A stretch of 38,164 nt of DNA from positions 1-38,164 of the forward strand of contig JAUVHU010000016.1 in the NCBI GenBank assembly GCA_030593145.1, given 5' to 3'. Positions 1 to 38,164 of the stretch are shown here, one piece after another; the first letter of the stretch is position 1, and every line of letters starts with the position of its first letter. The notes below the pieces were generated by a model. That model was given only the letters and a program-made list of their open reading frames with translations, searched no databases and had not been told where the DNA came from. The position numbers and the translations under genes are program-made. Source of the stretch: Desulfobacteraceae bacterium. Its GTDB lineage: Bacteria > Desulfobacterota > Desulfobacteria > Desulfobacterales > ETH-SRB1.

Positions 1-185
1 TTCTCCCTGTATTCCACAATTCTTGCGGCATATTTTGGGCCAATCCGATTAAGTTGAACAAGCTCTTCTACTGATGCCTTGTTAATATTGATCTTTTCCG
101 TTTCACCAGCCCATAGTGCCCCTGTCAAAAAGAAAATAACGGCTATTACACCGCAAAACACAATATTTCTCTTAGCATGTTTCAT
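1..185 (-). CDS. ComEA-like secreted helix-hairpin-helix protein, N-terminal part
   Basis: Only the first 61 codons are inside the window; the gene runs off the left edge. The start reads MKHAKRNIVF, followed by a hydrophobic stretch and a probable signal-peptidase site after ALWA (about residue 26). The mature part begins with INKASVEELVQLNRIGPKYAARIVEYRE in two overlapping pieces: ININKASVEELVQL and RIGPKYAARIVEYRE. This is the helix-hairpin-helix signature of ComEA/competence-type DNA-binding proteins, where the IGP turn contacts DNA backbone. An AGAGGAAG ribosome site lies a few bases before the chosen ATG. In non-competent bacteria such small exported proteins are common and their role is often unknown. 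Family assignment is firm; function is inferred. Confidence 0.8.
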   Translation of the reverse strand, partial: MKHAKRNIVFCGVIAVIFFLTGALWAGETEKININKASVEELVQLNRIGPKYAARIVEYRE

Positions 186-233
186 CTCATCTTCCTCTCG
201 TAATGTTTATAATAACCCCTTAAAAATGCGGAA

Positions 234-263
234 TATATAAAATATATGATGGGTTGCTGTCAA
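234..263 (-). promoter_or_regulatory. Candidate sigma-70 promoter for the ComEA-like gene
   Basis: On the minus strand a perfect TTGACA (258-263) is followed after 17-18 bases by TTATAT/TATATA (234-240). The implied transcript start would give a leader of about 40 bases before the ATG at 185. Prediction from sequence only. Confidence 0.5.
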
Positions 264-436
264 GGTAAAGCAAAATTAAATTCCTTGACGAACGCTATAA
301 AATATTTAAAATTATCTGATTCCAGCCTGCGCTGCCGACATGCCAGGCATTTTATTGAGAGACAATATTGATTCCGCTTAAAACTTTTCAAAACCTTTCA
401 CAGGAAAAAGTATGGCAAAAAAGGAGCTATGAGAAA

Positions 437-640
437 ATGTCTGAAGTAAAAGATACTATTACGGTTCATTTAAATGTGGAGATAACAACACAATCTCTGA
501 AAACAATTGTTGAAAATGCCAAAAAAAAAGCAGGACGCGATGAAAACGGCATTTATCGTATAGACACGGCTGACAAAGTCAGTGAAATGGTATCCCGTTT
601 TCTTCTTGAAAAAGACTTCGAAAGTTATGTTAAGAAATAG
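437..640 (+). CDS. Small hypothetical protein (67 aa)
   Basis: I do not recognise this protein. The ATG at 437 (MSEVKDTITVHL) is preferred over an upstream in-frame start because AAGGAG lies about ten bases before it. The product is charged and soluble, with a beta-like N-terminus (TITVHLNVEIT), then a helix rich in Lys and Ala (residues 20-34), and a second helix near the C-terminus (VSEMVSRFLLEKDFESYVK). No membrane segment or cysteine is present. It stands alone, convergent with tyrA 31 bases downstream. The reading frame and ribosome site support a real gene; function is unknown. Confidence 0.6.
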   Translation: MSEVKDTITVHLNVEITTQSLKTIVENAKKKAGRDENGIYRIDTADKVSEMVSRFLLEKDFESYVKK

Positions 641-671
641 GATTAGAGGATTAAAGGCTTACACTTAACAC

Positions 672-1505
672 CTATTTATTATAAAGATCATTTATGATTT
701 TATTACTTTCATTAAGACCGTGCCGGCAAAAATCTCCCAGAAAACCGCGTATATTTTCCAGGTAAGCAATTTTATCTTCTTCCTGTCCGGATAAAAGAGA
801 TTCCTTCCCTTCCTCCATCGCAGACATAAAGGTTTCCAGCGCCTCTTTAACATGCCTGTTTTTGCCTATCAGGTTTGCGTAAAGCTCAATATCCTGTGAA
901 AAAAGACGTCCTATTAGATCGGCCTTTATCCTGAAAACCGGAGTTGAATAAAACATGGCCTGGTCAGGCGCCATATTCATCTTCTGAAGCGTCCTTCCCA
1001 TGCATATAGTCAAAAGGTGTGTAAGTCCCTGTACAACAGCCATATTCCTGTCATGCGTGGCTGGCTCCATACGCGTAACAACAGCTTCTTCTGCCCGAAG
1101 TATTTCCTCGAACCAGTTAAGCCAAACTGTTCCCCTGCCTGGACATACTACTACATTTTGCCCTTTTATCGAACCGGTAAAAGGCCCAAACAGGGGATGT
1201 GTACCAATCACCTCGGCAGATGTACAACTCAGCATGCTTTCCATAATATCTTCTTTAAGTGAGCATAAATCCATCAAGAGCTGATCCTGACTCAGAAGCG
1301 GACCTATCTCCCTGGAAAGAGGTATGGCCGCGTCAAGGGGAACACTCAAAATAACAACATCGCATTTTTCCGCAACATCTCTAAAGGAGATTTTTGTTTT
1401 GCGGCCGGAAATTAAAACATTGTGCCCTGCCCCTGTAAAGAATCTCTCAAACCAGCGCCCCATACTGCCTGTTCCGCCTATTATGCCTATTGTAGTACTG
1501 CTCAT
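672..1505 (-). CDS. tyrA: Prephenate dehydrogenase
   Basis: Converts prephenate to 4-hydroxyphenylpyruvate with NAD(P)+, the step committed to tyrosine. The N-terminus IGIIGGTGSMGRWF (residues 6-19) is a Rossmann dinucleotide site, and GTHPLFGPF near residue 100 is the conserved prephenate dehydrogenase substrate-site motif with its catalytic-region histidine. The 277-residue length fits a single-domain TyrA without a fused chorismate mutase or ACT domain; the chorismate mutase of this operon is on PheA. The start codon overlaps the aroC stop in an ATGA arrangement, which indicates translational coupling. It is the last gene of the aromatic operon. Confidence 0.93.
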   Translation of the reverse strand: MSSTTIGIIGGTGSMGRWFERFFTGAGHNVLISGRKTKISFRDVAEKCDVVILSVPLDAAIPLSREIGPLLSQDQLLMDLCSLKEDIMESMLSCTSAEVIGTHPLFGPFTGSIKGQNVVVCPGRGTVWLNWFEEILRAEEAVVTRMEPATHDRNMAVVQGLTHLLTICMGRTLQKMNMAPDQAMFYSTPVFRIKADLIGRLFSQDIELYANLIGKNRHVKEALETFMSAMEEGKESLLSGQEEDKIAYLENIRGFLGDFCRHGLNESNKIINDLYNK

Positions 1506-2554
1506 TGAATCGCCCTTTGCCTTAAAAGATGATCGGCAAGCACAAGACTTACCATTGCCTCACACACAACATTGATACGCGGTATTGCAGAAACATCATG
1601 ACGCCCTTTTATTGAAATAGCTGCCGGATTTCCAAAGCAGTCAACTGTCTTCTGCTCAATAGCGATGGAAGGAATCGGCTTTACCGCCACCTTTATCAGA
1701 ATATCATCTCCGTTAGATATGCCCGCAAGTATGCCGCCGGCATTGTTTGTAGAAAATCCCTGTGGAGTTATCTGATCATTATTTTCAAATCCGGTCATTG
1801 CAGCAGCTTTAAAACCTGCCCCGATCTCTACCCCCTTTACTGCCCCAATACTCATCAAAGCCTTTGCCAGGTCTGCATCAAGCTTGTCAAACACAGGCTC
1901 ACCCAATCCCGGGGAAACCCCTTTTGCCAGGATTTCAACAATACCCCCTATTGAATCTCCCTTTTTTTTTACATCTATTACACGCTTCTTCATCTTTTCC
2001 GCAGCATCCATATCAGGACAATAAAACATGTTTCTGTCCATAACTCCCAAGTCACGCTTCTCTGCTCTGACACCGCCAATCTCTGCAGTATATGCGAAAA
2101 CCTTTATCTTTTCTCTGTCAAGAAGCGCTTTTGCAACAGCGCCTGCCGCCACCCTTGCCGCTGTTTCCCTCGCGGATGCACGGCCACCGCCCCGCCAGTC
2201 CCGTATTCCATATTTGGCCTGGTATGTTATATCGCCGTGGCCTGGCCGAAACAGCTCAGCATAAGGCTCGTAAGCCCTTGAATCGGCATCCTTATTATAT
2301 ATCATAATCATAACAGGTGTGCCTGTTGTCATTCCATCAAAAACGCCTGACATAATAACCGGTTCATCCGGTTCTCTGCGACCGGTACTTGCCAGGGACC
2401 TTCCCGGACGTCTGCGATCCAGCATTGATCTGATAACATCTTCATCAAGAGGTATCTTTGGCGGACATCCGTCAACGACAACGCCAACGCCTTTTCCGTG
2501 GGATTCACCCCATGTGGTAATTCTAAATAATGTTCCAAAGCTGCTACCTGGCAT
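1502..2554 (-). CDS. aroC: Chorismate synthase
   Basis: Catalyses the last shikimate step, EPSP to chorismate, using reduced FMN. Family signatures are visible in order: GTLFRITTWGESHG at the N-terminus, the arginine-rich RRRPGRS (about residues 48-54), RPGHGDITYQAKYG (about 103-116) and GGGRASARETAARVAAGA (about 122-139), which form the FMN/EPSP pocket. Length of 350 residues is normal. The gene overlaps tyrA by four bases at its 3' end. Upstream, the 144-base gap to aroK holds an inverted word-array repeat. Confidence 0.97.
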   Translation of the reverse strand: MPGSSFGTLFRITTWGESHGKGVGVVVDGCPPKIPLDEDVIRSMLDRRRPGRSLASTGRREPDEPVIMSGVFDGMTTGTPVMIMIYNKDADSRAYEPYAELFRPGHGDITYQAKYGIRDWRGGGRASARETAARVAAGAVAKALLDREKIKVFAYTAEIGGVRAEKRDLGVMDRNMFYCPDMDAAEKMKKRVIDVKKKGDSIGGIVEILAKGVSPGLGEPVFDKLDADLAKALMSIGAVKGVEIGAGFKAAAMTGFENNDQITPQGFSTNNAGGILAGISNGDDILIKVAVKPIPSIAIEQKTVDCFGNPAAISIKGRHDVSAIPRINVVCEAMVSLVLADHLLRQRAIQ

Positions 2555-2565
2555 GTTTACTCCTT

Positions 2566-2697
2566 ATAAAGTGTCTAAAATGCCTGAAGTTAAGGAATGC
2601 GCCTTGGGCGCAGCCAATTTTATATAAAAGGTGGAGTGAAGCGACTCATTAACTTTAGCTCACTTTAGGCACTTTAGGCACTTTAGTTCACTTGTAA
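2566..2697. repeat. Inverted short-word array between aroK and aroC
   Basis: The left part holds AAAGTGTCTAAAATGCCTGA-type words and the right part a period-9 array of CACTTTAGG (three units near 2663-2690). The two halves are approximate reverse complements, so a transcript would fold back. A small GCGCC-TTG-GGCGC hairpin lies in the loop. No gene is seen. Confidence 0.6.
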
Positions 2698-2698
2698 C

Positions 2699-3229
2699 TT
2701 ATCTTTTTACTTTAGGCTCTTTCAGTTCCCCCATGATCTTACCGCATATATCGTCTATACTGCGATCGTCCGTATCTACAAAAAAATTCATTGCTTTCTC
2801 ATAGAGTGGCTTCCGGTCCAGAAGAATTTCTTCAATCTCTTCAACTAATCCTTTTGAAGATAATGAGGGGCGAAAATCTCCGGTTGTTTTATCCTGCAAA
2901 ATTCTTTTTTTAACTGTTTCCGGCTCTGCCCTCAACCAGACAACCACCCCGCTTTTTTTCATACTTTCAACGTTTTCACTATCAAGAATTACCCCGCCTC
3001 CTGTGGCAACCACATGCTTATCAAGGCCGCAGATTTTTTTTAGAATTCCTTTTTCCTTTTCACGAAAAGAATCCCATCCCTCTTTTGATACAATATCATT
3101 AATGCTCATGGAATATGTTTCCACCAGCTCTTTATCAGCATCGATAAAAGACCATCCAAGAGTCTGAGCAAGAGACTTTCCCACAGAAGTTTTGCCGGTA
3201 CATCTATATCCTGTCAAAAATATGTTCAT
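2699..3229 (-). CDS. aroK: Shikimate kinase
   Basis: Phosphorylates shikimate at O3 using ATP. The Walker A loop GYRCTGKTS (from residue 7) and the shikimate-binding DADKELVE (about residues 30-37) are present, as are FREKEKGILKK and the GGGVIL glycine loop (about 77-82), then RPSLS near the lid. 176 residues is normal for a monofunctional kinase. The ribosome site is a GAGG that lies inside a hairpin arm immediately upstream (3237-3261), so translation of this gene may depend on RNA structure. It lies between aroA and aroC, separated from each by repeat-bearing spacers. Confidence 0.95.
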   Translation of the reverse strand: MNIFLTGYRCTGKTSVGKSLAQTLGWSFIDADKELVETYSMSINDIVSKEGWDSFREKEKGILKKICGLDKHVVATGGGVILDSENVESMKKSGVVVWLRAEPETVKKRILQDKTTGDFRPSLSSKGLVEEIEEILLDRKPLYEKAMNFFVDTDDRSIDDICGKIMGELKEPKVKR

Positions 3230-3236
3230 AATAACC

Positions 3237-3261
3237 TCAATTGAGCAAAATACTCAATTGA
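3237..3261 (-). promoter_or_regulatory. aroK: Hairpin covering the aroK ribosome site
   Basis: TCAATTGAG (3237-3245) and CTCAATTGA (3253-3261) form a perfect 9-bp stem with a 7-base loop. On the minus-strand mRNA the second arm contains the GAGG of the aroK ribosome site, seven bases before the start codon. A related stem with the same AATTGAG core overlaps the aroA stop at 3385-3408. Regulation is inferred from geometry. Confidence 0.5.
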
Positions 3262-3268
3262 TAGTTGT

Positions 3269-3382
3269 CGGGGGGCAGGGATCGGGGATCAGCTATCTGA
3301 ATCGAGCGATTTTTTATAATATTTCAATTCTATCTTAGACGTATATCTCTTACCGACCCCTGAATACTGACACCTGGCCCCT
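3269..3382. repeat. Inverted G-rich/C-rich word array between aroA and aroK
   Basis: The left side has GGGGGGCAGGGATCGGGGATCAG-like words (read as GGGGCAGG, TCGGGGATCAG) and the right side the approximate reverse complement (GACCCCTGA, CTGACACCTGGCCCC). It fills the 171-base aroA-aroK gap together with two flanking hairpins. No gene is seen. Confidence 0.5.
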
Positions 3383-3384
3383 TC

Positions 3385-3408
3385 CTAATTGAGCTTTGGC
3401 TCAATTAG
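3385..3408. repeat. Perfect hairpin overlapping the aroA stop codon
   Basis: CTAATTGAGC (3385-3394) pairs exactly with GCTCAATTAG (3399-3408) around a TTTG loop. The stem includes the last codons and stop of aroA. No U-run follows on the minus strand, so an ordinary terminator is unlikely. Its core AATTGAG matches the hairpin at 3237-3261. Confidence 0.6.
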
Positions 3409-4669
3409 AGTTATACAATTTTTCAAAAACATTCCAGAAATCAGGAAATGACTTTTCCACACACTTTTCGTCCTTGATGAAAATACCGGAGACCACAAGA
3501 CCAGCAAGAGCAAAACTCATGGCTATGCGATGGTCGTCATAAGTGCTTATTTCAGCCCCACAAGGATTTCCGCCATTAATAATCATGCCGGAATCGGTGC
3601 AGCTTGCTTCTATCCCCATCTTTAAAAGTTCATTTACAACAGAACCCAGACGATCACTCTCCTTTGCCTTTAAATGAGCTACGTTCTTTATAAGAGTTCT
3701 GCCTTTGGCAAAGGCTGCAACAACGGCCAGAGTCGGAACTATATCCGGCATGTCAGCCATATCGACCTCAACGGCAGAGAGAGGCCCACCTGAAACAACA
3801 ATTCCATCATCTTCATGAAATACCCTGCAGCCCATCGATTCAAGCACCTCTGCAAAACGGACATCACCCTGCCTCGTTGCCCCTGTAATCCCCTTAACCT
3901 TGATCCTTGAACCTGTTATTGCAGCAGCAGCCCAGAAATATCCTGCCTGTGAACAGTCCGGCTCCACCATATACGAACCCGCTCTATACGCCTGCCGGCC
4001 ATGAACCGTAAATCTCCTGTATCCATCACGTATGACCTTAACCCCAAGCCTCGTCATTATATCAACGGTCATATCTACATACGGTCTGGAGACAAGCCCC
4101 TCTGTAACGGTTATTTCAAGGCCATCTTCTGTATAGGGCGACATTAAGAGAAGCGAGGAGAGATACTGGCTGCTTATCTTGCATTTCAGAGATAAAGCGC
4201 CACCCTTTACTCTTCCCCCTCTCATCTCGACCGGAGGGCATCCATTCTTGTTAACGCTGCGAGCAAAAACTCCGATCTGGTTCAAACCGTCTAAAAGATC
4301 CTGAATAGGCCTTTCAAACATGCGCTCTGTACCTGTAAGCGTACACATGCCGTCTCCAAGCGCCGCTACTCCGGTTAAAAGACGCATGGATGTTCCGGAA
4401 TTTCCAAGATAGACAGGATCGCTGCACGACTTTAATATGCCGTTTATCCCGTGTACTACTATCCTGTCATCGCAATCATCTATCCTGACACCAAATTGCC
4501 TGAGAGCGCTCATAGTAAATAGAGTGTCTTCACTTTTCAGACAATTCTCTATGGTGCAGACTCCATCAGACAGGGCTGCGGCAATCAATATTCTGTGGGT
4601 ATAGCTCTTTGATCCAGGAACCGCGATCTCAACACTCTTTTTTATCTTTTGCGATTTTATCTCGATCAT
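3401..4669 (-). CDS. aroA: 3-phosphoshikimate 1-carboxyvinyltransferase (EPSP synthase)
   Basis: Transfers the enolpyruvyl group of PEP to shikimate 3-phosphate. The shikimate-phosphate motif PGSKSYTHR (about residues 18-26), the PEP-site GNSGTSMRLLTG (about 90-101), the DMPDIVPTLAV segment and C-terminal DDHRIAMSFALAG with a Lys-Ser-Phe-Pro-Asp-Phe-Trp end are all in place. The 422 residues are typical of class II enzymes. The start overlaps the aroE stop by four bases (ATGA), implying coupled translation. Its stop lies in a perfect hairpin. Confidence 0.97.
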   Translation of the reverse strand: MIEIKSQKIKKSVEIAVPGSKSYTHRILIAAALSDGVCTIENCLKSEDTLFTMSALRQFGVRIDDCDDRIVVHGINGILKSCSDPVYLGNSGTSMRLLTGVAALGDGMCTLTGTERMFERPIQDLLDGLNQIGVFARSVNKNGCPPVEMRGGRVKGGALSLKCKISSQYLSSLLLMSPYTEDGLEITVTEGLVSRPYVDMTVDIMTRLGVKVIRDGYRRFTVHGRQAYRAGSYMVEPDCSQAGYFWAAAAITGSRIKVKGITGATRQGDVRFAEVLESMGCRVFHEDDGIVVSGGPLSAVEVDMADMPDIVPTLAVVAAFAKGRTLIKNVAHLKAKESDRLGSVVNELLKMGIEASCTDSGMIINGGNPCGAEISTYDDHRIAMSFALAGLVVSGIFIKDEKCVEKSFPDFWNVFEKLYNSN

Positions 4670-5484
4670 TTTCCGAGTGCATCCAGCACAGTCCTTCTCA
4701 TTATATCAACAGGCGCTTTCTCTCCGGTCCACATTTCAAACTGGGCAGCTCCCTGATAGACAAACATCGAAGCTCCGTCTACGGTAATGCAGCCGATGTC
4801 TTCGGCCTCCTTTAAAAGACGTGTCTTTATCGGATTGTAAACAATATCCATGACAACCATGTCTTTGTTTAAATCTTCTCTTTGTACCGGCATTGCTTTT
4901 GTATTTGGTGTCATTCCAACAGGAGTCGCATTTATCAATATCTGGCAATCAATATTCTTAAACTCTGAAGCATGGTAATAATTAACCCCAAGGTCCCTTG
5001 CCAGATTCTCTCCTTCATCCTTTAAAACACCTAAAATGGTTAATCTTCCCCCCTCTGATACTATGCCAAAGCCTATTGCGCGTGCAGCTCCGCCGGAGCC
5101 AAGAATAACCACATCCTTATCTTTGATACCTGTCTTCTCCAATAATGCATGCGTGGCGCCAAGACAATCCGTATTATAACCAAAAAGTTTTCCGTCTCTA
5201 TTAACAATAGTATTGACAGCACCGATCTTTAAAGCCTTTTCATCTATACTATCAAGAAACTTCATCACTTCTACCTTATGAGGTATGGTGACGCTGGCAC
5301 CCTTTATGCCCAGAGCCCTTATTCCGCTTATTGCGGAAGCCAGATCCCTATCCTTTACATTGAATGCAAGATATGCTCCGTTGTAGCCTGTGTGAGTAAA
5401 AGCGCTATTATGCATAACAGGACTCAAACTGTGGGATATCGGATCTCCAAGCACTGCATATAAAGATGTATTTGAATCAATCAT
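4666..5484 (-). CDS. aroE: Shikimate dehydrogenase (NADP+)
   Basis: Reduces 3-dehydroshikimate to shikimate. The substrate site SLSPVMHNSAF (about residues 18-28), the catalytic VTIPHKVEVMKFLD (Lys of PHK, about residue 70), GAVNTIV and NTDCLGA, and the nucleotide site VILGSGGAARAIG (about residues 125-137) are visible. At 272 residues it is a single AroE domain, with no fused dehydroquinate dehydratase. Since no AroD or AroQ is in the operon, that step must be encoded elsewhere. The gene is coupled to aroA downstream. Confidence 0.96.
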   Translation of the reverse strand: MIDSNTSLYAVLGDPISHSLSPVMHNSAFTHTGYNGAYLAFNVKDRDLASAISGIRALGIKGASVTIPHKVEVMKFLDSIDEKALKIGAVNTIVNRDGKLFGYNTDCLGATHALLEKTGIKDKDVVILGSGGAARAIGFGIVSEGGRLTILGVLKDEGENLARDLGVNYYHASEFKNIDCQILINATPVGMTPNTKAMPVQREDLNKDMVVMDIVYNPIKTRLLKEAEDIGCITVDGASMFVYQGAAQFEMWTGEKAPVDIMRRTVLDALGK

Positions 5485-5539
5485 TTGTAAAAAGCCTTTT
5501 AAGCATTAAGTATAATTCTAAATTTTGAGTTTTGATTTC

Positions 5540-5655
5540 TGTCCTTCGGCCTCCGACCTCTGACTTCCGACCTCTTTGGATTTATGATTGTTGTCCCGCA
5601 TAGGCGGGATTCGCTTTGTCTTTTCAATCATCAATCGACAATCATCAATCCTCTA
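5540..5655. repeat. Word arrays and hairpin between pheA and aroE
   Basis: A degenerate array of CCTCCGACC/TCTGACTTCC words (5547-5575) is followed by an inverted pair: GGATTTATGATTGTTG on the left (5578-5593) against the reverse complement of CGACAATCATCAATCC on the right (about 5636-5651). The tip is the GC-rich palindrome CCCGC-ATAG-GCGGG. No gene is seen. Confidence 0.6.
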
Positions 5656-5657
5656 AC

Positions 5658-6758
5658 CTATGCCCTTGGATACGACCCAAGACATTTTAGATACATGCAA
5701 AGACTCTTCATCTTGGTCAAGGTTTCCTCTACCTTGGAATCTTCAATATGGCCTTCAATATCAACAAAGAAGAAGTAGTTCCAGTTTTCATATTTAGTGG
5801 GCCGCGACTCAAGCTTTACCATATTTATTCCTGCTTTGGCGATCGGCTCTAAAACATTGTGCAAAGCACCCGGCACATGAGCTGTAACAAACATTATCGA
5901 AGTTTTGTCCTTTCCGGTACTGTGCATCTCATCTCGTCCGATTACCAGGAACCTTGTTACATTTCTCGAAAAGTCTTCGATCCCTGAAGTAACAACCTTC
6001 AGATTATACATACGAGCTGCTTCTCTGCCGGCAATTGCCGCTAACGTCGGTTTTTCCGCTGCTTTTTGTGCGGCACGAGATGTGCTGCTGCATTCCTCAA
6101 GCACAGATTTGGGAAGATGTTTTTCAAGCCACCTGCGGCACTGGGCAAAAGCATGAGGGTGCGAATAGATTGTTTCAATATCTTCCAGAACACCTGTCTT
6201 TGATAAAAGATCATGGGATATAGTATGATATATCTCTGCACAAATTTTCAAGTCCGATTCAAAGAAAAGATCTAAAGTATAATTTACAGTCCCTTCAATC
6301 GAATTCTCCACCGGAACCACGCCATAATTACATACCTCCTTTTCGACTTCACGGAATACGTCACGAATGCTCGGTTGTGGAACAAATGAAACAGAATGTC
6401 CAAAATGGTTCATGGCGGCAATATGGGTGAATGTAGCATTGGGACCAAGGTATGTAACAATTTCTTTTTTCTGAATATTGCGGGATAAGGCAATTATCTC
6501 GGTGTATATATTACGAAGCGCTTCTTTGCCTACAGGGCCTTTATTAAGATTTAAAAGCCTTCGAATGACTATAGCCTCACGAGCACTGTCAAACACCTGC
6601 TCACTACGTTCTTCCTTGATTTTCCCGATCTCCTTTGCAATGAGAAGTCTTTTATTAATTAAGTCAAGAATCTTCTCGTCGATCCCATCTATCGATTTTC
6701 TTAAGGGGATGATACGAGAATCTGAAGTGTCTGTTTTATTTTTATCGCTATCTGCCAT
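5658..6758 (-). CDS. pheA: Bifunctional chorismate mutase / prephenate dehydratase (P-protein)
   Basis: Makes prephenate from chorismate and then phenylpyruvate, the phenylalanine branch. Residues about 15-100 are an AroQ-type helical mutase (RKSIDGIDEKILDLINKRL, then KIKEERSEQV). Residues about 100-285 are the dehydratase, starting YLGPNATFTHIAA and containing NSIEGTVNYTLD and the C-terminal TRFLVIGRD. Residues about 295-366 are an ACT domain with KLESRPTKYENWNYFFF, the usual phenylalanine feedback site. Length of 366 is standard for the fusion. It follows the dehydroquinate synthase II gene by only 25 bases. Confidence 0.96.
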   Translation of the reverse strand: MADSDKNKTDTSDSRIIPLRKSIDGIDEKILDLINKRLLIAKEIGKIKEERSEQVFDSAREAIVIRRLLNLNKGPVGKEALRNIYTEIIALSRNIQKKEIVTYLGPNATFTHIAAMNHFGHSVSFVPQPSIRDVFREVEKEVCNYGVVPVENSIEGTVNYTLDLFFESDLKICAEIYHTISHDLLSKTGVLEDIETIYSHPHAFAQCRRWLEKHLPKSVLEECSSTSRAAQKAAEKPTLAAIAGREAARMYNLKVVTSGIEDFSRNVTRFLVIGRDEMHSTGKDKTSIMFVTAHVPGALHNVLEPIAKAGINMVKLESRPTKYENWNYFFFVDIEGHIEDSKVEETLTKMKSLCMYLKCLGSYPRA

Positions 6759-6783
6759 TGTTTTCCTGAATCCTGTATATTAA

Positions 6784-7776
6784 TTATTTTTCGGTTATTG
6801 TTTCATCTATCTTGTGACCAAAGTGTCTGCCGCATTCCTCAAGAGCTATCAGCACCTTGTCTCCAGCGACAAGATTTACAACCGATACAGGCTTGCCTTC
6901 AGGATCGGTAAGACGGATGGTTTCCGCATTCTGAAGGATAGTCGTCACCTCCCGTCCGCCGGCCAGCGCCCTTATAAGCATTAATGGACGTTTTTCGATC
7001 TTTAGCCGACCAACAATGCCGGTCGTTGTATTCCCCTTAAAATCGACAAGCAATACCTGGTCACCTGCTGAAAGCTCAGAAAGATATCTGGTCTTTCCGC
7101 CGGGAACTCTTGTGTATGCATGAACAGGTCCGGCATTGACCCTGAATGGCCTTTGAGCCACATAAGGATTCGAAACGCTTTCCGCATGAACAAGGAACAA
7201 GGCGCTGCTGCTGTTCCCAACCAGCATCCCCTGACCAGGAGGCATTGATGTACAAGTATCCACACAAACTCTGTCTCCCATACCAATTGAACAAATATCT
7301 ACAATGCTGGCTTCTTCAAGAACTGTTTTATCCTCCACTGAAGCAATTAATGACAGTGTTTTTTTCAGGTCCATAACATCTGTAGTATGAATCAGGATAT
7401 GATCAACTCCCTTTTCCAAAATGCTGAAAGCGGTCTGCGCATCATTAAAGCTATGAACCTGAGCAATAACATCTGCGCCCTTTGCTATAAGATTTTCAAG
7501 AGGAATTATTGTCCAATCGCTGCACTGAAGAACCACCTTCTTGTTTTTACAAAGCTTTACAATCTCATCTTCGTCTTCACCGCTTTTTATTATAAAAAAA
7601 AGAACATCTTTGCCAGGCTTTAAATCTCCATCTTCGGAAATTGTTTGTATTCTGCCCAGTTCCTTGACCTTTTTAGAATATCCTTTTGGAACCATTATAG
7701 CTTCCGCTCCTCCTTCAAGAGCGGTTGTTACTAATTTTTTGTCCCATGGATCTACCTTTACCCAGATTTTTTTCAT
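6784..7776 (-). CDS. 3-dehydroquinate synthase II (archaeal-type AroB')
   Basis: Oxidatively deaminates and cyclises 2-amino-3,7-dideoxy-D-threo-hept-6-ulosonate to 3-dehydroquinate with NAD+, in place of classical AroB. The protein starts MKKIWVKVDPWDKK and carries the family stretches GMGDRVCVDTCTSMPPGQGMLVG, given here as VCVDTCTSMPPGQGMLVG, then SNPYVAQRPFRVNAGPVHAY and EECGRHFGH near the C-terminus. I chose the ATG at 7776 because the longer frame (to 7803) begins inside the spacer repeat, while GGGGAT lies before the shorter start. The next upstream gene supplies its substrate, so the two form the alternative entry to the shikimate pathway. Confidence 0.93.
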   Translation of the reverse strand: MKKIWVKVDPWDKKLVTTALEGGAEAIMVPKGYSKKVKELGRIQTISEDGDLKPGKDVLFFIIKSGEDEDEIVKLCKNKKVVLQCSDWTIIPLENLIAKGADVIAQVHSFNDAQTAFSILEKGVDHILIHTTDVMDLKKTLSLIASVEDKTVLEEASIVDICSIGMGDRVCVDTCTSMPPGQGMLVGNSSSALFLVHAESVSNPYVAQRPFRVNAGPVHAYTRVPGGKTRYLSELSAGDQVLLVDFKGNTTTGIVGRLKIEKRPLMLIRALAGGREVTTILQNAETIRLTDPEGKPVSVVNLVAGDKVLIALEECGRHFGHKIDETITEK

Positions 7777-7796
7777 AGCATATATCCCCATTGTTT

Positions 7797-7913
7797 GGTT
7801 CATGGTTCACGGTTCAAAGGTTCAGGGTTCACTGAAATCTAAACCATCCCACCCGCCTCACGAGCTTAGCGAACGGGCAGGGTTGTAACCTTGAACCTTT
7901 GAACCGTTGAACC
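7797..7913. repeat. Inverted GGTTCA-word array
   Basis: The left array is built of GGTTCAC/GGTTCAA words (7797-7832), the right of the reverse words TGAACC/TTGAACC (7884-7913). ACGGTTCAAAGGTTCA (7809-7824) pairs perfectly with TGAACCTTTGAACCGT (7892-7907). The loop contains a GC-rich segment with CCCG/CGGG pairing. It lies between the first two genes of the aromatic operon. No gene is seen. Confidence 0.75.
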
Positions 7914-7929
7914 TATATCATACAGCCGA

Positions 7930-8727
7930 TTATTGCAAAAACTTAATTGCATCGTCCACGTTCATGCCATCATTTACAATACCGGAAATAGCTCTAACCA
8001 TATTCGCAGGATCTTTGTGCTGGAATACGTTACGGCCTATGGAAACTCCGGCGCCTCCGGCATCAATAGCTCCCTTTACCATTTCCAGAATATCCATATC
8101 TGAATCCATTTTCTCGCCGCCGGCAATCACAACCGGAATAGAACAACCAGCTACAACCTCTCTAAATGTCTCTGTTGATCCGGTATATGAAACCTTTACA
8201 ATATCCGCTCCCATCTCATCCCCAAGACGGGCCGCATGTTTGATTACATTTACATCATACTCATCTTTGATTTTCTCACCCCTTGGATAGATCATAGCGA
8301 GAAGAGGCATTCCCCATGTTCGCGCATTATAGCTTACCCTGCCAAAATCATTCAACATCTCTTTTTCACCACCATTGCCAAGATTTACATGAATGGATAC
8401 CGCGTCAGCGCCCAATTTAATCGCTTCTTCAACCGAACAGACCAGAGTTTTGGCGTTTGGATAAGGCGAGAGACTCGTTGATCCGGAAAGGTGCAGGATC
8501 AAACCTATGTCTATTCCCCCTCCGCGATGGCCTTCTCCAACAAGCCCTTTGTGTTCAACAATGGCATTTGCGCCTCCACTTGCCACCTTTTCTATTATTC
8601 CCTTCATGTCCAGCAACCCATCAATAGGGCCCACCGAAACACCGTGATCCATTGGAACAATTACGGTATTACCTGATTTCCTGTTAATGATACGTTCCAT
8701 CCGAATTCTTTTTCCTAAAATAGTCAT
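7930..8727 (-). CDS. 2-amino-3,7-dideoxy-D-threo-hept-6-ulosonate (ADTH) synthase, class I aldolase family
   Basis: Member of the DhnA/FbaB class I aldolase family; in this context it condenses L-aspartate semialdehyde with a 6-deoxy-5-ketofructose phosphate unit, the first step of the archaeal-type route to dehydroquinate. Seen: [12 protein letters not shown] (active-site Asp near residue 27), [16 protein letters not shown] (general acid Tyr region), the Schiff-base lysine in DIVKVSYTG (about residue 180) and VVIAGGEK plus [13 protein letters not shown] for phosphate binding. The partner 3-dehydroquinate synthase II is next in the operon, which favours ADTH synthase over fructose-bisphosphate aldolase. 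AAAGGAGG precedes the ATG. First structural gene behind the attenuator. Confidence 0.9.
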
Positions 8728-8791
8728 GTTTCACATCCTCCTTTTGCGCAAAAAGACCATGATGAGTTATCCACCCACAGCCTTTTAAAAA

Positions 8792-8830
8792 CAAAAAAAG
8801 CCGTGGGCTTTATTCTACCCACGGCTTTTT
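8792..8830 (-). terminator. Intrinsic terminator / attenuator before the aromatic operon
   Basis: On the minus strand AAAAAGCCGTGGG (8830-8818) pairs perfectly with CCCACGGCTTTTT (8807-8795) around a 10-base loop, and the stem is followed by a run of seven U. It lies 25 bases after the stop of the aromatic leader peptide and about 65 bases before the ADTH synthase start. Similar GCC(U)GUGG words occur in the end of the leader ORF (8863-8870) and just past the terminator (8771-8782), each able to pair with the terminator's 3' arm. It could also serve manA, whose stop is 200 bases upstream. Confidence 0.85.
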
Positions 8831-8854
8831 GCATTTAATGATTTTTTAGTTTAT

Positions 8855-8932
8855 TTAACGCACCACAGGCAGACCGGTATTATAAAAATACCAATAATAA
8901 CTATAAAATTTGCCTGAAAAATTCTGCGTCAT
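8855..8932 (-). CDS. Aromatic-rich leader peptide (25 aa) of the shikimate operon
   Basis: A short ORF starting MTQNFSGK and ending NTGLPVVR. Residues 9-17 read FYSYYWYFY; in total nine of 25 residues are Phe, Tyr or Trp (F5, F9, Y10, Y12, Y13, W14, Y15, F16, Y17). AAGG lies seven bases before the ATG, and a promoter-like pair (8984-9012) precedes it. The stop is followed by the terminator hairpin and then the eight-gene aromatic operon. This is the architecture of pheL/trpL-type ribosome-mediated attenuation: shortage of charged aromatic tRNAs would stall the ribosome on the cluster and let transcription pass. The ORF and hairpin are seen directly; the mechanism is inferred. CAGGCA (codons 6-8) and TGCCTG (codons 21-23) can pair as an upstream hairpin. 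Confidence 0.85.
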   Translation of the reverse strand: MTQNFSGKFYSYYWYFYNTGLPVVR

Positions 8933-8983
8933 TTAATTACCTTAAAAACATCTTTTAAAAATTATTTAATTAATAATTGTGAT

Positions 8984-9012
8984 TAAATATATTTTCAAAC
9001 TTTAAATGTCAA
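8984..9012 (-). promoter_or_regulatory. Candidate promoter of the aromatic operon
   Basis: TTGACA (9007-9012, minus strand) is followed after 17 bases by TATTTA (8984-8989). It lies just after the manA stop and about 50 bases before the leader peptide start. Sequence-based prediction. Confidence 0.6.
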
Positions 9013-9032
9013 GATATTTTTTTGTTCAAGCG

Positions 9033-10238
9033 TTATATAGGAACCGAAGCCTTATAAAATGTTCCTTCACCTTTAATGCCGTATCTTTCGACAGAAGCAG
9101 GGATAACAACCGATACCCCTTTAACAAGGACAACAGAAACATTTTTACCAATATCCTTTATTGTCGCCTCGCCATCAGTACAAAGAATTATCTCAATGCT
9201 CCTTTTTTCAGAACTTGTATAGTTTATACTTTTGTCATCAGTAATTACAGACAGCTCAAATTCATCTGCAGGGGTTAAATATACATACTCACAATTACTT
9301 CTTTTCTGTGCTGAAAGTATATCTATCTCCCTTTCTTCAAAGTTGAGAACCTTTAAAAGCTCAGGAACATCCACATGCTTTGGTGTAAGTCCACCCCTTA
9401 ACACATTGTCCGAGTTTGCCATCAATTCTATCCCCACTCCATCAAGATAGGCATGAAGCTCACCTGCCTGAAGAAACATAGCCTGACCCGGTTCAAGGCA
9501 AATCAGGTTTAATATTACAGGAGAAAAAATTCCAATATCTTCCTGATACTCATTGTGCAGATTAAGCATCCACTCAAAAACTTGATTATGTTCCGAAAGC
9601 TTTTGCGCATTTTTTACCGCGTCGTTTATAAGAAGTTTTTGTCGGTCGGAATCCATTGCCATTAGATCATTAAAAAATCTTTTTAAGCCCACATGATCGG
9701 GCTGATTTCGAAGATCATCAAGCTCCTTGTTAAAACTTTGCGGACAAATTTTCTCCAAGAGTGAAAGAATGTCTGATATTTTGCGAAAACCGTTCAATGC
9801 CCAGAAAGGGGTCAAGGCACAAATACACTCCGGCTTGTGATTATCATCCTTATAATTCCTGTTAAAGGCATTCATTGGAATCCCAAGACTGTTTTCCCTT
9901 TCAAAACCGGCAGAAGCCTGTTTCAAACTGGGATGGGCCTGGATGGAAAGCGGTTTTGCCGCTGCAAGTACCTTTAAAAGATAAGGAAGCCTGTTGCCAT
10001 ATCTGTTTGCTGTCTTTTCCCCAAGAATATCTATTGGATTGTTTTTAATTAACTCGATTAAAGATATCCATTCCCCTTCACAATTAACCATTGATGGAGA
10101 CTTTGGATGCGCACCCATCCAAAGTTCAGCATGTGGTCTGTTTGAAGGTGAATCTTTTCCCAAAAGTTCAGGTATAGCCGTATAAGATCCCCAAGCATAT
10201 TCCTGCACAGTATTTTTAAGCAGACCTATTGTTTTCAT
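9033..10238 (-). CDS. manA: Mannose-6-phosphate isomerase, class I
   Basis: Interconverts mannose 6-phosphate and fructose 6-phosphate, feeding GDP-mannose and cell-surface sugar synthesis. The zinc-ligand motifs are present: SIQAHPS (Gln and His, about residues 96-102), DNHKPE (Glu, about 131-136) and GELHAYLDG (His, about 256-264). N-terminal NTVQEYAWGS and ELWMGAHP are typical of the family. 401 residues is near the normal length. It is transcribed in the same direction as the aromatic operon, but a promoter-like sequence, leader ORF and terminator lie between, so it is probably a separate unit. Confidence 0.95.
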   Translation of the reverse strand: MKTIGLLKNTVQEYAWGSYTAIPELLGKDSPSNRPHAELWMGAHPKSPSMVNCEGEWISLIELIKNNPIDILGEKTANRYGNRLPYLLKVLAAAKPLSIQAHPSLKQASAGFERENSLGIPMNAFNRNYKDDNHKPECICALTPFWALNGFRKISDILSLLEKICPQSFNKELDDLRNQPDHVGLKRFFNDLMAMDSDRQKLLINDAVKNAQKLSEHNQVFEWMLNLHNEYQEDIGIFSPVILNLICLEPGQAMFLQAGELHAYLDGVGIELMANSDNVLRGGLTPKHVDVPELLKVLNFEEREIDILSAQKRSNCEYVYLTPADEFELSVITDDKSINYTSSEKRSIEIILCTDGEATIKDIGKNVSVVLVKGVSVVIPASVERYGIKGEGTFYKASVPI

Positions 10239-10243
10239 TTGAT

Positions 10244-10321
10244 TTAGGTGTTAGGTATTTAAGTGTTAGGTGTTAAGTTAAAGTAATTATCTATTTTATC
10301 AGTCTCTTAACTCCTAACACT
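10244..10321. repeat. Inverted GTGTTAGG/CCTAACAC word array
   Basis: Repeated TTAGGTGTTAGGTATTTAAG-type words occupy 10244-10279 and the reverse complement TTAACTCCTAACAC occurs at 10307-10320. The array separates the divergent manA and queE genes, so promoters must lie in or near it. No gene is seen. Confidence 0.6.
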
Positions 10322-10357
10322 GTTTTTTATACAAAGTCAACTCAGAAGAAAACTGCC

Positions 10358-11002
10358 ATGGCGCTTTTAATTAACGAAATATTCTACAGCATACAGGGTG
10401 AATCTATTCATAGTGGTCTTCCCTGCGTCTTTGTGAGGCTCACCGGTTGCAATCTAAGATGTTCATACTGCGACACCTGCTATGCTTATGATAAAGGTTC
10501 GGAAATGAAGATTGCGGCAATTCTTGACCGTGTCGCAACTTACAATTGCCCGCTTATTGAAATTACAGGAGGAGAGCCCCTGGTTCAAAAAGAAACCCCG
10601 GATTTAATATACTGCCTCCTTGAAAAAGGATATGAAGTATTGATGGAAACAAACGGAAGTTTTGATATAAGTATTGTTGATAAACGGTGTATAAAAATTA
10701 TCGATATCAAATGCCCGGCAAGTGGAGAGAGTAATAAAAATGATCTAAACAATCTGAAAAAACTCAACCCAAGAGACCAGGTCAAATTTGTTATTGCAAA
10801 CCGCGAGGATTATGAATTTGCCGGAAAAATCATCAAGTTGATCAGCCCTGAATTTCCCGTAAACCACATCCTCTTTTCTCCTGTGTCCGGAAAAATGGAA
10901 TACGCAAAATTAGCAAAATGGATACTTGAAGACAATCTAAACATAAGACTCCATCTTCAATTACATAAGATAATATGGCCTGAAATACAAAAGGGAGTAT
11001 AA
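10358..11002 (+). CDS. queE: 7-carboxy-7-deazaguanine synthase (radical SAM)
   Basis: Converts 6-carboxytetrahydropterin to 7-carboxy-7-deazaguanine on the way to queuosine. N-terminal INEIFYSIQGES is the family start; TGCNLRCSYCDTCYA holds the Cx3Cx2C iron-sulfur motif in a compact QueE loop (about residues 31-45). ITGGEPL (about 68-74) is the SAM-binding GGE motif and LMETNGS follows. 214 residues is normal. queC, the next enzyme but one in the pathway, lies downstream on the same strand after a 269-base repeat-bearing spacer. The ribosome site is weak. Confidence 0.94.
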   Translation: MALLINEIFYSIQGESIHSGLPCVFVRLTGCNLRCSYCDTCYAYDKGSEMKIAAILDRVATYNCPLIEITGGEPLVQKETPDLIYCLLEKGYEVLMETNGSFDISIVDKRCIKIIDIKCPASGESNKNDLNNLKKLNPRDQVKFVIANREDYEFAGKIIKLISPEFPVNHILFSPVSGKMEYAKLAKWILEDNLNIRLHLQLHKIIWPEIQKGV

Positions 11003-11015
11003 CTTCAATTGAGGC

Positions 11016-11238
11016 CTCACGCAAAGGCGCAAAGACGCAAAGGTATAGGGGAGAAGAGAAAAAAAATGAACCCAACATCGAATAATGAATAATGATGTCG
11101 CTTCGCTCCTCAACTTAGTTTGTAGGGTGGATTAAGCGGAGCGAATCCACCAAAAACTTTCCGGCAGATGGCACTGGGGTAATCTGCGGATTGAATTGAA
11201 AACGATTTTTTCTTGGCGTCTTGGCGCCTTTGCGTGAG
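11016..11238. repeat. Large foldback repeat between queE and queC
   Basis: CTCACGCAAAGGCGC (11016-11030) is the exact reverse complement of GCGCCTTTGCGTGAG (11224-11238); the flanking words (AAAGACGCAAAGG on the left, TCTTGGCGTCTTGG on the right) also match approximately. Nested inside is a perfect hairpin GGTGGATT (11126-11133) / AATCCACC (11144-11151). Both word types occur as dispersed repeats in many bacterial genomes as far as I recall. No gene is seen in 11003-11271. Confidence 0.75.
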
Positions 11239-11271
11239 ACATTTTTTTGAAAAAGGGACTAACGAAAAAAT

Positions 11272-11985
11272 ATGATTGAAAGAAAAAAGGCTGTAGTCCT
11301 GCTTAGCGGCGGTCTCGATTCCGCTACTGTCACGGCAATTGCAAAACATGAAGGTTTTGAAATATACTGTTTAACTTTTTTTTATGGACAGCGCCACTCC
11401 GTTGAACTATCTGCGGCTAAAAGAGTGGCCGATGCGATTGGTGCGGCAAAGCACCTGATAACAAATATAGATCTTACAAATATCGGTCATTCAGCCCTGA
11501 CTGATAATATAGATGTGCCTAAAAACAGAAACATACGAAATATTGCAAAAGAGATACCTGTCACCTATGTTCCGGCAAGAAATACCATATTCCTGTCATA
11601 CGCCATTGCGCTCGCGGAAGTTATCCGGTCATCCGATATTTTTATCGGTGTAAACGCTATCGATTACAGCGGATACCCTGACTGCAGGCCTGAATATATC
11701 GCTGCTTTTGAACGTATGGCAAATCTGGCCACAAAGGCAGGTGTGGAGGGCATAACAAAAATAAAAATCAGAACTCCGCTGATTAATATGACTAAAGCGA
11801 AAATCATACAAAAAGGTATTGAGCTTGGAGTGGACTATTCGTTAACCCACAGTTGCTACGACCCAGCTCCGAACAATCTGGCATGCGGCCGTTGCGATAG
11901 CTGCCTTTTAAGAAAACAGGGTTTTAAAGAAGCAGGTATAATAGATCCGACAAAATATATTCTTCAGAGCCAACATAGATCTTGA
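11272..11985 (+). CDS. queC: 7-cyano-7-deazaguanine synthase
   Basis: ATP-dependent conversion of 7-carboxy-7-deazaguanine and ammonia to preQ0. The PP-loop [12 protein letters not shown] (about residues 8-19) binds [12 protein letters not shown] (about 38-46) and [10 protein letters not shown] are family motifs; the C-terminal HSCYDP...[14 protein letters not shown] carries the four zinc-site cysteines. 237 residues is normal. It probably continues the queE unit, though separated by a foldback repeat. Confidence 0.96.
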
Positions 11986-12062
11986 TTATTATCATCCATT
12001 AAAGTTATGCATAACATTTCTTCAGCAATTCTAATTTTAAAGAATAACAAATGCCATAATTA

Positions 12063-12088
12063 ATGAATTCGACTTTTTACGAATTCAT
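12063..12088. repeat. 26-bp palindrome related to the foldback element ends
   Basis: ATGAATTCG and CGAATTCAT form a perfect 9-bp stem around an 8-base loop. Read on the minus strand it is ATGAATTCGTAAAAAGTC followed by GAATTCAT, nearly identical to the hairpin at 16926-16951 and to the GATGGCTTCGTAAAAAGTC terminus of the element at 35711. No U-run follows. Confidence 0.7.
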
Positions 12089-12148
12089 CATAATTAGAAT
12101 TACTGTATTTTTTATGAGTTGTAATAATAATCACAGGAAGGAGTTATT

Positions 12149-13552
12149 ATGGGGGGATTTTTTGGAGTGGTTTCTAAAGAGGATTGTGTTAATGACCTCT
12201 TTTATGGAACCGATTATCATTCACATCTCGGAACAAAACGCGCCGGGCTTGCTGTAAACAATTCCAAAAGACATATCAGGTTCATTCATAATATCGAAAA
12301 CAATTATTTCAGAACAAAATTTGAAGACGATCTCCCTCACCTGAATGGCCGTAAAGGAATTGGGGTAATCAGCGACAATGATTCTCAGCCATTAATTATC
12401 GGTTCTCATTTAGGCACATTCAGCATAGCCACAGTCGGCAAGATAAATAACATTGAAGAGCTGGCAAAAAAAGCGTACAGCAAAAAAATGCATTTTTCAG
12501 AAACAAGTGGCGGCGACACCAATCCTACAGAATTAATTGGAATGCTTATTTGTGAAAAAGGATCCTTTGAAGAAGGGATTATTAATGCTCAAGATTCTAT
12601 TAAAGGTTCCTGTTCCATACTTCTACTCACCAAACACGGCATTTACGCTGCAAGAGACAAATTAGGCAGAACCCCAATAATAATCGGCAAAAAAAATCGT
12701 GCTTATGCCGCATCTTCTGAAACATGCGCCTTGCCAAACCTGGGCTTTGAAATCGATAAATATCTTGGCCCGGGCGAAATTGTTTTTATCACCGCTGACG
12801 GACACGAGCAAAGGAAAAAACCGGGCGACAAAATGCAGATTTGCTCATTCCTGTGGGTATATTATGGCTATCCTGCCTCAAGCTACGAAGAAATAAACGT
12901 TGAAACAGTGCGCTATAAATGCGGCAGAGCCCTTGCAAGAAATGACAATATCAATATTGATGTTGTTGCGGGTATTCCTGATTCAGGAATCGGACATGCC
13001 ATCGGTTATGCTAACGAAAAACATATTCCATATATCAGACCTTTTGTAAAATATACGCCTACATGGCCCAGGAGTTTTATGCCTCAGGAACAAAGTCTGA
13101 GAAATCTTGTTGCAAAAATGAAACTAATCCCAGTTAAAGCATTGATAGAGGGCAAAAGAATACTTTTTTGTGACGACTCAATTGTAAGAGGCACGCAGCT
13201 ACAGGAGAATGTTCAAATATTATTCGACTACGGGGCAAAAGAGGTTCATATGAGAACCGCATGCCCTACCCTGCTATATCCATGTGAATTTCTCAATTTT
13301 TCCATATCACGATCAACACTGAATCTTGCAGGACGTAAAGCAATAGCAGAACTTGAAAGCGGCGCTGAAAAAACGATAGATGAATACGCTATAGCCGGAT
13401 CAGAAAAAAATAGAGCTATGGTAGATAAAATACGGAGCAGATTAAGGCTGACTTCTTTAACATATCAAAAGCTTGAACATGTTGTGGAAGCAATTGGTCT
13501 GCCAAAAAACAAATTATGCACACATTGCTGGGATGGGTCCAGTTATTTTTAA
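12149..13552 (+). CDS. PurF-like amidophosphoribosyltransferase lacking the glutaminase cysteine
   Basis: Homologous along its length to PurF, which joins glutamine-derived ammonia to PRPP. The PRPP loop RILFCDDSIVRGTQ (about residues 337-350) is intact. The N-terminus reads MGGFFGVV where active PurF has a Cys directly after Met; the nucleophile is thus Gly, and the HRGQ-type glutamine loop is replaced by SHLGTKRAG. Four cysteines at 232 (ICSF), 379 (YPCEF), 457 and 460 (CTHC) sit where the [4Fe-4S] ligands of Bacillus-type PurF are expected. The pattern suggests an enzyme using free ammonia or another nucleophile, or a regulatory paralogue. AGGAAGGAG precedes the ATG. It stands alone, convergent with the kinase gene. 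Confidence 0.85.
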   Translation: MGGFFGVVSKEDCVNDLFYGTDYHSHLGTKRAGLAVNNSKRHIRFIHNIENNYFRTKFEDDLPHLNGRKGIGVISDNDSQPLIIGSHLGTFSIATVGKINNIEELAKKAYSKKMHFSETSGGDTNPTELIGMLICEKGSFEEGIINAQDSIKGSCSILLLTKHGIYAARDKLGRTPIIIGKKNRAYAASSETCALPNLGFEIDKYLGPGEIVFITADGHEQRKKPGDKMQICSFLWVYYGYPASSYEEINVETVRYKCGRALARNDNINIDVVAGIPDSGIGHAIGYANEKHIPYIRPFVKYTPTWPRSFMPQEQSLRNLVAKMKLIPVKALIEGKRILFCDDSIVRGTQLQENVQILFDYGAKEVHMRTACPTLLYPCEFLNFSISRSTLNLAGRKAIAELESGAEKTIDEYAIAGSEKNRAMVDKIRSRLRLTSLTYQKLEHVVEAIGLPKNKLCTHCWDGSSYF

Positions 13553-13603
13553 ACTTAAGTTGAGCGATTTATTGCGAAGATATGTACCGATCCACCTGAG
13601 ATC

Positions 13604-15226
13604 TTACCTGTTCATGTCTAAAACTTCTCTAACTTTTTTTGTCAGCGTATCGATCTTATACGGTTTTTGGATAAAACCCTCTATCCCATTTCGAAATTCC
13701 TTATGACTTTGGCTATCGTGGCTGTAACCACTGGTTATAAGAATCTTCAAAGAAGGGTTCATCTCTTTTAGGTGCTTATATGTTTCCAGACCGTCCATCT
13801 TGGGCATGATCATGTCAAGAACGACCAGATCTATATTGCCTTCTTGTTTTTCATACAGTTGAATAGCCTCTATGCCGTTGGAAGCCAAAAATACTGTGTA
13901 CCCATTTTGGATGAGTATTTCTTGCCCAAGACTTCTTAACACCTCTTCATCATCTACTAAGAGTATTGTTTCACGTCCGCCCTTAACCTTTAATTCCGTT
14001 ACAATATCGGTCGTCTCTTCAGTCTTATCGGACATTGGAAGGATAATTTCAAAGGTGGTCCCTTTAGCCGGGGCGCTCTTTAAATTAATATAGCCCCCAT
14101 GGTTTTTCACAATACCGTAAACCACAGCAAGCCCCAGTCCGGTTCCCTTTTCCTTTCCCTTGGTAGAAAAAAAAGGATCAAATATTTTGCTCTGAATTCC
14201 CTCTGGTATCCCCTCCCCAGTATCTGAGATCGACATTTTTACATAGTTTCCAGGAATTGCCTCTATATAGCCATTAGAATCATCAAGATGAAAATTCTCC
14301 GTTGTCACGGTAAGCTTGCCCCCGGTTGGCATTGCATCGCAGGCATTAATAGCTAAGTTCATCAAGACCTGTTCGATTTGTGATGGATCTGCCTCTACTG
14401 TCCACAGATCAGAATCAAGCGATTTTGATATTTGAATTTTTTTGAATATAGTTCTTTCAAGAATGTGGAGTGTTTCTTCAATTACTCTGTTGAGATTTAT
14501 GACTTGGGCTTGATAATTCCCGCCGCGACTAAAGGCCAATAGCTGTTGTGTAAGCTTGGATGCCTTGACAGCCGATTGCTCTATCGTATCTGCGTACTTA
14601 TAGATAAGACGGTCGGGGTCGATTTTGATTTTGAGAAGAGAAGCATATCCTAAAATACCACTCAAAAGATTATTAAAATCATGGGCAATCCCCCCTGCCA
14701 ATGTCCCCATCGATTCCATTTTTTGTGCATGCAGAAGTTGCTTTTGTGTTGATTTAAGCTCTTTGAGTGTATTGTCTAATTCAACATTTCTTTCAGCCAG
14801 GTTGTTGATGGATATTTCCAGGTCGGACATGATTTTTTTAATAGGCGAGATATCCCTAAAGACATGCATATAGCCAACAACATAGCCAGATGAGTCGGAG
14901 AGGAGCGAAGCGCTTATGAGTATAGTGATTTGTTCCCCAGTAACAGTAGTTATAACCGACTCGATATTAAAGATATTTTCGTTGGAATCGAGTGCTTTCT
15001 TAATGGGGCATTCTGTTTCACAGGTATCAGATTTAAGGACATCTTTGCAGTACATCCCCAGAGCTTCTTGAGGCTTGAAACCGGTTATTGTGCTCGCCGC
15101 CAGGTTGAAATAGTTGATCCTCATCTGGTGGTCCGTGGTAAAAACCGCATCCGGCAAGGAATGCAATATTTCGTACGGATCAACTTCTGAAGACCATTTA
15201 ATTGTTTTATCACTTCGCAAATTCAT
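13604..15226 (-). CDS. PAS hybrid sensor histidine kinase with receiver domain
   Basis: Cytosolic: no membrane segment is seen. Order (540-residue form): PAS about 18-130, with a Cys-rich CETECPIKKAL segment; coiled coil about 131-170; HisKA with phospho-acceptor His182 in GGIAHDFNN; HATPase with NACDAM, DTGEGIP and GTGLGLAVVYG; receiver about 420-540 with Asp471 in VVLDMIMPK. I chose the ATG at 15226 because AAGGTAAG lies just before it and the longer frame would overlap the preceding gene. It is the third gene of a unit with two V4R proteins (gap 10 bases), which are the likely signal input. The receiver suggests a phosphorelay or internal control; no response-regulator output gene is adjacent. 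Confidence 0.92.
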   Translation of the reverse strand: MNLRSDKTIKWSSEVDPYEILHSLPDAVFTTDHQMRINYFNLAASTITGFKPQEALGMYCKDVLKSDTCETECPIKKALDSNENIFNIESVITTVTGEQITILISASLLSDSSGYVVGYMHVFRDISPIKKIMSDLEISINNLAERNVELDNTLKELKSTQKQLLHAQKMESMGTLAGGIAHDFNNLLSGILGYASLLKIKIDPDRLIYKYADTIEQSAVKASKLTQQLLAFSRGGNYQAQVINLNRVIEETLHILERTIFKKIQISKSLDSDLWTVEADPSQIEQVLMNLAINACDAMPTGGKLTVTTENFHLDDSNGYIEAIPGNYVKMSISDTGEGIPEGIQSKIFDPFFSTKGKEKGTGLGLAVVYGIVKNHGGYINLKSAPAKGTTFEIILPMSDKTEETTDIVTELKVKGGRETILLVDDEEVLRSLGQEILIQNGYTVFLASNGIEAIQLYEKQEGNIDLVVLDMIMPKMDGLETYKHLKEMNPSLKILITSGYSHDSQSHKEFRNGIEGFIQKPYKIDTLTKKVREVLDMNR

Positions 15227-15236
15227 TATATACAGC

Positions 15237-15842
15237 TTACCTTGGGTGGACGAGTTCAGCGACGAATTTGCAAATAGAATCACCCATTGAACGACACGTC
15301 ACTTCTTTTGAAACAAAGGTCCCCATGCCGTCCGGATATTTGGGAGCATAAACAAGGTCCATATATGATGCGGTGCAGGCATTGAACATATAGCACCGTC
15401 CTCGAGGCTGGGGGCCGTATTCTTCCAGATAACGACCAGGGTCGTAGGCATTTCTTACTGTAGTGACAAGTTTTTTCCCAGGAATCAGTTCTTCTACCTC
15501 AATATACCCGATGCCAAAAACATTCGTAAAAGCAACCAGGGCGTGAACCTCATCCTCCGGAGTTTTAATCATTGGAAGAATGAAATCCCGCCAATGCATA
15601 GATGTTCGTGCTCCATGGAAGGTATGATAACCGCATGCCAATACTGCATCGTAGAGCTTTTGCTCCACTGACACAGCTTCTTTATCACCCACCATATTGA
15701 TGATTTTTGAAACCAATTTAAAATAGAATTCATTATAGTTCATAGCCACATATACGCCAAATGCGGCCATAATGCCTTTTTCATTACTTGCGAGAGGGAG
15801 GCTCGAACCCAACTCGATTATTTTTTTGCTGTCAATCGTCAT
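15237..15842 (-). CDS. V4R-domain (4-vinyl reductase-like) small-molecule sensor protein, second of pair
   Basis: 201 residues from ATG 15842 (MTIDSKKII); a longer GTG start at 15869 is possible but the ATG has GAAGAAAG before it and overlaps the preceding gene by 11 bases. The C-terminal half follows the V4R pattern: GYIEVEELIPG, TTVRNAYD, and the closing EVTCRSMGDSICKFVAEL with the characteristic C-x3-G-D-x2-C spacing. V4R domains bind hydrophobic or aromatic effectors in DmpR/XylR-type regulators and occur in BchJ. No DNA-binding part is present, so signal is presumably passed to the kinase encoded next. The ligand is unknown. Confidence 0.7.
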   Translation of the reverse strand: MTIDSKKIIELGSSLPLASNEKGIMAAFGVYVAMNYNEFYFKLVSKIINMVGDKEAVSVEQKLYDAVLACGYHTFHGARTSMHWRDFILPMIKTPEDEVHALVAFTNVFGIGYIEVEELIPGKKLVTTVRNAYDPGRYLEEYGPQPRGRCYMFNACTASYMDLVYAPKYPDGMGTFVSKEVTCRSMGDSICKFVAELVHPR

Positions 15843-16359
15843 TTGCTTTCTTCGATACAGTAAATTCACAACGGTCGTAACGCAATACCATACATTGCGT
15901 TTCTTTTACTTCATATGTATATGGCGTAGCATCAAAGATTACGCCAAGTATTCCCGCGATATATCCACACGTAAAGGAACAGACAGGGGTCTCTCTGCGA
16001 CCATACTTTGCCAGCCACGATACCACAAAGTAAGAAGAGTCTGCATAAGCAATACCACCACTTTCAGTAAGTTTGCTTAAATCCAACCTGCCAAAACCCA
16101 TGAATCGATAAAGCTCCTCTGCTTCCTCCAACGCCTTAATAGGAGAGATCTCTTTTGACTCACCGGCCAGAATCTGCTTAAATTTTTGAAAAAATTCTTC
16201 AGCAGCGGTTTCTATAATTACACCCTGTCCGTCAATACTGGGGATTTCTTCGATCGCTTTTAATAAGCCACAGTTGTAATGGTGACAGTGGAAGGAAGCA
16301 AGCACTCCATTAAATTCAATGATATTATTATCGGAATCAAATTTTAATGATGGAATCAT
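15832..16359 (-). CDS. V4R-domain-like sensor protein, first of pair
   Basis: 175 residues from the ATG at 16359; a TTG three codons upstream is an alternative and neither has a strong ribosome site. The C-terminal half resembles V4R: TPVCSFTCGYIAGILGVIF and YEVKETQCMVLRYDRCEFTV, ending with the paired cysteines (C-x7-C). The N-terminal half carries FHCHHYNCGLL, a His/Cys-rich patch that could bind metal. It is the first gene of a three-gene unit with a second V4R protein and a hybrid kinase. Overlap with the next gene implies coupled translation. Assignment to V4R is by eye and less certain than for its partner. Confidence 0.62.
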   Translation of the reverse strand: MIPSLKFDSDNNIIEFNGVLASFHCHHYNCGLLKAIEEIPSIDGQGVIIETAAEEFFQKFKQILAGESKEISPIKALEEAEELYRFMGFGRLDLSKLTESGGIAYADSSYFVVSWLAKYGRRETPVCSFTCGYIAGILGVIFDATPYTYEVKETQCMVLRYDRCEFTVSKKANDD

Positions 16360-16423
16360 AATCAGCAACTTTATGTTTGCAAAGGTCTCTATTCGTTAAT
16401 CGGACATAATATGCTATTTTTCT

Positions 16424-16452
16424 TAAATAAACCATAGCACGACAATAGTCAA
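16424..16452 (-). promoter_or_regulatory. Candidate promoter of the V4R-kinase unit
   Basis: On the minus strand TTGACT (16447-16452) and TATTTA (16424-16429) are separated by exactly 17 bases. The first gene starts 65 bases downstream. Confidence 0.5.
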
Positions 16453-16580
16453 GTTAAAACTAAAAAACATAATATTGCGTCTTATGAAAACCTTTGCTCT
16501 GTCATTATAATAAAGAGCGAAACAACAAAGCAATCTCAATAAGGATCAGCCTTCTCTTTAGCTGTCTTTTCTAATCGTTC

Positions 16581-16607
16581 TTGACAATCATACAAAATTT
16601 ATAATAT
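16581..16607 (+). promoter_or_regulatory. Possible promoter of the dodecin gene
   Basis: TTGACA (16581-16586) is followed at 15 bases by TAATAT (16602-16607). Spacing is short and the region is AT-rich, so confidence is low. The 348-base stretch 16360-16707 shows no gene. Confidence 0.35.
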
Positions 16608-16707
16608 TTTCTGTTTTAAGTTATTTTTTTCCAAATAAACCAGTTGTTATCTATATTTTTTCAATCAGTTTTTATAAACTTTTATAATTTATAAAAGGAG
16701 GGAAATT

Positions 16708-16923
16708 ATGGCTGACAGTGTTTATAAAATTATCGAACTCGTAGGAACAAGCGATGTTTCATGGGAAGAAGCAGCTAAAAATGCTGTGGAGACTGCCGGC
16801 AAAAGCCTTAAAAGCTTAAGAATCGCAGAAATTACTAAACTTGACATGAAAGTTGAAGATGGAAAAGTTGCCGCATACCGCGCCAGAGTGCATCTATCCT
16901 TTAAATATGAACCAAGTAAATAA
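16708..16923 (+). CDS. Dodecin, flavin-binding storage protein
   Basis: Small 71-residue protein that in its family forms a hollow dodecamer binding flavins (FMN, riboflavin) and buffering them. The start VYKIIELVGTSDVSWEEAA is the classic dodecin strand-helix opening, including the Ser-x-x-Ser/Trp region at the flavin site (Trp19), followed by AVETAGKSLKSLRIAEI and the closing strand AYRARVHLSFKYE. AAAGGAGGG lies seven bases before the ATG. It is monocistronic, with a small palindromic repeat immediately after the stop. Confidence 0.93.
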   Translation: MADSVYKIIELVGTSDVSWEEAAKNAVETAGKSLKSLRIAEITKLDMKVEDGKVAAYRARVHLSFKYEPSK

Positions 16924-16925
16924 TG

Positions 16926-16951
16926 ATGAATTCGTAAAAAAACGAATTCAT
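16926..16951. repeat. 26-bp palindrome after dodecin
   Basis: ATGAATTCG (16926-16934) and CGAATTCAT (16943-16951) flank the loop TAAAAAAA. It matches the palindrome at 12063-12088 on the other strand and the terminus of the 35711 foldback element. No U-run follows, so it is better read as a repeat than a terminator. Confidence 0.7.
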
Positions 16952-16994
16952 TAAATGCTAGCTGTTAATTAAACGGCAGAGCAAAGAGTTTTTT

Positions 16995-17150
16995 GAACGT
17001 CGAACATCGAACATCGAACGTTGAACATCGAATGATGAAATCGCTCGCGCAGCGCAGGCGCTTGCGCCGCGTGTCGCTCCGCCAGTTTACAAATTGGTAG
17101 AATACCTTATTCAAAATTCGACGTTGGACGTTCGATGTTCGATGTTCATC
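16995..17150. repeat. Inverted GAACATC-word array with GC-rich tip
   Basis: GAACATCGAACATCGAACGT (17002-17021) is the exact reverse complement of 17128-17147. The flanking words on both sides (GAACGTC, GTTGAACATCGAA) extend the match approximately. The tip is very GC-rich and contains GGCGC-TT-GCGCC. It fills the spacer between dodecin and the phosphoglycerate kinase gene; no gene is seen. Confidence 0.8.
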
Positions 17151-17217
17151 TTTTTAGTTATTTGAAAGTCGTCACTCCGATGAAGGTAGTATTTTGCAAA
17201 AGTTTCGAGGAAACACC

Positions 17218-18531
17218 ATGGCTAATATGGATATAGATCCCCGCCTGCCCCTTATCCAGGATGCCGACCTTCGGGATAAGCTTGTTCTTGTTCGGGTTGA
17301 CCATAATGTGGTCAAAAAAGGCATAATCAGGGATCCGTACCGGATTGACGCTACCCTGGGAACTCTATACAACATTGTTGAAAGGGGTGGCAGGCCCATA
17401 CTTATGACTCATGTGGGCCGAACACGGGATAAGAAAACAGGTAAAATCAAAGTTGAAGACAACACTTCCGTCCAGCCTGTTGTTGAATACCTGGAACGGA
17501 AACTGCACACAAAATTTTCGGTGCCTGAGTTCCCTGTTGATCCTGATGCTGGCATTAAACAGATCGACACATCCATCAACTGGCATATACGTGATCTTCG
17601 CACCCATCGGATAGGAGGTATTTATCTTCCCAACACACGGTGGTTTGAAGGAGAAGAAGCCACCGGCGATACAAGAGAGCGTTTTGCCCTGCAACTTGCC
17701 GGCCTTGCCGATGTCTTTGTCAACGATGCTTTTGGGTCATGGCAGCCCCATGCTTCCACCTGTGATGTAACCAGACACCTGCCCAGTTTTGCAGGATTTC
17801 TGATGCAAAGGGAAATATCTCATCTGAAAAGGGTTCTGGAACCGGAAAGACCTTTTGTGGCGGTTGTAGCCGGAGCGAAATACGACACCAAAATCGGACC
17901 GTTAAACGAAATTTACAAGAAGGTTGATCACCTGCTGCTTGGCGGAATTATCTATAACACCTTTTTATGCGCCAAATACGATATTCGGATAGCAGGTGTG
18001 AGTGAACCGGACATTAATGCGGCCAAAGTACTTGTTAAGCAGGACCAGCAGAACAAAAAAATCGTTGAACTGCCATTCCTGGTCGAGTCGGATACTATTG
18101 AGGGACGTGTTAAAGGAAAATTCAGGACACTAAGCATAATGGATTTTAAACCCGGAAACGAATATGGATATTTCCTTGATGTTGCTCCTGAATCGTTCGA
18201 CGTTCCTGAGGTTGCCGATGTTATCAGTTCGGCCAAAACTATCCTTGTTAACGCTGTCATGGGTTTTACGCCGCACTTTTTTGAGGGTTCGGAAAAACTT
18301 GACAGAACAATTGACAAGAATAGGCTGGCACAAAAGCTTTACGGCGGTGGAGATACACTCCAGGAATTTAAAAACCTCAGTCCAGGCCTGTATCTGGCGG
18401 CCATGGACAACGCCCAGTACTTCTTTTTTACCGGAGGCGGTACAGTGCTTAAGGCTATAGAAGAAGGCACCCCTTACGGCCTCGAACCGGTCAAAGCTCT
18501 TATGGAAAACGGAGGAAAACATCCAGAATAA
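17218..18531 (+). CDS. pgk: Divergent phosphoglycerate kinase
   Basis: Interconverts 1,3-bisphosphoglycerate and 3-phosphoglycerate with ADP/ATP in its family. From the ATG at 17218 (GAGGA five bases before) the product has 437 residues, longer than the usual 390-415. Substrate residues are kept in LVRVDHN (Asp28, Asn30), YRID (Arg42), THVGR (His65, Arg68) and PNTRW (Arg141), and the nucleotide side in VAGAKYDTKIG (Lys221) and TGGGTVLKAI. The canonical AHRAH segment reads SWQPH, so the expected 3-phosphoglycerate-binding Arg is replaced by Gln176. It is 33 bases before the trkH gene. It could be a paralogue with altered activity rather than the glycolytic enzyme. Confidence 0.8.
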   Translation: MANMDIDPRLPLIQDADLRDKLVLVRVDHNVVKKGIIRDPYRIDATLGTLYNIVERGGRPILMTHVGRTRDKKTGKIKVEDNTSVQPVVEYLERKLHTKFSVPEFPVDPDAGIKQIDTSINWHIRDLRTHRIGGIYLPNTRWFEGEEATGDTRERFALQLAGLADVFVNDAFGSWQPHASTCDVTRHLPSFAGFLMQREISHLKRVLEPERPFVAVVAGAKYDTKIGPLNEIYKKVDHLLLGGIIYNTFLCAKYDIRIAGVSEPDINAAKVLVKQDQQNKKIVELPFLVESDTIEGRVKGKFRTLSIMDFKPGNEYGYFLDVAPESFDVPEVADVISSAKTILVNAVMGFTPHFFEGSEKLDRTIDKNRLAQKLYGGGDTLQEFKNLSPGLYLAAMDNAQYFFFTGGGTVLKAIEEGTPYGLEPVKALMENGGKHPE

Positions 18532-18564
18532 TAAATCCAATGAATAAATAAAAAAGCCTTTTTT

Positions 18565-19878
18565 ATGATAGGACTATTTAAAAAACCCACATCTATACAA
18601 CTAATTGTAGCTGGATTTCTTTTTCTGATTTTTATCGGCGCTTTTCTTCTAACCCTGCCGTCTGCCTCTTCCAGCGAATATCGCCAATCATTTCTGGATG
18701 CCCTGTTTACAGCCGCTTCCGCTGTAACTACAACCGGATTAGTGGTTGTGGACACAGGGTCATTCTATTCCCGCTTCGGGCAAATAATTATCCTTGGGCT
18801 TTTTCAAATCGGCGGTCTGGGATATATGATAATAATAACCTTTGTAGTTCTGGGTATAGGCGGCAGGTTGTCTATCAGCGGACAAACTTTGCTGAGACAA
18901 TCAATAACCCGGCCAACCCCTGTTGACATGATCCGCTTTGCAAAAATCATCCTCCTTTTCACCCTTGTATTCGAGCTGGCCGGAACCATTTTTCTTGGAC
19001 TTTCCTGGATGCGATTTTTCCCGTGCGAAAAAGCTTTTTACCTCGCCGCCTTTCACTCAGTGTCCGCATTTTGCACTGCCGGATTCTCCCTTTTCCCCGA
19101 CAGCCTGAAGGCTTACAATGAATGCTTTTCCATCAATCTCATAATCAGCCTTCTTGCCTTAGGCGGTGGAATCGGTTTTTTTTGCCTGTACGAACTTTTT
19201 GTTCTCCTGCCGGAAAAGCGGTTTAACAAACAAGCCATAAAATTATCGACACACACAAAAATAGTTCTATCGAGCACGGCTCTTCTGATACTAATCGGAG
19301 CTGGAATTATATGGATTGCGGAAACAGGAGCTATGACCTCCATTTTCCAGGCAGTCTCCGCCTCTACAACCACCGGCTTCAATACAACCGAAATCGAACG
19401 CATGCATACATCCAGTCTCTGGATTATCCTGTTTCTCATGTTTGTGGGAGCTTCACCAGGCGGGACCGGTGGCGGAATTAAAACTGTCAGCTTTGTGTTG
19501 CTTATGGTCTTTCTCCGTTCCTACCTTTCCGGCAGAAATGATGTTTTCATTTTTAAAAACCGGATTTCACGGGAAACCATGCGAAAAGTTTTTGCCATAA
19601 TCATCATGGCAATGGTGTGGGTTTTTACAGCCACCGGAATACTCATGCATACGGAAAAAGCAACCGCTCTGGATATTCTTTTCCAGGTAATATCCGCTCT
19701 GGGAACAGTGGGACTTTCAACAGGGATAACCCCGGAGCTGAGTTCCGCGGGAAAAGTGGTGATCATTCTTTCAATGTTTGTCGGACGTGCAGGGCCCCTT
19801 GCCATAGCATATTCTCTGGTGGGGCGCCAAAAACCGTCTTCATTTACTTACCCGGAAGCAGATATAGTCGTAAGTTAG
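18565..19878 (+). CDS. Trk/Ktr-type potassium uptake, membrane subunit
   Basis: Ion-conducting subunit of the TrkH/KtrB superfamily in the inner membrane. Hydrophobic helices are spread over the whole 437 residues and the four selectivity-filter loops are recognisable: SAVTTTGLVV, SAFCTAGFSL, SASTTTGFNT and SALGTVGLST, each with the filter Gly. The length and absence of long loops are closer to KtrB than to E. coli TrkH. The regulatory RCK subunit is the next gene, 13 bases downstream. Confidence 0.93.
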   Translation: MIGLFKKPTSIQLIVAGFLFLIFIGAFLLTLPSASSSEYRQSFLDALFTAASAVTTTGLVVVDTGSFYSRFGQIIILGLFQIGGLGYMIIITFVVLGIGGRLSISGQTLLRQSITRPTPVDMIRFAKIILLFTLVFELAGTIFLGLSWMRFFPCEKAFYLAAFHSVSAFCTAGFSLFPDSLKAYNECFSINLIISLLALGGGIGFFCLYELFVLLPEKRFNKQAIKLSTHTKIVLSSTALLILIGAGIIWIAETGAMTSIFQAVSASTTTGFNTTEIERMHTSSLWIILFLMFVGASPGGTGGGIKTVSFVLLMVFLRSYLSGRNDVFIFKNRISRETMRKVFAIIIMAMVWVFTATGILMHTEKATALDILFQVISALGTVGLSTGITPELSSAGKVVIILSMFVGRAGPLAIAYSLVGRQKPSSFTYPEADIVVS

Positions 19879-19891
19879 GAGAACATTAATT

Positions 19892-20542
19892 ATGAAATAT
19901 TTCATTGTAATAGGCCTGGGAACTTTCGGGCAAAACACAGCTATAGAGCTGGAAAACCTCGGGCATCAAGTACTCATCATTGACCGGGACGAAAAAAGGG
20001 TGAATGCAATAAAAGAATTGGTGACTGAATCGATTATCGCCGATACCACTGATAAAAAGGTTTTATCGGAATTTGTGAATAGAAATGTGGATGCAGTTAT
20101 ACTTAATATGGGCGATAATCTTGAGGCTAATGCTCTGACTATTCTTAACCTGGTAAGCATTGGAGTTAAACGGATCATTGTCAAAGCAAAAAATGATGCT
20201 TTCGGCAAAATATTGACCGCCATAGGAGCAACAGATATCATTTACTCTGAAAGAGAAGGAGCCAAACGGCTTGCCCAAAAACTCCATTCCCCCAATCTGA
20301 TAGAACACATTCCTCTCTCCCCTGAGTACGAAATCGTTGAACTTGCGGTGCCTGATAAGTTCATAGGCAAAACACTTGATGATCTTAAGATACGAAATAA
20401 ATATAAGGTGGTAGTTATTGCTGTAAAAGACATTCTATCGAACGAATTTCATCTGATTCCGGGCGCTGATTTCGAGTTTTGTCAGAATAGCGCCATGATT
20501 ATCATCGGCAGAACTTCTGATATTGACAGACTGAGCTTTTAG
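19892..20542 (+). CDS. Trk/Ktr-type potassium uptake, regulatory RCK subunit
   Basis: Cytoplasmic gating subunit for the adjacent channel. Residues 1-130 form an RCK_N Rossmann domain beginning YFIVIGLGTFGQNTA with an acidic ribose-binding end LIIDRDEKRV; residues about 140-216 form an RCK_C domain (EYEIVELAVPDKFIGKTL). At 216 residues it has one RCK_N/RCK_C unit, as in KtrA, rather than the tandem of E. coli TrkA. TAGGAGAAC precedes the ATG. The two genes are a functional pair. Confidence 0.93.
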   Translation: MKYFIVIGLGTFGQNTAIELENLGHQVLIIDRDEKRVNAIKELVTESIIADTTDKKVLSEFVNRNVDAVILNMGDNLEANALTILNLVSIGVKRIIVKAKNDAFGKILTAIGATDIIYSEREGAKRLAQKLHSPNLIEHIPLSPEYEIVELAVPDKFIGKTLDDLKIRNKYKVVVIAVKDILSNEFHLIPGADFEFCQNSAMIIIGRTSDIDRLSF

Positions 20543-20625
20543 GTTTCAGGTATCGGGTGTCACATGCAATATAAACTTGAGTTTTCAGTTTAGCATCAAG
20601 GCATTCCGCCTTTATGTTTCAATCA

Positions 20626-20660
20626 ACCGTTAACTGTGAACCGTAAACCGTGAACGGTTA
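20626..20660. repeat. Degenerate AACCGT-word array
   Basis: Words AACCGTTAAC, GTGAACCGTAAACC and GTGAACGGTT follow each other; the first and last are inverted copies (AACCGTT/AACGGTT). It lies between the convergent RCK gene and universal stress gene. Confidence 0.5.
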
Positions 20661-20666
20661 CTTATA

Positions 20667-21608
20667 TTAGTGAATGATCCAAACAGTTAAACCGCTTGAG
20701 TTAATCAAAACTTTGCTGGTTACACTGCCCATGAAAAGCTCCTTTATTTTCGAAAGACCCCGGCGGCCCAATACAATTGTTCCAAAACCGTTTTCACGCG
20801 CCTCTTTGAGAATATCGTCAGCAGCAGATCGGCTGCCGTCTATTACTTTTGTGGTGATCTGATCTTCGGAAAGCCCTGCATTAAGAAGTATTTCTTTAGC
20901 CTTTTTCATATATGGGGCAATCTCCCGACCCGCCTTGTTCCGCCAGAACTCTTCAAGATCAGAAGCCTCTTCAAGAGCCTCCAGAGGAACAAAGCGCATC
21001 AAATTCCTCATGGTATAAAAAATGGTTGCCTCGCAATCGGTGCCGGAAAGCATGAAACCGGCATGGTCGACAGCTCTCAGGGCATTTTCGGAGCTATCAA
21101 CAGCGATGAGCACCTTTTTTGAACGAACCCCACCCCCCACTATCCACAGGGGGCAATCCCTGCAATACTCCACTAACCTTGTGGAAATAGCGCCCATGGC
21201 AAACAGCTTAAAATCAGTCGGTCCCCGCCTGGACATCAGAATAGTATCCGCCCTTTTATTTTTTGCCCAAAAGCGAATATCTCTGGCAATAGTACTTTCA
21301 CATTGCCGGTAATACGGTTTGACATTCTCTTCATCAAAACCTTTGTCAATAAGAACTTTTACAGCTTCCGCTAAAATCCGCTCTGCTATTTCTTTATTCT
21401 TTCTTTTAACTGACGCCAACGCAGATCTTAGCTTCTTGTCCATTGTTTTATCGTCTGTTAATAGCGGCGGCAAAGAAGGCATGACATACAGAAGATGGAC
21501 ATGCATTTTATGCTCCGGCCCAAACATAAGATCAAGATAATCCAATGATTTCAACGAATTTTTTGAACCATCAACCGGTATGACAATGCTTTTTTTCAAC
21601 TCCTCCAT
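20667..21608 (-). CDS. Universal stress protein with two UspA domains
   Basis: Two alpha/beta Usp domains in tandem (about residues 6-150 and 160-313). The first starts SIVIPVDGSKNSLKSLD, the second KKVLIAVDSSENALRAVD. The ATP-binding glycine motif is clear in the second domain (VLGRRGLSKIKELFMGSV), and a weaker counterpart is seen in the first (LMSRRGPTDFKLFAMG). Such tandem proteins are often stress-linked and bind ATP. Its position next to the potassium uptake genes is suggestive, since Usp domains regulate some K+ systems, but the gene is convergent with them. Confidence 0.9.
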   Translation of the reverse strand: MEELKKSIVIPVDGSKNSLKSLDYLDLMFGPEHKMHVHLLYVMPSLPPLLTDDKTMDKKLRSALASVKRKNKEIAERILAEAVKVLIDKGFDEENVKPYYRQCESTIARDIRFWAKNKRADTILMSRRGPTDFKLFAMGAISTRLVEYCRDCPLWIVGGGVRSKKVLIAVDSSENALRAVDHAGFMLSGTDCEATIFYTMRNLMRFVPLEALEEASDLEEFWRNKAGREIAPYMKKAKEILLNAGLSEDQITTKVIDGSRSAADDILKEARENGFGTIVLGRRGLSKIKELFMGSVTSKVLINSSGLTVWIIH

Positions 21609-21749
21609 AACATTACTCCTTTATCACACCAAACCCTTCACTTCAAAGTTCTGCTACCAGTAGCCGACTGCATTGAACAAGCTTTAATTGAGAATAGTGT
21701 GTTTTGAGTTTACACTATCTATTGTTTTCTCCCGCGGATAGGCTTTTCT

Positions 21750-22244
21750 TTATGTTTTTTTAAGCTGTTCTAATTCTTCCTTGACCCTGACCAATTCATT
21801 GCTCGTAGTCCGCAGACGCTCTGAAAGAATTTCTGCTAATAGCCGGTAAAAGACTGAATAAACGGCATGTTGGTCTTCAGGGTTCACCCTATCCAAAAAA
21901 GATCCGTCAATTGCCAGACAAACTGTCTCCGTAGCAGCAAACACAGAAGCGGACCTGGCTTCGCCGTCTATTATTGACAATTCTCCAAAAGTATCGCCAC
22001 AGTTTTCAAGCCTGGCGATCTCCTTATCATGCTTGATCACTTTTACCGCCCCGGATATGATGACATAAATCCAACAGTCATAGTCACCTTCCTTGGTAAT
22101 AAGCTCGTCCGGCTCGTATTTTCGTATTTTGCTTAAGTTCAGAATCTCCCCGAGATATTCACTGTTGATAGATTTCAAAAACGGAACCTTTTGGAATTTA
22201 TTGATTAGATATTCTCGATTTTTTAAATATGAGCTTTCTTCCAT
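21750..22244 (-). CDS. Cyclic nucleotide-binding domain protein
   Basis: 164 residues with a single cNMP-binding beta-barrel of the CRP family (about residues 15-135): EPDELITKEGDYDCWIYVIISGAVKV, here seen as EGDYDCWIYVIISG, and the phosphate cassette FGELSIIDGEARSASV. No helix-turn-helix follows; the end is a charged helix (SNELVRVKEELEQLKK) likely to form a coiled coil. It is therefore more likely a stand-alone sensor or partner protein than a transcription factor. GGGAGGAT precedes the ATG. It follows the kinase gene by 181 bases. Confidence 0.88.
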   Translation of the reverse strand: MEESSYLKNREYLINKFQKVPFLKSINSEYLGEILNLSKIRKYEPDELITKEGDYDCWIYVIISGAVKVIKHDKEIARLENCGDTFGELSIIDGEARSASVFAATETVCLAIDGSFLDRVNPEDQHAVYSVFYRLLAEILSERLRTTSNELVRVKEELEQLKKT

Positions 22245-22279
22245 AACATCCTCCCGGGCGCTTAAACGCTAATTGCCAA

Positions 22280-22300
22280 GTGTCACCACATAGGTAACAC
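22280..22300. promoter_or_regulatory. Imperfect inverted repeat upstream of the cNMP-binding gene
   Basis: GTGTCACC (22280-22287) and GGTAACAC (22293-22300) pair at seven of eight positions around ACATA. It lies 36 bases before the start codon and could be an operator or a hairpin; no U-run follows. Confidence 0.3.
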
Positions 22301-22425
22301 AGTTTTAAGAGTAAAAAGGAGAGCCGTCCCCCAATCGAACCACACGAAGAGCAAAAGTCTTAGTCCTCCTCTTCAATTCATCAGAATTCATACATTATCC
22401 TTCCAATCCGAAATCTGCAATCAAA

Positions 22426-24258
22426 TCACTTATCAAGCACTTCCCTCATCTTTCTCAAAAGCTCATTTGCTGAAATCGGTTTTGGAATAAAGTTTATTCC
22501 TTCTTCAAGAATTCCTTTTTTATCTACAAAATCCTTGGTATATCCGCTTGTAAAGATGGCCTTGATCTCAGGCCATAACTTTTTTATGTCATCATAAGCC
22601 ATTTTGCCGTTCTTTTTCGGCATGATAACATCAAGAATAACAAGATCTATTTTATCTTTATTTTCCTTAAATCTTATGACGGCATCTTCTCCATCTACAG
22701 CCTCTATAACCTTATAACCGAACCTGTCAAGTATAGCTTTGGTGATGGTTCTCACCACCTCATCGTCTTCCGCAACAAGCACCGTCTCCGTGCCTCCTCT
22801 TGGAGGAGGAATAATTTCTGCTTTGGTTTCTGCAATGGCGGATTTAATTATGGGAAGATATATCTTGAATGTTGTGCCTTCGCCGGGTTTGCTGTAGACA
22901 TCGACAAAGCCGTTGTGTTGCTTTACTATACCGTATATTATGGCTAATCCTAATCCTGTTCCTCTTCCCAGTTCCTTTGTTGTAAAAAAGGGTTCAAATA
23001 TCCTTTTTCTTGTGTCTTCATCCATTCCTTCGCCCGTATCCGTGAAACAGATAAGGGAATACATGCCGGGCTTAACATCATAAGCATGTGTCTTTATAAA
23101 CTGTTTGTCCAATTCCACAAGCTCTGTGCTTATGGTTAACATGCCCCCTTCAGACATGGCGTCTCTTGCATTTGTAGCAAGATTCATCATGACCTGCTCT
23201 ATTTGGCCGCTGTCCGCCATTATGGTGAAATTCTTATCAGTAAGATTTGTCTTAAGCTCGATATGTTCGCCAATTAGCCGCAACAAAAGTTTTTCTACAC
23301 TCACTACAATTTCATTCAGCCTTACCGGCTTTGGGTGGATTATCTGTTGTCTGCTGAAGGCGAGAAGACTCTGGGTTAATCGAGCGGCCTTCTGAGATGA
23401 GCTGAGGATTTGCTCTACATCCGTTAGTAACGGGTCATCCTCAGCCATCTTCATCTGCAGCATGTTTGAGTATCCTATTATGGCAGTCAGGATGTTATTA
23501 AAGTCATGAGCAATACCCCCTGCAAGCCGACCAACAGCCTCCATCTTCTGGGCCTGCCGAAGCTGGTCTTCAAGCGTTTTCTTTTCTTCCTCCACCTGTT
23601 TGCTCTCAGTGATGTCTGTGGCTATGTGGATAACTTTTTGCAAATTTCCTTCATCATCAAGCATCGGCGTACAGGAAACAAGAAACACACTGCCAAGAGC
23701 TTCCACCTCCATTTCGACTGTCTCGCAATGACCGGAGATAAGCATCTTCTCCATCGGACAGCCCTCTGGTGGTTGATCTGTGCCGTGCATGATCTCGTAA
23801 CACTTCATGCCGACAAGCGCTTCTTTCGACTTGCCCGTTGCTCCGACTGTAGCGCGATTGGCTGAGATCACATCATGCTCAGCGTCGAGGATAAGCGTAG
23901 GATTGCCGCTTGCCTGAAAGATGTCTTCCCAATCTTTGAGTGCGTGTCGTGCTGCCTTTTCAGCCAGCTTGCGGCTATTCAGCTCTTGTTTTGTAATGAC
24001 GGAGTAGATAAAGAACAAGAAAAACAGAGGGAAGAAAATTTCGACATAATCCTCGTAATGATCAAGACAATCCGTAATCTGCCCATGTTCCAATATATTG
24101 GAAAGACCAACAAAAACATATATCCCCAGGCACAGGGCAAGAAAGGTTTTGGACGGCTGGTCCATTATACTCCGTGGAATCCGAACCGCAAATAGCAGCG
24201 CAACGCCAAAGGCGATGGTTGCAATGAGGTCGAGGCCTACAATGATATTTTCATACAT
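22426..24258 (-). CDS. Membrane PAS hybrid histidine kinase
   Basis: From the ATG at 24258 the product has 610 residues. Three hydrophobic segments come first (IIVGLDLIATIAFGVALLFAV, FLALCLGIYVFVGLSNIL, IFFPLFFLFFIYSVI). Then a PAS domain (about 110-220) with the CYEIMHGTDQPPEGCPM signature, HisKA with His251 in GGIAHDFNN, HATPase (NARDAM, DTGEGMD, GTGLGLAIIYG) and a receiver with Asp543 in VILDVIMPKKNG. The start overlaps the stop of the preceding membrane-protein gene by eight bases; a longer frame to 24369 runs through that gene and is unlikely. The signal is unknown and no output regulator is adjacent. Confidence 0.92.
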   Translation of the reverse strand: MYENIIVGLDLIATIAFGVALLFAVRIPRSIMDQPSKTFLALCLGIYVFVGLSNILEHGQITDCLDHYEDYVEIFFPLFFLFFIYSVITKQELNSRKLAEKAARHALKDWEDIFQASGNPTLILDAEHDVISANRATVGATGKSKEALVGMKCYEIMHGTDQPPEGCPMEKMLISGHCETVEMEVEALGSVFLVSCTPMLDDEGNLQKVIHIATDITESKQVEEEKKTLEDQLRQAQKMEAVGRLAGGIAHDFNNILTAIIGYSNMLQMKMAEDDPLLTDVEQILSSSQKAARLTQSLLAFSRQQIIHPKPVRLNEIVVSVEKLLLRLIGEHIELKTNLTDKNFTIMADSGQIEQVMMNLATNARDAMSEGGMLTISTELVELDKQFIKTHAYDVKPGMYSLICFTDTGEGMDEDTRKRIFEPFFTTKELGRGTGLGLAIIYGIVKQHNGFVDVYSKPGEGTTFKIYLPIIKSAIAETKAEIIPPPRGGTETVLVAEDDEVVRTITKAILDRFGYKVIEAVDGEDAVIRFKENKDKIDLVILDVIMPKKNGKMAYDDIKKLWPEIKAIFTSGYTKDFVDKKGILEEGINFIPKPISANELLRKMREVLDK

Positions 24259-24538
24259 TGTTTTTTGCCTGTTCTGATGTTGAATGCCGGATGATTGACA
24301 AACAACCGGCGGCAAATAATATGCCGGATATTGCGTAGCACAAGTGTTCAAGCAGATTGAAGAATTCAAGCCAAATCACACCTTCAATCACTGTGAACAA
24401 ATATCCGCAAAGAATAAAGATAAAACCGATGTATAGCAGTCGCAGTCTTGGCGGCCCCATTTTTTTAAAGATAAACGCAAACATTAGGATGGAAATGAGA
24501 GCCAGGATTAGATTGAGGACTTCGTTTTCCTGAAACAT
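24251..24538 (-). CDS. Small three-helix membrane protein coupled to the kinase
   Basis: 95 residues from the ATG at 24538, which has AAGGAG six bases before it. Three hydrophobic helices are visible (VLNLILALISILMFAFIF, LLYIGFIFILCGYLFTVI, LCYAISGILFAAGCL). A Leu-Leu-Glu-His motif before the last helix resembles the Ile-Leu-Glu-His and Leu-Asp-His motifs of the kinase's own membrane region, so it may be a related module. Overlap with the kinase start implies equal production and a possible sensor complex. Family not recognised. Confidence 0.75.
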   Translation of the reverse strand: MFQENEVLNLILALISILMFAFIFKKMGPPRLRLLYIGFIFILCGYLFTVIEGVIWLEFFNLLEHLCYAISGILFAAGCLSIIRHSTSEQAKNNV

Positions 24539-24775
24539 TGTATTTCTCCTTACTCCTTCAGCCTTGTCGACCCGACTTGCCAACCAAGACCACTAAAAAA
24601 TGCACAACAGGACTGGGGTGGTGCGTTCTATGCAGAATAGACTCGAAGATCTTAGTACGCTCAACCTCTTGTTACTTGTCACTTTGTCTTTATTCCCATG
24701 GTCCATTTAGTGTGCTCTGGCTCCCCTAACAAGTAATTATACGGTTACCCACTTAAATACCAAAAATAAAAAAGA

Positions 24776-24804
24776 TTGACAAGCAAAATGCGATTACTTA
24801 TGTT
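24776..24804 (+). promoter_or_regulatory. Promoter-like pair before the recombinase remnant
   Basis: TTGACA (24776-24781) and TATGTT (24799-24804) are 17 bases apart. The upstream 48 bases are repeated at 32275-32325 before the second remnant, where TTGACA has become TTGGCA. Confidence 0.45.
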
Positions 24805-24876
24805 TTTTAACAGCTTAACACTCAATAAATGAAGATAGCCGTATACTGATAAATCCTCCAGAGGCGAATAAACACA

Positions 24877-25005
24877 ATGAGAAAGATTCCCGCCGCCCTA
24901 AATGCACAGTTCGATGCTTTATTGCTTAAAAACAAAATACCCCAAAGATTTCATAACCATTATTTGAAATGGTTGCGATACTCCAAAACTACCATTACTG
25001 ACTGA
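24877..25005 (+). pseudogene. Truncated tyrosine recombinase (integron-integrase-like) N-terminus
   Basis: A 42-codon frame starts MRKIPAALNAQFDALLLKNK and continues IPQRFHNHYLKWLRY, which resembles the SAM-like core-binding N-terminus of integron-type tyrosine recombinases (HY-x-KWLRY). The usual continuation is lost after WLRY and the frame stops. No catalytic Arg/His/Tyr region is nearby. A second, shorter remnant with the same upstream sequence is at 32343. Identification by eye; a profile search against PF13495/PF02899-type domains would settle it. Confidence 0.55.
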
Positions 25006-25340
25006 AGTTAAGCGATGGATTTTGATTGACAAAAGAAGTTGTTTTATTTAAAAAATTAATTATACCAAAAAAGAACCAACCACCATATGACGAACAAGAT
25101 CAACCACGACTTTGGCCAGATAGGCCGGAGATTTCATAGCAAAACAGTGGAAAACAGGCAGTATAACCAGAGCCATTGCTGGTAAAAATAAAAATGATCG
25201 AGGCCTAAATCCATTACCTGATTTTACAAATTCCTTTAGCAATAAGATTCTGCGACAATTTTACCTGCACCTAAGGCATTATAAATAAAACATTATGACC
25301 CTCTGGTTATTAAGCTTTCTACAATTTTGATAGCAAATTT
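25006..25340. other. Stretch without a supported gene
   Basis: I see no supported gene. A minus-strand frame of 60 codons (25060-25242) has a hydrophobic middle but no ribosome site and no recognisable family. The stretch may be debris of the recombinase-bearing element to its left. Confidence 0.4.
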
Positions 25341-25365
25341 AGAGTGGGAAGCACATGCCCACTCT
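25341..25365 (+). promoter_or_regulatory. Hairpin in the leader of the exported NifX-like gene
   Basis: AGAGTGGG (25341-25348) pairs perfectly with CCCACTCT (25358-25365) around a nine-base loop. It lies 43 bases before the start codon of the next gene. Only a weak T-rich stretch (TTGGTTTG) follows, so it may be a weak terminator of upstream transcription or a 5' leader structure. Confidence 0.45.
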
Positions 25366-25408
25366 TTGGTTTGTGATATTAAAACATAGAAAACACAGGA
25401 GGAATAAT

Positions 25409-25801
25409 ATGAAAAAAATGATTTTTATAAGCCTTGCAATTTTACTTCTTTGTCCAGTTATGATCAATGCTGCTGAGCTGGAAAAAATGAAAATTGCGGT
25501 TGCAGCAGATAGTAAAACTGTAAAAGCATCTGTAAGCAACATAGCTGCTAAATGTCCTTATTATCATATCTTTAATAACAAAGGGAAGTTGATTGAGGTT
25601 ATTGACAACCCTTACAGGGATACAAGCCGCAATGCAGGGCCTTTAGCGGCAAATTTCCTTGCTCAAAAGAACATAGATATCATAATTGCAGAATCGTTTG
25701 GTTCCAAAATGATTGAGGCGCTGAGAAATAGCGGCAAAACTCATTTTGAGTTTAAAGGCCGGGTTGATGATGCAATAAAAAGAGTTTTAAAACTAAATTG
25801 A
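25409..25801 (+). CDS. Exported NifX/NifB-domain protein
   Basis: 130 residues. The N-terminus MKKMIFISLAILLLCPVMINA is a clear Sec signal (positive start, hydrophobic core, cleavage after NAA or INA). The mature part is one dinitrogenase iron-molybdenum-cofactor-type domain (NifX/NifB C-terminal family): KIAVAADSKTVKAS, YYHIFNNKGKLIEVIDNPY, and the core GPLAANFLAQKNIDIIIAESFGSKMIEAL. Proteins of this family normally work in the cytosol on metal clusters; this one is predicted to be periplasmic. AGGAGG lies eight bases before the ATG. It precedes the LolD-like ATPase gene by 116 bases and is the likely first gene of the envelope unit. Confidence 0.85.
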   Translation: MKKMIFISLAILLLCPVMINAAELEKMKIAVAADSKTVKASVSNIAAKCPYYHIFNNKGKLIEVIDNPYRDTSRNAGPLAANFLAQKNIDIIIAESFGSKMIEALRNSGKTHFEFKGRVDDAIKRVLKLN

Positions 25802-25917
25802 AGCATTAGTTAGATTGTTTGACAGACTATTTTTGTCTTGATAATTAAAATTTCGAGCAATCTATAGCCTGCCAGAACCCTTCGGCGGACAATTTGATGT
25901 TAAATAAAGGAGGAACT

Positions 25918-26607
25918 ATGGCATTGGTTCAGATAGAAAATGTATCTAAAACATATCAGATGGGGGAAGTTGAGGTCAAAGCCCTGCAGGATGTTTCACT
26001 TTCTATTGAAGAGGCATCTTTTGTTTCGTTTGTAGGTCCTTCCGGAAGCGGCAAAACCACTATATTAAACATGATCGGCTGTCTGGACAAGCCGACTGTT
26101 GGAGATGTCTTTGTTGCCGGAGAGCATATTAATCTTTTAAATCGTAAGCAAAGCGCTGTTTTTCGCGGTTCTGCGCTCGGTTTTATCTTTCAGTCCTTTA
26201 ATCTTCTTCCTGTTCTAACCACCTATGAAAATATCGAATACCCCCTTGTGATGATAAAAAATATATCTCAATCAATGAGAAGCGAAGCTGTCCACAAGGT
26301 TCTAAAATCTGTAGGTATGCTGGAGCAGAAAGACAAATTTCCGGACCAGCTTTCAGGCGGACAAAAGCAGCGTGTAGCAGTAGCCCGCGCTCTTGTGACT
26401 CAGCCAAAACTCGTGCTGGCAGATGAACCCACGGCAAACCTTGACAAAAAGTCTGCCGTAAATGTCATTCAACTTATGCGTTCCATGCGGGATGAGTTCG
26501 GAACCACTTTCATCTTCTCAACCCATGATCCAAAAATCATGAAGGAAGCAGAGGTTATTTTTACACTTGAGGACGGCATGCTTCTGCCTGGGGAGGAAAA
26601 CAAATGA
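25918..26607 (+). CDS. LolD/MacB-type ABC transporter ATPase
   Basis: Cytoplasmic ATPase that powers an FtsX-type permease. Walker A GPSGSGKTT (about residues 39-47), Q-loop FIFQSFNLLPVLTTYENIEYPL, signature LSGGQKQRVAVARAL and Walker B LVLADEPTANLD are complete. 229 residues is normal. AAAGGAGGAAC precedes the ATG at 25918. Its stop overlaps the permease start (ATGA), so the two are co-translated. Systems of this class (LolCDE, MacB, FtsEX) use mechanical force on periplasmic substrates rather than channel transport. Confidence 0.95.
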   Translation: MALVQIENVSKTYQMGEVEVKALQDVSLSIEEASFVSFVGPSGSGKTTILNMIGCLDKPTVGDVFVAGEHINLLNRKQSAVFRGSALGFIFQSFNLLPVLTTYENIEYPLVMIKNISQSMRSEAVHKVLKSVGMLEQKDKFPDQLSGGQKQRVAVARALVTQPKLVLADEPTANLDKKSAVNVIQLMRSMRDEFGTTFIFSTHDPKIMKEAEVIFTLEDGMLLPGEENK

Positions 26608-27857
26608 ATAAAATATTTAAAATGGCAATTCGCAACCTGATGCGATACAAAAGAAGAACGCTTCTCACATCCCTCTTGATAACTGTAGGTATATTAACGG
26701 TTATTCTTTTCTCCGGCCTTGCCGGTTCGTTCAAGGAAATGATGATTGGCCAGATTACCGACTCCAACCTGGCACAAATGCAGATTCACAAAAAAGGCTA
26801 TGTCTCCTCCATCGATTCAATGCCCTTGAACTTGAATTTAAGCCCAAAAGAATACAAAACAATCGAAAAGATCCTGCAGAACCATCCTGATGTGGAAGCC
26901 TATGCTCCAAGGATAAAACTCAGCACCATGTTGAGCAACTATGCTGAAACTACTAATATCCGTCTTAATGCTGTTGACCCTGAAAAAGAGACAATGGTTT
27001 GCCCTGATGTTACAAACCGCATGGTATTTAAGGATAATGTCAGGGAAAAAATCTTTGTTAAACCAGGAGAAATCATTATCCCCAAAAATCTGGCCACAGG
27101 AATGAAACTTAAGGCAGGAAGCCCTGTAGTAATTGTAGCTCAAAACAAGGACGGTTCCATAAACGGCTTGAATTTTACAGTAGCGGCAATTATTGAGTCT
27201 GTTCTCGGCCCCCAGGGCAAAGAAGGCTATATCCATATCAAGGATGCTCGAACCTTGCTGCGCATGGAAAAACCGGAAGTAACAGAGATCGCCATACGTA
27301 TCAAAAATTTCAACCAGCTCAGCGCTGTCTATACGGATCTTAAATCTTCTCTGTTAAAATTCAAAAACAAAAAGGGCGGATCAATATTTGAAATTCATAC
27401 CTGGGAAAAACTATCCCCCTTTATCAATATAGCAAACATGATAGACTTAATGACCATTTCCATGAAACTTATTATGATCGCTATAGTTCTTATCAGCATT
27501 TTAAATGTAATGATCATGTCAGTCTATGAAAGAATTAGAGAAATCGGGACAATGATCGCTATAGGAACCAGTCCTGGTAAAATCATGGGGCTTTTTCTTT
27601 CCGAAGGATTCTTTCTTGGCCTGATAAGCGGTCTTGCCGGAAATATTATCGGTATTGCAGGGATTTATCTTTTAAATATCTTTAAGATCAGGTTTTCTTT
27701 CGGCCGGATGGACAACCTGTTATTATCACCTGCAATCAACATTAATGAATTGTTCTGGTTAACAGCAATTGTGCTGCTTGTTTCTGTTTTCGCCACTTTG
27801 CAGCCGGCATACAAAGCTTCAAAAATGGAACCGGTTGATGCGTTAAGGCATGTATAA
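26604..27857 (+). CDS. FtsX-type ABC permease (LolC/E-like)
   Basis: 417 residues. One membrane helix near the N-terminus (about residues 18-40), a large periplasmic domain (about 45-270), then three helices (about 280-305, 330-355, 375-400) with the C-terminal FtsX domain; the conserved YERIREIGTMIAIGTSPGKI between helices 2 and 3 is the ATPase-coupling region. The end QPAYKASKMEPVDALRHV is the family signature. Only one permease gene is present, so it would act as a homodimer. Context with a LolA-like protein and a barrel points to lipid or lipoprotein traffic. Confidence 0.93.
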   Translation: MNKIFKMAIRNLMRYKRRTLLTSLLITVGILTVILFSGLAGSFKEMMIGQITDSNLAQMQIHKKGYVSSIDSMPLNLNLSPKEYKTIEKILQNHPDVEAYAPRIKLSTMLSNYAETTNIRLNAVDPEKETMVCPDVTNRMVFKDNVREKIFVKPGEIIIPKNLATGMKLKAGSPVVIVAQNKDGSINGLNFTVAAIIESVLGPQGKEGYIHIKDARTLLRMEKPEVTEIAIRIKNFNQLSAVYTDLKSSLLKFKNKKGGSIFEIHTWEKLSPFINIANMIDLMTISMKLIMIAIVLISILNVMIMSVYERIREIGTMIAIGTSPGKIMGLFLSEGFFLGLISGLAGNIIGIAGIYLLNIFKIRFSFGRMDNLLLSPAININELFWLTAIVLLVSVFATLQPAYKASKMEPVDALRHV

Positions 27858-27863
27858 AATTTG

Positions 27864-27959
27864 GGTTGAACGGTTCACGGTTCAACGTTCACGGTTGAAG
27901 AGCTCTAATAAAAGAATGTTCCCTATAACCTTTGAGCCCTGAACCTTGAACTCGAAACC
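27864..27959. repeat. Inverted GGTTCA/GGTTGAA word array
   Basis: Left words GGTTGAACGGTTCACGGTTC (from 27864) and following GTTCACGGTTGAAG face right words AACCTTTGAGCCCTGAACC and TTGAACTCGAAACC (27927-27959). The two sides are approximate reverse complements. It separates the permease from the LolA-like gene, both on the plus strand. No gene is seen. Confidence 0.65.
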
Positions 27960-27979
27960 AATCACTTTTGAGGTGCTAC

Positions 27980-28717
27980 ATGAAAAAAAGAATCTTTATT
28001 GTAATTATTTTTTGTCTTGTAACTGCCGTTCCATTAACCTTTGCCTTAGACGGCAATGAGCTACTGAAACAGGTTGACCGCAACCTCAACCCGGAAAGCT
28101 TCGAGATGTACAGGAAACTTATCAACATAGAACCTGACGGCTCAAAAAAAGAGTTCATAATGTATTCGGTAAAAAAAGGCATGGACAGTGTCGCGTCAAT
28201 ATTTTTATCCCCTGCCAGCGAAAAAGGTCGTTCTACCCTGCGGGTTGGCGATAATATGTGGCTTTACATTCCAAACGTCGGCAAACCTATCCGTATAACC
28301 AGTCTCCAATCAGTAACCGGCGGGGTCTTCAATAATTCGGATATCCTTAGAATCGATTACAGTGCTGAATACAACTGCGAGAAGTTTGAAAAAACAGATG
28401 ATAAATACATCCTTTACTTAAAAGCAAAAACAACGGCTGTCGCCTATGACAGAATCAAGATGTGGGTGGATGATAAAAGGCATGTTCCAACCATGCTTGA
28501 ATGTTTTGCCGCATCCGGGATGCTGATCAAAACCCTTTATTTCAAAGAAATCAAGGACTTTGGCGACGGCATTGTACGCCCTGCGGTAATCGAAACAGAC
28601 AGCCCTCTATACAAAGGGTATAAATCAATTTTTATATTTGCAAAGATGAAAAAGAAAAATTTGCCGGACGAGGTCTTTACCTTAAACTATATGCCAAGAA
28701 TTGACGGTCTCCGATAA
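27980..28717 (+). CDS. LolA-like periplasmic outer-membrane lipoprotein-sorting protein
   Basis: 245 residues from the ATG at 27980 (GAGGTG five bases before). Signal peptide MKKRIFIVIIFCLVTAVPLTFA, then a half-barrel lipoprotein-carrier fold: GNELLKQVDRNLNPESFEMY, a run of beta strands including KGRSTLRVGDNMWLYIPNVG and ITSLQSVTGGVFNNSDILR, here RIDYSAEY. This matches the LolA-like family (PF17131) that accompanies Lol-like ABC or RND systems. Its role would be to carry a lipid or lipoprotein across the periplasm between the permease and the outer-membrane barrel encoded next. Confidence 0.85.
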   Translation: MKKRIFIVIIFCLVTAVPLTFALDGNELLKQVDRNLNPESFEMYRKLINIEPDGSKKEFIMYSVKKGMDSVASIFLSPASEKGRSTLRVGDNMWLYIPNVGKPIRITSLQSVTGGVFNNSDILRIDYSAEYNCEKFEKTDDKYILYLKAKTTAVAYDRIKMWVDDKRHVPTMLECFAASGMLIKTLYFKEIKDFGDGIVRPAVIETDSPLYKGYKSIFIFAKMKKKNLPDEVFTLNYMPRIDGLR

Positions 28718-28756
28718 GGATATATTACGAATGGGCATAATTGGAGCTTTATTTTT

Positions 28757-28857
28757 CACCACGAAGAGCACGAAGAACTCAAAGAAATTATAAAATCATT
28801 AATTCTAATCCTTGCCTGCCGCAGGCAAGTTCGTGCCCCTTCGTGTCCTTCGTGGTT
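28757..28857. repeat. Inverted CACGAAG-word array with palindromic tip
   Basis: CACCACGAAGAGCACGAAGA (28757-28776) faces TTCGTGCCCCTTCGTGTCCT and TCGTGG (28830-28857), approximate reverse complements. The tip is CTTGCCTGC-C-GCAGGCAAG (28811-28829), a perfect stem. No gene is seen in the 183-base gap. Confidence 0.7.
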
Positions 28858-28900
28858 TAGTTTTTCCTTATAATCCTGACCGGTTCAAAAAGCGCAATTT

Positions 28901-30226
28901 ATGGACGTGCAAAAGATGTTTATGTCTAAACAAGCTATTATTATTATCCTGCTTTATGTGTTTACTTACCTTTTTCCCCTCAATGCGCTTGCCAATGAAT
29001 ATGATTTTGAAATACCAGATACCAAGGAGAAACCATATCATATCGGTGGAAATATCGAAGCCGGTTATACAATATATAGCCTGAACAAGAATGCAGCTCT
29101 TTATTACCAAAAGTTTTATAACCGTAAAGAAGGTTCCTCTGTAGACTCATACGATATTACTTTGCAGTTGGAGGGAGATTACAAAAAAGACTCTGCAAAG
29201 CTGTATATAAAAACAAACACCAACATGACACAGAATTATCTCGGGTGGGATGATGAAACAGAATTATACGAAGGAGTTGTTTCGTTTGAAGCCACACCTT
29301 CTTTTACTATTGAAGCCGGAAAAAAAGTAATAAAGTGGGGCAAAGGTTATGCGTGGAATCCCGCTGCATTTACAAGCAGGCCAAAAGACCCGGACGATCC
29401 AGAAGCATCCCTTGAGGGTTATTCAATAATATCTGTTGATTATATAAAGAGCCTTTCAGGACGCATCAAAACCATTGCTTTCACACCGGTAATCATTCCT
29501 GTTTATAATGATCTCAACAGCGGTTTTGGGAAAACAGACCATCTGAATTTTGCTGGAAAGCTATACTTCCTGACATATGATACTGATATAGATATTATGT
29601 TTCTTGCGGGAGAAAGCATTGATGACCGGGTCGGAGTCGATTTTTCAAGGAATTTTACGACTAACTTTGAACTGCACGGCGAAGCGGCATTTATTAATAA
29701 TTTTGAAAAGAAATATATAGACAGTAATGGCATTCTACACACCAGGCAATCCGACGCTATCAGTTATCTTTTGGGAATTCGTTATCTAAACAGATATGAC
29801 ACAACATTTATTGCGGAAATTTACAGAAACGGCACAGGATTCAGCGAAGAGGAAATAAACGGATATTACAACTACATTCAAAAAGGATATAATACTTATC
29901 AGACAACAGGCGTGGAAAGCAGCCTGAAGAAAAGTCTTAGCTATACAAAAGCCTACTACAGTGATAAAAATTTTATGGAACAATATTTGTATCTCAAAAT
30001 TACCCAGAAAGAACCTTTTAATATACTTTACTTCACCCCTTCCATAAATATTATTTTCAATGCTGAAGACAAAAGTTATTCATTAACACCGGAATTGTTA
30101 TATGAACCGATATCAAACCTTGAGCTCAAGTTCAAATTCAGCTTGTTTCATGGCGATTTTCACAGCGAATTTGGAGAAAAATCGTACGATTACAAGGCCG
30201 CCTGTTTTGCAAAATATTACTTCTAG
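28901..30226 (+). CDS. Outer-membrane beta-barrel protein of the Lol-like unit
   Basis: About 441 residues; the true start may be a few codons later (28916 or 28925), as no strong ribosome site marks any of them. Signal peptide ends at NALA. The rest is rich in alternating hydrophobic/aromatic strands and ends in ACFAKYYF, with the C-terminal Phe typical of BAM substrates. The segment KKVIKWGKGYAWNPAAF and RPKDPDDPEASLEGY resembles DUF1302-like barrels that occur beside LolA-like proteins and transporters. It is probably the outer-membrane end of the pathway. Family naming is by recollection and uncertain; barrel nature is well supported. Confidence 0.72.
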   Translation: MDVQKMFMSKQAIIIILLYVFTYLFPLNALANEYDFEIPDTKEKPYHIGGNIEAGYTIYSLNKNAALYYQKFYNRKEGSSVDSYDITLQLEGDYKKDSAKLYIKTNTNMTQNYLGWDDETELYEGVVSFEATPSFTIEAGKKVIKWGKGYAWNPAAFTSRPKDPDDPEASLEGYSIISVDYIKSLSGRIKTIAFTPVIIPVYNDLNSGFGKTDHLNFAGKLYFLTYDTDIDIMFLAGESIDDRVGVDFSRNFTTNFELHGEAAFINNFEKKYIDSNGILHTRQSDAISYLLGIRYLNRYDTTFIAEIYRNGTGFSEEEINGYYNYIQKGYNTYQTTGVESSLKKSLSYTKAYYSDKNFMEQYLYLKITQKEPFNILYFTPSINIIFNAEDKSYSLTPELLYEPISNLELKFKFSLFHGDFHSEFGEKSYDYKAACFAKYYF

Positions 30227-30263
30227 GAGGCTGTCCGAGAATCAACGCCAACAACTATAGAAT

Positions 30264-32207
30264 CTATTCCTTGCCGAGAATTTCTTTTATCTTCTCAGAT
30301 AGTTCACTCATGCTGAATGGTTTCTGAATGAAGCCATTACAGCCGCGACTCAATATCTCATTGGCACGGCCGTCTATACTGTATCCGCTTGAAATGAGAA
30401 CCTTTATCCCCGGGTTGATCTCCTTTATGCTGTCAAAAACTTCACCGCCCCCCATAGCAGGCATAATTATGTCCAATAGTACCATGTCAATCTCGTTCTG
30501 ATTTTTCCTGTAAACCTCAATTGCTTCCTTTCCACTACCGGCCGTGAGTACTCTGTAACCAATTGCTTCCAACAATTCCCGGCCTACTTCAAGAATAACT
30601 TTTTCATCATCCACCAGGAGGATGGTGCCGGTTCCTTTAACAATTTCTTCAGAAGTTATATAGACTTTTTGGACCTTTTTTTCTGATGCGGGAATATAAA
30701 TCCTGAAAGTTGTTCCCTCCCCTATCCTGGATTCAACATCAATATATCCTCCATGACCTTTTATGATACCATAAGAAGAGGCCAGACCAAGCCCAGTACC
30801 TCGCCCGATCTCTTTGGTTGTAAAGAAGGGTTCAAATATGCATTCTGTTGTTTTTTTGTCCATACCAATGCCTGTGTCTGTGACAGTCAGCATAACATAT
30901 TTGCCGGCCTTTGGATTATACAACTTTCCCTTCATATCCTCGTTTGTTACATTTGTGGTTTCTATAATGAGATCTCCTCTATCAGGCATTGCATCAGCGG
31001 CATTCATAAAAAGATTAAGCAAAACTTGCTCAATCTGCCCTTGGTCCGCCTCTATTGCTGGTAAGTTTTCAGCAAATTTTTTATGAATTGCAATTTCCTT
31101 TCTGGTTCGAGAAAAAGTACCGGAAATTTCCTCTATCAACTGGTTAAAGTCAATGGGTTTTACATCATATCTGCCTTTCCTGGCATATCCTAGTAGGTGA
31201 GAAGTTAGAGTGGCAGCACTAACAACCTGTTTCTCAATATTGTTCAATCTTTCATAAAAGGGATGTTTGGAATCCATATCCATTTGCATTAAGGAAATAT
31301 TCCCCTGAATACCCATGAGCAGGTTATTAAAGTCATGAGCAATGCCGCCCGTCATTTCTCCTATCGCCTTTAGTTTTTCTGCTCGAATAATACAATCCTG
31401 AGCTTCTTTAAGGTCCTGAAGGCTTTGGTCTAACTCCCCCAAGAGTCTGATGTTTTCCAGGGTGATGCCGACCTGATTTGCAATAGCGGACAATAGAAAC
31501 AGATCTTTTTCTGAAAAGCCTTTACCTTGTTGTTTGTTTATGACCTCGATAGCTCCAACGATCTGCCATTTAATTCTGACAGGAATACAGGCTACATGCC
31601 TTATATTTTCCCCCAAAAAATTATATACCTCCACAGAAAATCTCTTGTCAGAACTAAGGTCATCCGCTAAAAACATTTCATTGTGCTTTATGGCCCATTC
31701 CGCAATGCTTCCTGTTGACATATGTACTTGAGATATTTCTTCACAATCCGTATAAAAGTTTGCAACCAATTTATCCTCTTTTTCATCACAAATATAAAGA
31801 GCGCTGGCCTTTGAATCGATTATTGTATTACAGGAAACCATTACATTAGTCAGAAGATCATAGACGTTAAGAGCTGAGTTTAGAATAGAAGGGATTTCCA
31901 TAAGAGCAGCTATATCTACAGAAAAGGCTGACCTAATATACTTACTTCTCTCTTCTCTCTGTTTCCACAATGCTTCTTGTATTTGCTCTGGTGTTACGAC
32001 TCCCATTTCTACAAGTATATTGCCCAATCTTTGGTCTTTCCATTTAGTCTTGGCTTCACGTGCGCTTAAAATGATCGATGGTAAGCTCCTCGACATTTTA
32101 ACTTTAACCTTAAAATTGCCCCATTTTCTCTGCCTTTTTAAAGCTACTTCTATCTGATCCTCATTTGCGTAGCCAAGGTTTACAAGAAGTTCCCCTAATG
32201 TTATCAT
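30264..32207 (-). CDS. MshEN-GAF hybrid histidine kinase
   Basis: 647 residues, soluble. Residues 3-26 (TLGELLVNLGYANEDQIEVA...Q26) and 60-83 (RLGNILVEMGVVTPEQIQEA...Q83) are two 24-residue motifs of the MshEN type (RLGxxLVxxGxxxxxxLxxxLxxQ), which bind c-di-GMP in MshE. Then come a GAF domain (about 105-255), HisKA with His291 in GGIAHDFNN, HATPase (NAADAM, DTGIGMD, GTGLGLASSYG) and a receiver with Asp579 in VLLDIIMPAMGG. AAGGAG precedes the ATG. The gene is convergent with the barrel gene. The combination suggests c-di-GMP and a second ligand feeding one kinase; binding is inferred from motif only. Confidence 0.88.
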   Translation of the reverse strand: MITLGELLVNLGYANEDQIEVALKRQRKWGNFKVKVKMSRSLPSIILSAREAKTKWKDQRLGNILVEMGVVTPEQIQEALWKQREERSKYIRSAFSVDIAALMEIPSILNSALNVYDLLTNVMVSCNTIIDSKASALYICDEKEDKLVANFYTDCEEISQVHMSTGSIAEWAIKHNEMFLADDLSSDKRFSVEVYNFLGENIRHVACIPVRIKWQIVGAIEVINKQQGKGFSEKDLFLLSAIANQVGITLENIRLLGELDQSLQDLKEAQDCIIRAEKLKAIGEMTGGIAHDFNNLLMGIQGNISLMQMDMDSKHPFYERLNNIEKQVVSAATLTSHLLGYARKGRYDVKPIDFNQLIEEISGTFSRTRKEIAIHKKFAENLPAIEADQGQIEQVLLNLFMNAADAMPDRGDLIIETTNVTNEDMKGKLYNPKAGKYVMLTVTDTGIGMDKKTTECIFEPFFTTKEIGRGTGLGLASSYGIIKGHGGYIDVESRIGEGTTFRIYIPASEKKVQKVYITSEEIVKGTGTILLVDDEKVILEVGRELLEAIGYRVLTAGSGKEAIEVYRKNQNEIDMVLLDIIMPAMGGGEVFDSIKEINPGIKVLISSGYSIDGRANEILSRGCNGFIQKPFSMSELSEKIKEILGKE

Positions 32208-32274
32208 ATTTTTTTCTCCTTAAAAAAGCAATTTGGGACGAAATTGGAAAACAAATTATATTTAGCTATAACGA

Positions 32275-32372
32275 GCAATTATACGTTAACCGCTTAAATA
32301 CCAAAAATAAAAAAGATTGGCAAGAAAAAGCGGATAAACACAATGAGAAAGGTTCTCGCACCAGACAATTAA
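32275..32372 (+). pseudogene. Second remnant of the recombinase-bearing repeat
   Basis: The 50 bases from CAATTATACG onwards repeat 24735-24785 almost exactly (shared core CTTAAATACCAAAAATAAAA). Then GGATAAACACAATGAGAAAG matches the start of the remnant at 24877, giving MRKVLAPDN and a stop (32343-32372). About 80 bases present in the first copy are missing here. Each copy lies just upstream of a kinase unit that is transcribed away from it. Confidence 0.5.
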
Positions 32373-32504
32373 GGAGGCCAAAAGCCCGCTTGATTTTTAA
32401 TCCAGCAGTTGAATTATATTAGAGTGGATTTCAAAAATAGATTCAGTTTGTTTACTTCTGATAACTTTGTAAAAAGTCATACCTCAAATCATTGCAAGGA
32501 CACG

Positions 32505-33350
32505 CTAAATATCTGTTCTCTTTAATATAATATTACCTTCTACAGCGCCGATATCATTTGCAATGACCTGACACTTTACTGTTAAGAGAAAAAATATAGG
32601 TGACTTTTCATTGGAAAGCGCCTCATAATTCCCCTGCCCTTTACTTATTATAAATTTTGAATTTTTATAAACATCCATAAATTCTGAATTGCATGTTTTA
32701 AGAACAGTTCCGGGAGCATCCGTGCCTGAGGATAATATGGTTGCGACTTTATCAATGCCGGCCTTTACTGCGTCCTCATATATCGCGTCATTTATGACAG
32801 GTGTATTTCTAACAACATATATAGTTGGTTTTTTCATTTCCTCTATTAAAACTTTGTCAAAGACACATTCTCCGGCATTATCCCCAATATATAAAATCTC
32901 ATCGGCCTTATCCAGACAATCTTTGAATCTATCATAATCGCATACAATAAAGTCTTTTTTAAGCGTTTTAACTGTGTCTTTTTCAATATCGAAACTCCTG
33001 TCCGGACCAAAGTCTATTACGTTTCCGGCAATCGCAATTCTAATCGCTGTCAGGAGCCTGTCATCAGATTTTTCAACATGGCTTTTCAAGGAAGGATATA
33101 ATGACAGGGCATTTTTTGTGCTTTTATCTTTTATTTCTCTAAAGGGGTCCCCATTCCCCGTAATCTCGCTTACCTTGCGATAGATCAACCTCCCGCTTTC
33201 AGGGGGACTGCTTTCAAGCGGGATGTCTTTTAGCATCATCCCGACTTCATCTAATACTTCTTTAACTTTTTTTTCATCATCAGTCGCTATTCTCGCCGCT
33301 CGAAGCGCTTGATTAAGAAAACAAGGAAGACAATCAAGGTAGGTTTTCAT
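32505..33350 (-). CDS. DUF89 / ARMT1-like metal-dependent phosphatase family protein
   Basis: 281 residues of the archaeal-type DUF89 family. Seen: N-terminal YLDCLPCFLNQALRAAR with its paired Cys, IAGNVIDFG (about residues 108-116), the metal-site ILYIGDNAGECVFDKVLIEEM (Asp-Asn-x-Gly-Glu, about 152-172), VRNTPVINDA, and KGQGNYEAL near the C-terminus. Members are thought to hydrolyse damaged phosphorylated metabolites; the substrate here is unknown. It is probably separate from the J-domain gene, with a 129-base repeat-bearing gap. Confidence 0.88.
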   Translation of the reverse strand: MKTYLDCLPCFLNQALRAARIATDDEKKVKEVLDEVGMMLKDIPLESSPPESGRLIYRKVSEITGNGDPFREIKDKSTKNALSLYPSLKSHVEKSDDRLLTAIRIAIAGNVIDFGPDRSFDIEKDTVKTLKKDFIVCDYDRFKDCLDKADEILYIGDNAGECVFDKVLIEEMKKPTIYVVRNTPVINDAIYEDAVKAGIDKVATILSSGTDAPGTVLKTCNSEFMDVYKNSKFIISKGQGNYEALSNEKSPIFFLLTVKCQVIANDIGAVEGNIILKRTDI

Positions 33351-33379
33351 TTTCTAAAATTCCGTTAGTTGTAGCAGCT

Positions 33380-33463
33380 CAGCCACTAAGTCACAAAAGC
33401 ACAAAAATACTTTAATTTTAAATCGTTATCAAAAAGACAAGAAAAAAAGTTGTAGGTACGACG
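33380..33463 (-). repeat. Uninterrupted copy of the spacer repeat that carries the foldback element elsewhere
   Basis: Read on the minus strand, TCGTACCTACAACTTTTTTT...CTTTTTGATAACGATTTAAAATT then AAAG and GTGACTTAGTGGCT. It matches 35662-35710 (44 of 48 positions by eye) and continues with the sequence that lies beyond the inserted element at 35906-35928. It therefore represents the empty site TTTAAAATTAAAG. Confidence 0.8.
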
Positions 33464-33479
33464 AAACCTTTGAAAAATG

Positions 33480-33815
33480 TTATTTTCTTTTTGTAGCAGA
33501 ACTATCACCACTCCATATTTCTTCATTTCCAAATCGTTTGGTCCACCATTCCTCAGGTGAGATATATTTTTCCACCTCTTCTTTTGAAAACGAAAACTTA
33601 TAGTCACTGCAATACATCATTATGCAGTCGTAGGCATCTGTAATTTTTCTTATCATTTCTTCATAAATTTCTTTCTTTTCTTGTGATACGTCCGGGTGCC
33701 ATTTTTTGAGCAATGCCTTATAATGACTTTTTATTTCATCCATTGTCGCTGACTCAGAAAGATCGAGAATCTCCCTTGCCTTGGTAATTTCCTCATATTT
33801 ATTGTAGTTGCTCAT
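33480..33815 (-). CDS. J-domain (DnaJ-like) small protein
   Basis: 111 residues. Residues about 10-68 are a J domain: AREILDLSESATMDEIKSHYKALLKKWHPDVS with the essential His-Pro-Asp, then EEMIRKITDAYDCIMMY. The C-terminal 40 residues (ISPEEWWTKRFGNEEIW) are not a zinc or substrate domain. Such stand-alone J proteins stimulate DnaK ATPase for a particular client. It lies 42 bases after the MinD-type ATPase gene on the same strand, so an assembly role for iron-sulfur or ATPase partners is possible but unproven. Confidence 0.9.
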   Translation of the reverse strand: MSNYNKYEEITKAREILDLSESATMDEIKSHYKALLKKWHPDVSQEKKEIYEEMIRKITDAYDCIMMYCSDYKFSFSKEEVEKYISPEEWWTKRFGNEEIWSGDSSATKRK

Positions 33816-33857
33816 TTAAATTCATCCCGGAGTAAACCAAAAAGTCTCTCAACCCCT

Positions 33858-34724
33858 TTAAATCTCAAGACTTTGTGCGAGATTTTTCCATATATTTTTG
33901 ACCGCTTTACAGCCTTCAGATCCGCCATCAAACTCAATAATAGTTTTACCCTGAACCATTGCCCTGGTAAAGGCAGGATCAAATGGAACCCTTCCCATCA
34001 CACTTATGTTTTTTTCTTTTGCAAAAGACTCAATGGCCTGCGTCATATCCGGGTTGAGATCAAATTTATTAACACAAAGCATAGCCGGAATCTTGAAAAA
34101 AGCAGCTAATTCGACAACACGCTCCATGTCGTGCCTTCCAGAAACAGTGGGTTCGGCCACGATGAGCACCGCGGTGGCCCCCCCAAGGGACGCAATGACA
34201 GGACAACCTATACCCGGAGGTCCGTCTGTGAGAAGTAAATTTATATGCCTTTTTTCGGCAAGTTTTCTTCCTTCCTGTCGGATAAGAGCAACCAGTTTAC
34301 CGGAATTTTCTTCGGCAATACGGAGCCTGGCATGAGCCATGGGTCCAAAACGGGTTTCGGAAAGATACCATTCCCCACATGTATTCAAAGGAAAATCAAT
34401 GGCTTTTTCAGGGCAGAAATAGCAACAAACACCACAGCCCTCACATTCAATAGGGTTGACTACAAAATCCTCACTAATCGCGTTCCATTTGCATAAATCC
34501 CGGCACAGGCCGCATTCGCTGCATTTATCCTGATTAATAATCGCCGTATGCCCGGATTCAAAATCATGCTGTTCTTTAATCTCAGGTTTCGTGATTAAAT
34601 GGAGATCGGCAGCGTCCACATCTGCATCACAAAGAACCTTGTTTTCAGCCAACGAGGCAAATGCCGCAATAATACTGGTTTTTCCTGTCCCGCCCTTACC
34701 GCTTATGATAACTATTTCTTTCAT
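33858..34724 (-). CDS. MinD-family ATPase with inserted ferredoxin domain, second of pair
   Basis: 288 residues. Deviant Walker A SGKGGTGKTS (residues 8-17) and the ParA/MinD switch DGPPGIGCPV. Inserted near residues 60-115 is a two-cluster ferredoxin: CSECGLCRDLC and CEGCGVCCYFCPEKAI. In Desulfovibrio, paired ATPases of this kind belong to the orange-protein (ORP) gene set. The start overlaps the preceding gene by four bases (ATGA). Likely forms a heterodimer with its neighbour and acts on a metal-cluster protein. Confidence 0.93.
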   Translation of the reverse strand: MKEIVIISGKGGTGKTSIIAAFASLAENKVLCDADVDAADLHLITKPEIKEQHDFESGHTAIINQDKCSECGLCRDLCKWNAISEDFVVNPIECEGCGVCCYFCPEKAIDFPLNTCGEWYLSETRFGPMAHARLRIAEENSGKLVALIRQEGRKLAEKRHINLLLTDGPPGIGCPVIASLGGATAVLIVAEPTVSGRHDMERVVELAAFFKIPAMLCVNKFDLNPDMTQAIESFAKEKNISVMGRVPFDPAFTRAMVQGKTIIEFDGGSEGCKAVKNIWKNLAQSLEI

Positions 34725-35581
34725 GGCAATTGCCCCTGGTTGTTAGAAGATACAATTTCTTTGATTTGATGATATAGTTTTACGAATTTTTCTTCCCACT
34801 CAGGGATTACCTCGACGATCATTTTTCCTCTTGAATAGGCCTCTGCAATGCTCCGATCAAAAGGAATTTCCATCAAAACAGGAATATTCTCCTGCTCAGC
34901 ATAAATCTTTACCTGATCATTCCCTATGTCTGAACGGTTGATAACCAACCCACACGGAATCCCGAGGATCTTGACGGCCCCAACAGCCAGCTTAAGATCA
35001 TGCAAACCGAAAGGGGTGGGTTCTGTAACAAGCAAGACAAAATCCGCGCCTGTCATGGAAGCAATTACAGGACATGAGGTGCCCGGAGGGGCATCAATTA
35101 TGGTCAATATGTTAGGCCGGGTATATTCACGTACTTTTTTAATTAAAGGAGGAGACATTGCCTCTCCCACTCTTAAACGCCCATGCACAAACTCCAAACC
35201 ATTTCTGTGCCCTTTTTCGATGACACCTAATTCGCGGCCTGTTTCGGTAATGGCTTTTTCAGGACATACCTCCATACAGCCACCGCAACTGTGACACAGT
35301 TCATGAAATGGCAATACGGTCTCACCAACAACTACAATAGCCTTGAACTGGCATATTTCCCCGCATTTTCCGCATAAGCTGCATTTCTTCATATCAACCT
35401 CGGGAACAGGAATTGTAATTGTTTTAACCTTATCAATAACAGGCTGAATAAAAAGATGCGAATTAGGTTCTTCCACATCGCAGTCCAAAAGTTGGACATC
35501 AGATTTAAGGGAAACGGCCAAGTTGGTGGCTATAGTTGTTTTCCCTGTACCCCCCTTTCCGCTTGCAATACTAATTATCAT
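34721..35581 (-). CDS. MinD-family ATPase with inserted ferredoxin domain, first of pair
   Basis: 286 residues, paralogous to its neighbour. Walker A SGKGGTGKTT (residues 7-16), switch DAPPGTSCPV, and an inserted ferredoxin with CSLCGKCGEIC and CHSCGGCMEVCPEKAI. AAGGAGC precedes the ATG. Translation is coupled to the second ATPase. The NifX-fusion gene lies upstream on the same strand, now separated by a 359-base spacer into which the 189-bp foldback element has inserted; whether they still share a transcript is unclear. Confidence 0.93.
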   Translation of the reverse strand: MIISIASGKGGTGKTTIATNLAVSLKSDVQLLDCDVEEPNSHLFIQPVIDKVKTITIPVPEVDMKKCSLCGKCGEICQFKAIVVVGETVLPFHELCHSCGGCMEVCPEKAITETGRELGVIEKGHRNGLEFVHGRLRVGEAMSPPLIKKVREYTRPNILTIIDAPPGTSCPVIASMTGADFVLLVTEPTPFGLHDLKLAVGAVKILGIPCGLVINRSDIGNDQVKIYAEQENIPVLMEIPFDRSIAEAYSRGKMIVEVIPEWEEKFVKLYHQIKEIVSSNNQGQLP

Positions 35582-35600
35582 TATTTGCTCCTTGGTAACA

Positions 35601-35933
35601 GTTCAGCCACAAAAGCACTAAGACACCAAGATTATAATATAATTCTTAATGTACAGTATATGTCGTAGCTACAACTTTTTTTCTTCTCTTTTTGATAATG
35701 CTTTAAAATTGATGGCTTCGTAAAAAGTCTTTTGTGAACGACTTTGAGCATTTTGGGAAAAAAGCAATTGTGATGTTTATCGTTAAGAAATGCAAGCTGT
35801 TTGAGGCCGTCAGGCCGAGTTCTTGCATTTTAGATAAACATCTTAATTGCGCCCAAAATAGTCATGAAGTGAATAAAATGGACTTTTTACGAAGCCATCA
35901 AAATTAAAGTCCTTTGTGACTTAGTGGCTAAAC
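35601..35933. repeat. Spacer repeat split by a foldback element
   Basis: Outer words GCCACAAAAGCACTAAGACA (35606-35625) and TTTGTGACTTAGTGGCT (35913-35929) are approximate reverse complements. The segment 35662-35710 plus 35906-35928 is related to the continuous sequence at 33380-33463. Between them sits the 189-bp element 35711-35899. No gene is seen in 35582-35940. Confidence 0.75.
35711..35899. mobile_element. 189-bp foldback (MITE-like) element, complete copy
   Basis: Ends are perfect inverted repeats GATGGCTTCGTAAAAAGTC and GACTTTTTACGAAGCCATC. Further inside, GCAATTGTGATGTTTATC faces GATAAACATCTTAATTGC, AAATGCAAG faces CTTGCATTT, and the tip is GGCC-GTCA-GGCC, so almost the whole element folds back. 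AAAATT is repeated directly at both sides (35705-35710 and 35900-35905), while the related empty site at 33380-33463 has it once. No ORF is inside, so mobilisation would need a transposase from elsewhere. Confidence 0.8.
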
Positions 35934-35940
35934 TTTTACC

Positions 35941-36612
35941 CTATTTTTTTTCCAGGGCTTTGATGCTTGATTGAAGAGTTTCAACCTGCTTACGCAACTC
36001 ATTTATCTGATCTTTTAACCTCTTCTCTTCTGACAAGACAGTGGGTTCGGGCTGCCCTGAACCGGACAATGCTGAAGCGCCCATTCCGCGTCCCATGCCC
36101 CCTCCACCACCCATACCTCTGCCGCCACCGCCACCCATACCTCTACCACCGCCAGCCACACCTCTGCCGCCGCCGCAACGCATACCTCTGCCGCTACCCA
36201 TTCCACTACCTCCGCTACCCGTACCCATTCCACTACCTCCACTACCCGTACCCATTCCAAAATGACTTTGCACATTGGAAGTGTTGCTATTAGATAAAGC
36301 GCCTGATTTGTATTGTTCAACAGCCTGACGCACCTGTCCACTCACTCCGGTTATCAGCTGTATATTAGCCGCGCTAAAAACTTGAAAGGCGTTGGGACCG
36401 CAGTTTCCGGTCAAAACAGTTGACACGCCTTTATCGGCCATGAGCTGGGCAGATTGAATCCCTGCCCCTCCGCTTAAAGCAATATTGGAATTCTCAAGTG
36501 CTTCAAATTCCAGAGTATCCGGATCGATAATCAGGAAATAGGCACACCGTCCAAAACGCGCATCCATCATATCATCAAGTGTGGGGCCTGTTGATGTAAC
36601 TGCTATTTTCAT
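35941..36612 (-). CDS. NifX-domain protein with Gly/Met/Arg-rich linker and coiled coil
   Basis: 223 residues. Residues 1-110 are a dinitrogenase FeMo-cofactor-type domain (MKIAVTSTGPTLDDMMDARFGRC, read as DARFGRCAYFLI, then GAGIQSAQLMADKGVSTVLTG and ANIQLITGVSGQVRQAV). Residues about 122-190 are a low-complexity linker of repeated GSGGSGMGTGSG and GGRGMGGGG units. Residues about 195-223 form a charged coiled coil (EKRLKDQINELRKQVETLQS). The C-terminal part resembles DUF5320-type proteins that often sit beside MinD/ferredoxin ATPases. It is cytosolic, unlike the exported NifX protein at 25409. AGGAGG precedes the ATG. Likely the cluster-binding client of the paired ATPases. Confidence 0.88.
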   Translation of the reverse strand: MKIAVTSTGPTLDDMMDARFGRCAYFLIIDPDTLEFEALENSNIALSGGAGIQSAQLMADKGVSTVLTGNCGPNAFQVFSAANIQLITGVSGQVRQAVEQYKSGALSNSNTSNVQSHFGMGTGSGGSGMGTGSGGSGMGSGRGMRCGGGRGVAGGGRGMGGGGGRGMGGGGGMGRGMGASALSGSGQPEPTVLSEEKRLKDQINELRKQVETLQSSIKALEKK

Positions 36613-36627
36613 ATTACTTACCTCCTA

Positions 36628-36733
36628 TGTAAGGTTCATGGTTAATCGCTTCGCGTTTTTACTATTATCATTGCTTCCATTGGATTAATACAATGGAAGC
36701 ATCAACTTCTGAACCTTTGAACTGTGAACCATT
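36628..36733. repeat. Inverted GGTTCA words with a perfect inner hairpin
   Basis: AAGGTTCATGGTTAA (36632-36646) faces TGAACCTTTGAACTGTGAAC and CATTTAACC (36711-36737 region). Inside, GCTTCCATTG (36673-36682) pairs perfectly with CAATGGAAGC (36691-36700) around an 8-base loop. It lies between the radical SAM gene and the NifX-fusion gene on the minus strand. No U-run follows the inner stem. Confidence 0.6.
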
Positions 36734-36737
36734 TAAC

Positions 36738-37694
36738 CTAACTCTTGTTATAGCCTTTGTTTTCCATGTTTTTGGCTTCGTAATATATAGTAGTATTTTT
36801 ACGTTCCGTGCGAATCTGATCAGTACGCATAAGATTGCCAAGGTATTTTGACACCTCATTAAGATGCATACCAAATATGTCCGCAATCTGATCTGCTGTA
36901 CACGGTCGTCGTTGCAACATGGAAAAAATTGTTTCCTGATTTGCCTGTATATGATTTGCGTGCTTCGGCCTGAATTCCGCAATAATCTCTGCTGTCGGGT
37001 GAAACAAGTTGATCAACGCCTCCATACGTTCCTTAGACAGGGGTGTGGCAAAATCCTCCGCCGGTGGACGAACAGCCGTATTGAGCTGGATGCGATCCGG
37101 AGCGATTTCTTTTGCAAGAGCCGCAATCTTGCGAACATCGGCAGGCATCGAATTGATCCCTACCATCAAAAAGACCTCCATCCATAGCTGTCCCTTGAAT
37201 TGCGAGCGAAAAGCCTTCTGCCCTTCGACCAGGTTATCAAACAGCAACTGTGGATGGGGACGGTTCACCCATCCATAGGAAGCCTGGTCCCAGGCGCTGA
37301 GAGAAACCTTCACAACATTGGCAAGAGATGCCGCATCACGCACTTCCTGAAGGTCTAACATGGTACCATTAGTCAAGAGTGCGGCGGGAATTTTGCTTTC
37401 TGAGCATATAAACTCAAGTATTTCTCCGAAGCCGGAATGCAATGTAGGCTCACCTGAACCGGAAAGGGTAATGTAATCTGCCCTGCCATCTGTTTCTATC
37501 CAGTCTTTCAGTTCGGATAATACCATATCTGTCGGAACATATTCTTTTCTGATCACAGTGCTTTCAGTGGTTCGTCCCAACTGGCAAAACACACAATCCA
37601 GACTGCATGTCTTGTAAGGATTCAAATCAACGCCAAGAGACCTCCCGAATCGACGGGATGGCACTGGACCAAACAGATATTTATAGTCTTTCAT
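36738..37694 (-). CDS. Radical SAM protein with C-terminal winged helix
   Basis: 318 residues. The start YLFGPVPSRRFGRSLGVDL and the Cx3Cx2C motif CSLDCVFCQLGRTT (about residues 30-43) belong to a radical SAM group common in anaerobes, often beside MinD/NifX genes. SGSGEPTLHSGF carries the SAM-binding GxGEP motif. Residues about 255-318 look like a winged helix (CTADQIADIFGMHLNEVSKY, then QIRTERKNTTIYYEA), suggesting DNA or RNA contact or a sensor role. AAGGA precedes the ATG. The reaction is unknown. It is probably transcribed with the NifX-fusion gene downstream. Confidence 0.88.
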   Translation of the reverse strand: MKDYKYLFGPVPSRRFGRSLGVDLNPYKTCSLDCVFCQLGRTTESTVIRKEYVPTDMVLSELKDWIETDGRADYITLSGSGEPTLHSGFGEILEFICSESKIPAALLTNGTMLDLQEVRDAASLANVVKVSLSAWDQASYGWVNRPHPQLLFDNLVEGQKAFRSQFKGQLWMEVFLMVGINSMPADVRKIAALAKEIAPDRIQLNTAVRPPAEDFATPLSKERMEALINLFHPTAEIIAEFRPKHANHIQANQETIFSMLQRRPCTADQIADIFGMHLNEVSKYLGNLMRTDQIRTERKNTTIYYEAKNMENKGYNKS

Positions 37695-37715
37695 TTATCA
37701 GTTTTCCTTAGGAGG

Positions 37716-37861
37716 CAAGTAAAAATAAATTGTACGGATTGCGCCGAAATTTTGTTTGTTTTCAAGACGCGTTAAGGCGCGCATAACAAGTTATGTAAGC
37801 CTTGACGCAACACAGAAAACAAGCAAAAGGACAAGCAAGATGTGTAAGTTGTTTTTACTTG
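37716..37861. repeat. 146-bp imperfect foldback element upstream of the radical SAM gene
   Basis: CAAGTAAAAATAAATTGTAC (37716-37735) faces the right end GTAAGTTGTTTTTACTTG (37844-37861); inner segments TTGTTTGTTTTC and GAAAACAAGCAA, then ACGCGTTAAGGC and GCCTTGACGC, also pair. The tip is CATAAC-AA-GTTATG. It starts 22 bases upstream of the radical SAM start codon and could carry its promoter or leader. No other copy is in the window. Confidence 0.6.
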
Positions 37862-37978
37862 ACGACTTACCACAATTCCCTCTGCTTTTACTTCCTCATC
37901 TTGGTATTCTGAAGTTCGAATGGGAACAACCAGCAAAGTTACAATCTTTCGCATAACACAAATAATATCAGCAGGTAA

Positions 37979-38011
37979 CTCCGTTAGAAAGGACGAGGCT
38001 TTCTAACGGAG
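37979..38011. repeat. Perfect 13-bp hairpin
   Basis: CTCCGTTAGAAAG (37979-37991) pairs exactly with CTTTCTAACGGAG (37999-38011) around GACGAGG. Neither strand has a U-run after the stem. It lies just left of the second foldback element copy. No gene is seen in 37862-38164. Confidence 0.6.
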
Positions 38012-38025
38012 TAAAACCCAAATAT

Positions 38026-38164
38026 GATGGTTTCGTAAAAAGTCTTTTGTGAACGGCTTTGAGCATTTTGGGAAAAAAGCAATTGAGATGTTTATCGTCA
38101 AGAAATGCAAGCTGTTTGAGGCCGTTAAGCCGAGTTCTTGCATTTTAGATGAACATCTCAATTG
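38026..38164. mobile_element. Second copy of the foldback element, cut by the window end
   Basis: Matches 35711-35849 over its whole visible length with few changes. It begins GATGGTTTCGTAAAAAGTC. The inner arms GCAATTGAGATG and CATCTCAATTG are fully complementary here where the first copy has a T-T mismatch and a G-T wobble. The right end and any flanking duplication lie outside the window. Confidence 0.8.

Follow-up and report, generated by a model that had tools for sequence, protein, structure and literature searches.

Organisation of the locus

The window analysed here, a stretch of 38,164 nucleotides, carries on its minus strand an operon of eight aromatic biosynthesis genes, the same eight by NCBIfam scoring as an earlier note had named from the sequence alone. 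The first gene encodes ADTH synthase (2-amino-3,7-dideoxy-D-threo-hept-6-ulosonate synthase; 7930..8727; TIGR01949, 367 bits against a cut-off of 299), with the Shine-Dalgarno sequence AGGAGG at 8737..8742, and the second encodes 3-dehydroquinate synthase II (DHQ synthase II; 6784..7803; NF002627, 492 bits against a cut-off of 392). These are followed by genes for a PheA-type chorismate mutase-prephenate dehydratase (5658..6758), the shikimate dehydrogenase AroE (4666..5484), the EPSP synthase AroA (3401..4669), the shikimate kinase AroK/AroL (2699..3229), the chorismate synthase AroC (1502..2554) and a prephenate dehydrogenase of the TyrA type (672..1505), all assigned with NCBIfam models. 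The shikimate kinase lies just under its cut-off (158.3 of 161 bits) and the TyrA-type protein (best E 3.4e-57) under that of every model, yet both matches are unambiguous in rank. Dehydroquinate dehydratase is absent from the operon; a type II gene is found unlinked, on another contig (G000:C59:11469-11879).

Upstream of ADTH synthase, whose coding sequence starts at 8727, lies manA, which is on the same strand and ends at 9033. The order of elements on the minus strand is manA, a –35-like TTGACA, the ribosome site AAGGT, a leader ORF, two hairpins (referred to as T1 and T2), AGGAGG and the ADTH synthase ATG. The leader ORF (8855..8932, minus strand) has 25 codons and encodes MTQNFSGKFYSYYWYFYNTGLPVVR followed by a stop codon, with AAGGT located 5' of its ATG at 8939..8943. 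Its codons 9–17 (8882..8908) specify FYSYYWYFY, and both the ribosome site and the aromatic run reported in the earlier note are present at this position. With an ATG start, 15–45 codons and F, Y or W at no fewer than 8 of 9 consecutive positions as criteria, simulation of 100 windows of 38 kb with the composition of the window produced no such ORF, and 100 windows simulated with AT-rich intergenic composition (about 3.8 Mb in total) produced 16; a chance origin of the leader ORF is unlikely.

The TTGACA element (9007..9012, minus strand) is not reported by a plain sigma-70 scan of the window, because its spacing to the possible –10 element (TATATT, 8991-8986, minus strand) is only 15, and was recovered by comparison with relatives. 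Among 83 related regions, 76 have an exact TTGACA 5' of the leader, where shuffled sequences give an expectation of 3.2. The –10 element is weak in the window. Of the proposal that transcription starts upstream of 8932, the conserved promoter-like element is thus supported by comparison, and the start site itself is inferred.

Conservation of the leader among relatives

The comparison set of ADTH-synthase orthologues came from 58 relatives and from 80 named loci. It consists almost entirely of Desulfobacterales MAGs, with Desulfonema magnum and Desulfobotulus alkaliphilus in addition; after removal of duplicates, 87 loci had enough upstream DNA to be used. The aromatic leader, T1 and T2 are found together in 84 of these 87 regions. 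In the densest 10-codon window, the 84 leaders contain on average 8.2 aromatic residues in frame, compared with 2.2 and 2.7 in the other two frames. The comparison of relatives proposed earlier therefore bears out the pairing of aromatic ORF and terminator, and a lack of conserved aromatic codons, which would have refuted it, is not observed.

The three exceptions are L046, where no leader was found, L018, which has a stop inside the ORF, and L042, which has a divergent aromatic ORF further upstream. In L018, the early stop falls within the aromatic run and the RNA element is intact, and it may reflect a homopolymer error in a low-coverage MAG. A separate peculiarity is seen in L028, where about 140 nt of extra sequence with palindromic repeat-like pieces is inserted between T2 and the ADTH synthase ATG.

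Phe and Tyr occur in the aromatic window of every leader, and Trp in 56 of 84. Since the leader studied here has a single Trp codon and the aromatic window of the remaining 28 has none, sensing of Trp may be slight.

Hairpins and mutually exclusive pairings

The leader transcript can be divided into six pairing regions. Region 1 (8911..8929, minus strand, as are all the regions below) lies within the first part of the ORF and consists of ACGCA (8929-8925) and CAGGCA (8916-8911); in the minimum free energy (MFE) structure it pairs with region 2 when not covered by a ribosome. Region 2 (8857..8875), made up of GGUCUGCCUGUGG, which contains the GLP codons, and UGCGUU, forms the 5' side of the antiterminator. 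Region 3 (8814..8835), made up of AAUGCA and GCCGUGGGUAGA, belongs to two structures, providing the 3' side of the antiterminator as well as the T1 5' arm, as supported for both regions by coevolution, pair counts and folding. The GLP codons that close the leader (GGUCUGCC) have their complement, GGCAGACC, in the loop and 5' arm of T1, the version in the window being UCUGCCUGUGG with GCCGUGGGUAGA, and UGCGCU at the leader stop is complementary to AGCGCA ahead of T1, a helix retained in just 69% of cells.

T1 (3:4; 8793..8830) is a predicted intrinsic terminator with a 14-bp stem (8830-8795) and a U tract, located 24 nt after the stop codon, in agreement with the perfect terminator that had been placed about 25 bases past the ORF. 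Its 3' arm constitutes region 4 (8807-8793). The earlier note had missed the conserved TTGACA (9012-9007), the antiterminator pairing and a second terminator-like hairpin, T2 (5:6; 8750..8786, hairpin 8786-8751), which has a short U tract and sits directly 5' of the ADTH synthase ribosome site. Region 5 (8774..8786; AAAAGGCUGUGGG) forms the 5' arm of T2 and is complementary to region 4, with a 4:5 energy of -21.1 kcal/mol. T1 and T2 share a GCCGTGG core, present as a direct repeat in the window. U runs follow T1 in 81 of 84 relatives and T2 in 79 of 84. Both hairpins are supported by covariation and termination at either is inferred; T2 of the window is partly degenerate and weak (-11.3 kcal/mol) and could be leaky.

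The locus thus has the sequence features that define an attenuator, namely a leader ORF between a promoter-like element and the operon, a run of codons for the end products, an intrinsic terminator before the first gene and an antiterminator that is mutually exclusive with it.

Coevolution of the pairing regions

Coevolution was assessed in 84 sequences by comparing the duplex energy of each genome's own segments with that of segments swapped among genomes. The 2:3 (z -7 to -12), 3:4 (-12), 4:5 (-7.3) and 5:6 (-13) pairings all coevolve, in contrast to the control pairings 3:6 (-0.1), 2:5 (0.2) and 2:4 (-0.1). Regions 1 and 2 also coevolve (z -4.8), whereas an upstream control does not. The contrast between pairings and controls survives thinning to 39, 19 and 12 representatives (below 70, 60 and 55% identity, respectively), with p 0.0002 for 2:3 among the 12. 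A second alternative pairing that excludes the last hairpin, as required of a his-type attenuator, is provided by 4:5, which is weaker after thinning (p 0.0026 with 19 and 0.026 with 12 representatives).

Pair counts lead to the same structures. Across 60 sequences, the ON structure (2:3 and 4:5) has standard pairs in 89.5% of cells, a share that falls to about 50% or less on sliding the strands, with 47 cells changed on both sides compared with 19.6 in shuffles, and the OFF structure (3:4 and 5:6) is paired in 96.4% of cells; for the control helix 3:6, pair counts in the ADTH-synthase set reveal no excess covariation. Compensatory changes are also visible by eye, such as CUUCC with GGAAG in L101, GACCUGCC with GGCGGGUC in L099 and GGUCUGUC with GACAGACC in L029.

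These data bear on the possibility that T1 alone attenuates, with T2 serving as a leaky or back-up hairpin that was copied from T1 and the 4:5 complementarity arising as a by-product of the copying. The common GCCGTGG core, repeated directly in the window, and the weakness of the window's T2 would fit such an origin. A mere copy is disfavoured because shared ancestry should make 3:6 coevolve as 4:5 does, which is not the case in the ADTH-synthase set, and the retention of T2 with its U run in most relatives also argues against it, as transcription in the ON state could not pass a strong unregulated terminator placed ahead of the first gene. Attenuation by T1 alone is therefore unlikely, though less so than the other alternatives.

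Proposed switching mechanism

When the RNA that a stalled ribosome would leave free is folded as far as the end of region 3, the MFE structure is the 2:3 antiterminator in 78 of 78 genomes; with the ribosome placed at the stop codon instead, T1 is obtained in all 78. In the fold model of the window, stalling at codons 9–16 leaves 2:3 fully available and stalling at codon 17 mostly so, and its availability is progressively reduced from codon 18 onward; the placement of the aromatic run at codons 9–17 matches the stall positions that free region 2. Summed over segments that were folded separately, the ON and OFF energies hardly differ (-36.6 and -35.1 kcal/mol in the window, with a mean difference of 1.4 over 77 genomes), so thermodynamics alone does not pick between them, and the choice is inferred, without kinetic simulation, to depend on which segments are free as they emerge.

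In the proposed mechanism, RNA polymerase would initiate 5' of 8932 and the leader would be translated by a ribosome. When charged Phe, Tyr and Trp tRNAs are present, the ribosome would reach the stop codon and cover region 2, leaving region 3 to pair with region 4 and form T1, and any polymerase escaping T1 would encounter T2 (5:6), where transcription would stop. A ribosome stalled on codons 9–17 would instead cover region 1, and region 2 would be free as region 3 emerges. The 2:3 pairing would then form ahead of the synthesis of region 4, which would in turn be free to pair with region 5, and with 2:3 and 4:5 in place neither T1 nor T2 could form and the operon would be transcribed.

The locus is very probably a transcription attenuator that is mediated by the ribosome and has two terminators in succession, a reading made in the absence of RNA or expression data. 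The ORF, the two hairpins, their mutually exclusive pairings, the coevolution and the promoter-like element rest on sequence and its comparison, and ribosome stalling and the opening of the operon by a shortage of any one of several aromatics are inferences from them. The control that the earlier note had inferred from ORF and hairpin is in this way supported by the comparison of relatives, and regulation itself is without experimental data.

A probable phylum-wide class of leaders

A covariance model trained only on the ADTH-synthase leaders detects the element in 56 of 58 relatives and in 162 of the 395 genomes that were sampled from the phylum, frequently with more than one copy per genome. 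Among 102 further matches that were read, 98 precede genes of amino-acid metabolism (labelled by similarity to representatives and mostly checked with Pfam; the pheA, aroE and trpEG labels are by sequence inspection). These are trpE or trpEG in 36 cases, DAHP synthases Ia and Ib in 24, ADTH synthase in 13, ilvB in 5, aminotransferases in 5, trpD in 4, periplasmic binding proteins in 4, PaaK-like ligases in 3, and pheA, aroE, a leuA/citramalate-type gene and a trpB-like gene in one each. The genome of the window itself contains a second copy before trpE (L146; G000:C33:34171-34290, minus strand) with a WWW leader, MKYITANKEFEYWWWQTCRCGFVSGILSA. The element also precedes ordinary DAHP synthases, some of them in genomes where no close relative of ADTH synthase was found. 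The shikimate entry through ADTH synthase, which had been singled out as the target of control, would be the target here, but the element is not special to that archaeal-style entry.

The leader usually fits the gene that it precedes, with WWW or WWWW before trpE, VVVV before ilvB and mixed F/Y/W before the entry enzymes. This speaks against the proposal that the repeated GCCGTGGG(C/T)AGA is a site for an RNA-binding protein or a ligand that sets the switch, with leader translation being secondary, as a common ligand would not predict that the leader amino acid tracks the downstream product. The proposal draws on how unusually well the sequence of the T1 loop and 5' arm is conserved; pairing with region 2 accounts for the loop letters, which change together with that region (CTTCC with GGAAG in L101, GACCTGCC with GGCGGGTC in L099), and there is little left to recommend such a site.

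A function of the leader peptide in trans, reflected in its conserved C-terminus GLPxVR, is similarly improbable. Such an action is reported for Sinorhizobium peTrpL (PMC7298713), and the C-terminal residues are conserved; the conserved residues are, however, those whose codons contain the bases that pair with regions 1 and 3, and the other leader classes have different C-termini. That the hairpins are merely terminators of manA, which ends upstream on the same strand, and the ORF an AT-rich coincidence can be practically dismissed, given that leader and hairpins are conserved jointly with the downstream gene throughout the order and are found ahead of other genes as well, that TTGACA is conserved 5' of the ORF and that the antiterminator covaries.

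When own and swapped segments were compared in the mixed-gene set, the twin hairpins were found to be kept, with z of -18 for 2:3, -22 for 3:4, -10 (-9.9) for 4:5 and -24 for 5:6. The 3:6 control, at -4.9, is less clean than in the ADTH-synthase set, and against the -9.9 of 4:5 it leaves attenuation by T1 alone weakened but not excluded.

Several members are of interest in their own right. In L148, L197 and L208, the gene after the element encodes a PaaK-like AMP-binding ligase and the leader, with the same hairpins, is rich in Phe, which suggests regulated salvage of aryl acids into Phe. Phe/Tyr-rich leaders are located before a class I/II aminotransferase, a candidate aromatic aminotransferase, in L230, L233, L235, L242 and L243, and before periplasmic binding proteins, candidate aromatic amino-acid transporters, in L218, L225, L236 and L241. 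In L183, L215, L217, L219 and L221, Val/Leu-rich leaders on the same chassis precede ilvB. L154 (G043:C17) has divergent back-to-back elements at 15658 (minus strand) and 16011 (plus strand), one with an F/Y leader before a DAHP synthase and one with a WWW leader before trpD.

The interpretation favoured on balance, with less assurance than the reading of the single locus, is that the leaders form a class of amino-acid attenuators that spans the phylum and is not represented in Rfam. In this class, one stalled ribosome would disarm two consecutive terminators (by 2:3 and then 4:5), and one chassis would serve, with the control codons exchanged, for trp, ilv/leu, aro, transport and salvage genes; in the shikimate version, the mixed Phe/Tyr/Trp leader would act as an OR gate.

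Relation to known attenuators

At gathering thresholds, no Rfam family, T-box riboswitches included, is found in the window or in 20 related loci, and a permissive search returns only chance-level matches, none of them to a T-box. The Rfam His_leader (RF00514; 16.4 bits against a gathering threshold of 49) and Phe_leader (RF01859; 23.2 against 55) models do not count the element as a member. As a specificity control, the E. coli trp leader region, and that region alone, was searched and does not match the element.

The E. coli his attenuator consists of six segments that pair as 1:2, 3:4 and 5:6 or as 2:3 and 4:5, depending on ribosome stalling, and only its last hairpin is known to act as a terminator. 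The element described here resembles it (RF00514) in the six-segment domino switching, a mechanistic likeness only, and differs from it in that 3:4 and 5:6 are both terminator-like with U tracts. In the E. coli pheA/pheST and trp leaders, a single terminator is combined with control by what is essentially one amino acid. With these (RF01859, RF00513) the element shares the end-product codons and the 1:2, 2:3, 3:4 logic, but it has two terminator-like hairpins and several aromatic control residues.

Attenuation at the shikimate entry step is itself not new. Corynebacterium glutamicum aroR-aroF has an aromatic Phe-Tyr-Phe leader and stalling attenuation at this step, according to the accessible parts of two sources (PMC4046766, PMC11802643); it differs in having a DAHP synthase and a short control run, and twin terminators are not mentioned in those parts. 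The C. glutamicum leader is reported to respond to Phe and not to Tyr (PMC11802643, citing Neshat 2014), and by analogy the dominance of Tyr in the present leader would not reveal which amino acid is sensed. The Acholeplasma uORFC-13-1 motif is a predicted uORF attenuator before the DAHP synthase gene aroF, which differs in having at least 1 Phe codon noted, one terminator and a distribution restricted to Acholeplasma and environmental sequences (PMC8632094). In the open-access literature, no description was found of an attenuator of ADTH synthase, of the leaders of this phylum or of twin-terminator leader-peptide attenuators, which does not rule out an earlier description. As judged from sequence, the working principle would be that of classical attenuation, and what the comparison adds to the earlier note is a second terminator, a covarying antiterminator and a family of such devices.

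Biological implications

The ADTH-synthase shikimate route has been described chiefly in archaea and in some sulfate reducers, and the element described here provides a predicted control mechanism for it. The same attenuator is found ahead of different entry enzymes, ADTH synthase as well as DAHP synthases Ia and Ib. The twin-terminator layout suggests a way in which an attenuator could reach a lower basal level of expression without loss of inducibility. In the poorly annotated genomes of this phylum, the element is a strong functional marker for genes that are likely to be related to aromatic amino acids or Trp.
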